Assembly: GCA_903813345.2 (NCBI GenBank)
Contig: CAIIXF020000012.1
Coordinates: 9,384,432 to 9,448,431, forward strand
DNA length: 64,000 nt
Origin: Owenia fusiformis
Taxonomy: Eukaryota; Annelida; Polychaeta; Sabellida; Oweniidae
Direction: 5' to 3'
Shown: positions 1-64,000 of the stretch, piece after piece
Numbering within the stretch: position 1 is the first letter of the stretch
Layout: each line of letters opens with the position of its first letter
The notes under the pieces: model-generated
What the model saw: only the letters and a program-made list of their open reading frames with translations
What the model was told of the DNA's origin: nothing
Databases searched by the model: none
Position numbers and translations under genes: made by a program

Positions 1-228
1 ACCAAACTTTTTTTAAAAATCATCTACAAGATGCCTGGAGTTCATATATGACCTTGTTTTAAGATTTGACCTTTGGCTGACCTTTAAATGTTCAAAAAAG
101 CCTATGGGGCCTCCGTAAGATTGCTTGCAATCTTCTTATACATCTAGTTATTACTTATATTATGTCACTTTTACATCTTGCTTTCAAAACTTTAGTTGAC
201 CATCTTTTGTCAAAATGTTATCTGTCAT

Positions 229-930
229 TTAACCTTTAGCGTGCTGCCGGCGGACTCGTCCGCCGAGACTAAAATGTCTCTCACAACTGCCGGCGGACCC
301 GTACGCCCGATTTCAAACTTTTAAAAACTTTACTTTTTCGCGCCATTCGTATTGTCCAATTAGATTGCCCGATTTATTCAGTGCCTAACATGACTTCCTG
401 TTGACCTAGAAATGGCGATATTTCGAAAAATAATTCTCAATTCATCAATTTAAACAGTGTTTTAGTCGTTTTTAGTGAACGGATCGTACAAAATGGTGGA
501 CAAATACGATCACAACGAAAATGTGGAGGAAATAGATTACGATTTCGAGCTCTTTAGGCTCTTGGAAGCCGATAACGGTCATCGAAAATAGAAACTAGAA
601 TATTTTCTGAATTGAAAAATTGAACATTCGATCGCTGCAAATTCAGATTTGGATTCTGACCAGACGAAGAGGCGGAGCGGCGGATTCCGGAGGAGTATTC
701 ATGGTATATTTATGCCCAGTCGTGTTAATGTACGAAAAAATTCATGAGAACATTTTTTTCATGAGCCAGGCCACTGTATCTTCCCTTTGTGAAAATTTTA
801 TCCAGATTCATTCAGTAGTTATTGAGATATTAATTATTTAGTCCAGGTATATCATTTTTTGCACTCTTTGAAAAATAAGCCAGTTGCGTGGGATATATTT
901 GCTGAAATAAGGCAGCATGGTAAAGGTTAA
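229..930 (+). mobile_element. piggyBac-type short element (TTAA ends)
   Basis: Both ends carry the piggyBac target TTAA (229-232 and 927-930), followed inward by matching inverted ends. The left reads TTAACCTTTAGCGTGCTGCC, and the right, reversed, TTAACCTTTACCATGCTGCC, an 18 of 20 match. A GC-rich motif, GCCGGCGGAC, is repeated just inside the left end at 246 and 289; subterminal repeats are common in piggyBac elements. At about 700 bp it cannot encode a full transposase of roughly 500-600 residues. It holds only a short acidic N-terminal ORF and a 3' tail, so it is an internally deleted derivative. The last 165 bp recur at 32922-33069. Confidence 0.8.
493..591 (+). pseudogene. N-terminal remnant of a piggyBac-type transposase
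   Basis: This is a 32-codon ORF beginning ATGGTGGAC in a good start context (aaaATGG). It is rich in Asp and Glu (EEIDYDFELFRLLEAD), like the acidic N-termini of piggyBac transposases. A second in-frame-looking patch, SDLDSDQTKRRSGG, lies at about 645-690 beyond the stop. The catalytic core is absent. The assignment rests on position inside the TTAA-bounded element and on composition, not on a catalytic motif. Confidence 0.45.
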
Positions 931-2100
931 ACCTACAAGGAATCAAATCCTTGGGATGCAAATCCTTGGGATGAAGCACTCACTGCAAGATACAAGTCAA
1001 AACTCCCCATATCAACACCAAAATATAGTCAAAAGTCAAAACTCAAAAGTCAAAACTCCCCATATCAACACCAAAATATAGAGACCTGCTCTCCCTTTGT
1101 ACCAAAGGCATCATACCTGAAGACTTCCACGATTATTACAAAAATATCTGTCACTTCAAAAATATCAAAAATCGTATCCCAATACCAGGGAGTGATGAGG
1201 AAGATGAAACTGATGATAAGTAACTAAGTATTGACTGAGGTTGAACTAGGGTTTTTGCAAAACTATTCACTTCACGTTTAGACCTGAATGTCAAAAGCAG
1301 TTTTATTAAGCAGTTTGACTTAATTAAGTGGCCTTATCCATATGTGTCATATATTATTATAATATTATATGTATTAAAGACCACTATATATGATATGTAA
1401 ACATAAGATATTACATGTAGATGTAGTTCTATTTGTAACAAGGCAACACATTCACTGGAAAGATTACTTTTACACTTTGACTATGTATTTGTACTGTACA
1501 GGTTGCAAAATAAACAAGCAAATGAATGGTTAAACTTAACATTGTTTCATTGCATTTTTTACTTTTTATGTATATTTAGAGGATTCAAAACATTAAACTC
1601 AAAAATATAGAAGACCAATGTTGAATTTGAACCTTAATAAACTTGAAACAATAACAAAATTATGTAGAAACAAAAAGATTCATATTTAAGTTGAGACAAA
1701 ATATAATCTCACGTTTACTAAAACTGATCAAAATCAAAAAGATTCATATTTAAGTTGAGACAAAATATAATCTCACGTTTACTAAAACTGATCAAAATCA
1801 AAAAGTCCCAACTACATTTTAATTAATTGCTCTTGATTAAGGAAATATTGTAAATTAATACTTGAGCATTATTGAAATATTGTAACAAGCATATCATCAA
1901 TTTTTTCCTGAAATTATATGGTCAATAATGTGGAAGTAATAACCAATCAAAAACTTTAAATGCTTTTTTCTCAAATATATGTGACGGAGTGATTTTCATG
2001 TTGTATTTTATAATTAATATCTTATACTTTTACTTTGTTTTTACTTTGTAAATTAATTAATGGAAACATGATACAAAAAGCATTTAGATAAACAACAGGT
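931..2100. other. AT-rich interval without a gene; one 64-bp tandem duplication
   Basis: No convincing ORF. At 1671-1806 a 64-bp unit starting GATTCATATTTAAG is present twice, head to tail and essentially identical, indicating a recent duplication. Short direct repeats also occur at 940-1080 (atccttgggatg, and a doubled run around caaaactccccatatcaac). Confidence 0.6.
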
Positions 2101-2129
2101 CATGTAGTACACCTGGGATATCTCTGGTC

Positions 2130-2352
2130 AATGTACTGAAAAATATACTGAATTTTAAGTACAAATTTAAGTCTAAATATGTACTGAAAAATGTACTGAA
2201 AATTTAAGGATGATTTTAAGTACAAATATATACTGAAAAATGTACTGAAATTTAAGTGCAAAAGTCAGTATAAAAATGTACTGAAAAATATACTGAAATT
2301 TAAGGATAAATTTAAGTATAAATATATGCAATGAGAAATATTTGTGCCCAAT
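2130..2352 (+). repeat. AT-rich array, left arm of an inverted array pair
   Basis: Loose tandem repeats of the words gtactgaaaaatatactg and aaatttaagtacaaat, with variable spacing. The reverse complement of the same words fills 3190-3545, so the two arrays face each other across about 0.85 kb and could fold into a long imperfect hairpin. Confidence 0.6.
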
Positions 2353-2390
2353 AATGGAAATAAGAGAAAACATAAATGTAAGGCATACTT

Positions 2391-2516
2391 TATAAACTCT
2401 AAATCACTCAAAAAGTTAGAATGGTGAAAAAGTGCATGATTTTAAAACAATTTTTGGCTGGGGGGGGGGTGGGTTAGCTTGGACCCCTGAACCCCCCCCC
2501 CCCCCCCCCAACAGGA
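2391..2516 (+). repeat. Dispersed repeat with G-run and C-run, copy 1
   Basis: It shares the core 'ctcaaaa..gtgaaaaa.tgcatgattttgaaa.aattttt' with copies at 12340-12500 and 17743-17946. After the core comes a run of G (2460-2469) and then a run of about 19 C, interrupted once. The C-run length may be unreliable in any assembly. Confidence 0.6.
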
Positions 2517-3189
2517 ATGCTATTACATTATGAAATTATTTTGGATGCTTCCTTTACAGCAGCCTTTAACCAAACTTAAAAGAGTCTCTCTGTAATCAGG
2601 TTTGTTGTGCCTTGTCAAAATATTTTGTTTTGTTAATGGATTAATAAAGTTTCTTTAGACACATCCTTTGAAGCAGACTCTAATCAAACTGGAGAGGCTA
2701 GGTTTACTGTAATCAAGTGTTTTCCTTTTAATAAGTTATGTTTTTGGATTAAATTATTTAAGACGCATCCTGTAATAATATCTGATTGCATTTTTTCCAT
2801 CAATAAATTTCTTTTTAGCCCGATCAAACCTATCAAAAAAAAATATAATGCATATATAAGGGTTATGTACTGGGAGGTTTTGGATACCCATATTTCCTGA
2901 GGGATAAACCCTTAATTTTAAAACTGATCGTACATAACATGTGTATTCCATACCTTTTGAGGTTTCTAGATACATTCTACCTTATTAAGTTCTAAAATTC
3001 AAAAACATTAAAGGTACACATTTTCTCAGTCTTAAAAATTAGATTTTCATGAGATTTTCACTCATATTGCTTGAGCAAATGAATTAATTGGTATCAAAAT
3101 TAAAATATATAACATGAACATAGAACCTCAATTGTTCGAGTATAGCAAAATCCATGGTATAGATGTCAAAGTCAGGAAGATGTCGTAAT

Positions 3190-3545
3190 TCAAAATCTAA
3201 GTATATTTTTCAGTATAAATTTACACTTAAATATGCCCTTAAATTTCAGTATATTTTTCAATCCATATTGGCACTTAAAATCATACTTAAATTTCAGTAT
3301 ATTTACCATCAAAAAATATAATGGTATAAGTACATATTTGCACTTAAAATCACACTTATAATTCAGTATATTTTTCAGTATAAATATATACTGAAAAATG
3401 TACTTAAAATTTCAGTACATTTTTCAGTACATATTTATACTGAAATTTTAAGTATATTTTTCAGTACATATTTATACTGAAAAATATACTTAAAAATTCA
3501 GTACATTTTTCAGTACATATTTGTACTGAAAACTCTCCTTTCAGT
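3190..3545 (-). repeat. AT-rich array, right arm of the inverted array pair
   Basis: Repeats of cttaaatttcagtatatttttcagtacata, the complement of the array at 2130-2352. Several internal near-palindromes occur, for example at 3368-3402 around tatttttcagtataaatatatactgaaaaa. The Ty3 LTR starts about 20 bp downstream. Confidence 0.6.
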
Positions 3546-3563
3546 ACAAATGCTCTGCCCTAG

Positions 3564-3733
3564 TGATATACTATATGCCATGTGAGAGATTTGGGTCACT
3601 TTCGGCCTAGACTTCAAAAAGACATAACTATAGTTAGCAGTAGATTAGAAGGAAATAACAAGTGAAATAAATAAAAGATAGAAATTAAAACATCACACTA
3701 TTGTGTACATTTAATATAAAGAAAGCCCGGTCA
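3564..3733 (+). repeat. 5' LTR
   Basis: It starts TGATATACTATATGCC and ends GCCCGGTCA, fitting the TG...CA rule. It matches 6120-6289 except at one internal base (aataacAagtg versus aataacGagtg) and at the first bases of the 3' copy. The exact edges are inferred from the limits of identity. Confidence 0.85.
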
Positions 3734-3767
3734 TATTTTGGTGGAGCTGCCTGAGGTTTAACAAACA

Positions 3768-4673
3768 ATGGATTTATCAATATTGGACAAATTCCATGGA
3801 AAATCAGAAGAAAACGTTACTATTTGGTTAAACACTATTGACACATTCGCAAATTTAAAGAACTGGAACCAACAAAGAAAATGTAGTCTAATCCCCCTGT
3901 TAGTTAAAGGAGAGGCAGCAAAATACTTTGAACAATTAGAGGAAGATACAAAGAACGACTGGGAGGAATTGACGGAAGCACTTAAAGAAAGGTTCCCACC
4001 CAAACAATCGGAAAGAAGGGAGTTGTTGGACAAATTGGATACTCTCAAACAAAATGATATGTCTGTGGATGAATTCCACAGCAAGCTCATGTATTATACC
4101 AGCAGACTAAAAAAGGATGCTGAGGATGTTAAAGAACTCTTTGTCCAAGGATTGAATACATCTACAAAGAACTTTGTAAGGCTCAAAGAACCTGACAGTT
4201 TAGAACAAGCTGTTAAGTTTGCAAGGATTCACAGCAACATGCCTCAAGATTCAGCACCAGAGATGTTAGCAGCCTGGATTAAAATTCTCACGGATAAAGT
4301 CGATAAGCAATCCGTTGCTGCAGTCACAGTTGATGCCATGGGTCAACGCCATACCAACAATAACCAGTTTCCTGTGCAACAAAGTGTCCAAAGACAGCAG
4401 AACCAGTATCAACCGCAGAACCAGTATCAACTGCAGAATCCGTTTCAACAACAGAACCAATTTTCTGGGAATCAACAGTTTAAGCAACAACAGAAACAGT
4501 ATCCCCAACATGACCAACAATTTATGCAGCAAAATCCATCAAGCAGAAACCAGTGTGAGAGGTGCGGTAAGTCAAACCACCTTTCATTCAATTGTTATGC
4601 TAGGTTTAAGCAGTGCTTTCAGTGTGGTCGCGGGGGGCATTATTCGTATATGTGTCGAAACGTTGCTAAATGA
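3768..4673 (+). CDS. gag: Gag polyprotein of a Ty3-type retrotransposon
   Basis: Intact 301-codon ORF, ATG 35 bp after the 5' LTR. Residues 1-155 form a retrotransposon gag (capsid-like) region with W..WL, a helix-rich middle and the typical ERF..........LL.KL stretch near residues 83-100. Residues 195-255 are very rich in Gln and Asn in short repeats (QNQYQ). Two CCHC zinc knuckles follow: CERCGKSNHLSFNC and CFQCGRGGHYSYMC, both exactly C-X2-C-X4-H-X4-C. Gag forms the particle and binds element RNA. It is the only intact ORF of the element. pol follows downstream after the stop. Confidence 0.9.
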   Translation: MDLSILDKFHGKSEENVTIWLNTIDTFANLKNWNQQRKCSLIPLLVKGEAAKYFEQLEEDTKNDWEELTEALKERFPPKQSERRELLDKLDTLKQNDMSVDEFHSKLMYYTSRLKKDAEDVKELFVQGLNTSTKNFVRLKEPDSLEQAVKFARIHSNMPQDSAPEMLAAWIKILTDKVDKQSVAAVTVDAMGQRHTNNNQFPVQQSVQRQQNQYQPQNQYQLQNPFQQQNQFSGNQQFKQQQKQYPQHDQQFMQQNPSSRNQCERCGKSNHLSFNCYARFKQCFQCGRGGHYSYMCRNVAK

Positions 4674-4758
4674 GGACTCGCGCCTGTTCCTCATAGGGAT
4701 GGGCACCTTGAAACTAAAGTTGACAATCAAAAGTTTAAACAAGTGAAAAGTGATAGTG

Positions 4759-6092
4759 GCAAGGTGGCCATCCCTGCAGTTCAATCAGTCAAGGTTAATT
4801 TGCAAAGATCAGTTTCAAACATAATTATTCATACAAACATAGTTGACAATAATATCAAAGCCTTGGTAGATACTGGTGCAGAACAATCCTGTATGAGATA
4901 AGCACTCTATGAAAAATTGAACTTGCACAAGAAATGTCCTATCAGTCCAACTAATATTGAGTTATATGGGGCTGGGGGAGAAACTCACAAGCTAAAAGTA
5001 CTGGGTGTGGCAAATGTTCCTCTAAAATTTGAAGAATTTGAGTACGTTCAACCGATGCATATCCTCAAAAGTCGCATCATGATGTAATTTTAGGTGAGGA
5101 CTTCTTCTTACAAAGTCAAGCACTCATAGACTTCACACAAAAAGTTGTCATTTTACAAAGGGGAGATCCTATTAAACATAGTATATATACTACTAATGAA
5201 CCAAGACTAACAGCATGTGTAAATAATGTAGCTATTAGTAGTGAAGTACAAACATCAGGTATCAATCTAGAGAAATGTAAATTACCAGAAGGGGAAAAGG
5301 CAAAATTGATAACTTTCATTGATAAAAATAAAGATGTCTTTTCTCAAAACATGAATGAGCTAGGCTGTGCAAATAGTACATATGAGCATGTTATAAGAAC
5401 AAAATCAGATAAGCCAGTCCAGCAAAGATTCTATAGGTATTCTCAAGAACAGAAAAATGAAATTGACAAACAATGTGACCAAATGTTAGAATATGGCATA
5501 ATTGAACATTCTGTGTCAGAATATGCTAGCCCTGTTGTGTTAGTGAAAAAGAAGTCAAATGAGTACAGGTTGGCAATAGACTACAGAAGGCTCAATAAAA
5601 ACACAGAAGCAATTCATTACCCTCTTCCACAATTAAATGACATTATAGATTGCATAGCACATTCAAAAGCAACAATATTTTCAGTTTTGGACATGCAAAG
5701 TGGGTTTTGGAAATTACCTCTTAGTGACGCCTCAAAAGCATAAAACGGCATTTGTTACCCACAAATTTCAGTTCAACAGAATGCCTTTTGGTCTCAAAAA
5801 TGCGCCAATGTCATTTCAGATGGTCATGAATGATGTTTTGAAAGGTCTTACATGGGACTTTGTGTTGGTTTACTGTGATGACATAATTGTTTTCAGTAAA
5901 GACATGAAACAGCATTTGGACCATTTAAATCAGGTATTCACAAGACTCAGAAATGCAAATTTGAAGCTGAAACCATCAAAATGCAAACTAGCACTGGAAC
6001 AGGTTGTTTATTTAGGTTTTGTCTTCACCAAAGAAGGTATAACAGTAGACCATGAAAAGATCAAGGCAATTCTATCTTACCCACAACTTTGA
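4759..6092 (+). pseudogene. pol: Broken pol: protease and reverse transcriptase
   Basis: The aspartic protease active site VDTGAEQSC is at about 4865-4892, but a TAA stop follows within a few codons (4899). The frame changes near 5060-5090, after which GEDFFLQ continues the protease end. Reverse transcriptase starts around 5400 (PVQQRFYRY), with YRLAIDYRRLNK at 5563 and SVLDMQSGFWKLPL at 5683. A frame change at about 5735-5745 is followed by RMPFGLKNAP and the catalytic YCDDIIVF (5871). The ORF stops at 6092 just after KCKLALEQVVYLGF, so connection, RNase H and integrase are absent. The palm motifs identify Ty3-type RT. The enzyme cannot be made intact. Confidence 0.88.
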
Positions 6093-6119
6093 AGTGATCA
6101 TGTGATGTCTGGTTTTGAA

Positions 6120-6289
6120 GAATATACTATATGCCATGTGAGAGATTTGGGTCACTTTCGGCCTAGACTTCAAAAAGACATAACTATAGTTAGCAGTAGA
6201 TTAGAAGGAAATAACGAGTGAAATAAATAAAAGATAGAAATTAAAACATCACACTATTGTGTACATTTAATATAAAGAAAGCCCGGTCA
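6120..6289 (+). repeat. 3' LTR
   Basis: Near-identical copy of 3564-3733. The first two bases read GA rather than TG, and no polypurine tract is visible just upstream, so the internal deletion probably reaches the LTR edge. Confidence 0.82.
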
Positions 6290-6308
6290 TATATACCTAA
6301 AATGAAGA

Positions 6309-6503
6309 TTGGACTTTCTGACTCCAAGCCATCGAAGTGTTGTGGTGCACAACACTGCAGTCAGAAGAGGCATCCCCATCATTGATGATGTACCAGATCT
6401 TCCCTATGATGAGGACAATGATGACATGAATATTCAGCTTCCTCAAAATGGAAATGCTCAACAAGTGCGTGAAGAATTAATTCAATATGCATTCAGGGTA
6501 TAG
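6309..6503 (+). pseudogene. C-terminal fragment of a Harbinger (HARBI1-like) nuclease
   Basis: The ORF reads VVVHNTAVRRGIPIIDD, then an acidic DLPYDEDNDD stretch, then QQVREELIQYAF. The HN.A...GIP..D pattern followed by an acidic linker and a final REELI..F helix is what the C-terminus of HARBI1-type DDE nucleases looks like. The catalytic part is not upstream, because the Ty3 element abuts it directly. It is a remnant of at most 60 codons, identified by recall of the family pattern. Confidence 0.5.
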
Positions 6504-6813
6504 GCAAAGCTAAACTTTTGTGGAGAGAAGAGGCAATCACTAGGAATCACCTAGAATGCCGAAATAATCGTTCAGGTCTTGCATGACAGAAATGCACCAC
6601 AGATCACACAGGTCTCCCAAGCCAGTTAGAAAGAATAGCTCCTAATAATATTAATGAATAATGAATAATGATTGACAAACTCTATAAGGTCTCTAATTAT
6701 ATTAAAACATGTAAATCTGGCAGAGTCTAAGCATTAAGCTTAAAAATATATATTACAAGCCAGTAACAATATAGATTGAATCAGTGAATGTCAAAAAATG
6801 GAGCGAATGAAGA

Positions 6814-7003
6814 CTTGGAGGAACATGTAATCATGTTGTGGACCTTCTATTTCTGGTGGAGGCTGCAGTTAAAGCGGGTATGACTAATTTCAGCTGCACA
6901 TCAGTACCTTGCCAGTGGAAGGAACCAAGCACACCAGAGGTTCCGATACATCCTATTGTGTTAAGGGATCAGCTTTGGAAGAATGAACATTATTCAAAAT
7001 CTG
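6814..7003 (+). pseudogene. Exon of a SWIM-type, YqaJ-linked protein
   Basis: From 6814 the frame reads LGGTCNHVVDLLFLVEAAV and then CTSVPCQWKEPS, ending at a good splice donor (CTG|GTAAG at 7004). The CNHV..LLF followed by CTS.PC.W is the second half of a SWIM zinc finger and the adjacent Cys motif that precede YqaJ-like nuclease domains in many invertebrate proteins. Neither a nuclease exon nor the first Cys pair of SWIM is visible nearby. It may be a fragment of a mobile gene. Confidence 0.5.
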
Positions 7004-7662
7004 GTAAGATTCCATGCCAGAAGTTTTTTTGCTTATTCATTTATACATACACATAATTTAGTCAATTTCATCAGTCATCATTCAGAAATATCCCTTCATT
7101 TTTTAAGATGCACCTTGCATGTTTATACTAAGCAGGTTTGGGCATGTTGCTGTTAAGCTGTAAAGTGAAGTTCAAGAATCAGATCGTAGGCCGTGGCTAA
7201 AGTATCCTTACGAATTAAATCTTAGGTGGTGGTTAAAGTATGCTTAATTTAACGTAATGCCAGCCAGGAATACAAGTAAATATTTGTGTTTTTTGGGTGA
7301 TGATTGTCAATCAACCAAACATCATTCAAAGGACCATCTCGAATATATCCCGAATCTTGACCTACAGAGTAGATGATTTCATGAAAACTGAACTGTTGAC
7401 ACTAGCCAAGAATCTAGCCCTACGTTCTTGTTTCTCTCTCTTTTAGACCCTAAAAGAATCAACAAAATAACCCTTAACCTATCGCGTGTCCGCAAATTAT
7501 TATTGCCTTAAGTTGTATTCACAAAGCTATCCGCAAATCTAAGGCATGTCCACATGTTATCTCCGTGTCTACAAGCCATGTCCTTGACTGTCACTTTGTC
7601 AGTTTGACCCCTTAAAACTTCCCTTGAAAATGTTGACCTCAAATTGACATTCTGCTTCAAAA

Positions 7663-7833
7663 ATGGCTGAAAAGGTCGCAAAACAATGTGCGGAGGCTTT
7701 CTCCAGCATCCAGTTGGAAGTAATGATGGACATCATTGAAAAGAAGTACGATGTACGATGTATTCATGCATTCTTTAAATTAACTGCTCATGCTGAAAAA
7801 AAGAATGAGGCGTGGGATTGTATTGTAAGGGAG
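7663..7833 (+). CDS. Possible first exon, 57 codons, unrecognised
   Basis: It begins AAAATGGCTG, a strong start context, and ends GAG|GTAAGC, a strong donor in phase 0. The peptide begins MAEKVAKQCAEAFSSI and contains KKYDVRCIHAFFKL, consistent with a short helical domain. Upstream (7440-7660) is AT/CT-rich with no TATA box I can point to. No continuing exon with matching phase is obvious before 9.1 kb. It could be a host gene start or a transposon-linked helix-turn-helix exon. Function unknown. Confidence 0.35.
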
Positions 7834-7879
7834 GTAAGCTTAGATTACCAGTATCGGGGTCTTGGACCCATAATATGAC

Positions 7880-9180
7880 ATCCCGCTAGATTGATTTAGA
7901 AAATGTTCCTAATATGAGTTATTGAGTAAAGTTTTAAATAAAATAAGATCTAATATCTAATTGACCTACAGTCAATTTATCATATTTATCTAAACTGTAA
8001 TTTTTATAGTATTAGAATAAAATAACATTGAATTATATTGTACTGTTGAATCTCAAACAATATTTGCACTAGTTTAATTCCTCAAAATTGTTGATTTCGA
8101 AATGGTTTACAAACCAATTTTATGGCAACAATTCGTTGATGCATACAAATGGGATAGAGAAGCCAACCATAGCATGAGATTACATCCCAACCTGACCCCA
8201 AAATATTTTGTTCTGGAAAAAATGCGCTTAAGATGAGAAATCATCTAGGAGAAGATTCAATGTATTGAACAAAATGAAGATTTGGGAAAAATTAAAAATG
8301 ATTAGATAGAAATATGTGCATTTGTACATATTTGGGATAGGCCTAAAGAATAATCAAAGCAGCTTTGACTCATATTGAGACACTAAGAAACTTAAACTTC
8401 CTTTATATGGAGAAGTTTAGTTTCAATTTGTATATTTATTAAATTGTAAATGATTCAAAGTGTTTTAATTGATTTAAAAAGAACTGTTATTGCCAACATA
8501 TACAATAATAAATATTACATATGTGCAGCAAATGACGATCAGCTACCGGATTAGCCTAGTATTTTATTGGAAACTCATTATGATATGACTCAATATCAAA
8601 TCTTGGCCTAATGTTGACCTTGACCACCAGCACAAGCTGCACCCGTGAGGCAACTGGTTGAGTCTGCTGATGGGCCACCAGCACAACATCTCCATCTCAG
8701 AATGAGAATGCTGAAGCCTAAATATAGCTCAGGCTCATTGAATATATGAGATGGTAAAATACTTAGTTTTAGTTGATGAATTGGGGAGCTGAGGCCTCCA
8801 GGACCTTGGGCCCTAAGGTTGGAAGAAAAATATGTTTTGAGAAGAGAGTGTTAACAGAATTGGAAACTGAGTGGCATAATATATATTTTTAAAGGAGAAA
8901 TATATGACTTATAACTAAAAGATTTGTCGCTGTTGTTTGGCGAAGGAAGCTAAGTTGAGATTGAACAATCACAAACACACTTGACAGACATTTTATATAA
9001 TAACACTTTGGATCTTCAATTTAGAAATGAAGCATTAAAAAAACTAATAACTGTGACAATTGTGACAGCATGTTAAGTGAGAAAGCAATTATCTAAAGGG
9101 ATGTTTTCCAAAGAGTGACACTAAAATGAGAGATTTTCCTGTCAAGATTTACTTTAGGCTATCATTTGTGATATTAATTC
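7880..9180. other. Gene-free interval
   Basis: AT-rich sequence with only short chance ORFs. At 8625-8685 the phrase ccaccagcacaa occurs twice about 50 bp apart. Nothing else is supportable. Confidence 0.5.
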
Positions 9181-9186
9181 TTTCAG

Positions 9187-9363
9187 AAATCAAGCTCAAA
9201 CTACAATGATGTGTCTCTCATGATAAACAACACAACTCTTGTGTTGCAAGGAATGAAGCATAACTTGGGGGAAAATCTTGAGAATCTCAACCTGTTCATC
9301 CAGCGAAATTGTACTGGATTCAGGAATGTTACAGTGGATAATTTCGACAGGAAATTTGAGTGA
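9187..9363 (+). CDS. Terminal-exon-like ORF, unrecognised
   Basis: It follows an acceptor-like tttcag (9181-9186) and runs 58 codons (KSSSNYNDVSLMINN...) to TGA at 9361. It is Asn-rich (NNTTL, LGENLENLN). I do not recognise it. The combination of acceptor plus long open frame makes an exon plausible, but there is no matching upstream donor nearby except the one at 7834. Confidence 0.25.
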   Translation, partial: KSSSNYNDVSLMINNTTLVLQGMKHNLGENLENLNLFIQRNCTGFRNVTVDNFDRKFE

Positions 9364-10039
9364 AGAGGAGGAGGGCCCAAATGATTCAATTAGATTTACA
9401 CTTGCATGTCCATTTAGAAGTCATCTCCTGGAGGAGAAAATTTCACCGTTGGACAGTTACGTAATTTTCTTTCTTCCATTTCTAATCATCAATGTAAGTG
9501 ACACCTGCCAATTTTTGCCAATATTTTTGTGATTATAATATTTTTGTTCAGATCTATGCTTGGAAATCTGCACTTGAGCCAACTGTTGATAGACCAGTGG
9601 GTCAGCAAGTGAGGAAAAGACTGGACTGATAATTTTGAGTGGGAGGATGTTGATGATGACCCTAAGCCAGGTGCATAAAATTATATGTCATTTAAAAATT
9701 GATTGAAATTAGTCATTTATATTTACTAAATTTCAAATTGTACATATGATTTTTGTTCTGAATGGATCCATTACAATCTAAATATAGGATTGTTTTAGTT
9801 AAAGAGAGCATTAGATCTATCAGTCTATAGATAGTGACAAAATTGCATAATGATATTAAAGTCAACAATTTTGCAAAATGCTCAAATGTGACTGGAATAC
9901 TTATCACAGTTATCACTCACCTGTGAATATTGCACCTAAGTTATCATTCACCTGTTAATATGCACCCAATTATCACTCACCTGTGATTATCACACCAGTT
10001 ATCGTTCACCATGTTCTAGAGAAACTAAACCTTGTATCA

Positions 10040-11462
10040 CAACACTGATGGCAAACTGTTGACTTGGAAGGAGCTGAAAGATGAAAGACAACTTCAAGGT
10101 AAAGCAATACTTTATATAAAAAATTGGACGATAATGATAATATTCAATAGATTAGAGGTATAGTTTAATAACAATAATATTTTTATTCAAATCGAGGCAA
10201 TAAAATGGCAATAATTATAGTTGCCATAGGGCAGAGATATTTGTACCCTCAAAAAGACACTTGATTGACTTTCAAGCACACTGGTTTACTACTGATGATT
10301 ACACTGACGCAATGGAAGAAGACAAGTATGTCTTAATTTCTGACAGTCCTTTATTTTACATGCCAGAAGAACTGGGCTATCATATCCAGGAGAAGAGGCA
10401 AACTTAACGATTCTTTTTTAAAACTGATGTTGTTATATTCTCTTAATTTTTCTTCTCCTGCGGGACTTTTGTACTTTTCTTTCACAATAGCTGGTACCAA
10501 AATGACGAATTATTATTTCAAGTTTAACTCCTAGACCAAAGGACTTTTCCTTTTCAAATAGTTTTATCAAATAGTAGAGAAACAGTGCACAGCTCAGAGA
10601 TGTGCATAGGACCCTTATGGAAATTAATGATCTGAACTCTGATTTAGGTGTAACCATACCTTTAGGACATCATATAAAAAGGACAAAAGTAAAGAGGAAT
10701 TTGATTTGCTCTTGACTGACATATTTGAGAATGCAAAGATGTTTGATATCAGACATGGTTGACAATGCAAAGATGTTTGATATCAGTCCTGGTTGTGAAT
10801 ACCCATCATTCGAGAGATTTTCAAAGGATCCTCTCCATGGCCTGGATGTGAAGTCTTAAAAGATGGATGACAAAATGGATAACAAACAGGTGGTCACGCC
10901 ATGCTAGTCAAATACCAAGGTACTAAATACACTAAAACTAAAACTATTTTCTAAACTAAATACATGTATATATTGGAAAATGAAATCTGCTCAAATGATA
11001 TACTGATTGAGCTATGCAAGATATGTACAAACTGTAGAAACACTCAATTTACTCAAACACTACAGTTTATAATAAAAAATCCCAACTTTCAGAAGTAATT
11101 CGAAATTTTTTGAAATGTTTAGTTCAGGATCTAATATAAAACATGAGCTATTTCCTTAATCTGCAAGACTGAACAGCTACCAATATTCGAATGTTCGAAT
11201 GTGTTCAAATTCTGTAGCTTTTGCAAAATAGTACCTCTCCTTTTTGAATGCAGTTATTTTCCTCATTTGTTCCAGTAATGCTCTTGGAACAAATTCTTCT
11301 CTCCATTTAAGATAAAGATCTGATAGTAGTATTGGATCGATGTACATGTATCTCCTGTTTTTTTCTTCTCAAAAGGAGGCCCAAAACATAGATGTTTGAT
11401 GTTAACGACTGTGAACCTTTTCCTGAGTGCTTTGAATGGATGACTGTGTCAGCTTTAGGTGA
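10040..11462 (+). pseudogene. Scattered exon-like fragments of an unrecognised gene
   Basis: Open fragments in the same orientation: NTDGKLLTWKELKDERQLQ at about 10040, a 58-codon ORF at 10231-10407 (begins AEIFVPSKRHLIDFQAHW), TSYKKDKSKEEFDLLLTD at about 10663, and FDISPGCEYPSFERFSKDP at about 10783. A related peptide at about 11400 (MFDVNDCEPFPECFEW) ends at a donor, GGTGAGC. The words aatgcaaagatgtttgatatcag occur twice (10733 and 10763), a small tandem duplication. They look like the decayed 5' part of the gene whose later exon is at 11600-12046. Confidence 0.35.
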
Positions 11463-11599
11463 GCATATACCTAAATGCAAAAGTTGAGAACAGAAAGCAT
11501 CAATGAATGCTCAGGAAATGAAATTCACTTTGCTTACCAAAATAATTCAATATGAGCAATCAAATGGATTAGTAAAACATGTTTACTCTGTAATGAAAC

Positions 11600-12046
11600 A
11601 GGTGGAGGCACTCAATTGGTGCAACTAAATACAAGAGAAGGTTAAAAAAATGGTTTAACACTGACCAAGCTTTGGGTAAATCTAATAATATACGATTTTC
11701 TGGGGAAGATTCTTTATCTTTTTCCCAAGGATATGTCCACCTTGTTAAGGCATTATTGCCTCCAAATCCTCATGAAGTTGATATGTATCACATCTCTGCT
11801 CTATCATATTGTATACTTCATTTAAGAGAGGCAGTTTCTCTCTTCTCCAGAGTGAGTATTACAGAAGAAGAGATTCAAAGGTTAAGTACTGAATGTAGAC
11901 TGTATTTCAATTGCTGTGCTCTGTTTTTAAAAGTCTCTCTCACAACATGGATTGTAGGCAAGATTATACCAGAACATACCAAAATATTAAATGAAAAAAA
12001 ACTAAATGAATATTATAAAATATGTTGTAATACTAATGTGAGGTAG
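11600..12046 (+). pseudogene. Fragment of an invertebrate transposon-linked gene family (HLREAVSLFS type)
   Basis: The frame opens after an acceptor-like acag (11597-11600) with RWRHSIGATKYKRRLKKW and continues 148 codons. Recognisable pieces: LPPNPHEVDMYHISALSY, LHLREAVSLFSRVSITEE, STECRLYFNCCALFLK and TTWIVGKIIPEHTK. I recall this arrangement from a large set of uncharacterised, repeated proteins in cnidarian and other invertebrate genomes. Its biochemical activity is not known to me. The family normally continues well past this stop, so this is probably a truncated copy. Upstream fragments at 10.0-11.46 kb may belong to it. Confidence 0.45.
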
Positions 12047-12339
12047 CTATAGAGATCTAATATTTTCAAGGAGAAGCTAAGAAAAAATAATATTCATTTT
12101 GTGTGCATCCCTGCAGGATACACTGGTACAATTAATTTATTACATCTGTACATGTAAGTGCAATACTATGTAAACTACTAAGTATACTTTAATCCCCATC
12201 AAATATTTATAGATGAGTGATCAGGATTTCTCTCAGAGACCTCAGTTTCCACTCGAGTCCACTTACAATATAAGTGTCAGATGTGCTTCTTAAAATCAGT
12301 ACTGTATAATTGTACATACTGCTTGCCTGTAGCCAGCTG

Positions 12340-12500
12340 TCACCAAGGGGGAGCTTTTGACCATTTTGGCTAAAACTAAAAATCATACAAAAAGTGGCCA
12401 AAATTGTGAAAAACTGCATGATTTTGAAAGAATTTCTGGCAGGGGTTGGGAGGCTTCCGCTCCACCTCTGGTTACAGGCGCGGTACTGACAGGTCCCCTT
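12340..12500 (+). repeat. Dispersed repeat, copy 2
   Basis: Same core as 2391-2516 and 17743-17946 (gtgaaaaactgcatgatttt, then gaaagaatttctggc). Here the G-run and C-run are degenerate (aggggttgggagg and ccgctccacctc). It begins near caccaaggggg. Confidence 0.6.
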
Positions 12501-12654
12501 CAACTAACTTTAATCTAATATCTTGGGACTTCGAGCTATGTATTGATTGTCACTGTTATCCTGCTCTACTAGGATATTGTCACAGATGTAAGGGTGGTTA
12601 AAGGGAACATTGTCCGAAATATCCCAAGTTAGGAAGAGCACTAGTTCCCGTGTA

Positions 12655-13153
12655 AAGAAAATAAGCTGCGGTACCGGACTTTGATGACCCCAACATATGG
12701 GACATTCCAGTTGGAGTTATTTGGCCAAATCCAAACCCTGCATTCATGTAACTATCACCACGCTACTTGTCTTACTGTATGGACCATCCACCAGAATATG
12801 TACCACCTGTCCCTGCACCAAACAACTTTAAAATACACCCTCGCATTGTGGATGCTGGGAAATCTGCTGCCGAGGGAGAGGCTGCCAAAGGATAGGCTGC
12901 CAGATTGGCAGATTTTGTTTTCCGCAAACTGTTTACACTTGGGGAATTGAGAAATTGTAACTTTTCCAGGTCAAGGAACAAATTTGTAGTGGTCGACCCC
13001 CTGGACCCTCACAAAACTCAAATAATGCTCTGGCAGAGGCATATGAACTTCAAGACAATACCAAAAATTATTAATACAATAATAAAAGGAAATATACAAT
13101 TTTTTTGCCTGAATTTGAAAATGATGCAGGATTTAGACAGTCTACTTTTGTGA
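12655..13153 (+). pseudogene. BEN-domain fragment
   Basis: An upstream frame reads FDDPNIWDIPVGVIWPNPNP and stops at 12751. A following piece, YCMDHPPEYVPPVPAPNNFK, is also interrupted by a stop at about 12894. From 12896 the frame reads AARLADFVFRKLFTLGELRN, then CNFSRS and DPLDPHKTQIM. The order AR....LF...EL...N.(S), basic, then LDP.K resembles the BEN DNA-binding fold found in transcriptional regulators and in transposon proteins. The stops make this copy non-functional. A second, better BEN ORF is at 22452-22772. Confidence 0.45.
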
Positions 13154-13559
13154 CTCTATGCTATGGCAAGCTTACGATTGAATGATGTATTACTGGTAAG
13201 AAAATTGAAGGTATTGATCTATAAAAAGCATCCATGTAAAAAAGCATCCATTACTTATTGATCACCCCTCGTATATCTTATATGAATATAAGCAGTTTTC
13301 TTTAATTCTGCATCTTACTTTAATTCCAGGGAGGATGCCAGAAATAAAATCAAACGCAGAAGGTGACCAAACCTGCCAACGGGAGTCGGATGTATCCCGA
13401 CCACCCCCAAGCAAGCTACACCCCTCTAACTAGAGTCGGAAAATTTCCTGACATGCAGTGACCTGAGCCCCTACATTCCCAACCTCACCTGGACTTGATT
13501 TTGGGGCGTCAGTAGACCCAAACGAGGTATTGTGAGGACACGCAGAAGGTTGTAGCTGA

Positions 13560-14718
13560 GACCAGTAAAGCTCCGTATAACACATTAATAGGTGATTTAA
13601 CAGAACCACTTGAGCAGTGTAAAATAACAGATCCTAATCCCTCTCAAGTCAGTTCCTGATAATGCAACAAATAACTCAGACACACTGTTTGAGGCTAAAC
13701 ATGCTCCAATTGATAAATCCAGTTCAGATGTTCCTCCTGAATCCAACAATAGGAATCATTTCGAGAGAAGAACCAATGATACAGTGTTTGGAATCACATC
13801 AAATATGTCTGACTCCTCCTCATACCATCTGAAGTCGAAATTAGGTATATTGGAAAGTTTACGGAAACACTCTTGTTCTTTAGAAATGGTACCTACCCAA
13901 TTTGAATCCTCTGATGTTATATTTGCACTCATTACATCTCTGAAAGGAACCCCTTGGGCCCTGGCTCTTTTATCTGAAACAGAAATTAAACTTCAATTCA
14001 AAAATGGCACATTAGCATCTTATAATGTACATATTAAAAATATTAATACCACCTGGCAATGTGATATAAAGATAAGACAAAGGCTGATAGAGAGTTTATG
14101 TATTCCAACTAATTTAACAGTCAATGTACAAACCTTCACAAGTGCTATTACCAAAATGATTTTGCCAAAGATCAAGAGTATAGCGATATGTCCAGGTATT
14201 GCTGTGAAAGATATAATCAAAGACTTCCAATCTAAACAAATTATCCAGGGCAAAACCTACGATAACCTGATCATTGAAACAATAGCACAGATAACAAGTA
14301 TAAGAAGTACTGATTGTGAATATGTGCCCAAATCTACTAAAACAGATCTTTGTAGCTCTTGTTATGATGCAAAACAAAAGTCACTAAGAAAAGTGGTTAA
14401 AGTAAAAGATTATCAGCATAACATGACAGTTATTCTGTGCTATCATATCGAGAAATGTTAGAGAAGTTGCATTCTTTGACTAATAAAAACAAGAATCTTA
14501 TCAAGAAATTAAAATACACACACAGGCTGTTGAAAGAACAAAGATCAAATAGCATACATTTTCCTTCAAATTTTAAGGTTAGTTCTTCTGAATTAGGTGA
14601 AAAGGTTGACATAGCTACTAAAAATGGATGGTTAAATGACAATTCAATTTTGTTCCATGTACTGAAAGATTTAATGATATCCCTAGAAAAGAAAGAGAAG
14701 GAATATCAAAAATCATAA
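13560..14718 (+). pseudogene. Broken gene with C-terminal coiled coil, unrecognised
   Basis: The open frame runs with one stop (about 13658) through a 225-codon ORF starting at 13784. Near 14435 the frame shifts into a 93-codon ORF rich in Lys, Leu and Glu (EMLEKLHSLTNKNKNLIKKL), a clear coiled coil. A CSSC pair (residues 190-193 of the ORF) and a run of basic residues precede the shift. I recall similar uncharacterised transposon-linked proteins with a short Cys pair before a coiled coil, but cannot name the family. With one base restored near 14435 the frame would read through, so decay is recent. Confidence 0.4.
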
Positions 14719-15298
14719 AACGCCTGTGGTTTTTTGGGACTTTTCCATGTTAAATTTATGATTTCCATTAGTTTTGCCTGTTGTTTTCATTTATTTAGCC
14801 TATTGTGAGAAATTCTAGTGAAACCCTTGTATATAAATCAGTACCATTAGTACACTGCAGTATTGCAAGTCTGCTAAATTAAGTAGCTGCCAAATGTTCA
14901 AAACAGCAAATCTGCCAAAATAAGAAGTACTTGAACTTAACATAACACATTCATTCAATAAAAGGTAATTATAACTTACTTGTCAACTATCTATCGACAG
15001 TGTCAGTTGAATCACCTATGTCATTTAAAATCCATTCATGGACTACAAGGCACGCTAGATGTTTATAATAATTTGGCTCGAAGTTAAGGAAGATAGCTCA
15101 GATATGTGCAGCAGTGGGTAGGTTTCTGTTATTTCAATGTATTGTAGCTAGGATTTTGAAACTAGATAATGTATTAATGCATCAATTTAAATGCACACCA
15201 TATTGAGACCAGAATGAAACACTTTTTTATTTGTGTTGCAAGCAAATGTTTCATACCATGCCAAGGACATCAGAACTGCATCCACTCTTGGTCATGGT

Positions 15299-15394
15299 AA
15301 AACAAACTCCAGAGCTGGTGTGCTCATATGAGAAGGGGGACATAAGGATGCTACTTCATTCTTTCCAAGCAGCAGCTGGTTTAACACAGTAGTG
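15299..15394 (+). pseudogene. Short fragment resembling the HEEADTR family
   Basis: The open frame reads KQTPELVCSYEKGDIRMLLH then SFQAAAGLTQ and stops at 15392-15394. It resembles the C.HEEADTR..LHA motif of a repeated, uncharacterised invertebrate protein family, with the HEEAD core altered. A compatible downstream part of that family (SDIVVLALHHF) occurs at 39.2 kb, in a separate copy. Confidence 0.3.
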
Positions 15395-15423
15395 AAGAGA
15401 ATGTAGTAGACAGTGATTTGAGG

Positions 15424-15585
15424 ATGAAGGACATTGCCTGTCAGGCCAGACTACAAGACGAAATGGTTATTAACTTGCCTTTCTGTATGGGTGAAGAAGG
15501 TTGGTACTCGTGGTCGGTAAACAAAGTGTACTACTACAACAAGAAAGTTAATGTGGCACAATGGGATAGGCCAGTCCTCAAATAG
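15424..15585 (+). CDS. Small ORF with a WW-like domain
   Basis: 53 codons from ATG at 15424 to TAG. Residues 25-50 read EGWYSWSVNKVYYYNKKVNV then AQWDRP: a first Trp, a run of three Tyr and Asn, a second Trp 20 residues after the first, and a final Pro. This matches the WW fold, which binds Pro-rich peptides. The usual Gly-Arg turn before the Tyr run is replaced by NKV. It may be the last exon of a larger gene, because the frame is open upstream of the Met. No polyadenylation signal is close by. Confidence 0.5.
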   Translation: MKDIACQARLQDEMVINLPFCMGEEGWYSWSVNKVYYYNKKVNVAQWDRPVLK

Positions 15586-16314
15586 GGGATGTATTTTATT
15601 TTAATCTTACTAGAATAAAGGAGAATTGTAAATATGTTAAGAAAGATTTTTTTATTTTTAATTTTTAAGAAGAGGGGAGTAATGTGACGATCTGAGATAT
15701 TTTTATGAATTCAAATCTGAAAAGTCCTTTTATACAATAAGATATGATAGATATGATAAAGCGAACTTACATCAGTGATCAATGTTACCCCTGTAATGTA
15801 AAGAAACGATAAATTATAGGCAAATGACATGAAGTCTAGTATAAAAATTAGAAATAAAAAGCATGCATTTGAGGTGCTGGCTCACATAATAAGAGTACAT
15901 TCAGATAAAATTCAGAAATTTCAGGCAAGGATTAGAGTTTGTTAAAAGTGTGAGTGCTACCAATTAAGGGGATTAGTAGTGAGACCATATGAGTGCGTAA
16001 TTAATAGGAATGGTTTTTTCAAGGTCATGGAGGCAGGTATTTTTGGCACCCTCATCAGGGATGATGACACATCTGCAATATCAAAACAGTAAAGAAGTTA
16101 TCCGATGCCATACATGCCATATCGATTTATACAAGGAAAATACCTTATCGAGGTGGGCAAATGTGCAGATCACGGGTAAAGGAGTGGCATTGATTTTGCT
16201 CCTTTCTATGAATTCTTGAGAATGAAATAAAATGTCTTTCCAAACCTTGTTGGAACAAAATAGCATATACAACATGTTTTTAGACCTCTCAATATTATAG
16301 TTACACAAAGGAAT

Positions 16315-16433
16315 TTTTAGTTGATTTTAAAAAAGTATTCAAAAAATTAAAACAAAATCCCCCCAAAATAGATAAGAATCAAGATAAACCTTTTATTTCA
16401 TTAACAAGATACTTTTTAAAATCAACTAAAATT
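16315..16433. repeat. Inverted repeat, about 25-bp arms
   Basis: The left arm ttttagttgattttaaaaaa pairs with the right arm ttttttaaaatcaactaaaa, separated by about 65 bp. It lies just upstream of the Tc1 remnant and may be an end of a nearby element. Confidence 0.5.
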
Positions 16434-16689
16434 GTGAATCTTTTGTCTGTCCAAATTACAAGTGATAACTTCCAAAAATAAAGAAATGAGAGCATTTTTA
16501 TCAGAATATCTGGATCAACCCTTGTATAAGGACCCGTAGCATGAAAAGTAATGGTATTGTTACATACCTACCTGAAGCCTCTGGTAATAAGGATATGGCC
16601 ACTAGCAAATCCAAAGTGATGAAATTTCTTGTTGATGATATGAAAATCCCCATCAATATGATTGAATAGGATGAATTTCCAATTTCCAT

Positions 16690-17664
16690 GGGGAAATCAA
16701 AGTGGATATAGCACACAGGTTTGGAACGAGAGTTAAAGGTTCACGCCCAATTGTCACTGGCTAGGCTATAAACTGTTTCCTGTATAGGTACAGGGAAACA
16801 GGTATAGTCCAGGATCAACGAAAACCTGGCCCAAAATCAATATTGTAGCAACGATGTAGCAACGATATTTCAACTTGATCGAAAATACAATGTGAGAGAA
16901 CAATGAAACAACATTGCAGGACTTGGTGGCACTCCAGAAAAATAATTTTGGAGTTACATTTTCTGAAAAAACAATACAAAAGCGCGAAAAGCGCAAAAAG
17001 CTCAGATGGGTTCTCTGTGGGACACGCTATTGTCAAATGGTTAGAGAGGCTTAAAACCAAAGAGGCTAGCATTTGCCATCAAGAACATTGTGAACAAAGA
17101 ATCTTGTGATGCACAGACGAAACTACTGTGAAGGTGAAAAGTTCAACTGGGTGTTCTATGCACAAGAAAGGCGAGATTCGTCAGAAGGTGGCAAAGCCGA
17201 AGCATCTGTACTCTGTGCATGTATGGGCAGGAATCTCCTGCCACCGCAGTTTTTACATTCACAGGTATAATGGTTAGTACATTCAAACAACGCATTCTGA
17301 ATGATACCCTATTGCCATTTATCCACCAAGTTTACCTGGACGGTCATAGGTTGTGGCAAGATAATGATCCAAAGCATGTTTCAAAGGCCACATGGGAATG
17401 GCTAGATCAACAATCAGTCAACCACTCGGATACTCCGCCTGAAAGTCCAGATATGAACCCAATTAAAAACCTGTGGGCTGCTCTTACGCATTACATACAG
17501 AAGACCAAGAAACCAAGAAACCCAGAACTAAGGATGACTTAATCAGTGGCATCATGAAATTCTGGGATACTGTCACACCAGAAATGTGTAACAAGTACAT
17601 TGGTCCTATTTACCATGTCATGCCAGCTGTTGTATCTCACAAAGGCGCTGCAATGGGGTTCTAA
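16690..17664 (+). pseudogene. Tc1-type transposase, broken
   Basis: An N-terminal helix-turn-helix remnant, YRYRETGIVQDQRKPGPKS, is near 16780-16840. LKPKRLAFAIKN is near 17049 and the first catalytic Asp region, TDETTVKVKS, near 17114, then KPKHLYSVHVWAGIS. The second Asp is in RLWQDNDPKH (17350). The third position, normally Glu in NPIENLW, reads NPIKNLW here (17458), so the catalytic triad is lost. A frame change near 17500 leads to the C-terminus ending AAMGF. Several frameshifts and stops occur. Tc1 transposases cut and paste at TA. I did not find the terminal repeats with confidence. Confidence 0.75.
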
Positions 17665-17742
17665 AGCATGCCAGTTTGATACTGTTCAAACATAGGCCGC
17701 ACCAACATGTATACATGTACTTGCAAAAGAGAAACTTGTATT

Positions 17743-17946
17743 AGGCCAGTGCAGGATTTGCCAAGGGGGGTTCAGTTTTCAAAAATTTCCAGAGGGAGGT
17801 TCACATTTGACAATTTTGCCCCATATATGACTAAAATCACTTGAGAAGTGCTCAAAATGGTGAAAAACTGCATGATTTTGAAAGAATTTTTGGCCAGAGC
17901 GGGGGGTTCACTTGAACCCTGCGAACCCCCCTGCCTACGGGCCTGA
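17743..17946 (+). repeat. Dispersed repeat, copy 3 (fullest)
   Basis: It starts gtgcaggatttgccaagggg and ends cgaacccccctgcctacggg. A G-rich segment at each side of the shared core (gtgaaaaactgcatgatttt) and complementary G/C tracts at the ends suggest a short element of about 200 bp with GC-rich termini. Copies 1 and 2 are at 2391 and 12340. Confidence 0.65.
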
Positions 17947-18585
17947 GTATTATAAATAATTTAAATTTAGACTGTAATAATAAACTTTTAAAAAAATTGA
18001 ACTGTGTCATGTAATGAGTTCACCACCCACTGTGAGTCTGGAGTCAATTTTGATATTATTTTTCATTTGAAATCATATAAAATGAACTTGCTATTAAAGA
18101 GTTTATGATGTTTTTGCTTATTCATCATATATCTAAAATAAATCTTTAAATACAAAAAAACTCTTGAAAGAGGGGGGCGGGGGTACGATGGGTGCAATCG
18201 CACAAAAGGAAGGCGTCCAGTGTGGAGGATGGGACAACTGTTTATCATTAATATACCATTGTTTTTTTGTCCAACTGTGTCAGAAGTTAGTGATGTTTTT
18301 TGGTAGGTACGGAAATTTCCAATTAACATGCGTGACATATACGGGATTCGCGTGACAAATCCGAACAAATTGCGTTCAGTTTTTTCCGATGTTCGTATTT
18401 TTACCGTATCGTAAACATACGTATTTTGAAAAATTTTCTACAGAAATATTTTTGCTTGACAATTACCTGGTAAAATGCGTATTTGCGTGATATTTTCTGT
18501 CACGCAAAAAAACTAGTGTGACTTCTAATTCTTCAGCAAATGCATGACAAATACGCAAATTGCAGGACAGTTGACAGGCCTGCAA

Positions 18586-18768
18586 CCTTTAGTCAACTCA
18601 ACCCTTAGTCAAGTCGACCTTTAGTCAAGTCGACCTTTAGTCAAGTCGACCCCAAGTCAAGTCAACCCTAAGTCAAGTCAACCCTAAGTCAAGTCAACCC
18701 TAAGTCAATTCGACCCCAAGTCATCTCAACCCTTGGTCAACTCAACCCTTAGTCAACTCGACCCCAAC
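18586..18768 (+). repeat. 16-bp minisatellite
   Basis: About eleven units of ccctaagtcaagtcaa with variants (cctttagtcaagtcga, ccttggtcaactcaac). Central units are identical; edge units are diverged, as expected for an expanding array. Confidence 0.8.
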
Positions 18769-18884
18769 ATATTTAAATATCTATAAAAAAATAGATGTAC
18801 CTTTCATGGTATGATATTGATGAATTTTGAAAGAATGAGGGAAAAATTAGAGAGATATGAATGAAATTTTACTTGGTTTTTCAA

Positions 18885-19203
18885 GATGCGATACCCGAAG
18901 GCTTTCTACAGAAAGACATCATAGAGGTCACTGGGGCACATCACCTGATCTTCGCCAAAGACGTGCAGCTTGAAATACTCAATCAGGCTAAAGTATGGTA
19001 TGTTGATGGGACATTCAAGATAGTTCGCAAGCCGTTCACCCAGCTGTTTTCCGTGCATGCATTTATGAAAAATGATTATGGGGATGTTAAGCAGGAACCT
19101 CTAGTCTTTGTTCTCATGTCACGACGTTCCAAGAAGGATTCCAACCACATCATTCGTGCCATTCTCATCATGGTCCACAATGGTTCTCAAGGCCATTCTT
19201 GAT
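18885..19203 (+). pseudogene. MULE-type transposase fragment
   Basis: The open frame contains AIPEGFLQKDIIEV, LEILNQAKVWYVDGTFKIV and KPFTQLFSVHAFMKND, then EPLVFVLMSRRSKKD. WYVDGTFK holds the first catalytic Asp of Mutator-like (MULE) DDE transposases, and F.QLF.IHAF....K..PLVF.LM is its usual sequel. The remaining two catalytic positions are absent because the frame ends in unrelated sequence about 25 codons later. Sequence before 18885 (ttttcaag) could be an intron end. Confidence 0.7.
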
Positions 19204-20040
19204 TTCGCAGCTGGGCTTTGGATCGCCATTCGCTAGATTTTAACACGTTCTTATACTTTAATTGTGAATGACATCATGCTATTCATGCTAGTGATAAAGT
19301 TTGTTTCTTTGCTGCATTTAAAACTGTTTATAGGTTAATTTGTTATGATCGTGATATTTGCATTTAATGATGATATTGTCTAAGTCCCCAATGGTGTAAT
19401 ATTTAGCCGTAAATGGTGTATGGCCATCTATATTGATGTATTATTGCCTAAAATGGTGTATTAACTGCCTATGAATTGGTGTACTACTTTGCCTTGAAGG
19501 TGTATATTAAAGCCGTTAATGGTATATCACAGCCTACCATGGTGACTATTTTGTCTTTAATGATGTAGATTATGTAAGCCTATAATGGTGTTGCCAAGTG
19601 ATACTTGTATAATAATAAAAATTTGCTTATATTTCTCAGGTCTTAATTAAGCCTATTTTAACATTTAAGACGTAGCATTGATTCAATTCTAATGTCATTT
19701 TTATAGCATTGTAAAATGTGATTCAATAAATCTTGTTTGAGTTTTCAACAATCCACATTCTTTATGGTGTTATTTATACTATATTTTGTTCTGGTAGTGG
19801 ATGTTTAAAAGGGAAGGTTTAAACCATTACTTAATATTTTATTGTAAACCATTTTGAAAAGTGAAGTTTTATATTTTCCATATTTTGTGGCCGAGTAAGG
19901 CTTAATGCGGGATGCATTAGGACGTGTCCGCGTGGATGTAACATGGTCATTTTCAGTCATTTTCAGTCGAAACACTTTTGATAATATATTTCAAATCACA
20001 ATTAAAATGGCACATCATATTCTTATTTCATACTTCATAA
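19204..20040. other. Gene-free interval with a degenerate ~30-bp repeat
   Basis: From 19385 to 19590 the words gcctaaaatggtgta and variants recur about every 28-32 bp (seven or eight times) with many changes. Otherwise nothing is seen. Confidence 0.5.
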
Positions 20041-20044
20041 CTGC

Positions 20045-20350
20045 TACTTAATGTCCTTTGTTTTTAACATATAGTTCATGTCTTCTACTCCAGTCTTTGA
20101 ACACCTTTTAAACCCATTTTCCCATAGCCTGCAAATTTTCAAGACAGCTGGCTTCAAGTCATCCCATGAGAAACTCTCTCAACTCCCTCTTCAGCTCACC
20201 ATGACGTTAAAATCATAAGGGGACAAGTCAGGAGAGTATAGTTCATGACTAAACAGTGGGAAACCCAGTGCTTCAATGGTTTGTACTGTGAGAATAGCAT
20301 TGTGAGACGGAGCATTATCCAAGTACAATGTGAAACGTTTTGCAGGCCTC
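20045..20350 (-). pseudogene. mariner-type transposase fragment
   Basis: On the minus strand the frame reads LYLDNAPSHNAILTVQTIEA, then LGFPLFSHELYSPDLSPYDF. This is the second catalytic Asp (LDNAPSH) and the third catalytic position in YSPDL.P.DF typical of mariner (DD34D) transposases. Beyond it lie frame changes, ELKRELREFLMG and WSRRHELYVKN pieces near the C-terminus. The N-terminal half is not visible upstream, so only about 100 codons remain. TIRs were not found. Confidence 0.7.
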
Positions 20351-21490
20351 TAAGTCTTAGCTTCTAAGTCTTAGCTTCTTCCTCTTTTCTCTCATCAAAT
20401 CTTTTCTGTGGGTATTGTTTTTCATCATTGACCTGTGTCATAGACTTTCTATGATGACATCAGTTTTCATTATATATCAATCTTTTCTGCGACATCAAAC
20501 ATCAAATTTGCTAGAAAATATGTACCAATGTAAACAAAGTATTAAAACATTTAATGCTGGCACCCACGTTTATTTCTTTTAAGTTTGAAAAAGATGTGCT
20601 TTTTATCATTTTTTGTTCAAAATTGACGCTATGAAATTGCCCCGGGTACCCACGACCCATAGTTGCCATAGTAACTATAATATTAACCAATCAGATGGCA
20701 GAAGTTATATATTTATATGTATTAATTTAGAAATGTACAAGGTATATTCTGACCAAAGGAGGAATCATGGGCAAACCATCAAACAGCATTCACATTGTTG
20801 TTGTTGTAGTGCATTTAATGCCACTTTTTCTGTCATTTTCAACTGCTATGGGGTTATCGGATCCATCAGCATTGGCCTTTACAGTGTGGTGGAATAACAT
20901 TACAGTTGGATGTTTTTTTGAAATCTAAAGAAAAGCCTAAAAAAAATTTAAAGAAAATATGTTCGTTATAATTTGCGTACCTCTAGGATTCCTTTCAAAT
21001 GGGTACAAGTGTGTAATGTTATGAATTATACAAACATTGCATACTTTTTAACTGCTAAAGTTTGCAGTTGTTTTATTGTTTCATTGAATAATAGATCCAT
21101 GTTACTGATGAACAGGCTGCCCTTACAGAAAAGCATACTCACAACCAGTTCTAAGTTAGGGCGGAATGAGACTTAAGCGGATAACAGCATGAAACTTTGG
21201 GGTATTATTAAGTTGCGACAGAGAACTCCTGTGCAGAATATTGTCAGGAGTTTACTCTACCCATCAGAGATTTTAACGAAGGCAATGCGCTTTGGTTTGT
21301 CACAGGAGAAGCCAACCATGGTTGAGTATGTTCGCTTGCAGGAGAAAAGATGAATCTGTTAGTCAAAGTGAAACTGAGCACTTTTTGAACTCACCTGGAC
21401 ATAAATAATCAATTATTTAGATTTTTTGGGGTCTTTTTCAAAGCTGTTGGTGAGTTGGAGAAAAGTATTTTAACAGAAGAAACAATCAAC
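20351..21490. other. Gene-free interval
   Basis: Only short ORFs without recognisable motifs. The 14-bp word ctaagtcttagctt is duplicated at 20352-20370. Nothing else is supportable. Confidence 0.4.
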
Positions 21491-21494
21491 TTCT

Positions 21495-22007
21495 TTAAAG
21501 GCCGCAATGAACCATTAGACAAAGACTACATGGGAAGTTTAAAATGTCAATACAAATACTTGTCTTTATATGTCCCATGCACATTTTCCCGATATGCTCT
21601 CTTTTAGAACATTTAAAACAATCCTCATCTTTGTAAAAACAAGCTTCTGAATTGTGGTTGTCCTTGCCACATCTGTAGCACGCTTTAGCTTTGCTATCCA
21701 CCTGATGAATCGCAAAATTTCTGTCCATTTCCTTGCTCATTTTTTCGACATCACGGGATGCTGTTTCCATTGAAACTGCTGTGTCAAGTGCAGTTTTCAA
21801 CGTTAAGTCCCTTTTTGAAAGCAACCTCTTCTGAATATTTTCGTTTCTCATACCAATGACAAACCGTCTCTTAGATTCTCCATCTTGTATGAATTCAGAT
21901 GTTTCTGCCAGCCTTTGTAAATTTGACAGGAATGCAATGCATGTTTTGGAATCTTTTTGGTCCTTTTTGTAGAAGTTGTACCTTTCCATTATGACTATTT
22001 CATTCAC
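21495..22007 (-). pseudogene. Retrotransposon Gag fragment with zinc knuckles
   Basis: 170-codon ORF. Its first third (RYNFYKKDQKDSKTCIAFLS) and KRRFVIGMRNENIQKRLLS followed by LTLKTALDTAVSMETA match the Gag pattern of a common invertebrate Ty3 group. Two zinc knuckles follow: CYRCGKDNHNSEAC and CFKCSKREHIGKMC, both C-X2-C-X4-H-X4-C. The frame appears open upstream of the Met with one stop (DASPRVNTELVDPISK near 22060), so the true N-terminus lies further out. No protease or RT follows, and no LTR was found. It could be an orphan Gag, but decay is the simpler reading. Confidence 0.65.
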
Positions 22008-22451
22008 GAGTGTACCGTTTTATTCATTGAGTTTACTTATTGGGTCGACCAATTCCGTATTAACACGTGGACTAGCATCGAGTTTTTTAAAATGTTGAAA
22101 TCGTTTATTTGGAGATATTACGAACCAAACTGACATGTTCGGTTCGTCAACGACTAAAGTATCTGTCGCTGGCAAGTGAAATCGGTTTCAAAAGTTTAAG
22201 ATTTAAAAAGTTATGACAACTTTTGTCATTTTTTCACGTTTTTGTAAATGTAAACAAAGGAGGTTGGGACCCTAAGGCTTTTTTATTGTTCTATCGACAG
22301 AGATGTGATTGGTGTCTATAGAAAGTAGAATCAATTCCCCAGAGCATGTGCTATACAGTATCGCCATGCAAACTTGCTGTGAAACAAAATCTCAATTTCT
22401 GTAGGACAAGGTCACCATTTTTCATGAAATGGTATGATTTATTCCGTATAA

Positions 22452-22772
22452 ATGTCAACAATTTCACTAATACGGAACGGTATACATAGGAGAGTGAACA
22501 GGATCATACGAAATATGCCTACACACGCAGTATCGGAATGTGCAAGAATGCTCTGCCTTGAAATGTTCACAAAAGAAGACCTCATAAACAAATCATCTAG
22601 TGGAAAAAAGGGGCCGAAAACTGTTGGCACTAAAAGACCACCTTTAGATCAAGAGAAACTCTATAAAGTGGTTAAAGTTCTGAAAGAGCATTGCATGATC
22701 ACAAACAAAACAGCAAAAGAGAAAATACAAAATTTCCAGAAAGTTCTCAGAGCCAAAGCCAAAATTCAGTAG
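22452..22772 (+). CDS. BEN-domain protein, 106 residues (possible terminal exon)
   Basis: The ORF contains CARMLCLEMFTKEDLINKSS, then GKKGPKTV, RPPLDQEKLYKVVKVLKEH. The order AR.L....FT.EDL...S..GK, basic, then RPPLD..KL..V...L is the BEN domain, a DNA-binding module of chromatin regulators that also occurs in transposon and viral proteins. The frame is intact and ends with a Lys-rich tail. The region upstream of the Met is also open for a short way, so it may be the 3' exon of a larger gene. Compare the decayed BEN at 12.9 kb, which is a different sequence. Confidence 0.55.
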   Translation: MSTISLIRNGIHRRVNRIIRNMPTHAVSECARMLCLEMFTKEDLINKSSSGKKGPKTVGTKRPPLDQEKLYKVVKVLKEHCMITNKTAKEKIQNFQKVLRAKAKIQ

Positions 22773-22914
22773 GCTCCATGAAAAACTATGAAAAACAGTT
22801 CCTAAATGGAAATTGTGGAAGATGTCACATTGAACTGTTCATACATTACACATTGCTACAGTGCTAAGTCATTGAATCTTAAGTTGATTATGCTTTTTAT
22901 TAAATTTGAGTATA

Positions 22915-23767
22915 CAGTAAAACCTGCGAACAGGGAATGCTCTTGGGACTGGAGGAAACTTTCCTTGTTCAGAGGTTTTCCCTATAGAGAGGGGCCACAC
23001 TTTCAGCAAACTCAAACTTGCCGAATAAGCATATTTGTATATATATTGATTGATTGTACAAATGCCGACTCCATACTTGGTTATGTTTTCCCCATGTTGA
23101 GTTTAGCTGCTGTTAGCGTCTGATGATGTCCAGTTGATGTAATTATTGATATGATGTGTAGAGATATAGTGCTAAGAACTGAATTTCAAGTTTCATCAAC
23201 CCCATTTTATATCATTGATAATCTAGAAGTTGGATCAGTAAAACATCTGAAGAGATTTGGCTCAACATGACCATGTACTTACTTTCTGTTATCTCCATAA
23301 AACAATTGTGTCAGTCCCTAGATTATCACAACTGATTTGATGTAATTAGGTTTTTGAAAGGAAGAATTAGCTCATAATAATAAGTAACAAACAGATTAGT
23401 ATTAGTTTTAAAATAAATCAGGGTAATTAACAGTGGGTGGGATGCTACATCATGTAAGCAATTGGCTTATCTTAATCTCAATCATATTAATCCAAGCTTT
23501 TTATATTCAGATATTGGCTTAAGACTTTCACACCTCTGAATAATAATGGAATATACAGTGTCACCAATATTCCATATTCCTTGTTCACAGGTGAATTTTT
23601 ATAATTTGCCCCAAAATAGTGTTCCTTGTTCCCTGTTCACAGGTTTTCCCTACAGAGAGGGTCCGTTAACATGTAAGTCAATGGAAAAATATTTGGTTCT
23701 TTTGAAAAGCATTCCTTGTTCATAGGTTTTCCCTACAGAGAGGTATTCCATCGGACAGGTTTTACTG
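22915..23767. mobile_element. TA-flanked short element with 12-bp perfect TIRs
   Basis: The left end CAGTAAAACCTG and the right end CAGGTTTTACTG are perfect inverted copies, each bordered by TA (22913-22914 and 23768-23769), the target of the Tc1/mariner/pogo superfamily. Length 853 bp with no transposase. The phrase ttccttgttcacaggttttc with following ccctacagagagg occurs about four times inside (22963, 23577, 23630, 23712), so both subterminal regions derive from one repeat. This is a non-autonomous element. Confidence 0.75.
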
Positions 23768-23859
23768 TACAATAAAATTTTTATGCTATTAAACCTGTGT
23801 CAGTCATGAAATCATTTCCTCCTTTCTTATCTATACATTTAAATGTAGGCCTACCTTTC

Positions 23860-25130
23860 CTGAATCATTCATGTAATCAGCTATTTAAGCCCAATCAGCC
23901 TATTGATTTATTCATTTATTCATGAACCTTTCAAGAATAATTAATAAATAATACAATATGGTTTCAGTTGAATTCATGCACAATCCATGAATAATTCAGT
24001 ATCTTTAGAAATTCTTGTATAATATTCTTCATCTATGCAAAATGTTTTATTCATAAACTTTTCTTGAATAATTCATAAAATATAAAATTCTATGAATTTT
24101 TCATGGAATATGCTATTTCAATGCTTCAAATAACTTTGTGAATTATTTTCTTAATTTATGCATAATGCTTTATGCATGAACCGTTCCCAATCATTCATGA
24201 AAAAAGAATTAATTCCTAAAAAATCATGAACCATTTATAAATAAATTATAAAATTCTATGAATATTTAATGAAATATGATGATGTTTCCTTTATTTGTGA
24301 ACTTTTCTGAATCATTCATGAAATATAAAATCAGTTAATTCTTAGAAAGTCATGAACAAGTTTCTTCATTCCTGCATTATTTTGATTGTGAACTTTTCCT
24401 GAATCATTCATGAAATATAAAATCAATTAATTCTTCGTGAATAATATTCTCAATTTATGCATGATCCTTTATCCATGAACCTTTTCTGAATCATTCATGA
24501 AATATAAAATCAATTAATTCTTTAAAAAATCGTGAACAAGTTTCTTCATTTGTTCAATGTTTTAATTGTGAACTTTTCCTGAATCATTCATTTGTATTTC
24601 ATGCATAATTCATGAATAATTCTGATATCAATCCTTCCAAAAAAATTCATGAATAATATTCTCAATTTATGCATGATCCTTTATTCGTGAACCTTTTCTG
24701 AATCATTCATGAAAAATAAAATCAATTAATTCTTTAAAAAATCGTGAACAAGTTTCTTCATTCGTTCAATGTTTTAATTGTGAACTTTTCCTGAATCATT
24801 CATGAAATATAAACTTCTAAGAATATTTAGTGAAATATGATATATGTTTCATTTGTATTTCATGCACAATTCAAGGATAATTTAGTAAATGCATTCCTGA
24901 ACTATTCATAAATTTTATACCAAATAAAATCCTAATTTATTCTTTAAAAATCATCAAAAATTCATTTTATGCATTCATGAATTGTTCAAGGAAATATAAT
25001 TGATGAATATTTGAGGAATGTTCCATTTGTATTTCATACATTATACATGAATAGATCAGTAACAATATTCATTGTTCATGTAATGAATATTCATGAACAA
25101 TTCAGTGATATTCATGAATTATTCACAATC
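23860..25130 (+). repeat. AT-rich satellite of diverged repeats
   Basis: Words such as gaatcattcatgaaatataa, aatcaattaattctt and gtgaacaagtttcttcattg recur many times. A higher-order period of 212 bp is exact for ataatattctcaatttatgc (24441 and 24653). The whole stretch is rich in the self-complementary word attcatgaat. Confidence 0.7.
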
Positions 25131-25729
25131 TTTTCACAGAGGTCTAGCAGCCCCTACTAAGTTATAAAATAAAACGTAAGTCAGTCTCAGTCATAAACAA
25201 AATATTCTCGAGACATATAGATATAGGTCTACTTAGAAATAATAATCTATCAAATCTGTATTTGTCATTTGATTTGAAGACAACCTAAATGTTTATCCAA
25301 GCAGTTTCCAGATAAATGGATGGAACAGAAAAATTTAGAGTTAAGGTTCATGCTTTACATTCAATTTGATCTAAATGTCAGAAACTGATTCATGCTGACT
25401 TATCATGTAATCGTTAATCTTACTGCATCAGTATTTTGAATATGCATTCACGAGATATTTGGCTAAAGAAATAAAGAAATAAATTCAAAGAAAAAATATA
25501 ATACAGTGATGAAAATTGTACATAAATTGATGTCAAATTTATGAAATGAAAAAATGGCAAACTTCGCCCTGGACATTATTGGAAACATTTGAACAACCCA
25601 ATGGTATTTGGTCTCACAGATTCTGTGGACTGATCTTTACATAAGATTGTTGCTAACATATTCACGGTGTTATAGCATGACAGATACGACAAGGCAATTG
25701 GCCAAATTTTGCGGTAACGATAACAAAAA

Positions 25730-28380
25730 ATGGCGGACGGGAAAGACAGCATGTCCTCTTTTTCGCCTGTAGGCAAGATTCACAGGTAAGCTTTCCTTTT
25801 CAACTAGTTCCATTCGGTGATGCATATGTGAATGGTTATAAAGATTGAGTTAAATCTGTCGTTTGGTCTACAAGAAGCAGAATCTAAGCTGTAAACCTAC
25901 CCAGCTGAGATTTCGAAGTTCATAATTTTTAGTCCTTTTTCGTATTTTCTCAGTATATGTGCCTCAGAGCCACTCAAAATACTAACTGTTCGTAAACTGT
26001 GTATAAACAAGCCATAAAATGACAAATGCAGAACAGAAATGTGGTGAATATTGTAGAAAATAAGGTTTCAATCGCAAGGTCGTTAGACAGATACGTATGT
26101 ATTGCATGCTTTTTTATGGACAGCAACGCATTGTATTAGTTTTACATTAGATGTAACAGTCAAGTCAAGTAACTAAGTCAACATTCGAAAATAAAAATCT
26201 CAAAAATCGTACATCTTTGATTTCCAAAATAATTTGTGAGGTGGTTATTAAGATGATAATACATCTTTTAACGTATTAATTTTGAGTACATCTTGAATCC
26301 ATTCTCAACAAAGCGTTGTCGAAATAGGGATTCGAAATATTTGAGTTCGGGATGATAAAAGTACGTTAAGATATACCGCTCCTTAACAAACTCCTTTGGG
26401 AACAAGATATAGAATCAAATGCATATTCTTCTTATTTACTCCCTGACACATGCCAACGAATGTTACATCAGTTAATATCTCCGTTTTAAATAATTTTGTA
26501 AAACGTTGTTCTCTACAGGTGCCATTTTTACAATTGAAAAACAAAATTAAACATTTTGCATTTCTAAATTGATAAGTTTCTTGGAATACAACTTAACTGT
26601 TAACGATTTAAGTCATTAATAATATTTCCCTCAGTGATCCCATGCTAAATAGACAGTAACTAGGTTATTATTTTGTGTTCAACCTTGTTTTCATGACTTT
26701 TAAACATGAGTCGACAATTATGTAGGAAATTTCAATTCCAAATGTAAGCGTGTCAATTCTCCTGTTTTTGCACAAAATTTAGCCTTTTATAAAGATAGAT
26801 CGCCAAAATCTGCATGTACCTCTCAATGAGGCGACACATTTTTAAATTTATAGATGCTGAGCTCTTAACTCAAACAAAAATTCAAACCACCCGCTATTAA
26901 TTTGATTACACAAGACGAAATTTCCACTCCCGGGGAGCACTGTGGTAACACTTTGAAGGAGGATTCTTGAAAAATCGTTCGAATTTTCACAAAAGGTTTC
27001 ACGCAGTTTTATTGCTTTGTTAACACCTCGACTAAAATCATACTCAAATCCGATACCATAATTATAAATTAAAATGAAACATTAAACTCAGGTCAGGTTA
27101 TATGATAAACCGTTTCGAGAATTGATGATTTGAGTTAACTGTGTATATTTAAATAAATGAAAGTCGGCATGTACTCGACAGTTAATGTAGACACATGATG
27201 TATGCATCCACGTGTGACTTAAATATCGATTCATGACTATCATATTTGGCTTTCAAAAATTAAGTTGGAAGTTACAGTGGTTGGAGATTAACGAAAACGT
27301 CAATCACATCCGAATATCCGAACGACGTCAAGTATTAACAATACCCTTTTTGTGCATCTCGAACAAGGCAAGGTTCTGTGATCCAGCAATGTGCATTCCG
27401 AAAGAAAAAAAATCACATTTATCAACAAATTTCATTGAGTTGAATATTACATTCGAAATCACAACTTTCGAAATGTTTGTTTTAAACAAGAATTGTAAGA
27501 ACTTAAAACATGTTGTTAGTTTTTTAAACCGCATATCCTCATTTACGTTCTTTGACAAGGACGAATTCATTTGAAAACATGGATTTTCCTGATTATTCTT
27601 CAAAACTACCCTTGAAATATAAGTGTGTGGGATATTACAGTGTAAATTGACACGCATTTGTTTCCTCCATATCATGAAAAAATAAATGCAGTACCATCTT
27701 TCAATATTTGAAAACAAAAAGTTCATTCTGTATGTAAACAAGAAAAAATACATTTATGGTTGATTCATAATGAAAAATGCCAAATAACATACATGTTTTT
27801 AAGTAGGGGTATACAGGGACATAGTGGAAACTCCGAAATTTAGGCCATATCCCAAAGACTGCTTCACCAATATGTAACAGACCATCAAATTTACACGTTT
27901 GCTGATAGGTTTATTGAAAATAATTAAACTGAGGTTTACTTCAATTGTGGCACCATTCTTAGTTAATTTTGATGGACATACGAATATCGAATGTTGACTA
28001 AGTTACTTGGCTTGACCGGTAAGCGGACGGTTACATGCAAGTTCCTGTCAAGTCAAGGTCCCTAGATGGATAGCTCTCTATGTGTGAACTGCCTATATTT
28101 GTTTTCAGGACTCGCAAGAGACGCTCTTGCAATTACTTGAGCCTCTATAGGGCAAGGAAAAAAATAGCGAAAGCCAATGAAAGTGAAAATGATTGTAATG
28201 AAGAGGCAAAGGAAGAAATTAGTAACAACGAACAGGCGACGGAAGAAAACAACTCCAAATTAATTGATGATGTCATGAGTGACATTAGACATATATTACC
28301 ATTATTACAAATCATATTCAGCTGTTTATGTCACCATCTTCATAATAGTACAATAACGTCATTTCAAAGGGCAATATAGT
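25730..28380 (+). CDS. Two-exon ORF inside the CACGGTG element
   Basis: Exon 1 is 25730-25785: ATG in the context aaaaATGG, 42 bp inside the left TIR, encoding MADGKDSMSSFSPVGKIH and ending CACAG|GTAAGC. A 2.3-kb intron ends tgttttcag at about 28109, and exon 2 restores the Arg codon (AG|G) and stays open about 90 codons. It reads RTRKRRSCNYLSLYRARKKI, then an acidic stretch (ESENDCNEEAKEEISNNEQ). So the N-terminus is basic, then acidic. The frame then runs into a fold-back repeat (28342-28460), and the stop at 28378 lies in that insert, so the true C-terminus is lost or spliced elsewhere. I do not recognise the protein. Splice strength and phase agreement are what support it. Confidence 0.5.
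25790..28090. other. Interior of the TIR element (putative intron)
   Basis: About 2.3 kb of AT-rich sequence. Two overlapping opposite-strand ORFs of 113 and 141 codons (27233-27574 plus, 27328-27753 minus) have no recognisable motif, Kozak context or splice sites and are probably chance. Confidence 0.4.
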
Positions 28381-28460
28381 GAAATATTGGACCTAGGGCC
28401 GCAGGTCCAAGGTCCAATATTTCACTATTTTGCCCGCAGAAATGACGTGATTACTATTAT
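28342..28460. repeat. Fold-back hairpin with ~50-bp arms
   Basis: The left arm (28342-28394) and right arm (28410-28460) are inverted copies with few differences: ataatagt, then acgtcatttc, gggcaa and tagtgaaatattggacct, mirrored around the centre agggccgcaggtccaagg. Such snap-back units are typical short non-autonomous elements. It interrupts the exon-2 frame. Confidence 0.8.
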
Positions 28461-29169
28461 TACCACCGTTAATGCCCAGGGCTGAAATAGCAAATTTGAA
28501 ATAGAAAATCTTACGCACTGAACGATATCACTTTTCCCGGGAAACATAGCCGGGCGGATAATATCATTATTGCCCGACTAAAGTCATTAACGCCCGACAC
28601 AATATTGCTCACGTCAATATAGCAATTTAAATGCCTTCTCAACTAGTACTAAAACCCCTAGAACAGGCCCTGCAAGGTGGTAATAATACGATTTCATCTA
28701 TTATAGCTTACAAAACTCAAATCCGGTTGAAAAACATTTCAATTTTGGATCACAAGCGATATGAAATGATTCGGTTTTACATATATGAACGAGGTTCGCG
28801 TAACTGTCTATCAATTTTTGGCGTATCCGCAAATTCAAAATACATTATTATGGCTTGAGTAGAACATATTAAGTGGTTTACAATGCTTAATTGCCTTTGT
28901 ATGATCGTATGTAGGTCACATTTATATACACCAAGGTTGTTGCGCAATGTAGAGCATGCCCTAACGAGGAAAAGAAACAAATTACTAAATTTTATGAAGT
29001 TTTGAATTTCAAACTCAACAGTTTTTCGCTTATTTCATGTTATCCATGGGCGTCGATTTGCAAAGACTACGTTCAAAATAAACATTACTGAATGCATCAC
29101 CGAATGCGACTCTTACATAAACCTTTCATGCTTTTATTGATACGCAGTAGTAGAACATAATGCACCTAC

Positions 29170-29196
29170 CTTAGCTTTCTGTTTCATCGTGGCCAT
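29170..29196 (-). CDS. Possible start exon reading inward from the right TIR
   Basis: On the minus strand, 52 bp inside the right TIR, aaaATGG begins a 9-codon exon (MATMKQKAK) ending AAG|GTAGGT, a good donor in phase 0. With the plus-strand exon at 25730 this gives two genes pointing toward each other from the two ends. No second exon was found, so this remains tentative. Confidence 0.3.
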
Positions 29197-29279
29197 TTTA
29201 TTGGATAAATCAGTGATCGTATTCGACTAACCTCGTTTTCAGAGGTGGCGTATCCGTCATGCTATAACACCGTGATATT

Positions 29280-29935
29280 ATAGACGTTTTCTATTCACAC
29301 TTCAACCCTTCCTAACACACTGGTGACAAAATATACACAAAATGACTCTTTCCTGAAAATTGGCCTGAAAATTGACACCTGAAGGGTATGTTTTATCCAT
29401 TTTCATGGCAACTACTTAATCATGTGACTTGAAATTTTTATCATATAGTCATTTTGCCTATACCAATATACCATAGTAATTTGAAAACATTCTATTGAGT
29501 ATTTTTTGAGTTCTTGACTAATTCTTTTAGTAGTAGGGGTCCAAATTATAGCCCATGGGGGGTAAAATGGCCACAAAATCTAAAAGCTGAAAACTAGGAC
29601 CTAATAATTCATACAATTATGTGAAATCATACTAGCAACATGAAAAATTATGTCCTGTAAAATCCCTCTGAATGCACCCATTTAGGCTCCTTCTGACTGC
29701 ACTTTAAGGCATCTGTCAATTAATTAGAGAGTCAGGACTCAGAATCAGCCAAACTATGACCATGACCATGACCATGACCAACTCATTACTAACAATTTAT
29801 TTGACAATAGTAAATTTAAAAATAAATGGTAAAGTACAAAGACGGTCTGAGTGAGGAGGTAGTCTCCATCACCTAGCTTACTAAGGCCCTTGTCAACAGA
29901 AAGATGTTTTCTCCTCTTCAACAAAGAAGGTGACA
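29280..29935. other. Gene-free interval with a TGACCA microsatellite
   Basis: At 29755-29781 catgac/tgacca is repeated about four times. No gene seen. Confidence 0.5.
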
Positions 29936-29936
29936 A

Positions 29937-30158
29937 GGAGAATATCTTATGTTGTGGAGCTGGAGCAGAGTAAAGGGGCGGCACTTATTCAATACTATTA
30001 ACGGATTAGGGAATTAGATGGAGATTTTCACGAGCTTGCTGTGATACAGCAAATGAAGATGCAGAATGCAATATTCAGTGAGGCCATTATAAACACCCTG
30101 ACGAATACAGCTGGTGTCAACTACATTATGCCACACATCTTTAGAGGAGAGTTGAGGT
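29937..30158 (+). pseudogene. Exon-like fragment, unrecognised
   Basis: The open frame has one early stop: VVELEQSKGAALIQYY, stop, then RIRELDGDFHELAVIQQMKM and INTLTNTAGVNYIMPHIF, ending at GGAGAGTTGAG|GTAAAT. The donor and a reasonably long helical frame suggest a decayed exon, but I cannot name the family. Confidence 0.25.
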
Positions 30159-30639
30159 AAATATGTTAAACATTGCTTTAATGAACTTTCTAGGTATAAT
30201 ATTTACAGGACTAGTGATTGTTGTCTTTTTGGAATTTGTAACAGAGCAAGAACATCAAATGGTAAGAACAACAATTCTACTTTCAGGAATCCAACTCCAA
30301 TAAAAGCCATTTGTATAAGCCAAATCAAGAAGATGCTAACAATGGTAGCATGTAGAGATTCCAGAGAGCCACTACTTACTACAATGTCTAATGAATATGA
30401 GCATGGTTAAACTGCACTTTTATGACCAAAAAATAGAAAACAGAATATTTTTCATAACCTAGAACTTCTTGAGATACAATTAAAGGACTTATTTTTTCAA
30501 TCTTTCTTTCATCATGTTCCATGTAAGAACATTGTTTAGAAACAAAGGGTGGGAATATATTATCAGTCTAATATATATTATTTCAAGTTGTATTTGTTCA
30601 AAGAAAAAGAAAATCTATTATATGTATTTTGGATCATGT

Positions 30640-31430
30640 TGTAGAGGTGTGGAATCAAAGTTATGAGGATGAGAATAGAGATGAAGGAAGTGAATGGAAT
30701 GAGATAAGCGATAAAAAGCAAATGAGGAAGATGGCAGTGATCTTGATTTTTTGTTGTTATAAATAATAATATAATAATATGTTATAAATTGTTGTTTTTT
30801 TGGAGAAAATTACCCAGTTAAACGTCTTCTGCAAGATGAGATCAGGATGGAATCAGAGTTGGTGTATTTTTGGAGCAAATGAATTGGGTCCATAGAAAAT
30901 AATTAGAATGGTCTCTGGATTTAGATGTGGAGTTGGAATGTGAACAGCAGACTGGAAAAGTGGTAAACTTCAAAAACATGAAGCTGTGAAACAGTCGCGT
31001 GCAGATATCCTTAACATCATGTTATGGGCCACCATGAACTTAAGAATCTCAGATGAGATGAAGCCATTTATTGCATGCATTATTTACATCGGCATTGTAG
31101 AAGTGGCAAGTATAAATCGTTATTGGAGTTTGACACTGTACTGCATAATGGGCTGTGGGCACTAATGTTCTTGTCAAGGGACAGATTTAAACTTATATTG
31201 AGTTAACTGCATATATCTGACCCTACACAGGATCCAAATGACAAGCATACAAAGGTCAGACTTTTACTTAATTTGTTTGCATTAACTTTTACCAATGTTC
31301 AAAGGAGGTGTCAGTTGATGAAAGAATGTGGACTTAAACTTTTTGTACTAGCTGAGAGCAAAAGTAGCTACACTCTAAAAATTTAAAGTTTATACAGGAA
31401 AGAGGAATGATGGAGAGGTTAATAATGATA
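30640..31430 (+). pseudogene. piggyBac transposase pseudogene
   Basis: An acidic stretch at about 30650-30700 (SYEDENRDEGSEWNEISD) is followed, after stops, by QSRADILNIMLWATMNLRIS at about 30993 and DEMKPFIACIIYIGIVEVAS then INRYWS. Further on, in shifted frames, come FLSRDRFKLILSYLHISDP, NDKHTKVRLLLNLFALTF and KLFVLAESKSSYTLK. E.K.FI...I.MGI......YW, then M.R.RF..I...LH..DP.......K..K, is the conserved piggyBac transposase order. Several stops and shifts make it non-coding. The TTAA ends of this copy were not identified. It is not evidently the parent of the element at 229-930. Confidence 0.65.
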
Positions 31431-31521
31431 AAAGATTGGCATATTATGCTGTTATTCAGCTCAGTCTACTTAGAGGAGCAAATTAATGGACAGGAAAGTA
31501 TTTGTTAACTATTTATGACAG

Positions 31522-31620
31522 CTACAAAAACTTATGGATGACCATAAATTTGGGCCTTGGGAAATCTGGAACATGGATGAAGCAACATTATTGGACAAAT
31601 TTGTTAATTTGTATTTTATT
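31522..31620 (+). pseudogene. pogo/Tigger-type DDE transposase exon fragment
   Basis: After an acceptor-like tatgacag, the frame reads QLQKLMDDHKFGPWEIWNMD then EATLLDKF and stops. H.F.P..IWN.DE is the segment holding the first catalytic Asp of pogo-type DDE transposases. Only 33 codons remain. Confidence 0.5.
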
Positions 31621-31756
31621 TGATGTATTTTAATTGTATAATATGTGTGTGACTTTAATAAACTATTTTTACTAACAAACTGCTATGTTAAGATGTACAG
31701 ATGGATTTCAGAAGTATATGGGTTAAATGAGAACAACAGACTAGACCTTTGACTTC

Positions 31757-32320
31757 AAATTAATTCAAAAAGGTCAATCGCCGATAAAATCAAGGCATCA
31801 TTGCAAAATAAACGATCCTGTAGAATCACAGCATTGAATATTTTAGGAAGACACAGATGGAAGCCAATTGTTTGGGCTTACCATTTAAACACTTCAGCCA
31901 CGGATGGTACTGATCTAAAATGTTCGCTTGTTGACAAAATTAAAGATTTTTGGTATAGCAAGTCAAGGGAACTTCCCTCGAGGAAACTGGTAAAAAGAGG
32001 AAAGTCAACATTTTGCCTTGAAAGTACATTAAGACAAACCTTCAATGAGTTTAATAGGCTCCATCTACAATGCATATTGTAACGAAAAGACCGCCTCCTG
32101 TATAGGAACAATTGCCTACTAAAGGGGAAGTTGGCTAAACATGTCACCACAAGGACTTCCAAAATTTTTGACAATTCTTTATATTCAGATTCTCTCTCAT
32201 TTGGGGACGAAGTATTTGACAAAATTGATTTCAATTTTACACACAATATATGTGTAAGTCCAGCAAATCAGCCAGAAGTTTTTCTGAATAACACAAGAGG
32301 CACAAATTGTCTAGAATAAA
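31757..32320 (+). pseudogene. Decayed ORF, unrecognised
   Basis: One frame is open from about 31757 to 32318 with a single stop at about 32080: ADKIKASLQNKRSCRITALN, VDKIKDFWYSKSRELPSRKL, FNEFNRLHLQC, then GKLAKHVTTRTSKIF. The V..FY.S...SRE.P pattern followed by a basic stretch and TL...FN.F recalls an uncharacterised repeated invertebrate family, but I would not assign it. A second, shifted ORF (32307-32543) overlaps its end. Confidence 0.3.
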
Positions 32321-32594
32321 TGTAAAGGGAGAGGTTTTTGTAGCAAAACAATTTTCAGGCAAGACACTTCTCAGTGTTGTAAACACTTCTACCCAAGGAG
32401 CATGTGTACTAAAATATATTCAGGATTCTGGTGGTCATCAAAATATAACGCAGACCTATGGATTAGCTACCCCCTCACAAAGCATTGGACTCAGGAACTA
32501 CTTTTTTGTACTCGGAAAGCATGGACATGTCCCTGTGTTCTGAGTACAATTTTTGTAGTTCTCACAATTCGAACACAGTTCTCGTAATGCCACC

Positions 32595-32921
32595 TTCGTC
32601 CTCAAAGTGCCTTCGTCGGTACGTCCGTCCTTTTGTACGTCCGTCCTTCCGTCTGTCCGTCCGTAAGATAACTCAAATATTAGTTGACAGATTTTCTTCC
32701 TATTTGGTGGAAAGATGTATATTGATGAATGGTTTTACACAAAAAAAATTTTTCAAGATGGCCACCGCTTTAAAAATGACGGGACTTTTTCGTAAAAATC
32801 ATAAATTTTTCATTCTAAACCAAAGTAATTAATATTATTGTTTGAAATTTCGGCAGTATATTTGCAACATCTATCTATTTCACATATATTCCGTGTTTTT
32901 CATCCTGACCCTTTCATATCT
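32595..32921 (+). repeat. CGTCCGTC-headed dispersed repeat, copy 1
   Basis: It begins with a CGTCCGTCC-type microsatellite (32625-32665) followed by about 250 bp. The inverted copy is at 53690-54030, sharing gataactcaaatattagttg and aaaaatgacgggactttttc. Downstream it is cut by the piggyBac-type tail at 32922. Confidence 0.75.
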
Positions 32922-33069
32922 TCCCTTTGTGAAAATTTTATCCAGATTCATTCAGTAGTTATTGAGATATTAATTATTTAGTCCAGGCATATCATTTTTG
33001 CACTCTTTGAAAAAGAAGCCAGTTGCGTGGGATATATTTGCTGAAATAAGGCAGCATGGTAAAGGTTAA
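32922..33069 (+). mobile_element. Truncated right end of the piggyBac-type element
   Basis: Matches 775-930 almost base for base (tatcttccctttgtgaaaat at the left, ggcagcatggtaaaggttaa at the right) and ends with TTAA at 33066-33069. The left half of the element is missing. Confidence 0.75.
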
Positions 33070-33237
33070 TAAGATGACCTCGTAAGTGCAAAATGATAAT
33101 TGATAAACCGTCTCGAAACGTACTTGCCGGTACATACCTGAATAATTAAGTGTTGATGGTTTTGCGTGGCGTAAATAAATAAGTTCGCCTCGTTAATTAT
33201 ACTATGTGTGTCGAGGTCGAAAAGATCGTAATTTATG

Positions 33238-33246
33238 TATAAAAGG
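33238..33246 (+). promoter_or_regulatory. TATA box
   Basis: TATAAAAGG, 57 bp before the last base of the leader that precedes the ATG at 33303. This is a consensus TATA element, with a start site expected about 30 bp downstream. It supports a real promoter for the spliced ORF that follows. Confidence 0.55.
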
Positions 33247-33302
33247 TAAATGAAAAGGTTGTATCAGTGTGGATACAGTAAGATAGTATACCTAATTGCG
33301 AC

Positions 33303-33630
33303 ATGATAATGGTAAGTGAATATTTTTATTTATAATTGATGTTTTCAAAAGTTTTTTAAATTGGGTGTAAGTATTGTTATTTTTCATTTTAAATTTCAGC
33401 CCAACATAATATCTACATTATTGAAACGTGAAATTTCAATGAATAAAAAGAGGACATTTTCAATGGATCATTATAAAGTAATGCAATATAGAAAATGGTC
33501 GAAATTTGTTTTTGTAAAGGTGAATAAACACAATAAACTATACGCACTGGCTCTAAAAAATGCATCACATCAAATGAAAGATCTTGTTTATGATATTAAT
33601 CTGTTACGTGTAGCAATGTTTAAGATGTAA
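33303..33630 (+). CDS. Two-exon small basic protein, unrecognised
   Basis: Exon 1 (33303-33311) is only ATGATAATG, ending at a strong donor (GTAAGT). The intron ends aaatttcag at 33399. Exon 2 (33400-33630) continues in phase 0 with PNIISTLLKREISMNKKRTF and ends TTTAAGATGTAA. The product is about 79 residues, very basic (many Lys and Arg), without Cys motif or membrane segment. A TATA box lies 57 bp upstream of the ATG. The next ORF starts about 95 bp after the stop in the same orientation, so the two may share a transcript. A very short start exon followed by a compact gene could be host or viral-derived. No homology is recognised. Confidence 0.45.
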
Positions 33631-33724
33631 AATAACGTTAAAATGGTAAATGAATTGTTAAATTACTTGTAATCGTTTTGAGGAAAACATCAAGATTTAC
33701 AGAATAAATTACGAGGATGAGTAT

Positions 33725-34234
33725 ATGACATCAAAATCGACAAATTGGTATACCAATGTTAATGAAATGGGTGTTGGTTTGGATAATTTGCCGCCTGGTT
33801 CATGTAATATAGCAGTCCAAGAAAGAAACATACCTGTACAGAAAACGCTCGAGTCATATGTTAGGATTATTTTTATGTATTTAGTGAATGGTGCAGTAAT
33901 AGAAATGTGTACCTTAAATTGTCTGGGTTGTGATTTCGACGCCCCTGGTCAAATGGCGCATATGAGTGGTGGCTGCTTAACATTCCCTGATGAAGCGCTT
34001 GATCTATATGGATCGGTTTGTAGGATGAACGTAACTCTACAACAAATACTTTATCTAAAAGACCAATTGCAGAGCCGATTAGGTTTACCAACACGTATCC
34101 TGCCCAGTGAGGATATGCTGGAAGTCTTGAAATGTGATGCAGCTGTAGAAGATATACTCATTGCGATGGGTGAAGAGGAATCGCTTACAATGACACTTTT
34201 TGATATTATTATTGTACCGAAGAGAGTAAAATAG
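33725..34234 (+). CDS. 169-codon ORF with a Cys/His motif
   Basis: The frame is open from about 33656 and the first Met is at 33725. It begins MTSKSTNWYTNVNEMGVGLD and ends FDIIIVPKRVK. Residues 60-83 carry CTLNCLGCDFDAPGQMAH then MSGGC: Cys-X3-Cys-X2-Cys-X9-His-X4-Cys, a likely metal-binding knot. A helical acidic C-terminal half follows (EDMLEVLKCDAAVEDIL). I have a weak recollection of similar C.GC....PSQ..H.C modules in short, uncharacterised proteins of fish and invertebrates that may be virus- or transposon-derived. I would not assert it. The ORF is unbroken, which is unusual in this window. Confidence 0.55.
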   Translation: MTSKSTNWYTNVNEMGVGLDNLPPGSCNIAVQERNIPVQKTLESYVRIIFMYLVNGAVIEMCTLNCLGCDFDAPGQMAHMSGGCLTFPDEALDLYGSVCRMNVTLQQILYLKDQLQSRLGLPTRILPSEDMLEVLKCDAAVEDILIAMGEEESLTMTLFDIIIVPKRVK

Positions 34235-34420
34235 TATCTTTTGAATAGAACAGTAGTGTAGAAGGTAAAGTTGAAGCGCTTGAGGACCTGAAGAATGATG
34301 GATCTCTACTGACAATTTTTTGGCCTAATCAAACTTCATGTCTTACAAAACAAACATGACTGACATAATGAAATTCATATCCAATAACCTGTAAAATATC
34401 AAAAATGTACACACTGTATC

Positions 34421-34447
34421 ATATATATATATATATATATATATATT
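34421..34447. repeat. (AT)n microsatellite
   Basis: About thirteen AT units followed by a T-run. Confidence 0.9.
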
Positions 34448-34769
34448 TTTTATGTATTTCCTTATACTTAGTTAGCCTGACGATACCACACTGTACATGT
34501 ACATGAGGTTGTGTCAATAAATATCATTATTATTATTACAATATAATTTATTGTAAAAAAAAAATGGAAAAGTATAAAATGTTGTTTGTGTAGATCATAA
34601 ACATATAAGAACAATTTTGGCATTGGTAGTGACCGTTTGATGGCAGTGACTAAGCCGAACGATCGATACGTTTTAGTCTTAGACATTGTTTGAGAAGGGG
34701 TGACAGGATCCAAATCTAACATGTTAATATTGATTTTCAATTTTTGTGAAATAACATCAGTTAGACACC

Positions 34770-36203
34770 ATGACGTCGTCTGTCAGAATATGTGTTCTCT
34801 TATATCTATTATATCTTTCTGCAACATACGTACATGTAGTAGCTGAATGTTCTATCTACAATGGTTTGTGGATAGGTGATTGTGAATCATCAAACAGTAA
34901 GTTACCCTCAATGTTTAAATCAGTGACGAAAGAATCAATATGTCTTAATTGATGTAATATTATCTGATTTTGAAATGACTCAACACAATGATTTTTAAGT
35001 TTTAAAACAGTGCCATACAAATGTGAAGGTGTGTTAAATATTCAATCTAAATTGAGTCATGTGTAATGCCTCGAACATATATAAAAAGTTTGATGTTAAT
35101 GTAAATGTTTTGAAGATGTCTTACAGATATATTGTTAATATAACGCTGATACGAATTAGCAATTGTTTTTGTTTTATTATTTAGCTACAAAGCCAATTGT
35201 CAAGGTGGATGGTGTGAGTTCTGGCCTTGAAGTCACATGGGACGGTGGCGACATTACGTCATTTATTCTGGGCCTCTTGTCATTTGTGGGCACTGGTTTC
35301 ACGCTGTGTAAGTATAATACAGTAGAACCTTTATATCTGAACACCAGGCTCATCCGAACACCTCCAAATCTGTACACTTTTTTTTCGGTCCCGATTTTTC
35401 TTTCCATTGATTCCCATGTTAAAAAACTTGAAATGTGAATACCTCCCAATTCGAACAGTGAAGAGTCATATTTGAAAAATTAACTTGTCTGAACACTTTC
35501 ATGAAATTTTACACGATTCATACAAAAATTGCCCAAATACTTTCATGATATCAAAACTTTGAGAAAAACCTCGAATGGCCTTAATCATAATGTATGCTTA
35601 CCCGTATGACTAGATTCATTTGAATTGTATTTTCACATTTCTGGAATGCCAGAAAGCTATGTGGTGAAAAGAATTATAAATATTAACCAAGAATGTGTTC
35701 ACAATTCTTCAGAATCCTGAATTTTGCAAATCCAAAACATTAGACAAGTTGTACTGTACATCAAATGGAATAGGTTATCTGTACGAGTACGACATCTATT
35801 TTAATAAAAGTCAATTGTATGATATATTTAACTTACACTACCCATTAAAAGTTTGGTATCTGATGATTTGTATAAAACAATCAAAGTTTTTAGATATGGC
35901 AATGATAGGCTAACTAATTGTAATTTTCGTAAAAACTATTTTTATTAATGATTGTTGTTTTGTATATTTTCAGTCGTCGTATTCAAGCTCAAATTGAGAG
36001 TCAATGGGATTGGTTTAAGGTTGCGGGTTGGTGGACAGGTAGCAGCTAGGGATGGCAGTGATCAATCTCGAGCATCCAGTATCCGTGATGACATCGGCAC
36101 GATGGAGGATAGTTTGCAAGATGAACTGGTGTCATCCATTTCGGATATATCAGATTTAAGATTGATGATGAGGGGTCTGTTACTGTTCAAGAAGGTCCTG
36201 TGA
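34770..36203 (+). CDS. Three-exon gene: single-pass membrane protein, 159 residues
   Basis: Exons are 34770-34896, 35185-35307 and 35974-36203. All junctions are GT-AG (A|GTAAGT, tttag|CT, T|GTAAGT, tttcag|TC) and the phases agree, giving 480 nt including TGA. Residues 1-26 are a signal peptide (VRICVLLYLLYLSATYVHVV). The short outer part has two Cys and an NTT glycosylation site created at the exon 1/2 junction. Residues 71-91 (FILGLLSFVGTGFTLFVVF) are a membrane helix, completed across the exon 2/3 junction. The inner tail of about 65 residues starts basic (KLKLRV) and is rich in Ser, Asp and Glu. AATAAA follows the stop by 56 bp. No family recognised. It appears intact and host-like. The nearest neighbour is the Cys/His ORF at 33.7 kb. 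Confidence 0.7.
35320..35450 (+). mobile_element. Single end of a pogo-like short element, in intron 2
   Basis: TA followed by CAGTAGAACCT, then text such as atccgaacacctccaaatctg, resembles the ends of pogo-type elements and the TIR at 22915 (CAGTAAAACCTG). No matching right end was found in the intron. Confidence 0.35.
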
Positions 36204-36258
36204 CAATTCTATTCTGTGATTTCATTGTATACGCATTCTTATAACTCAACCAGAGTTT

Positions 36259-36264
36259 AATAAA
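36259..36264 (+). terminator. Polyadenylation signal
   Basis: AATAAA 56 bp after the stop of the three-exon gene. Confidence 0.6.
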
Positions 36265-36670
36265 GAATCATGAGAACTACCTCTATATTTTGTTTAACTA
36301 ATATTGTATTAAATATGTATGTATCGTATGATGTAATAATCAAGTAAATGGGTGTTCGAAAATCCAGAGTCACAAATTGGAAAGTTTTTTTAAAAGTAAC
36401 ATGAATTTACTTATAAAGAACCAAATCATAAGTCTGGACTCACTTTAAGTTTTGACATGGACAAGGATGTTAGACTTTATCTTAGTCGGTTGTATGTGGA
36501 CCCTACATTTAAGGGTAGCTTTATATCTCTATTTTTATATCTTATATCCTAAATAACTTTATGTAATATTATATCTTAAATAATTTTACGTAACATTGTA
36601 CTCATCATTTATGGTGGAATAAAAGATACATAAACACATAAACATAAATGGTAAGGACATTTCATGTGCA

Positions 36671-36862
36671 ACTTGGCTTAGAGCATTCAAGTGCAAAGTA
36701 GATGCAAAACTCTTAATTATTCATTGGAAAACATTACACAATATATATCCATGTAAAGAGATTTTAAATTGTTTTAGAATTAAAGATTCTAAAGTTCATT
36801 TTGTGAAAATTGTAATGTAATTGACCATAATCTTTATGAGTGTACAAAACTGAGAGATGAAA
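36671..36862 (+). pseudogene. LINE 3' fragment with zinc-finger domain
   Basis: The frame reads TWLRAFKCKVDAKLLIIHWK, then TLHNIYPCKEILNCFRIKD. After a one-base shift it reads CENCNVIDHNLYECTKLRDE. WK.LH.IYP..........(I)K.S..C..C....H....C is the C-terminal zinc-binding segment of LINE reverse-transcriptase proteins (zf-RVT). The rest of the element is not upstream, consistent with 5' truncation. A-rich sequence follows. Confidence 0.6.
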
Positions 36863-37029
36863 AATGAAATTTTTTTTTTTGAATATGAAAAAAAAAATTT
36901 AAACAAATTATAGGAATAAATAAGTATAAAAATTATTAAGAAGTTTTAATAGTCAGGAGGGCAATTCAAATTTTTAATAGAGACAAAACTGGCAGTTTAC
37001 ATGCATATTTTGAAAAAAAAACTGAAATA

Positions 37030-38740
37030 GAGAGTAATAAATGTAACTAGGCCTATGTATAATTGTATATATGTTTTATTCTTGAAATATAGCTCTTAAA
37101 AATATATATTGATAAATTTGGAACTAGTGACTTTTTATTTGAACTAATTGTTATCAAAAGTAGCAAAATGTACCAATATCCATAAGTTTATAATGCAAAC
37201 CTTCATTTTTTGCTTCAGATGTAACATTTTATGCTGTTATGTTCATTATTCAAATTTGATAAGTGCTCTAACACCTCAATGAGGGTTAATTTGGTATATG
37301 ACATGTGGGATATCATATCTTTATGTTAAAGATAAGGGGAGAGAACATATTAATTTGACACCCTGTATACAGAAATTTATTTTCACCAAATTGGTTTCTG
37401 ATTGAATACGATCCCAGTAAGAGTTTCCCCGCGAACAATACTATTTTTTCCCGAGACAATACAATTTTTCGAGTATATACAATTTTAAGAGGGACAATAC
37501 AATTTTTATCAGTATATAGGAAAAAGAGTAGTATTATGGAATAAAGTATACAATAGTGAATGGTATTTAGTAGCTTCAGCATGCCTTTAAGAATTACTGA
37601 TAAAGATTTTAATAACAAAGATAAAAGTAATTATACTCTGAGCACTACTGACAAAAGAATGAAAGTAATGGACACTTCAGACAATAAGGGGGATATATAC
37701 AAAGCCAGTTTTATAATCCAATATACATAAATAACAAATAAAGAACATACTATACATGGCAATTCAAAATTATCCAAAAGACAATACTCCTCTCCAAAAC
37801 AGAAAATCAAAAATATCTCTTAATTAAATGGAAAATTTGCCCCCTAAACAAGCTATCCATGTAGTTTCCAAAAAGACAGGGAGACCAATTTGGATCAAGT
37901 GGTCTACCCAGAGATAGACAATAAGCAGATTCTTTAAAAAAGTACCATGGCCTGACAGGTAGACTAAAGGAGCAATAACAAATATTACAACAAAAGATAA
38001 CCATCATCAAATCATGTTAGAATCAAAAGCAAATCTAAAGAATTTCAACCAGGTGGTCATTTCTCACCCACAGCCATGCAGTAACCAGAGTTTACTTACT
38101 GAGTTGACATTTGTGTCATGTGCTGATGGTTGACTACCTTCAATAATAGGAAGTTAAACGCAATACTGATATCATAACAACAAAATCTACTTTTTGAGAC
38201 TAAACATGGCAATAATACTGTATTTCAAGGCCTCATCGTCTGGAGAAACTTTAAGAGCACCTTTTGGTGGCAAACTTAGTATCAATAACGCAGATGCGAG
38301 TAGGTAGTTACCAGTTTGACCACCAGGTGGCTCGCTCGGGTCAGATAGCATGGCGGGTATAGGAGAAAGTTCCCTTTAACTTAAATTACATCTATTTTAG
38401 TGGTTCAATTTTCATATAACCCTTGTGTATCCAATAGTTATGCAAATTAAAATATGTCCAGTAAAAGAAAATGATATTTGGCAAATACAAGAAAAGATAT
38501 TTCACTTTTTGTTATTTTGTAACATGGGGTCTATGGGGAATCAACCCGAACTAGAAGTCACATTTTCAAAAAAAGAAAGTTTTCAAAGTTGATAAACAAT
38601 TTTCGAAACCATATTTCTACATGTACTTTTACATGTAGAATTCAAATATGACATCACTTTGACTGAATTTTGAATATCTAATGAAGTAAATAAAGATTAT
38701 TTCTACTCGCATCTAGTCTATTGGTTCTGATGGTGAAATA
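37030..38740. other. Gene-free interval
   Basis: AT-rich sequence, only chance ORFs. Short complementary words (cagatgcgagtag at 38291 and ctactcgcatct at 38703) flank about 0.4 kb and might be remnant ends. Confidence 0.4.
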
Positions 38741-38748
38741 AAATCTAT

Positions 38749-38925
38749 GCTAAATGACATATTTCCAAACGAAATTCATTCATTTCAAGAAAAAGAAAAA
38801 TTTATATATTCAAGGAAAATCATTGAACCTCAGAAAATGTACATGTCTGATATACTTGGCCATTTTGAGGACAATACAGCATTTTTAGATGACAAAAGCT
38901 GGACTGGCTGGTCTTGGAAATAACT
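38749..38925 (+). pseudogene. 58-codon ORF, unrecognised
   Basis: ATGCTAAATGAC to TAA, with SFQEKEKFIYSRKIIEPQKM then YMSDILGHFEDNTAFLDD. The hydrophobic and aromatic pattern looks like part of a larger protein. The same orientation as the fragment at 39.2 kb suggests both come from one decayed gene. Confidence 0.3.
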
Positions 38926-39182
38926 TATGATCAAATGACCCATCAAAAGACAAATGGAGCTAGCTTTCTGAGAGGAATAAAATCATTGCAGGAAGCACAA
39001 GAGCAAGAATTTGTAAGTGCAAAAAATAAATCTTTTCAAAAATAATTCCAGAAGATGAATAGAGACAGATTAGATGTCCGAGTCTCAACACCAACAATAT
39101 ATTAAAGGATTAACCAATACGCCATTATTGGACCTCAATGAACCTTATATCTTAAACATATTTACTATGTAAAGGGACCAAA

Positions 39183-39440
39183 GTACAGTGAGTGAAGTGT
39201 TATCATTATCAGGTCCTTTGATAATATGGCAACCATTCACTATTTATCAAAGGATGCATAATCATCAAACTAAAGATTCTGATATTGTAGTTCTTGCACT
39301 ACACCATTTCAACAGACTGAAACACACAAAAGAACTTTGGCTGTACATTGGCTCAGTAGCTAAGCATAATGACCAACAATGCTTTATCCTTTTCCATACA
39401 GCTGTTACTTTATTTGGAGTAAATGTATGTAAGATCTGAA
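39183..39440 (+). pseudogene. Fragment of the DTDVLVL/HEEADTR family
   Basis: The open frame of 83 codons contains HNHQTKDSDIVVLALHHFNR and LKHTKELWLYIGSVAKH. The (S/D)-D-(S/T)-D-(I/V)-(V/L)-VLA pattern followed by ELW...G resembles the central part of a repeated, uncharacterised invertebrate family whose N-terminal motif is HEEADTR. A scrap of that motif is at 15.3 kb. The downstream 39450-39750 holds only short remnants. Confidence 0.35.
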
Positions 39441-40410
39441 TCAGATCAAGCTAAGAAGGGGTTGGACAATTCTAAATGTTAACAACACTTGTAAAAAGAC
39501 AAGTTGAATGCAAAGGACTTACAGCTCTCACAGCTGATAGTGATGAAATGTCAGAAATTATGTCATTATGCAGAAATAATGCTTGATGGGGAAGATTACA
39601 ACATGGAAACTGTGATTCTTCAATCTGGAGTTATATAGTGACTTCAAAACCAAGAACCCTCCAAGATAAGAATGCAAGATTTGTTGGATAAGATTAAAGA
39701 AAAGACTCCAGCATAATTATAAGCTTTATATCATACCAACCTAAAACAAAATGACAAATAAGGCAATCAACAATTTGATGAGTGATGACAGTGTATGCCG
39801 CTTCCGTAGGACTATGATCATTAAACAATCTTATATTTTCTACAACCGTATTGCCAGACATGGACTCTCATTTAATTTCATAATTGATAATATTTTGTAC
39901 GTGACCTTGACCCCGGAGTGGTCAAGTCTAGGGGGCAGTGTGGAACACATGGCCCGGTCATTGTTCACTTTATCTATATGTATGTCAACCATGAACCGGT
40001 GTGTGCCTCAGATTGTGTCATTGGGCAGATAACTATCCAATCATCGTTGAACATCATTATTACACTCCAGTATGATACCCTGTTGATCCCTTTTGGATTA
40101 GAGTTACTCATAACAAGAGGCACACACACACACCTTGAAGATCTTGATGTTATAATGAAGTTGTTGTATATTGTACATATTCGTTACTAGTTCTGTGTGT
40201 CAGGGCACAAAAATACATGGAGGGATGGAGGGATATATTCTATTCTATCAGTTCAAAACAATATAAAACTCCCTTAAACTGTTTACATTCTATTTTGTAA
40301 GTACTTCAGTACAAATACTCGATTCTGATTGGTAAATTATTGTATGCCAGAAGTGTCTGTTTATTTGTACAGTGCTTTCTGTACAGCATGTAGGGAATGC
40401 TGTTCACCGA

Positions 40411-40418
40411 TGACGTCA
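40411..40418 (+). promoter_or_regulatory. CRE-like palindrome upstream of a short ORF
   Basis: TGACGTCA, the consensus for CREB/ATF proteins, 19 bp before ATG at 40437. The distance is too short for a normal 5' UTR, so it may be inside the transcript. Confidence 0.35.
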
Positions 40419-40436
40419 CATGTACATTTAGTCAAG

Positions 40437-40589
40437 ATGGCAGACGAACAGAAAAGATTGATGAATGTCACAAATCTTGACATTTCACACGTTCTAGAAG
40501 AGAAAAATAGTAAAAATACGAAGAGGAACATACGTCTAGCACTTGAGACAGCAAATGAGTACTCTAATTTTACAGTTTCATTTCGTTGA
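40437..40589 (+). CDS. 50-codon ORF, possible N-terminus of a Crypton-like gene
   Basis: aagATGG start. It contains DISHVLEEKNSKNTKRNIRL and ALETANEY. EEKNSKNTKR is reminiscent of the N-terminal region of Crypton-related (DUF3504) tyrosine-recombinase-like proteins, where KNTK is common. The ORF ends exactly where the LGGDYKF-family copy begins (40586), so the transposon gene probably truncated it. Assignment is weak. Confidence 0.3.
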   Translation: MADEQKRLMNVTNLDISHVLEEKNSKNTKRNIRLALETANEYSNFTVSFR

Positions 40590-41017
40590 AAATAGTCCTT
40601 GGTGGAGACTACAAGTTTATACTCTCCACTATGGGTTTGTCAGAGGCGATGTCTCTATTGTATTGTACATAAGAATGAGTGATGGAATATGTCAAACGAT
40701 ATGGACTATTACGAACATAACTTAGAACGCAACATCGGATCGTGCCCTGACTCACAAACTGAATTACAACTCCTTAATGTCAGCTTAGATAACATAGTGT
40801 TGGATGAGATACACTTGTTATTGAAGATTGGAGGTTGCCCTGTCAAGAATATGGTGACATATGTCACAAATAAAGACAGCATGACACATGTAAGACATTT
40901 GTTCGGCAATATAATAACATACACAATGACCTCAAAATGGAAGGATTTGCCAAACGAAACATTACTCCTTATATGCATGCTTTTGTATATCATGTCCCCT
41001 GTCAAATGTTGAGGCAT
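40586..41017 (+). pseudogene. LGGDYKF-family transposon gene, copy A (C-terminal part)
   Basis: KIVLGGDYKFILSTMGLS is at 40588, then after frame breaks ELQLLNVSLDNIVLDEIHLL and LKIGGCPVKNMVTYV (about 40750-40865). A deletion then joins to the segment that in other copies reads FVRQYNNIHND and ITPYMHAFVYHVP, here out of frame. I recall the order GGD.KFLL..MGL, (V)..DELH..LRI.D.L..NL, TPYMH.L.YHVP from uncharacterised repeated proteins in many invertebrates. No biochemical role is known to me. Other copies in this window are listed below. Confidence 0.65.
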
Positions 41018-41035
41018 AATTCTTTAAACATATGT

Positions 41036-42527
41036 CATATGTAGTTGAACCTTCATGAATTTATGATGTATTGCTGTTTACAGGCAGGGAAGTTCAAAGG
41101 CCAGTTTATGACTGATAGCAAGAAGAGGAAGCATTTTGCAAAACACAAAATTGCTCAATTGAAGATAGAAGTGATTTACTTTTGCTATTTGGTAGATGTA
41201 ATCCCAATTTATCCCAAAAAGTGACCGCAGTACCCACCCAAGATTTTGATGAAAAAGGCTTGAACAAGTGAAAGTAAAATTCATTTTCTTGATTTTCTGA
41301 TTTTCAAGTGGATGCAATTAATTTTTTTAGGTGCAAGCCTCTTTAAAATGCCAATTTGTTCAGGCCCCCACTTGGTTTATTGGTGGTAAAATCACTTACG
41401 TCTTGTTTGTTCTAATATAAATATATATTATATAGCAATTTTTATGTGTGATATATTATGATTTGCTATAACTGAAAAATTAGTATAAGGATTTTTGTAA
41501 AAATGGCAGCCATGGCTATTCGATGGAATTTTCTGAACTAATAATTTTTTATTTAGGTCAAGGAACTACACACCAGAACAGGTGTGCAGGGAATGATGTT
41601 TCATAATGAGGGCAGTGTAGAAATAGTATGTAAGTAAACACACATACGTTGTACCTGCTTTAAGTGGCATGTGTTTTCAATTTAATAATGTTAAAAAGGA
41701 TATAAGAAATATTGAACAATTGTAATGATTTTTGGCTTGAAAATGGACTTGCAATGATTGTGTAGACATTACAAATACATCACAAACATTTGATAATCCT
41801 TCTGATTTCTCTCATATTTTGTGCCTTATATTGTGACATGTATTAGGATAAAATAAGGCAGCTGATGTTTAAGGTTCTGGGAGAGTCCAAGGCTTTTGTG
41901 ACAAGGAACTCATCACAAAGTTATTGTCTAAAATAAACAGTAGTGAAGATTTACCTGAAGAACAAGATTGGAGGTTACCCTGTCAAGAATATGGTGACAT
42001 TTGTCACAACTGAAGACAGCAAAAAGCATAAATTGAAAAAAAGCACAGGAACAAGTAAGCTAACGAAGCTCGAGGATATCATAAGATCCATTGGAGTTAC
42101 TTTTAAAATATGGGACAAAAAGAATGCCAACAATAGTTTGTCGGGAACTTATGATTTCACATCACTAATGGGTATTTAAATGAAATGCACACTGAAGACT
42201 CCCAGAACATTTTGACAAACTAATGGACAAAGAGGCTGCAAGGCAGCTACATGCTCTTTGGACTCTATTCACTAATTTGTATTCTACTTTAGCCCAAACT
42301 TTCAATGACAGAAATGATGTAAAGCAGTTTCATGACAAATGTAAGACGTTTGTTCGGCAATATAATAACATACACAATGACCTCAAAATGGAAGGATTTG
42401 CCAAAAGAAACATTACTCCTTATATGCATGCTTTTGTATATCATGTCCCCCGTCAAATTTTGAGGCATAAATCCTCAAGGATAAATCCTCAAGCATAAAT
42501 CCTCAAGGATATCCTAAAATATGTCAT
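41036..42527 (+). repeat. 1.5-kb direct repeat, unit 1 (LGGDYKF-family exons)
   Basis: Near-identical to 42528-44020 with an offset of about 1500 bp (for example gaagatttacctgaagaaca at 41946 and 43446). In order it carries the exon GKFKGQFMTDSKKRKHFAKH then KIAQLK, the exon VKELHTRTGVQGMMFHNEGS then VEI, the exon DKIRQLMFKVLGESKAF, a fusion to KIGGYPVKNMVTFVTTED, then the C-terminal part (MDKEAARQLHALWTLFTNLY, FVRQYNNIHNDLKMEG, RNITPYMHAFVYHVPRQI). Exon 3 is fused directly to the IGGYPV segment by a deletion that both units share, so the deletion came first. Confidence 0.75.
42223..42498 (+). pseudogene. LGGDYKF-family C-terminal ORF, unit 1
   Basis: A 91-codon open frame holds EAARQLHALWTLFTNLYSTL, KCKTFVRQYNNIHNDL and AKRNITPYMHAFVYHVPRQI. 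The family normally continues with a GQ...KN motif; here it runs instead into a short duplicated word (aaatcctcaagga, three times at 42467-42510) and stops. Confidence 0.6.
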
Positions 42528-44060
42528 ATGTAGTTGAACCTTCATGAATTTATGATGTATTGCTGTTTACAGGCAGGGAAGTTCAAAGGCCAGTTTATGA
42601 CTAATAGCAAGAAGAGAAAGCATTTTGCAAAACATAAAATTGCTCAACTGAAAAAAAGTGAGTTATTGTTGCTATTAGGTAGACATGGTAGTTACCCTAG
42701 GGCAGAGCAATTGAGCCACTATATTCATATGTAATACAAATTTATCCCCAAAAGTGGCAGAAGCACCCACCCAAGATTTTGAAAAAGGCTTGAACAAGTG
42801 AATGTAAAACTCATTTTCTTGATTTTCTGATTTTCAAGTGGATGCAATTAAGATTTTTTAGGTGCAAGCTTCTTTAAAATGCCAATTTGTTCAGGACCCC
42901 ACTTGCTTTATTGTTGGTAAAATCACTTATGCCTTATTTGTTCTAATATAAATATATATTATATTATATAGCCATTTTTATGTGTGTTATATTACGATTT
43001 GCTATAACTGAAAAATTAGTATAAGGATTTGGTAAAAATGGCAGCCATGGCTATTCGATTGAATTTTCTACACTAATAATTTTTTATTTAGGTCAATGAG
43101 CTACACACCAGAACAGGTGTGCAGGGAATGATGATGTTTTATAATGAGGGTAGTGTAGAAATAGTATGTAAGTAAACACACATACGTTGTACCTGCTTTA
43201 AGTGGCATGTGTTTTCAATTTAATAATGTTAAAAAGGATATAAGAAATATTGAACAATTGTAATGATTTTAGAATTTGCAATGATTGTGTAGACATTACA
43301 AATACATCACAAACATTTGATAATCCTTCTGATTTCTCTCAAATCTTGTGCCTTATATTGTGACATGTATTAGGCTCTGGGAGAGTCCAAGGCTTTTGTG
43401 ACAAGGAACTCATCACAAAGTTATTGTCTAAAATAAACAGTAGTGAAGATTTACCTGAAGAACAAGATTGGAGGTTACCCTGTCAAGAATATGGTGACAT
43501 TTGTCACAACTGAAGACAGCAAAAAGCATAAATTGAAAAAAAGCACAGGAACAAGTAAGCTAACGAAGCTCGAGGATATCATAAGATCCATTGGAGTTAC
43601 TTTTAAAATATGGGACAAAAGAATGCCAACAATAGTTTGTCGGGAACTTATGATTTCACATCACTAATGGGTATTTAAATGAAATGCACACTGCAGACTC
43701 CCAGAACATTTTGACAAACTAATGGACAAAGAGGCTACAAGGCAGCTACAAGGCAGCTACATGCTCTTTGGACTCTATTCACTGAATTGTATTCTACTTT
43801 AGTCCAAACTTTCAATGACAGAAATGATGTAAAGCAGTTGCATGACAAATGTAAGACGTTTGTTCGGCAATACAATAACATACACAATGACCTTAAAATG
43901 GAATCGAAACATTACGCCTTATATACAAAACAAAAATATTATGAGGCATCCTTTAAACAATTCACAGGACAACATAGTAAAAACAAACTACATAATACGA
44001 AACATTCCCATGCGGAAGAGCAACAAGATGGATGGTACATTTGCATCAATGTGCGCCGTG
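42528..44060 (+). repeat. 1.5-kb direct repeat, unit 2
   Basis: Second copy of 41036-42527. Its C-terminal part keeps more sequence (HYALYTKQKYYEASFKQFTG then QHSKNKLHN) but has lost AKRNITPYMHAFVYHVP by a deletion. It also has a small duplication, caaggcagcta twice at 43738-43757. Differences between units are few, so duplication is recent. Confidence 0.75.
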
Positions 44061-44860
44061 AAGAGTGGAAAAAAACTTAACATCTTAAATGTAAAAAGAG
44101 GAACGGATCAAAAGAAGGCAAACCAAGAAAGCGGTTGAAAAATGCAATGATTGGTCTTTTACCCTCGGCAAAGGCGTACGCCAGCAGCAGGCTCAAGCTT
44201 AAAACATTATTTTGTGTAACATAAGAGGCTTAAGAAAATATTACATTGGGGGCTCATCCAGGTGGTCGACGTGTGATTACATTGGGGGCTCATCCAGGTG
44301 GTCGACGTGTGATTATCCTTGACATCTTTGGTGCTTTCGTGCAGATAGAAGTGCTTCAGAGACTGTGGCTGACTGTGGGTGGGATTTCCACTTTACACTT
44401 TAGATTTCCTCTATCAGCCAAGCATAGTCAAATTAGCAAAGTAGTTGGGAAAAATTGATGGGGTTTAAAGGTTCATGTCATGTTGGGAATGTGTTCTGAT
44501 TTACCCATAGTAAGCTTCAAAGTGGCTTGTACAGTTACTATTAAAATGTCAAGGTGACAAATAGTGACATAATACGAAACATTCCCATGCGGAAGAGCAA
44601 CAAGATGGATGGTACATTTGCATCAATGTGCGCCGTGAAGAGTGGAAAAAACTCAGCATCTCAAATGTAAAAAGAGGAACATATCAAAAGAAGGCAAACC
44701 AAGAAAGCGGTGAAAAATGCAATGATTGGTCTTATAGCCTCTGCAAAGGTGGCACACTCAAGGTTAAAACATTATTTTGTGTAACATAACAAAGTGGCTT
44801 GTACAGCTACTATTGAAATGTCAAGGTGACAAATAGTGGCATATCTGCTCATGAGCTATA
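44061..44860 (+). repeat. 3' region of the LGGDYKF family, duplicated
   Basis: acattcccatgcggaagagc and the following 80 bp occur at about 44004 and 44580, and aaagtggcttgtacag at 44519 and 44803. Between them is a sequence shared with 62765-62960: taaaacattattttgtgtaa, then tgggggctcatccag, then gcagatagaagtgcttcag. So the 3' part of one element has been copied with its flank. Confidence 0.55.
44247..44298 (+). repeat. Doubled tgggggctcatccagg motif (primer-site-like)
   Basis: TGGGGGCTCATCCAGG occurs at 44247 and 44283, a 36-bp tandem duplication, and once more at 62812. TGGGGGCTC followed by TCC is the primer-binding sequence complementary to proline tRNA in many retroelements. In each place an upstream acata/aaca precedes it, as an LTR end would. 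No gag or LTR pair is seen beside it. Confidence 0.45.
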
Positions 44861-44879
44861 TTATGTGTTTAAAAGCTCT

Positions 44880-46200
44880 GTAGTGAATAGTTATGATAAA
44901 TCCCTATGATAAATGCCCCTGATGGTATTTGTTCGCCGTAAAGACACTGGACGTCGTTTGGTGTTTTGTCAGCTGGTAGATGATTCTTCTTCAGCATTGA
45001 ATACTGTTCTGTTTTGCATGCATTAAGGTACTGTGGCATTAAGGTACTGTTGCATTACAGTATTAAGGAGCTGTAGCATAAAAGGTGTTAAGGTGCTACG
45101 GTATGACATATGATATGTTAAGGTGATGTGTTGTCACAAGTGTTAAGATATCACAGATATTGGGGCTTGAGTTTAAAGCGCATTAACGTGAGTTACATCA
45201 GTTCAATATATAAGCACAAGTGCCAAAGGGAAAGGACCAAAAGTGGTAATGGAACTTAGCAAGAAAAAGCAAACTCTAAGTGCATACCAGTCAAGAAAAA
45301 AAAAACATATAGCCCTTTTACCACTTGAGATGCTGAAGGATGTAGATATTGTTAAATCGGTACATCCACAGCGAAAAATGGATTAATATCCTACAATATC
45401 ATAAAGTATTCATTCTTCCGGATTTGCCGCGAATCCTGACGAATACGGGAGTATCCTGCTTCATCGAGTATACGGGAGTAGTTTGGAAATAATATTCCTG
45501 GATACGTGGCATTACTCATCCAAGTCGTATTTTTGCTCCAGATATTTAAGGATTTTCAATTTTATGAATATCCCAGATCCGGATATTGATATCTTTTTCT
45601 ACGAGACATATCCCGCCATGGATATTTAAGGAATATGTGTAAGACATCGAACCTTCATTCTGGTATAAGCATGAGCAATGTCTACATTGCGCACAGGTTC
45701 ATGCTGTTGATAATTAAACTCACTAATCCATGAATAACACGTATATATATTTATGATAATTTGCAAATGCGTGGAAAAAAGTGAGATCGTGGATATCTAC
45801 ACTCACTCGTCCAGATATTGATATCAACTCGTGGATGAAAATGAGAAAATCAAAATCATGGGATATCCTAATCATATTGCACTGCAGTTGCATTGTATTG
45901 CATTATATTGTATTGTTTGGTATTGTATTGCATTGTAGTTTCATTTAAAACTCTTGAGCATTTATGAGGCCAATCTAATCCCTGATTGAGTATGATAACT
46001 CCTGATATTTAAGAATTTAAAATTGATAAATTGCTTAAAGTGAATTAGCGATCGTTGCTTCCAATGTACTCTATTCATTTGGAACACAATACAGGTATAG
46101 CATGGTAATGAAACTGTATCGCTATGAGTATTCATGACATGAAGTAAAAATTGTAATCAAATGGGAAACATATTCTCATAAAAAAGCTCCATCAAAAGTT
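44880..46200. other. Gene-free interval with degenerate repeats
   Basis: At 45023-45145 the word ttaaggtactgt(g)gca is repeated five or six times with changes. The stretch 45390-45660 is rich in gatatt/atcc words and resembles 47320-47600 (shared ataatattcctgga), so two diverged copies flank the exons at 46.2 and 46.8 kb. Confidence 0.4.
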
Positions 46201-46215
46201 ATATACTGTTACAGG

Positions 46216-46330
46216 ATCGTGCCAAAAGGACCACAAGCACTTGAAGAGAATGGCGTTCTTAAACATAGAGAAAACACACGACAACGAAGTCAAAAGAAGA
46301 AAGTATTCAAGAAAAAACAGGGTACGGAAA
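46216..46330 (+). CDS. Possible exon, basic, unrecognised
   Basis: It follows the acceptor-like ctgttacag. The frame reads IVPKGPQALEENGVLKHREN then TRQRSQKKKVFKKK, extremely basic, as in a nuclear localisation signal. A possible donor is at cagg|gtacgg. It probably pairs with the exon at 46756. Unrecognised. Confidence 0.35.
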
Positions 46331-46755
46331 AATCCACTTGTTTTATTTGCCTTGAAACGTTTTCAGTGGTCTACATTGTCATGACGATTTTAAAATTGAT
46401 TTTCGATCAATCGCAATTGAGGAAAGAAGGTGGAAAAAATTAAATGAAAATAAATTCCAGAACTAAATCAATGTTCAGACATAGTTTAAGTGGGAAGATA
46501 TTCTTTTGGTACATTCAGTGTAAAACATGCTTCAATATAGAGCTTTAGTACCTTCTTCCCTCATGTTTAATTAGAGACAGCATGTTTAATACGAAGCATT
46601 ATCTTTGTAAGTTAATATTTTTTGCCATTGTTGTTGTTATCGTTGTTTATTGTTTATCATTTGATGTGATAAATTATGTAGATTTGAACAAGATTCAAAA
46701 CTCTTATAGAGTAATCATTAATTTTGTCCTGTAATTCATTTCTTTGACTTTTCAG

Positions 46756-47010
46756 CTGTTCAAGAAAAGAATGGATGCTGCAGAAGGGGACGAGGATGCA
46801 GTGCGAATTCTCAAAGGCGCGGTCCCTGAAATCATGTCTGCAGAGGATAGTGATGAAGAAGGAGGACTGATTGTAAAGTCTCCTTCGTTTAGGTGTGGCA
46901 TTGTCACCAAAGTGTGTGAAACACTTGACAATAAAATGAAAAAACAAGGAACCGTGAGCAAACCCTGTCGGAGAGAAATAGAAGCTGTATTGCCCTCTGA
47001 AAAAGTCTAA
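46756..47010 (+). CDS. Possible last exon of an unrecognised transposon-linked gene
   Basis: It follows the acceptor gacttttcag. The frame reads LFKKRMDAAEGDEDAVRILK, then AVPEIMSAEDSDEEGG, SPSFRCGIVTKVCETLDNKM and stops after LPSEKV. The pattern (I)MS.(E)DSDEEG....P.(F/W)R...V......LD.K resembles the C-terminal part of an uncharacterised repeated family in cnidarians and other invertebrates. A long minus-strand ORF overlapping it (46657-47094) is the antisense shadow. Confidence 0.4.
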   Translation: MFKKRMDAAEGDEDAVRILKGAVPEIMSAEDSDEEGGLIVKSPSFRCGIVTKVCETLDNKMKKQGTVSKPCRREIEAVLPSEKV

Positions 47011-47129
47011 GATAAATTTGTGAAGGGGCAATGCGGTTGCTGTCGAATCGATGACAGGAGAGCAGCAAAAAGGATGAGGAATCAGACGGTACAATTCTTA
47101 CAGGATATACAAACTAAATACATACATTT

Positions 47130-48780
47130 ACATGTATGTAATTGAACATTATCATCATTGTTATAACTACTTATGCATTGTTTAGAATGTTATTGTAGCT
47201 GTATGCATGGTGCAATTAAACTCATATTACTATGAATAAATATAGTTATTATACCACAGTTAAATTCTGTTTTTTATTATTATACTATTACATTACTGTT
47301 CCCACTTTTTACCAAAAATATGCCCGAAAATACGGATATAAATACACCAAATATCCTTGATGTAACCAAACGTATTAGGTGAAATATAGGTCAGATATAC
47401 TATATATTATACTTCATGAGACGTTGAGTATCCCAGTTGAATAAGGTGTTCGGATATTCCAGGCTAAGAGTGTTCTGTCTCCTGTTAGTATCAAGAAGTA
47501 TAAGGTTTTCTGATGCTTCGAGTATTTTTTCAGGATACTTCCGTTAACGTTCCATATTCACACAGTATACGGGGCATAATATTCCTGGAGACTACACTAG
47601 CTGTGATCCTTTATTTCCTGTTTTGAGTAAAATTAGTGTGTATTACTTTGAAGTTTGTTTTTTGTCTTTCCACCAACCATCAGCAATTTAGCTGCACAGT
47701 GTAGTTGAAACTAAAATAAAGTAAAGCGTATCATGATCTAGTAGTCTCATTTGACTCTTTTATAAAGATCTAAGAAAAAACACTTGGATTTGACTGGATT
47801 ATCAAGTGTTCCATTCCGATCTAGAGAAAACATATGGATAGTGGGTCACCTTGATCACCTTTAAATTCAAGTGCCCCTGACAGAACATTTGGGTAATAAC
47901 TGTGGATTAAAGGTGAAGAAAAGTCATTAATTAAAAATCAAAAAATTCACTTTTCAATGAGTTAATCGATTAATTCCTAATTTTAACACAATATCAATCA
48001 GAGCAAGAGGGACACTAAAGAATCAAATAAATAAGAAAAACTTAATTTGCAAATTATTTTTCTATAAAAATGAGAACCATCGGCTGTAGTTATTAATCCT
48101 TTAACTCATAACAAACGAATTAATTATCAGTGAACAAAACCCATGTCATAGAAATTAAATACTTGGGGATTAAAGTTTTATTTATATTGCTCTGACATGT
48201 CACAATGTATCTTCGGATGTTGTTCTTTATACTCTTGGGTTGCTACCTATTACATGTTACATCAATAATGCAAAACTGCTATTTTTCGATCGCTTATGCA
48301 GAACATCTCCTTGTATTTACATAAAATTGCATTGTGAGAAATCACATGTCGATATAATCATGATATTGTCAATGAACTCAAACACTGTTTTTTGTAAATA
48401 TGTTCATTTGTAGCTATAATTTTTCTGTATATTAAAATGATGTAAAAGGGTCTAAATTCAACTTCCGACTGCAAGCGGATCCTGAAATTGTCTTGAATAT
48501 TGTTTCCTAAGAATTTGCAAAGAATCGAATAAGGTAAATGGCTAAAATGAATAATATTTATCTAGAAACATCAATTTCAAAATCTATTTGAAAGATAAAC
48601 TGAATATCATGTACGATAGTCTACTAGGCCTAACATTCAGACATTATCAAATTTTTTTATTTCCCACTCCTCCTAACTTACTACCCTAGGTCTAGTATCT
48701 TGTCATTTGTTATGTTGATATAGTCTAGTGTTGGATAGATCTACCCTACATTTTTAGAGATGACATGGGCTTTAATATCT
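47130..48780. other. Gene-free interval
   Basis: AT-rich sequence without a supportable ORF, except for the gatatt-rich stretch at 47320-47600 noted above. Confidence 0.4.
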
Positions 48781-51700
48781 TTAATACTTGAGCTTTATGT
48801 GCTTTATAAAACTGAAATCATTGGCATCATTTGAATGGTCACCAAGGGTCACCAAGGGTCACAGCAGCCCCACAAGCACCCTTTATAAAATGCTAAATAC
48901 GCTGGGGCTTAACCTGTACGATGACTATGGTCCTGAGAACATGACTGATAGCGAGAAGAGGAAGCATTTTGCAAAACACAAAATTGCTCAATTGAAGAAA
49001 GGGTTGAGTTACTGTTACTATTAGGTAGATAGCCTATGGCAAAGCCATTAATGTCAATTTGTTCAGGCGCCAACTTGCTTAATTGTTGGTAAAATCACTT
49101 ATGTCTTGTTCGTTCTAATATAAATAAATATTATATTATATAGCCATTTTTATGTGTGTTATAATATGATTTGCTATAACTGACAAATAAGGATTTGGTA
49201 AAAGGATTAGACATGGCTATTCGATGGACTTTGCTACACTGATAATTTTTTATTTAGGTCAAGTAACTACACACCAGAACAGGCGTGCAGGAAATGATGA
49301 AGTTTTATAATGAGGGCAGTGTAGAAATAGTATTTAAGTAAACATACATACGATGTACTGTACCTGCTTTTAAGTGACATGTGTTTTCAATTTAATAATG
49401 TTAAAAAGGAGATCAGAAATATTGAACAATTGTAATGATTTTTGGCTTGAAACATGGACTTCTAAATGTAAAATTTGCAATGATTGTGTAGACATTACAA
49501 ATAGATCACAAACATTTGATAATCCTTCTGATTTCTCTCATATCCTTTGCCTTATATTGTGACATGTATTAGGATAAAATAAGGCAGCTGATGTTTAAGG
49601 TTCTTGGAGAGTCCAAGGCTTTTGTGACAAGGAACTCATCACAAAGTTATTGTCTAAAATAAACAGTAGTGAAGATTTACCTCAAGAAAAAGATTCACCT
49701 AAAGGTAATCATATTATTATTATTAGAATATATGTGATGAAATGCTGCCCATATCCAAAATCCTACTTACTTGCCCTTTTAATTCTAATATTCATGTCAA
49801 ACTAAACAGAATATGATTGAAAGCATGACATATGGAAATCAACTTAGTTGTCATCACTGCTTGAAAGTCACTTTCAAGTAGCACTAAGTGGCCCTACCAG
49901 GATAATAGAAGCAAAAGTAGTCATAAGTGGTCAAGGTATTCAGGTATCAAATCTTATGGTAATATATGAAACATCAAGTGTACTATGTAAGTTTTTACAG
50001 CAAATTAAATAATTAAATGTTACTTTATTGTGACATAATTTATGTACAAAATCCGATTTAATTTATTATATGAATGATGGATTGAATTCTTCAGAGAATT
50101 TAGTGTAAATGCTAGCTTGTTTCTCAGCTGACATAGGTAACATGTTTGATGTTGATGCGAAGAGCAGATATGTTGATCAGCCAACATAGGTAACATGTTT
50201 GATGTTGATGCGAAGAGCAGATATGTTGATCAGCCAACATAGGTAACATGTTTGATGTTGATGCGAAGAGCAGATATGTTGATCAGCCAACATAGGTAAC
50301 ATGTTTGATGTTGATGCGAAGAGCAGATATGTTGATCAGCCAACATAGGTAACATGTTTGATGTTGATGCGAAGAGCAGATATGTTGATCAGCCAACATA
50401 GGTAACATGTTTGATGTTGATGCGAAGAGCAGATATGTTGATCAGCCAACATAGGTAACATGTTTGATGTTGATGCGAAGAGCAGATATGTTGATCAGCC
50501 AACATAGGTAACATGTTTGATGTTGATGCGAAGAGCAGATATGTTGATCAGCCAACATAGGTAACATGTTTGATGTTGATGCGAATAGCAGATATGTTGA
50601 TCAGCCAACATAGGTAACATGTTTGATGTTGATGCGAATAGCAGATATGTTGATCAGCCAACATAGGTAACATGTTTGATGTTGATGCGAATAGCAGATA
50701 TGTTGATCAGCCAACATAGGTAACATGTTTGATGTTGATGCGAAGAGCAGATATGTTGATCAGCCAACATAGGTAACATGTTTGATGTTGACGCAAGTAG
50801 CAGATATGTTGATCAGCCAACATAGGTAACATGTTTGATGTTGATGCGAATAGCAGATATGTTGATCAGCCAACATAGGTAACATGTTTGATGTTGATGC
50901 GAAGAGCAGATATGTTGATCAGCCAACATAGGTAACATGTTTGAGGTTAATGCAAAGAGCAGATATGTTGATCAGCCAACATAGGTAACATGTTTGATGT
51001 TGATGCGAAGAGCAGATATGTTGATCAGCCAACATAGGTAACATGTTTGATGTTGACGCAAGTAGCAGATATGTGGATCAGCTGAGGAGCATTGTAGCTG
51101 CAACTCTTAAAAGGACCTCAGGTACAGTATAATGATCTTGTGTTAGTTGTCTGATCTTAGTATGGTTTGTGTACGTACAACTATAGATTACAAATCTCAA
51201 TCGATCAGTTGTATGCCTGACACAACTGTTTTCCTCTTTAAATGCGTATTATGGAAGAACCTGCAACATGAAACAGATTAAATCACAAATTAGTTCTAAC
51301 TGAATATTTTGTTAAATTGTATATTATGTCAGCCCATTCTGAATTAATTGTGATGATGGGTAAATTATATGAAACAATAGGTCATGGACGTAAATCAAAA
51401 TGGTTTCCTGAAAACAAGCCAGAATGGTCGCCACAGGGTATTGTCTTCTGGTCCCCGAATGCAGGAAGTAAGTCTCAAGTCTGTTTAGTACCGCCAGAAT
51501 GCCAAAATATTTGGATGTATATCAAACCATATTAGACCTTTTCGATAAATTCAATCAATATTCTCCATTAATTATTTTTATTATTTTTTTATTGAAAAAT
51601 ATTATTATAGTGTCTCTAGTTTATACATACATTTTGACAATAAATAACATTTTTTATAATACCACCAGCCGATGGTGGCTTATGAGACACTGGTCATTAT

Positions 51701-52785
51701 ATGGTCAGTTTAGAACAGTGTTTATATGAGCATCAGTATAAATATCAATATGTATGAGTGAAAAACAAAAATTCATCATTAGTCAATGAGTGACAAAAAC
51801 TACTGTATGTTAGTTTGACATAATCTACCTTTGCTCAAATATTGAAAAATATAATTATATCGGGCAGTCTTTAAACTCAAATCTACTTTGATCTGCTCAA
51901 GAAGTCGTACAGCAAAGGGCAATAAAATACCAGGCTTCTGAAAGCAGCTCAAGTTATGACTGGGGTGGAACAGAACTCTAATCAATGAAATAATATAAAA
52001 ACTTAATCTATAGCTAAGGACACTCTTAGACATACCATGCCACAACTTGAAGAGAATGCAGCTAAAGAATATTTTGAGGTATGAATGTACAGTATCTTTA
52101 TCATACCATGTTAACCATGTTAGATTTAATATTTCGTCATTGGGAAAAACATCTTATGCATCCTAGAACTGTTTTGACACATGTTCTTTTATTGAATTAA
52201 CCTTCCAAGTATAGTAGTATCCTCATATATCAAGAAAATGTGTTCTTAAACTTAACGGTCCTAAAATATTATATTGAATGTAGACAAAAATCAGAGGCAT
52301 TTTGAATTGATTGTTATGAAATATTTGATTCAATAGGATGCTGAACAGAGAAGTGATGCTGAAGATCAAAGAAATATGGAGGTAAGAAATTAACTCAAGG
52401 GTGCTCATAATTTTTCCTTATCTGGATTTAAGTAGTTCCTCAAAAATGGCATATTTAGTTCATCTGGCACACATGTCCTATCATATACATCATTGTGTTT
52501 TTCATCAGTTATTCATACACTCATCATTCAGTATGCATTCACACAAATAGGTACATTGTTATATACACAAGTGTGTTTTCATGAGTGAATACAATCACCA
52601 GTTTGTGTTTTCAGCATCAAATACACTCATTAATATGTTTCTGTATGTTTTATGCAATCTGCATAGAGTCTCCATATTGATGAATGAATCAATTTGAATT
52701 GATTGTTATACAATATTTGATGAAATAGGATGAAGAACAAGAAGATAATGGAAATGATGACACCCAAAAGAATATGGATAAGGAG
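48781..52785 (+). pseudogene. Multi-exon N-terminal part of the LGGDYKF-family gene
   Basis: Exon a (to about 49010) has TLYKMLNTLGLNLYDDYGPE then KRKHFAKHKIAQLKK, but its donor is damaged. Exon b (49259-49327) has a TAA as third codon. From exon c on, splice sites and phases agree: c 49573-49704 (DKIRQLMFKVLGESKAF), e 51038-51121 (NMFDVDASSRYVDQLRSIVA), f 51333-51467 (HSELIVMMGKLYETIGHGRK, PEWSPQGIVFWSPNAG), g 52014-52078 (TKDTLRHTMPQLEENAAKEY), h 52337-52381 and i 52729-52785 (acidic micro-exons DAEQRSDAEDQ and DEEQEDNGNDD). Exon c needs a -1 step near GGCTTTTGTGAC to stay open. Four copies in this window share that feature. The stop in exon b marks this copy as dead at its 5' end. Confidence 0.6.
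50132..51076 (+). repeat. 53-bp minisatellite, about 18 units, derived from a coding exon
   Basis: The unit starts gatcagccaacataggtaac and continues atgtttgatgttgatgcgaagagcagatatgtt in 53-bp steps, nearly all identical, with variants gcgaatagcag (50580-50700) and gacgcaagtagcag (50790 and the last unit). The last unit runs into exon e of the gene described at 48781-52785, and its sequence is the start of that exon. So an exon start and the preceding acceptor have been amplified. 53 is not a multiple of 3, and each unit contains a stop in the exon frame. Confidence 0.85.
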
Positions 52786-52848
52786 GTGCAAAATTTACTG
52801 TATATTATATCATATACTACATTGCTGATTTCAGATTAATAATGCCAG

Positions 52849-52905
52849 GAGAGGTGGAAAGATGCTCTGTATCTAGATGAAACCTGGTGCAATCAAAACC
52901 ACCAG
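52849..52905 (+). pseudogene. Fragment with a DETW motif
   Basis: After a cag acceptor (52848) the frame reads ERWKDALYLDETWCNQNHQH. YLDETW.NQNH resembles the first catalytic Asp region of an IS630/Tc1-like transposase group with a DETW motif. Whether it belongs to the multi-exon gene ending at 52785 (phase 0 on both sides would allow it) or to a separate element is open. Confidence 0.35.
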
Positions 52906-52978
52906 CATAAGTATTTGGTTCTTAGTTGCTTGTAATTTGGCAATACTCTGCTCTTTTCTGAAAACTGCCGGATATTTT

Positions 52979-53024
52979 TTTAATATCTGACCCTTTTGAT
53001 AAAAAGGGTCGGATATTTTTTTCA
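52979..53024. repeat. Small inverted repeat
   Basis: ccggatatttttttaatatctgaccctttt pairs with aaaagggtcggatattttttt around a short loop. Could act as a fold-back unit end. Confidence 0.5.
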
Positions 53025-53229
53025 ATGTTTTTGCAACATTCCCACTTCAGAGTTTTATTTCTTAATAACTGGAGTACTACTTAAAGCTTACATCTGAAAC
53101 TGGCGTAAAATAGAAGAAAAAATGCACTTAATCAATCACAATTACCCTTATCATTCAAAAGTTACATATAATTCTGCAAGAACGTCTCGAATAAATAAAA
53201 ATTAATTTCCCGGGTCAAATATTTTCGTT

Positions 53230-54078
53230 AAGTGTAGCGAATAAACTGGCCGGAAGTCGTCTGAGTTTTGAAAGAAAAATAAACTAGATAACGGCAACTC
53301 CGCGGAGTAGCAAATCCCAACGAACAAAATATCAATTACCGAATTCCAATCAATTATACTCATTACTTTGGTTGAAAATGAAAAAAATTAGATGTAGAAT
53401 TGCGAATTCCTGCAAAGCAGCCATTTTGAATTTTCTGAGGTACAAATCTGAAAAATAATACCATAATTGTGATCTACTCAAAAATTCCTTCAATTTGAGT
53501 ATAATATAGCCATACTTTGAAGGGATCGAAAAATTATTGCGAAATCGTACATTAAACTGCCATTTTGAATTTTACGAGGCTCGAATCAGAAAAAAGATAC
53601 AATATTTGCAATCTACTCTTAATTGCCTTTCATTTGAGTATAATAAAGCTATACTTCAGAATGATCTAAAAATTAGCGAAAATTTCTGTTTTCCTGTCCC
53701 CCCATACATGGCCCCTGGGGGTCAGGATGAAAAACACGGAATATATGTGAAATAGATAAATGTTGTGAATACACTACCAAAATTTCAAACAATAATATTA
53801 ATTACTTTGGTTTAGAATGAAAAATTTATGATTTTTACGAAAAAGTCCCGTCATTTTTAAAGCGGCGCCCATCTTGAAAAAAATTTTTTTTGCGTAAAAC
53901 TATTCACCAATATACATCTTTCCACTAAATATGAAGAAAATCTGTCAACTAGTATTTGAGTTATCTTCCGGACAGACGGACGGACTGACTGACTGACTGA
54001 CTGACTGACGGACTGACGGACAGACGGACGGAGGGCTTCACTATATCCCTAACGAACTTCGTTCGTTGGGATAATAAA
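53230..54078 (-). repeat. CGTCCGTC-headed dispersed repeat, copy 2
   Basis: Inverted copy of 32595-32921 (shared over about 300 bp at 53715-54030). It ends with a GACGGACTGACTGACTG microsatellite (53955-54030) and aacgaacttcgttcgtt. This copy extends further than copy 1, to about 53230. Confidence 0.65.
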
Positions 54079-54158
54079 TGTCAAAATAATGTCAACTAAA
54101 CGACAGTTTAAGCCTGTACTCCAGTAAGTACTCCACTTAACTTTGATTGGGAGGTGCA

Positions 54159-54313
54159 TAATAAAACAAATACTGGATGATCAGGAGCTGGATATGGCCA
54201 GAATACCTATCCTCGAAAAAATATTGGGCTCGGCTGCCGCCTCGCCAAATATTTTTCTCCAATAGGTATTCTGCCATATCCAGCTCCTGATCATCCAGTA
54301 TTTGTTTATTATT
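54159..54313. repeat. Fold-back hairpin with ~65-bp arms
   Basis: The left arm (54159-54226) and right arm (54247-54313) are inverted copies (atactggatgatcaggagct, then ggatatggc, agaatacctat). The centre gggctcggctgccgcctcgcc is GC-rich. It is a complete snap-back element. Confidence 0.85.
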
Positions 54314-54434
54314 CAATTCAAATTCAAAAGAATGTGATAGCTTAATGTAATGGCATTCAAATAATAATTATTTCATTCCATACAATGTTTTATTTTATTA
54401 ATTCTCATCTGAAAGGTGAATCAGTTAAAATTAC

Positions 54435-54534
54435 ATGAAAAAAAGTCTTGGTGATATTCCTGAAGCAGGGAAAATGAGAAGACATCACACCCGAGAAAGC
54501 ACAGTTGATTCAAGAACAGATCAAAAAGAGAACG
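54435..54534 (+). CDS. Possible exon, unrecognised
   Basis: The frame reads MKKSLGDIPEAGKMRRHHTR then ESTVDSRTDQKEN and ends at a donor, AACG|GTGAGG, phase 1. Preceded by an in-frame stop, so it would need an upstream acceptor that I could not place. May continue the acidic/basic stretch of the gene at 48.8-52.8 kb. Confidence 0.25.
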
Positions 54535-55158
54535 GTGAGGGTAGAAACTCTAAGGAAACTCTTCTAAAGTCCCTTAACAGGTTTTAAGAGGGTTATACAA
54601 TTCCACACCCCTATTTGAAGGGCTTTTAAGGTCATATCTGAAAATAATTGCTGCTGTTAACATGGCCAAGGGGGGACACATTGACTAGTAATGTGGTGTA
54701 AAATTGAACTTTATTTTGACAAAACAAATTCTGTTGAGATTATTTCAAGCAAAATCACTATTGGACTTAGATAGAGATGACTTTATGAAGTATGTTGTCT
54801 GCTAAGAATGACAAGCTGTCTATAAATATAAGAATGTCAAGAAAGAACCCAAACTGGCCCCCATTCAAATTTATATAACTTGTACAATTTCCTCCTACAC
54901 CCTCAGACAAAAATGTAAAAATACACTTATATTAAAATCTAAAAGTATGCTGACTGAAAAAACCTGCTTATATCCAGCAGGTATATTTATCTTTCTTAAG
55001 TAGAGAAGGATTTTTGTAAAAGTGTCAGAAATGGAGGAGACAGGATTAAACTGATGATTATTTTCAGACATTTATGCCACTAAAATATGGAAAAATAGAC
55101 TGACAGCAACTAACCTGACAACAAAGACACCATACAGCAATAAGTGGAAGGAGAAAAC

Positions 55159-55981
55159 CCCTGGGGGTTCACTATATATAAACCTTGACGGGGATCCTCG
55201 GCGCATGTGGGGTACCTTTTGCAACGTTTGGTATGGCAATGGACCCATATTTTAGTATTTGGTATGGGAATGCCCGGAAATTTCTGACTTCTGAGGTATG
55301 GCAATGGTCGGACTTTTACTCTTCTGGTATGAGAATGGTCGTTGTAGATACGTTACCTAACATTCGTGGTATGGCATTAGTCCAGTAGTTGCAAATTTGA
55401 AGTTGTTTTGGATCGTTTCCCGAAGTATCTTCTTTGATTATTTTCCGTTATCCCTGATTTTCTCAACAGGTTTGTGGATTTTTCTTAGAAATTTTTTTTT
55501 ATAAAATTAAAAATCAACATTTTCAAATCGTTTAAATAATTCAGGGGAAATAATAATATTTTCATTCCAAATTGTTAATTTTATGCATATAAATGTACAC
55601 GTTAATGAACTTGTTTAAATTAGAAATTGTGGGCTTTGATCCTATATTTCATTTACTTTGAATTAAGGTTTGGCATTGGTCCCATATTTGGACATTTGGT
55701 ATGGCATTGGTCCTACATTTTGACATTTGGTATGGCATTGGTCCCATAATTGGACATTTGGTATGGTATTGGTCCTATGTTTGGACATTTGGTATGGCAT
55801 TGGTCCTATATTTTGACATTTGGTATGGCCTTTGGGCGTTATTTTGGTTGATATGGGAACATATTGAAATTTGACAGATTGGTATGGGGACATATTGATA
55901 TTTGAGGCTTCAGCCTAGGACCCCCGTCGAGTTTTATATACAGTGAACCCGTTGAGTTTTATATACAGTGAACCCCCTGGG
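55159..55981. mobile_element. hAT-like short element with 8-bp target duplication
   Basis: The left end CCCTGGGGGTTCACTATATA and the right end (inverted) CCCAGGGGGTTCACTGTATA are terminal inverted repeats. The 8 bp GAGAAAAC lies directly before (55151-55158) and after (55982-55989), as expected for hAT elements. The right end contains a second copy of ttttatatacagtgaaccc (55932 and 55957), an internal duplication. Inside, a 32-bp repeat of acatttggtatggcattggt runs 55668-55835 (about five units). No transposase is present. A 76-codon minus ORF there is an artefact of the array. Confidence 0.75.
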
Positions 55982-56741
55982 GAGAAAACACATCCACCTC
56001 CTGCCCGAGTTGTTCATCTGCAAAAACACCTGGCCAATCATAAAAAAAAGGACCCAAATTATGCCATCCCAAAAAGTACAAACAAATGTACAAGCACAAG
56101 TATACAAAGAAAAAGTCCAAGAATTCTAGAAAACTAAATTACAAAGAATGTCAAAATTTAGCACAATGGGCTCATGTACTCTCAGAATGTCAAATGAATA
56201 AAACTAGCTACCTAAGAAAGATCAAATGGACTGCACCTTCAATGAGAAATGTCTGGATGGTTCAGCAAGAGGCACTTCATGGGACACCTGAATGAAAACC
56301 AAAAGATATCCCATTATTGAAAGTAGAATAACAATTGCTCACTTATCTTGTACGTAGAAAAACTAAATCAATCATCTATCAAAGAACATCTTGTTTGTCA
56401 AACCAAAGGCAAAAACAATTAAAAATTATCTTTGATTAAGTTCAAACATCTCTCCAGTGAAATAGCATAATTTTTAAAACAGAAGAGAAAAATAATTTTT
56501 GTGTCTGTGTATGTTTCCTTGTACCGTTATAAGACTTAGATTTTGCCATGGCACTATACAAAGAATATAATTATATGGCTTAATTAGATAAATATATATC
56601 ATAGACAGTTAATACCATTATAAGACTAAATTTTCACTATTCATATCAATATAAAAGCTGCCCAAAATTATATCCATTTAAGCAGTTAAAAATTCATTTA
56701 AACATTAGACATTTACTGAGAAATTTAACATTTTAGATGAG

Positions 56742-57170
56742 ATGTTTCAAATAATCTGTATTGTTAATTATTCTGTAAATCAACAAATGACACATTACAT
56801 TGCACAAAATGCAAGAGAGAACATTTATCACAAATCTAAAAAGAACTGTATATACACTTGCCCTGAATGTGGAAAGCAGATGAAAACAATCTCAGGCTTG
56901 AGAGGCCGCATGCAGAACAAGCATGACTTGGGAAACATACGTTCAGTGGACAATAGATAGGAAGTATCTGGCTCCCTAGAAAAACATTCGCAGTGCAAAC
57001 TGCCCCTGAGTGACTGGGATGTATTCTCAGTGGAATACAAAGGAATCGTCAAGTTAGCCATGAACCTTATCACTAAGGAGACCATCTATGCTCAAAAGGC
57101 TGTCAAAATAGCAGAATGTTTCCATAACATGGACATAACATTAGTGGAACGGCTTACAAAGGATAAGTTC
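56742..57170 (+). pseudogene. C2H2 zinc-finger exon and following fragment, decayed
   Basis: The frame contains YTCPECGKQMKTISGLRGRM then QNKHD (56853-56925): C-X2-C followed by a finger in which the first zinc His is Arg (GLRGRM where GLRGHM is expected). Beyond the stop at 56958, a second open piece reads LSDWDVFSVEYKGIVKLAMN then ITKETIYAQKAVKIAECF (about 57005-57120). A C2H2 finger is typical of the N-terminal portion of the LGGDYKF-family proteins as I recall them, so this may belong to that gene. Confidence 0.4.
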
Positions 57171-57278
57171 TGAACTCAAATTATAGCAAAGAGGCCTTGA
57201 GTGATGGGGACAAGAAAGTGTTATATAATATCACATTTTATCCTTTGAGAACAATCAAAACCATGAAGATAAAGGACT

Positions 57279-57758
57279 ATGTCCACTGCCCTTCCCAAAT
57301 TATGGGATACATCTTCTGGGGAGAGTGGGTCCAAAGTCTCAATATATAAATCTGCTCCTAAGCCTAAAAAGACACGGGAAATGAGGGCCCCCAAATTTGA
57401 TGGGAAATGCAGTTTATCTGCATTTCTTAAGTTCAGATTGGTGTCCCGCAACAATGGTTGGGATAATGACCAAGCCGCAATTTACTTAATCAGAAGCCTT
57501 GAGGGTGAGGGTGAGGCTGCAAACGTTCTCGATGATATTGAAGACGAGGTAGATCCCAGCCTCGACTCTATCATTGATGCCCTCCAAATGAACTATGAGC
57601 CCGCGCAGCAAAGTGACAATGTCCGGGCCCTATTAAAACACCGGCTCCAACAACCAAATGAACCCCTTGAGAAGCTTGCTCATGATATTCGCAAGCTCTC
57701 TCGTAAGGCAAATGGCAATATGGGAATGCCAAAATCGGGCATTGAAAATCAGGCATAA
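57279..57758 (+). pseudogene. Retrotransposon Gag fragment, truncated
   Basis: 159-codon ORF with APKFDGKCSLSAFLKFRLVS, NNGWDNDQAAIYLIRSLEGE, then EAANVLDDIEDEV and RALLKHRLQQPNEPLEKLAH. This is the capsid-like Gag of a Ty3-type element with the FL.QF...N.W.......L...L.G.A pattern. At 57752 it runs directly into an LGGDYKF-family block, so the 3' part is lost at a junction rather than by point mutation. No LTR visible. Confidence 0.7.
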
Positions 57759-58965
57759 TTCCTTAAAACATATGTCATATATATTTTAACCTTCATGAAT
57801 TCAGGATGCATTGCTGTTTACAGGCAGGGAAGTTCAAAGGCCAGTTTATGACTGATAGCAAGAAGAGGAATGAACTATTGAAGAAGAGGTGAGTTATTGT
57901 TGCTATTAGATTGATACCTTATGGCAGAGCCATTAAGCCACTATATTCATGTGTAATACCAATTAATCCCAAAAAGTGGCTGCAGTACCCACCAAAAAAA
58001 GGAAAAAGGCTTGAACAAGTGAATATAAAACTCATTTTCTTGATTTTCAGATTTTCAAGTCGATGCAATTAAGATTTTTTAGGTGGAAGCCTCTTTAAAA
58101 AGCCAATTTGTTCAGGCCCCCACTTGCTTTATTGGTGGTAAAATCATTTGTCTTGTTTGTTCTAATATAAATATATATTATATTATACAGCCATTTTTAG
58201 GTGTGCTATATTACGATTTGCTATAACTGAAAAAATTAGTATAAGGTTAGTATTTGGTAAAAATGGCAGCCATGGCTATTCAATGGAATTTGCTACATTA
58301 ATAATTTTTTATTTAGGTCAAAGAACTACACACCAGAACAGGCGTGCAGGGAATGATGATATTTTATAATCAGGGCAGTGTAGAAATAGTATGTAAGTAA
58401 ACTCCACATACGATGTACCTGCTTTAATCACATGTGTTTTCAAATTTAAAATGTTAAAAAGGAGATCGGAAATATTGAACAATTTTAGGCCTATTGATTT
58501 TTGGCTTGAAACATGAACTTCTAAATGTAAAATTTGCAATGTTTGTGTAGACATTAGAATACATCACAAACATTTGATTGTCCTTCTGATTTTTCTCATG
58601 TTTTGTGCCTTATATTGTGACATGTATTAGGATAAAATAAGGTCGATAATGTTTAAAGTTCTGGGAGAGTCCAAGGCTTTTGTGACATGGAACTCAACAC
58701 AACGTTATTGTCTAAAATAAACAGTAGTGAAGATTTACCTGAAGAACGAAATTCACCAAAAGGTAATAATTATATTATTATCAGAATATATGTGATGAAA
58801 ATGCTGCCTATTTTCCAAAATCCTACTTACTTACCCTTTTAATTCTATAATATTCATGCCCAACTAAACACTCAACAATAAACTTCCATTTAGACTAGCT
58901 GCACTATCAAGTATTATCAAATTGTTCCTATCGTTACAGGTAATATGCAAATTACTTGATATACA
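57752..58965 (+). repeat. LGGDYKF-family block (exons a, b, c)
   Basis: Homologous to 41010-41870. It carries GKFKGQFMTDSKKRNE with donor GAG|GTGAGT at 57892, exon b VKELHTRTGVQGMMIFYNQG (58318), and exon c DKIRSIMFKVLGESKAF (58631-58762), followed by the same 3' flank (atattattatcagaatatat) as at 49710. It is cut by the pogo element at 58970. Confidence 0.65.
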
Positions 58966-58969
58966 TATA

Positions 58970-59472
58970 CTGTACGCCCGGTATTATTCGCGTGCGATTA
59001 ACTTTCGTGCTTTTCGCGATGGTGTTAAAATCGCGAAAAATTATCGTCGCGAAATTGCCAATTAAATCCCCGGGAATTTGTTATTACCCGGGGCTCTGAT
59101 GCATTTCGTTTTGTGTCTAGTGTTATTGGGCGATAATTGGATATCCACTATCTTCAGGACTTCAGTAATGTCCATTTTACGTTGGCTGATTCGGCCAAGT
59201 ACCACCAGTAGGCCCAATAATGATATTGATGACATGATTGCAAATGAAGTGCAAATTGCAAAAGATAACATGATGTCCAATTCCAAACGCGGAACATATA
59301 AGGTGTATAACGATGCAGAAAGGGCAAACATAGCCCGGCACGCATTACTGAATGGCAATTCAAGCGCTGCTAAACACTTCAACTTGTGAAATTCGCGAAA
59401 TTTAATAGCCGCGAAACCGTGTTTTCGCAAAATTCGCGAAATTAAAGCTCGCGAATAATACCGGGTGTACAG
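58970..59472. mobile_element. pogo-like short element with TA ends
   Basis: CTGTACGCCCGGTATTATTC at the left and its inverted copy GAATAATACCGGGTGTACAG at the right, one mismatch, both bordered by TA. 503 bp. The interior next to each end is rich in cgcgaaa/ttcgcg words, giving extended imperfect subterminal inverted repeats. It carries the N-terminal part of a transposase (next entry), so it arose by internal deletion of a pogo-type element. Confidence 0.8.
59078..59389 (+). pseudogene. Transposase N-terminal helix-turn-helix remnant
   Basis: 103-codon ORF; the C-terminal 33 residues read SKRGTYKVYNDAERANIARH then ALLNGNSSAAKHFN. Basic-(R/K)-Y...(E/D)-R..IA..A..NG...AA..F is the helix-turn-helix that opens many pogo/Tigger-like transposases. 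The catalytic domain is absent and the ORF stops inside the right subterminal repeat. The region upstream of the helix (residues 1-60) is partly TIR-derived. Confidence 0.6.
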
Positions 59473-59479
59473 TATTCAG

Positions 59480-61730
59480 ATTATATTGTATTGTATTGTA
59501 ACCTTTATTACTACATTTTAGTGTGAGAGTAAAGTATATTTAGTGATTATTTACAAAGTAAATAGTTGTTAACCGCATAGCGACATCTGTACTATCTTAC
59601 TATAACTGATTATTAGAGCATGTGATATATGGTCACAGGACCATAATCTTTTTATTAAAACATAATATCGTGATCTCTTAATTAAAATGTAAATTCACGG
59701 TCTCTTAATGCAAATTTAATTTCGCGGTCTCCTAATTATTATAATATAACATCGCGAGCGATAGGTCAGGAGTTCAAATCAATATGTGCCAGAGGCTACA
59801 ATTGGTTTCGCGGCAAAATTGGAATTCATGACGAGAACTACATCTAAATTTAGTAACAAAACTCACTTATTCGTGAATTCAAAAACAAGATGCAATAGCT
59901 GAAACTTTATAAACCAATCAAATCTGAAGGATTTCACTCAGAATAATCACATATAAATGAAACATCGAAATTGAATTAGTTGTTCTGAAATTCGTCACCT
60001 ACATTTTAGCCTAAATCGTTTTGATATCGAAGAGATGCTACTTTGACAAGATGCTACAATTATAGAAAGGTATGTGTCCACTGGGTTTTGCAGGATAGTT
60101 CATAATATCTAAACATTCATTTGATTTAGCTTTCTTGGTAATAATTTCAATGCAGTTTTGTAAGATATAAACTTAATTTCCACGTGAGAAAACCAATATG
60201 GCGGCTCAAATTTCTCAAAATTCATCAAAATTATTTATTTTGTTCTTCGGACTGAGCCTTACCGCCATAGATAAATAAATAACATAATTAGAACATCATT
60301 ACAATCAAAAAGTTTGATGCTTTATTTCAAAATATCGAATTTTGGCACAAACTGAATAGTTTGAGATGTATATCAAAACTTTGCAAATTGGTTCAAAATT
60401 TCAAAAAGAAACTGTTTATTCTAGGGACCAACCCGCTGTTTCACTATAATCAGTCCAGGTCAGGGAGTGATAATTCAGTTTGTCATTTCTTTTGGTAAGA
60501 CATAAAACACTTTATTTGTTTGTAGTTGGGTAACTATTTACCTTATCACAAACCCAGGTTACGTCCAAGGTGCACAAAGCTAATTGCAATTCAATTTTGA
60601 TTCGTTCTTGTGTATTTTGAGGACCAACCTATATAACTATTGATTTCGTCATAAAACACATGTAGACAACTGAATACATTTAATTGTCTTTTGCTTTATG
60701 TGTGTGAGCGACTAAATCATTTATCTTTATAAAAGTGTTATTAACAGGAGGAAGATTATGTTTATTCTACTTTCCTATCAGGTTATATCATGGGCTTTCT
60801 GTTGTATACAACACTTCCATAATTCAATATTTAATCCCATATTACAAGCATTTCTTCTAGTAATTTTCAACTATAATTATTTTAAGCCAATCCTATCTTT
60901 CAAAATTTGTCCCCAATCTTATTTCTATATTCCAAACTCCATAAATCATTTCCTATAAGATATATACCATGAATCATGCTATTTTGAATGTCTTGGAAGT
61001 TATATTTTGATGTTACTTTGTAAACTGTTATTCTCAATTATGTATTGTATTGTGTTGTTCATTATCAGTTATATTTTGTCGTAGAATGTAGAGTACAATG
61101 TTTGTCAGTCAGATTTTACATCAATGTTTCCCAATTTTACAAATATATTCATTTTACGAGTGCAATAAATTGAGTTATGAAACAACTATTTCTCTTGCCT
61201 GTGATAAAACGTTATAAATATAATCTAATTGATAGAGTATTATATGTTATTGAAATATGACATGATATGTCGATCTAATCTTCTTTAGGTCGATAATCAT
61301 AATTATTATTGTATAAATGTTGAACACATGTAAAACATTTCATATTTCTTATTCCAGGCCTGTGTGCCCTGTGTGCTTACTGCCTGTGTCAGTCAGTCAG
61401 TCTGTAAAATTTATATTTGATAAAACATATTTTATACTATTTTGATATTGAAAATAAATTGATTTATTGATATTTGAAATTTTATTTTGTGATTATTGGT
61501 TCAAGAGACTATGAAGCTATAATTGTAATCGACCCACATACACTTGCCCACTATCCTTCACATGCATATTTTAATTCGATTTACACTTAGTCATAGTTAT
61601 AGCTTTTTTGAAGAAGTATTTGCAGAATCATATAATGGATAATAGTGATATAGAAACGCAAGGAGATAAGCCAAGGTGTTGCAGCAACTATCATACATAT
61701 ATTTTTACATATCATTTATATTTCTTAGAG
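59480..61730. other. Gene-free interval
   Basis: Mainly AT-rich unique sequence. At 59650-59760 the phrase cggtctcttaat recurs three times. No supportable gene. Confidence 0.4.
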
Positions 61731-61749
61731 AAGTCGGACAGCTGTTTAC

Positions 61750-62790
61750 CAAAGGTAGAATGAAATCTTTGTTTCATTAAAGAGATCAATGGAGTCATAG
61801 AAAAGGGTTTCATTAAAGAGATCAATGGAGTCATAGAAAAGGGTTTCATTTCAGAAGATGGCGTGGATCAGTCAGTGAAAATAGTCCTTAGAGGAGACTT
61901 CAAGTTTTTACTCTTCGCTATGGGTTTGTCAGGGGCCAAGTCGGATCATGCATCCGACTTGGATTACTGAATTACCACTACTTAATGTCAGCTCAAAAAA
62001 CATAGTGTTGGATGAGCTACACGTGTTATTGAGGATTGGAGGTTGCCTTGTCAAGAATATGGTGACATTTGTCACAACTGAAGACAGCAAAAAGCATAAA
62101 TTGAACAAAAGCAGAGGAACAAGCTCGAGGATATCATGGGATCCATTGGAGTTACTTTTAAAATATGGGACAAAAGAATGCCAACAATAGTTCGTCGGGC
62201 ATTTATGATTTCACGTTACTAATGGGAATTTAGATGAAATGCACAGTGAAGAGACTCCCAGAACATTTTGACAAACTAATAGACAAAGAAGCTGCAAGGC
62301 AGCTACATGCTCTTTGGACTCTATTCACTGAATTGTATTCTACTTTAGCTCAAACTTTCAATGACAGAAATGATGTAAAGCAGTTGCTTGAGAAATGTAA
62401 GATGTTTGTTCGGCAAAACAATAACATATACAACAATGACCTCAAAATGGAAGGATTTGCCAAACGAAACATTACTCCTTATATGCATGCTCTTGTATAT
62501 CATGTCCCCCATCAAATTTTGAGGCATAAGTCCTTTAAACAACTCGCAGGACAACATAGAAAAAACAAACAACATATTACGAAACATTCACATGCAGAAG
62601 AGCAACAAGATGTGTCAATATGCACCTTGAAGTGGAAAAAACTCAGCATCTCAAATGTAAAAAGAGGAACAGGACAAAAGAAAACCAAGAAAGTGGTTGA
62701 AAAATTCAATGATTGGTCTTTTAGCCTTATAGGTACAGGCGTACGCCGGCAGCACACTAAAGATTAAAACATTATTTTGTGTAACATAAG
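61750..62790 (+). pseudogene. LGGDYKF-family gene, best C-terminal copy
   Basis: A 39-bp in-frame duplication (61769-61846) gives FIKEINGVIEKG twice, followed by FISEDGVDQSVKIVLRGDFK and FLLFAMGLSGAKSDHA. Then, after a frame change, LLNVSSKNIVLDELHVLLRI and GGCLVKNMVTFVTTED. A stop-broken stretch leads to a 177-codon ORF (62234-62767): KRLPEHFDKLIDKEAARQLH, ALWTLFTELYSTLAQTF, AKRNITPYMHALVYHVPHQI, then SFKQLAGQHRKNKQ. In other members GQ.VEKNND follows TPYMH.L.YHVP; here GQHRKNKQ is a variant. It is the fullest copy but still has at least two frame breaks. Confidence 0.65.
62234..62767 (+). CDS. 177-codon ORF, C-terminal half of the LGGDYKF-family protein
   Basis: This is the longest open piece of the family here. 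It runs from MKCTVKRLPEHFDKL through the TPYMH..VYHVP segment to a Lys-rich C-terminus (NVKRGTGQKKTKKVVEKF). The start codon is probably internal to a longer original frame. No catalytic residues are known to me. See the gene entry for context. Confidence 0.55.
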   Translation: MKCTVKRLPEHFDKLIDKEAARQLHALWTLFTELYSTLAQTFNDRNDVKQLLEKCKMFVRQNNNIYNNDLKMEGFAKRNITPYMHALVYHVPHQILRHKSFKQLAGQHRKNKQHITKHSHAEEQQDVSICTLKWKKLSISNVKRGTGQKKTKKVVEKFNDWSFSLIGTGVRRQHTKD

Positions 62791-63215
62791 AGGCATAAGA
62801 GAACGTAACATTGGGGGCTCATCCAGATGGTTGACATGTGATTATCCTTGCCGTCTTTGATGCTTTCGTGCAGATAGAGGTGCTTCAGAGACTTTGACTG
62901 ACTGTGGGTGAGATTTCCATTTTACACTTTAGATTTCCTCGATCAGCCAAGCACAGTCAAATTAGCAAAGTAGCCTAACATTATTTTGTGTAACATAAGA
63001 GGCATAAGAGAATGTCACATTACATTCATATTATGATTTGCTATAACTGAATAATTAGAATAAGGATTTGGGTAAAAATGGCAGCCATGGCTACATGTAT
63101 TTGATGAAATTTGCTACACTAATAATTTTTTTTATTTAGATCAAGGAACTACACACCAGAACAGGGATGCAGGGAATAATGATGTTTTACAATGAGGGCA
63201 GTGTAGAATATGTGT
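62791..63215 (+). repeat. 3' flank of the LGGDYKF family and an exon-b fragment
   Basis: taacataagaggcataagag occurs twice (62783 and 62991). Between them are the primer-site-like tgggggctcatccag (62812) and a region matching 44300-44450. At 63140-63215 an exon-b-like stretch (actacacaccagaacaggga, gagggcagtgtagaa) follows an intron-like tttatttag. Confidence 0.5.
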
Positions 63216-63219
63216 TTAC

Positions 63220-64000
63220 TTTGTAAACATTGTTTATAAATAAATGTTAGTAAGGCCAGCCATTGCATTGCTTCGGCTCCACCCACAGTCATTCTGTAAT
63301 TGTCAATCACTTGACAATCGTTCAGAAACGTTTCAAACAATTGAACATCCATTCTAAACAGCCTCTCAAATAATAAGGGAATAATTTTTTGATTAGAATT
63401 TGTCCTTCATTATTTAGAAATTATTTGCAAGGGATAACCATGCAGACTAATTAAATAAGGTATTTTCAAGAACCTACAGATGGGGCTGTTGTTAATGATG
63501 TACATATGCTAAACAACATTGGATTTCATAATAAACAAACTTTATTTAGAGGTTATGTCACTATCAAGGCATATATGCCGGGGTCTCAGTGATATTGGTA
63601 TGCAGGTAAGGCCCGAAGTAAGGTAAGGCCCGAAGTAAGGTAAGAATCTATTTCAATATCTGAATACTGAAGATTCACTTAATTTGGCCCCGTATTAATT
63701 GATAGATTGAAAAAAACTGCCAAATTAAAATCCGCCAATTTTCGGACTTGTGTAAATTACATGTACAGATATAGTAATGTAAAGTAAACTTCAGTCCTGA
63801 ATCTGCCAAATTAAATAGACACCAATATTTGAAATTGGGCAAATTTACAAAAATATTTTATATTAGGCCAAGTTAAGTGTCTCAAAATAAGTGTATCTAC
63901 AGAACAATACATACACTGAGACATGATTGACATCATAAGGTGTCATCACATTATTTCCATGGGGTCTTTAATAAAACTTTGATATCTTGGACAGTTGGAC
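63220..64000. other. Gene-free end of window
   Basis: At 63607-63640 the 17-bp phrase aaggcccgaagtaaggt is duplicated. A word pair tgccaaattaaaat/tgccaaattaaata recurs in 63700-63810. No gene. Confidence 0.4.

Follow-up and report, generated by a model that had tools for sequence, protein, structure and literature searches.

Transposons of the CACTA/EnSpm, Mirage, Chapaev and Transib families, together with others, are described as having mostly CA..TG ends and target duplications of 2-5 bp, and some hAT families are listed with 5-bp duplications too (PMC12730594). Tips of CAC are reported for EnSpm, Transib and RAGL elements (PMC12730594, PMC7204232), and the protostome RAGL consensus is given as CACTWMCAAACKTYKBB, with AAA at positions 8-10 (PMC7204232); section 6 of that review reports non-autonomous RAGL elements from an oyster and from several deuterostomes. 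The target duplications of ProtoRAG, Transib and RAG are described as GC-biased, and the terminal inverted repeats (TIRs) of ProtoRAG as carrying a YY1 site at their inner end (PMC8289069); the duplication given for Hztransib is GCTCG. With vertebrate RAG, CACGGTGTT is reported to perform well, standing second (0.925) in the TT-spacer column of the published table, above CACAGTGTT at 0.829 (PMC9723617).

Here we describe a 3612-bp element at 25663-29274 of a 64-kb window, the window being the whole stretch of DNA that was analysed. On balance we regard it as a eukaryotic DDE transposon of the cut-and-paste type, present as a decayed and probably non-autonomous copy. The original prediction, in which a cut-and-paste element ends in CAC and carries two inward-facing start exons, is supported, and its fallback, a non-autonomous derivative or an unnamed class, holds up as well.

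Ends and target duplication

The borders of the element are marked by the following features:

25658-25662, no strand: left target duplication ATATT (identical 5-bp flanks)
25663-25688, plus strand: left terminal inverted repeat, 26 bp, starting CACGGTG (inverted-repeat match)
29249-29274, minus strand: right terminal inverted repeat, 26 bp, 25/26 identical to the left (inverted-repeat match)
29275-29279, no strand: right target duplication ATATT (identical 5-bp flanks)

The predicted 26-bp inverted ends, starting CACGGTG and carrying one mismatch, were confirmed, with 25 of 26 positions agreeing between 25663-25688 and 29249-29274 and a single A/G difference at position 20. Allowing up to 3 mismatches, the 26-bp pattern has only these two sites in the 64 kb and none in 100 shuffles, and CACGGTG is found at both element tips and at no other site of the window. 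The exact inverted run of the ends is 20 nt long, including one base outside, and in 60 first-order Markov copies of the window exact inverted matches 0.2-15 kb apart reached 18 nt at most. Five inverted runs in the window exceed 20 nt, all of them within the AT-rich repeat region at 2131-3532, where CAGTACA/TGTACTG-type units lie in both orientations. The ATATT said to flank both ends is there, identical over 5 bp, a match with a chance of about 0.0016 (calculated by hand from base composition). Terminal inverted repeats (25/26) and a target site duplication, as expected of a TIR DNA transposon, are both present.

The same letters fit a second set of borders, with ends TCACGGTG..CACCGTGA (a TCAC tip) and a 3-bp duplication TAT, because ATATT starts with A and finishes with T; tips of CAC are compatible with the 5-bp duplication only, and 3 bp needs the tip TCAC. 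Borders, duplication length, parent and class are all read from one copy, the present sequence. The exact 19-nt end gave 0 matches, an outcome of little weight, in each of two collections holding few or no eukaryotes (genome_contigs and viral_contigs), and part of the exon-2 peptide had no relative in viral_contigs. When the 1-kb flanks were joined in a search for an unoccupied site, their matches within the window were confined to the flanks themselves and to repeats left of the element, and no empty copy was seen. A degenerate repeat array (23853-25062) lies close to the element on that side and was recognised by many self-matches of the left flank.

Start exons, subterminal motif and interior

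Inside the ends, the following features were recognised:

25727-25734, plus strand: AAAATGGC, facing inward, with YY1-type core and good start context (motif scan)
25730-25785, plus strand: exon 1 of the plus gene, 56 nt long, with donor CAG/GTAAGC (open frame to the donor)
25811-25825, plus strand: subterminal motif CATTCGGTGATGCAT, left copy (exact inverted match)
26157-28018, no strand: probable nested element with 32-bp inverted ends (inverted-repeat match)
28109-28379, plus strand: exon 2 of the plus gene, continuing the frame of exon 1 (acceptor, codon score)
28342-28460, no strand: hairpin or foldback, about 120 bp long (83% complementarity between the arms in an alignment of 121 positions)
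29092-29106, minus strand: subterminal motif CATTCGGTGATGCAT, right copy (exact inverted match)
29170-29196, minus strand: first exon of a putative minus gene, 27 nt, MATMKQKAK, donor AAG/GTAGGT (open to the donor)
29192-29199, minus strand: AAAATGGC, facing inward, right copy (motif scan)

An ATG with a good donor lies just inside each end, as predicted, at 25730 on the plus strand (CAG/GTAAGC) and at 29196 on the minus strand (AAG/GTAGGT). By criteria that were set after the case was seen, a start in good context and open to a good donor this close inside is found at 0.17% of window positions (about 3e-6 for both ends), and without the context rule at 0.53% (2.8e-5 for both ends). The plus first exon (25730-25785) splices in frame, through the acceptor TTTTCAG, to 28109, and the joined reading begins MADGKDSMSSFSPVGKIHRTRKRRSCNYLSLYRARKKIAKANESEN... 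The second exon had been placed at 28110; in the open phase its start moves to 28109. It is coding-like up to about 28340, where it enters the hairpin, and reaches a stop at 28377-28379. Among the six reading frames across 28110-28340, this is the one whose codon score is above zero; outside the training frames 25 of 1580 overlapping 77-codon stretches free of stops score at least as high, and with those frames included 492 of 2785 do. The codon training drew on nine frames of this window, some unassigned and several being remains of mobile elements, and exon 2 shows a flat G+C across codon positions (38/32/38%), so that the support for coding is moderate.

For the minus gene, 15 candidates for a second exon (the longest) were inspected by eye and none pairs a good acceptor with protein-like sequence. 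Since no convincing second exon was found, it is the first exon that argues for this second gene, and of the predicted convergent two-gene layout, start exons are present at both ends, and a second exon was recovered for the plus gene only. The element has 12 open frames that reach 60 aa, and for none of them did Pfam give a transposase match. The spliced plus N-terminus gave no Pfam hit with an E of 1 or below, nor did a PDB search with the 85-aa minus frame at that limit. Two weak Pfam matches of element frames (E 0.14, to an unrelated family, and E 0.3) and six PDB matches of the spliced plus N-terminus (E 0.42 to 1.6) were judged to be chance.

Further inside the ends lies a feature that is new relative to the original prediction, the 15-nt CATTCGGTGATGCAT, present as exact inverted copies at 25811-25825 (plus) and 29092-29106 (minus) and absent elsewhere in the window. 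For the 250-nt stretches just inside the ends, an exact match of this length was equalled by one simulated pair out of 2000 and by none of 2771 real control pairs (3000 drawn, of which 229 had been dropped beforehand for lying less than 500 nt apart or starting at 1600-3600). The order of parts is identical at both ends, running from the tip to AAAATGGC with its start codon, then to the splice donor and then to the 15-mer. The 8-mer AAAATGGC is not rare, with 20 occurrences in the window; the probability that its wider form AANATGGC points inward no more than 80 nt from each end is about 3e-4, a figure that overlaps the start-exon test and is not independent of it. The arrangement looks like an end module, in which tip and 15-mer would serve as terminal and subterminal sites. 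From the 15-mer inward the two ends can be aligned over 149 positions at 61% with 11 gaps under permissive scoring, and because of this alignment the ends may be diverged copies of one module, the right start then being a mirror of the left, which speaks against two genes.

The plus intron contains a second inverted pair, at 26157-28018 (1.86 kb), whose 32-bp ends C(A/G)GTCAAG.. carry 3 differences and are flanked by a possible 4-bp duplication, GTAA; this pair is probably a nested element. A 141-aa minus frame at 27328-27753 lies within it, has no Pfam match and was set aside. The hairpin at 28342-28460 interrupts plus exon 2, and the surrounding 28330-28650, folded as single-stranded DNA, gives a z of -9.1 against 100 shuffles. 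Beyond the hairpin, up to about 28600, scattered GCCC-containing units were seen by eye.

Elsewhere the window holds a Ty3-type retroelement at 3762-6092, with capsid/gag and reverse transcriptase in separate frames, a 53-bp unit repeated in tandem about 18 times at 50124-51082 (97% matches), and at 17138-17542 a DDE_3 transposase fragment, which we take to be probably from a Tc1/mariner-type element. The Ty3-type capsid, the reverse transcriptase and DDE_3 frames and the spliced structure suggest that the host is a eukaryote. Two other proteins of the window had no relative in viral_contigs, and one of these had none in genome_contigs either. Two related frames, at 43715-44080 and 62234-62767, share QLHALWTLFTELYST and FNDRNDVKQL (by eye); their Pfam matches are below the curated cut-offs (AATase at E 0.0016 and EF-hand at E 0.063, respectively), and to us they are reminiscent of KDZ-type transposase ends.

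Relation to RAG-type elements and competing readings

The original prediction linked the ends to RAG and ProtoRAG, a link that the present analysis leaves unsupported, with tips that disagree beyond CAC, no nonamer at a spacing of 12 or 23, a duplication of A and T only and no RAG match in Pfam for the 12 frames of at least 60 aa. The CAC tip and the 5-bp duplication (to which the 3-bp alternative exists) are shared with RAGL and ProtoRAG, and CACGGTGTT is the same as the first nine letters of the element tip. Against the protostome RAGL consensus, a comparison valid only for a protostome host, the agreement past CAC is 4 of 14 positions at each end, where random sequence would average 5.9, and the AAA is missing from tip positions 8-10. 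At spacings of 11-13 and 22-24 the nonamer was matched at no more than 4/9 positions on the left and 5/9 on the right, the best match in the first 60 nt being 6/9, at the left end, at spacings 10 and 47. The duplication ATATT contains neither G nor C, although GC-richness is a bias and one case is hence weak. The YY1-type core in AAAATGGC lies 65-83 nt inside, outside the 26-bp tip, in the sense opposite to that in TR5 and with 7/9 matches, and it is also explicable as plain good start context. No RAG1-like core or RAG2-like propeller was found with Pfam in any of the 12 frames of at least 60 aa or in the spliced N-terminus; the prediction had itself noted neither a RAG1-like core nor a nonamer, in agreement with what we found in these frames and at the 12/23 spacings. 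A literature search for CACGGTG together with Transib gave no match. The moth Hztransib may have a CACGGTG tip, on which no weight is placed here. A tie to RAG is therefore possible and yet not supported, since the comparisons of tip, nonamer, duplication and YY1 site go against it.

By its tip the element appears to fit the broad CACTA-Mirage-Chapaev-Transib group best, because its ends read CA..TG and its duplication does not exceed 5 bp, although tip and duplication do not make membership; an ordinary CACTA/EnSpm reading, a CAC tip with a 2-3 bp duplication, does not fit unless the tip is shifted one base further out. A descent from Transib or from RAGL/ProtoRAG, in which RAG1L and RAG2L would have begun at opposite ends before their coding cores were lost, is a special case within this broad group and in our view unlikely. 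It would account for the CAC ends, the 5-bp duplication and the convergent start exons; CACGGTGTT scores 0.925 against 0.829 for CACAGTGTT (PMC9723617), non-autonomous RAGL copies are reported from an oyster and several deuterostomes (PMC7204232), and the YY1 site of the ProtoRAG TIRs has a possible counterpart in AAAATGGC at both ends. This is countered by the 4/14 agreement beyond CAC against 5.9 at random, with no AAA at 8-10, by the absence of the nonamer at a spacing of 12 or 23, by ATATT as against GC-biased duplications (PMC8289069) and the GCTCG of Hztransib, by a YY1-type core that lies 65-83 nt inside, is reversed relative to TR5 and matches at 7/9, and by the lack of a RAG match in Pfam. 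Unlikely as well, and offered tentatively, is a two-gene, convergent, CAC-ended and 5-bp-duplicating lineage that would be a sister of the RAG-type layout or parallel to it. That such a lineage would differ from the described RAGL families by its tip and by a subterminal motif at both ends is a suggestion we make with equally little confidence.

A transposon with a single gene, Chapaev- or CACTA-like, of the hAT5 type or unnamed, in which the right start exon mirrors the promoter of the left end or is an antisense start and no second gene, is a serious alternative, if one we consider the less probable. AAAATGGC and the 15-mer are common to both ends in the same order, the 149 positions alignable at 61% from the 15-mer are what diverged end modules would give (a point weakened by the AT-rich DNA), and the minus second exon was not found. 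Against it, apart from the start motif no shared block was noted in the interval from the 29-bp tip to the 15-mer, each start exon has a donor of its own, and CAC is untypical of hAT tips. For the hAT version, hAT5 is described as giving 5-bp duplications (PMC12730594). The borders themselves may be misplaced, the true ends being TCACGGTG..CACCGTGA with a TAT duplication, in which case the element would not be a 5-bp maker; the letters fit both readings, but the match is longer at 5 bp and CAC is the tip reported for EnSpm, Transib and RAGL, so we hold this to be improbable. That there is no element at all, the inverted ends being a chance match or an unrelated repeat, would be in keeping with the single copy, but it is opposed by the uniqueness of the ends, the 20-nt run, the identity of the flanks, the 15-mer and the start-exon statistics, and its probability is close to nil.

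For the decayed cut-and-paste copy that we favour, a transposase supplied by a full-length relative would have bound the ends (26-bp tip and 15-bp subterminal motif), excised them and linked them to a target cut with a 5-bp stagger, the repair of which would have produced ATATT at both sides. The parent probably had two convergent genes starting from its ends, and this copy would have lost most of both and been hit by the probable nested element in the plus intron and by the hairpin in exon 2. As it is, the locus adds one transposon relic of unsettled family to a repeat-rich eukaryotic stretch, and its likeness to the ancestors of the antibody-shuffling enzyme is superficial. If a full-length relative had two convergent genes without a RAG1 core, a layout regarded as typical of the V(D)J ancestor would have evolved at least twice; if it had a RAG1-like core, the known range of RAG-type ends would be widened.

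Comparison with known systems

With protostome RAGL (RAGL_B/RAGL_D) the element shares the CAC tip, the 5-bp duplication, inward starts at both ends and the existence of non-autonomous copies, whereas its tip beyond CAC departs from CACTWMCAAACKTYKBB, its duplication is AT-only and no RAG1L/RAG2L sequence was found in it. Lancelet ProtoRAG is alike in its heptamer-like CAC tip, its 5-bp duplication, a YY1-type core near both ends and a start at each end, and unlike in the tip CACTATG, in a YY1 site that lies within the TIR in the other sense, in coding cores that are present and in a GC-biased duplication. Among the remaining families, Chapaev duplications measure 3-4 bp and typical hAT tips are not CAC.

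The hAT5 elements resemble ours in their 5-bp duplication (PMC12730594), and differ in that no hAT sequence was found in the element. Transib has the 5-bp duplication and the CAC tip in common with it, but the known Transibs are described as encoding one protein (PMC4411706) and their duplications are GC-biased, and no transposase was found in the element. Nor was a transposase found that would point to CACTA/EnSpm, Chapaev or other CMC elements, and the duplication of EnSpm, unlike that read here, is given as 3 bp (PMC12730594). Across the wider group of CACTA/EnSpm, Chapaev and other CMC elements, the likeness lies in the CA..TG ends and in duplications of 2-5 bp (PMC12730594).
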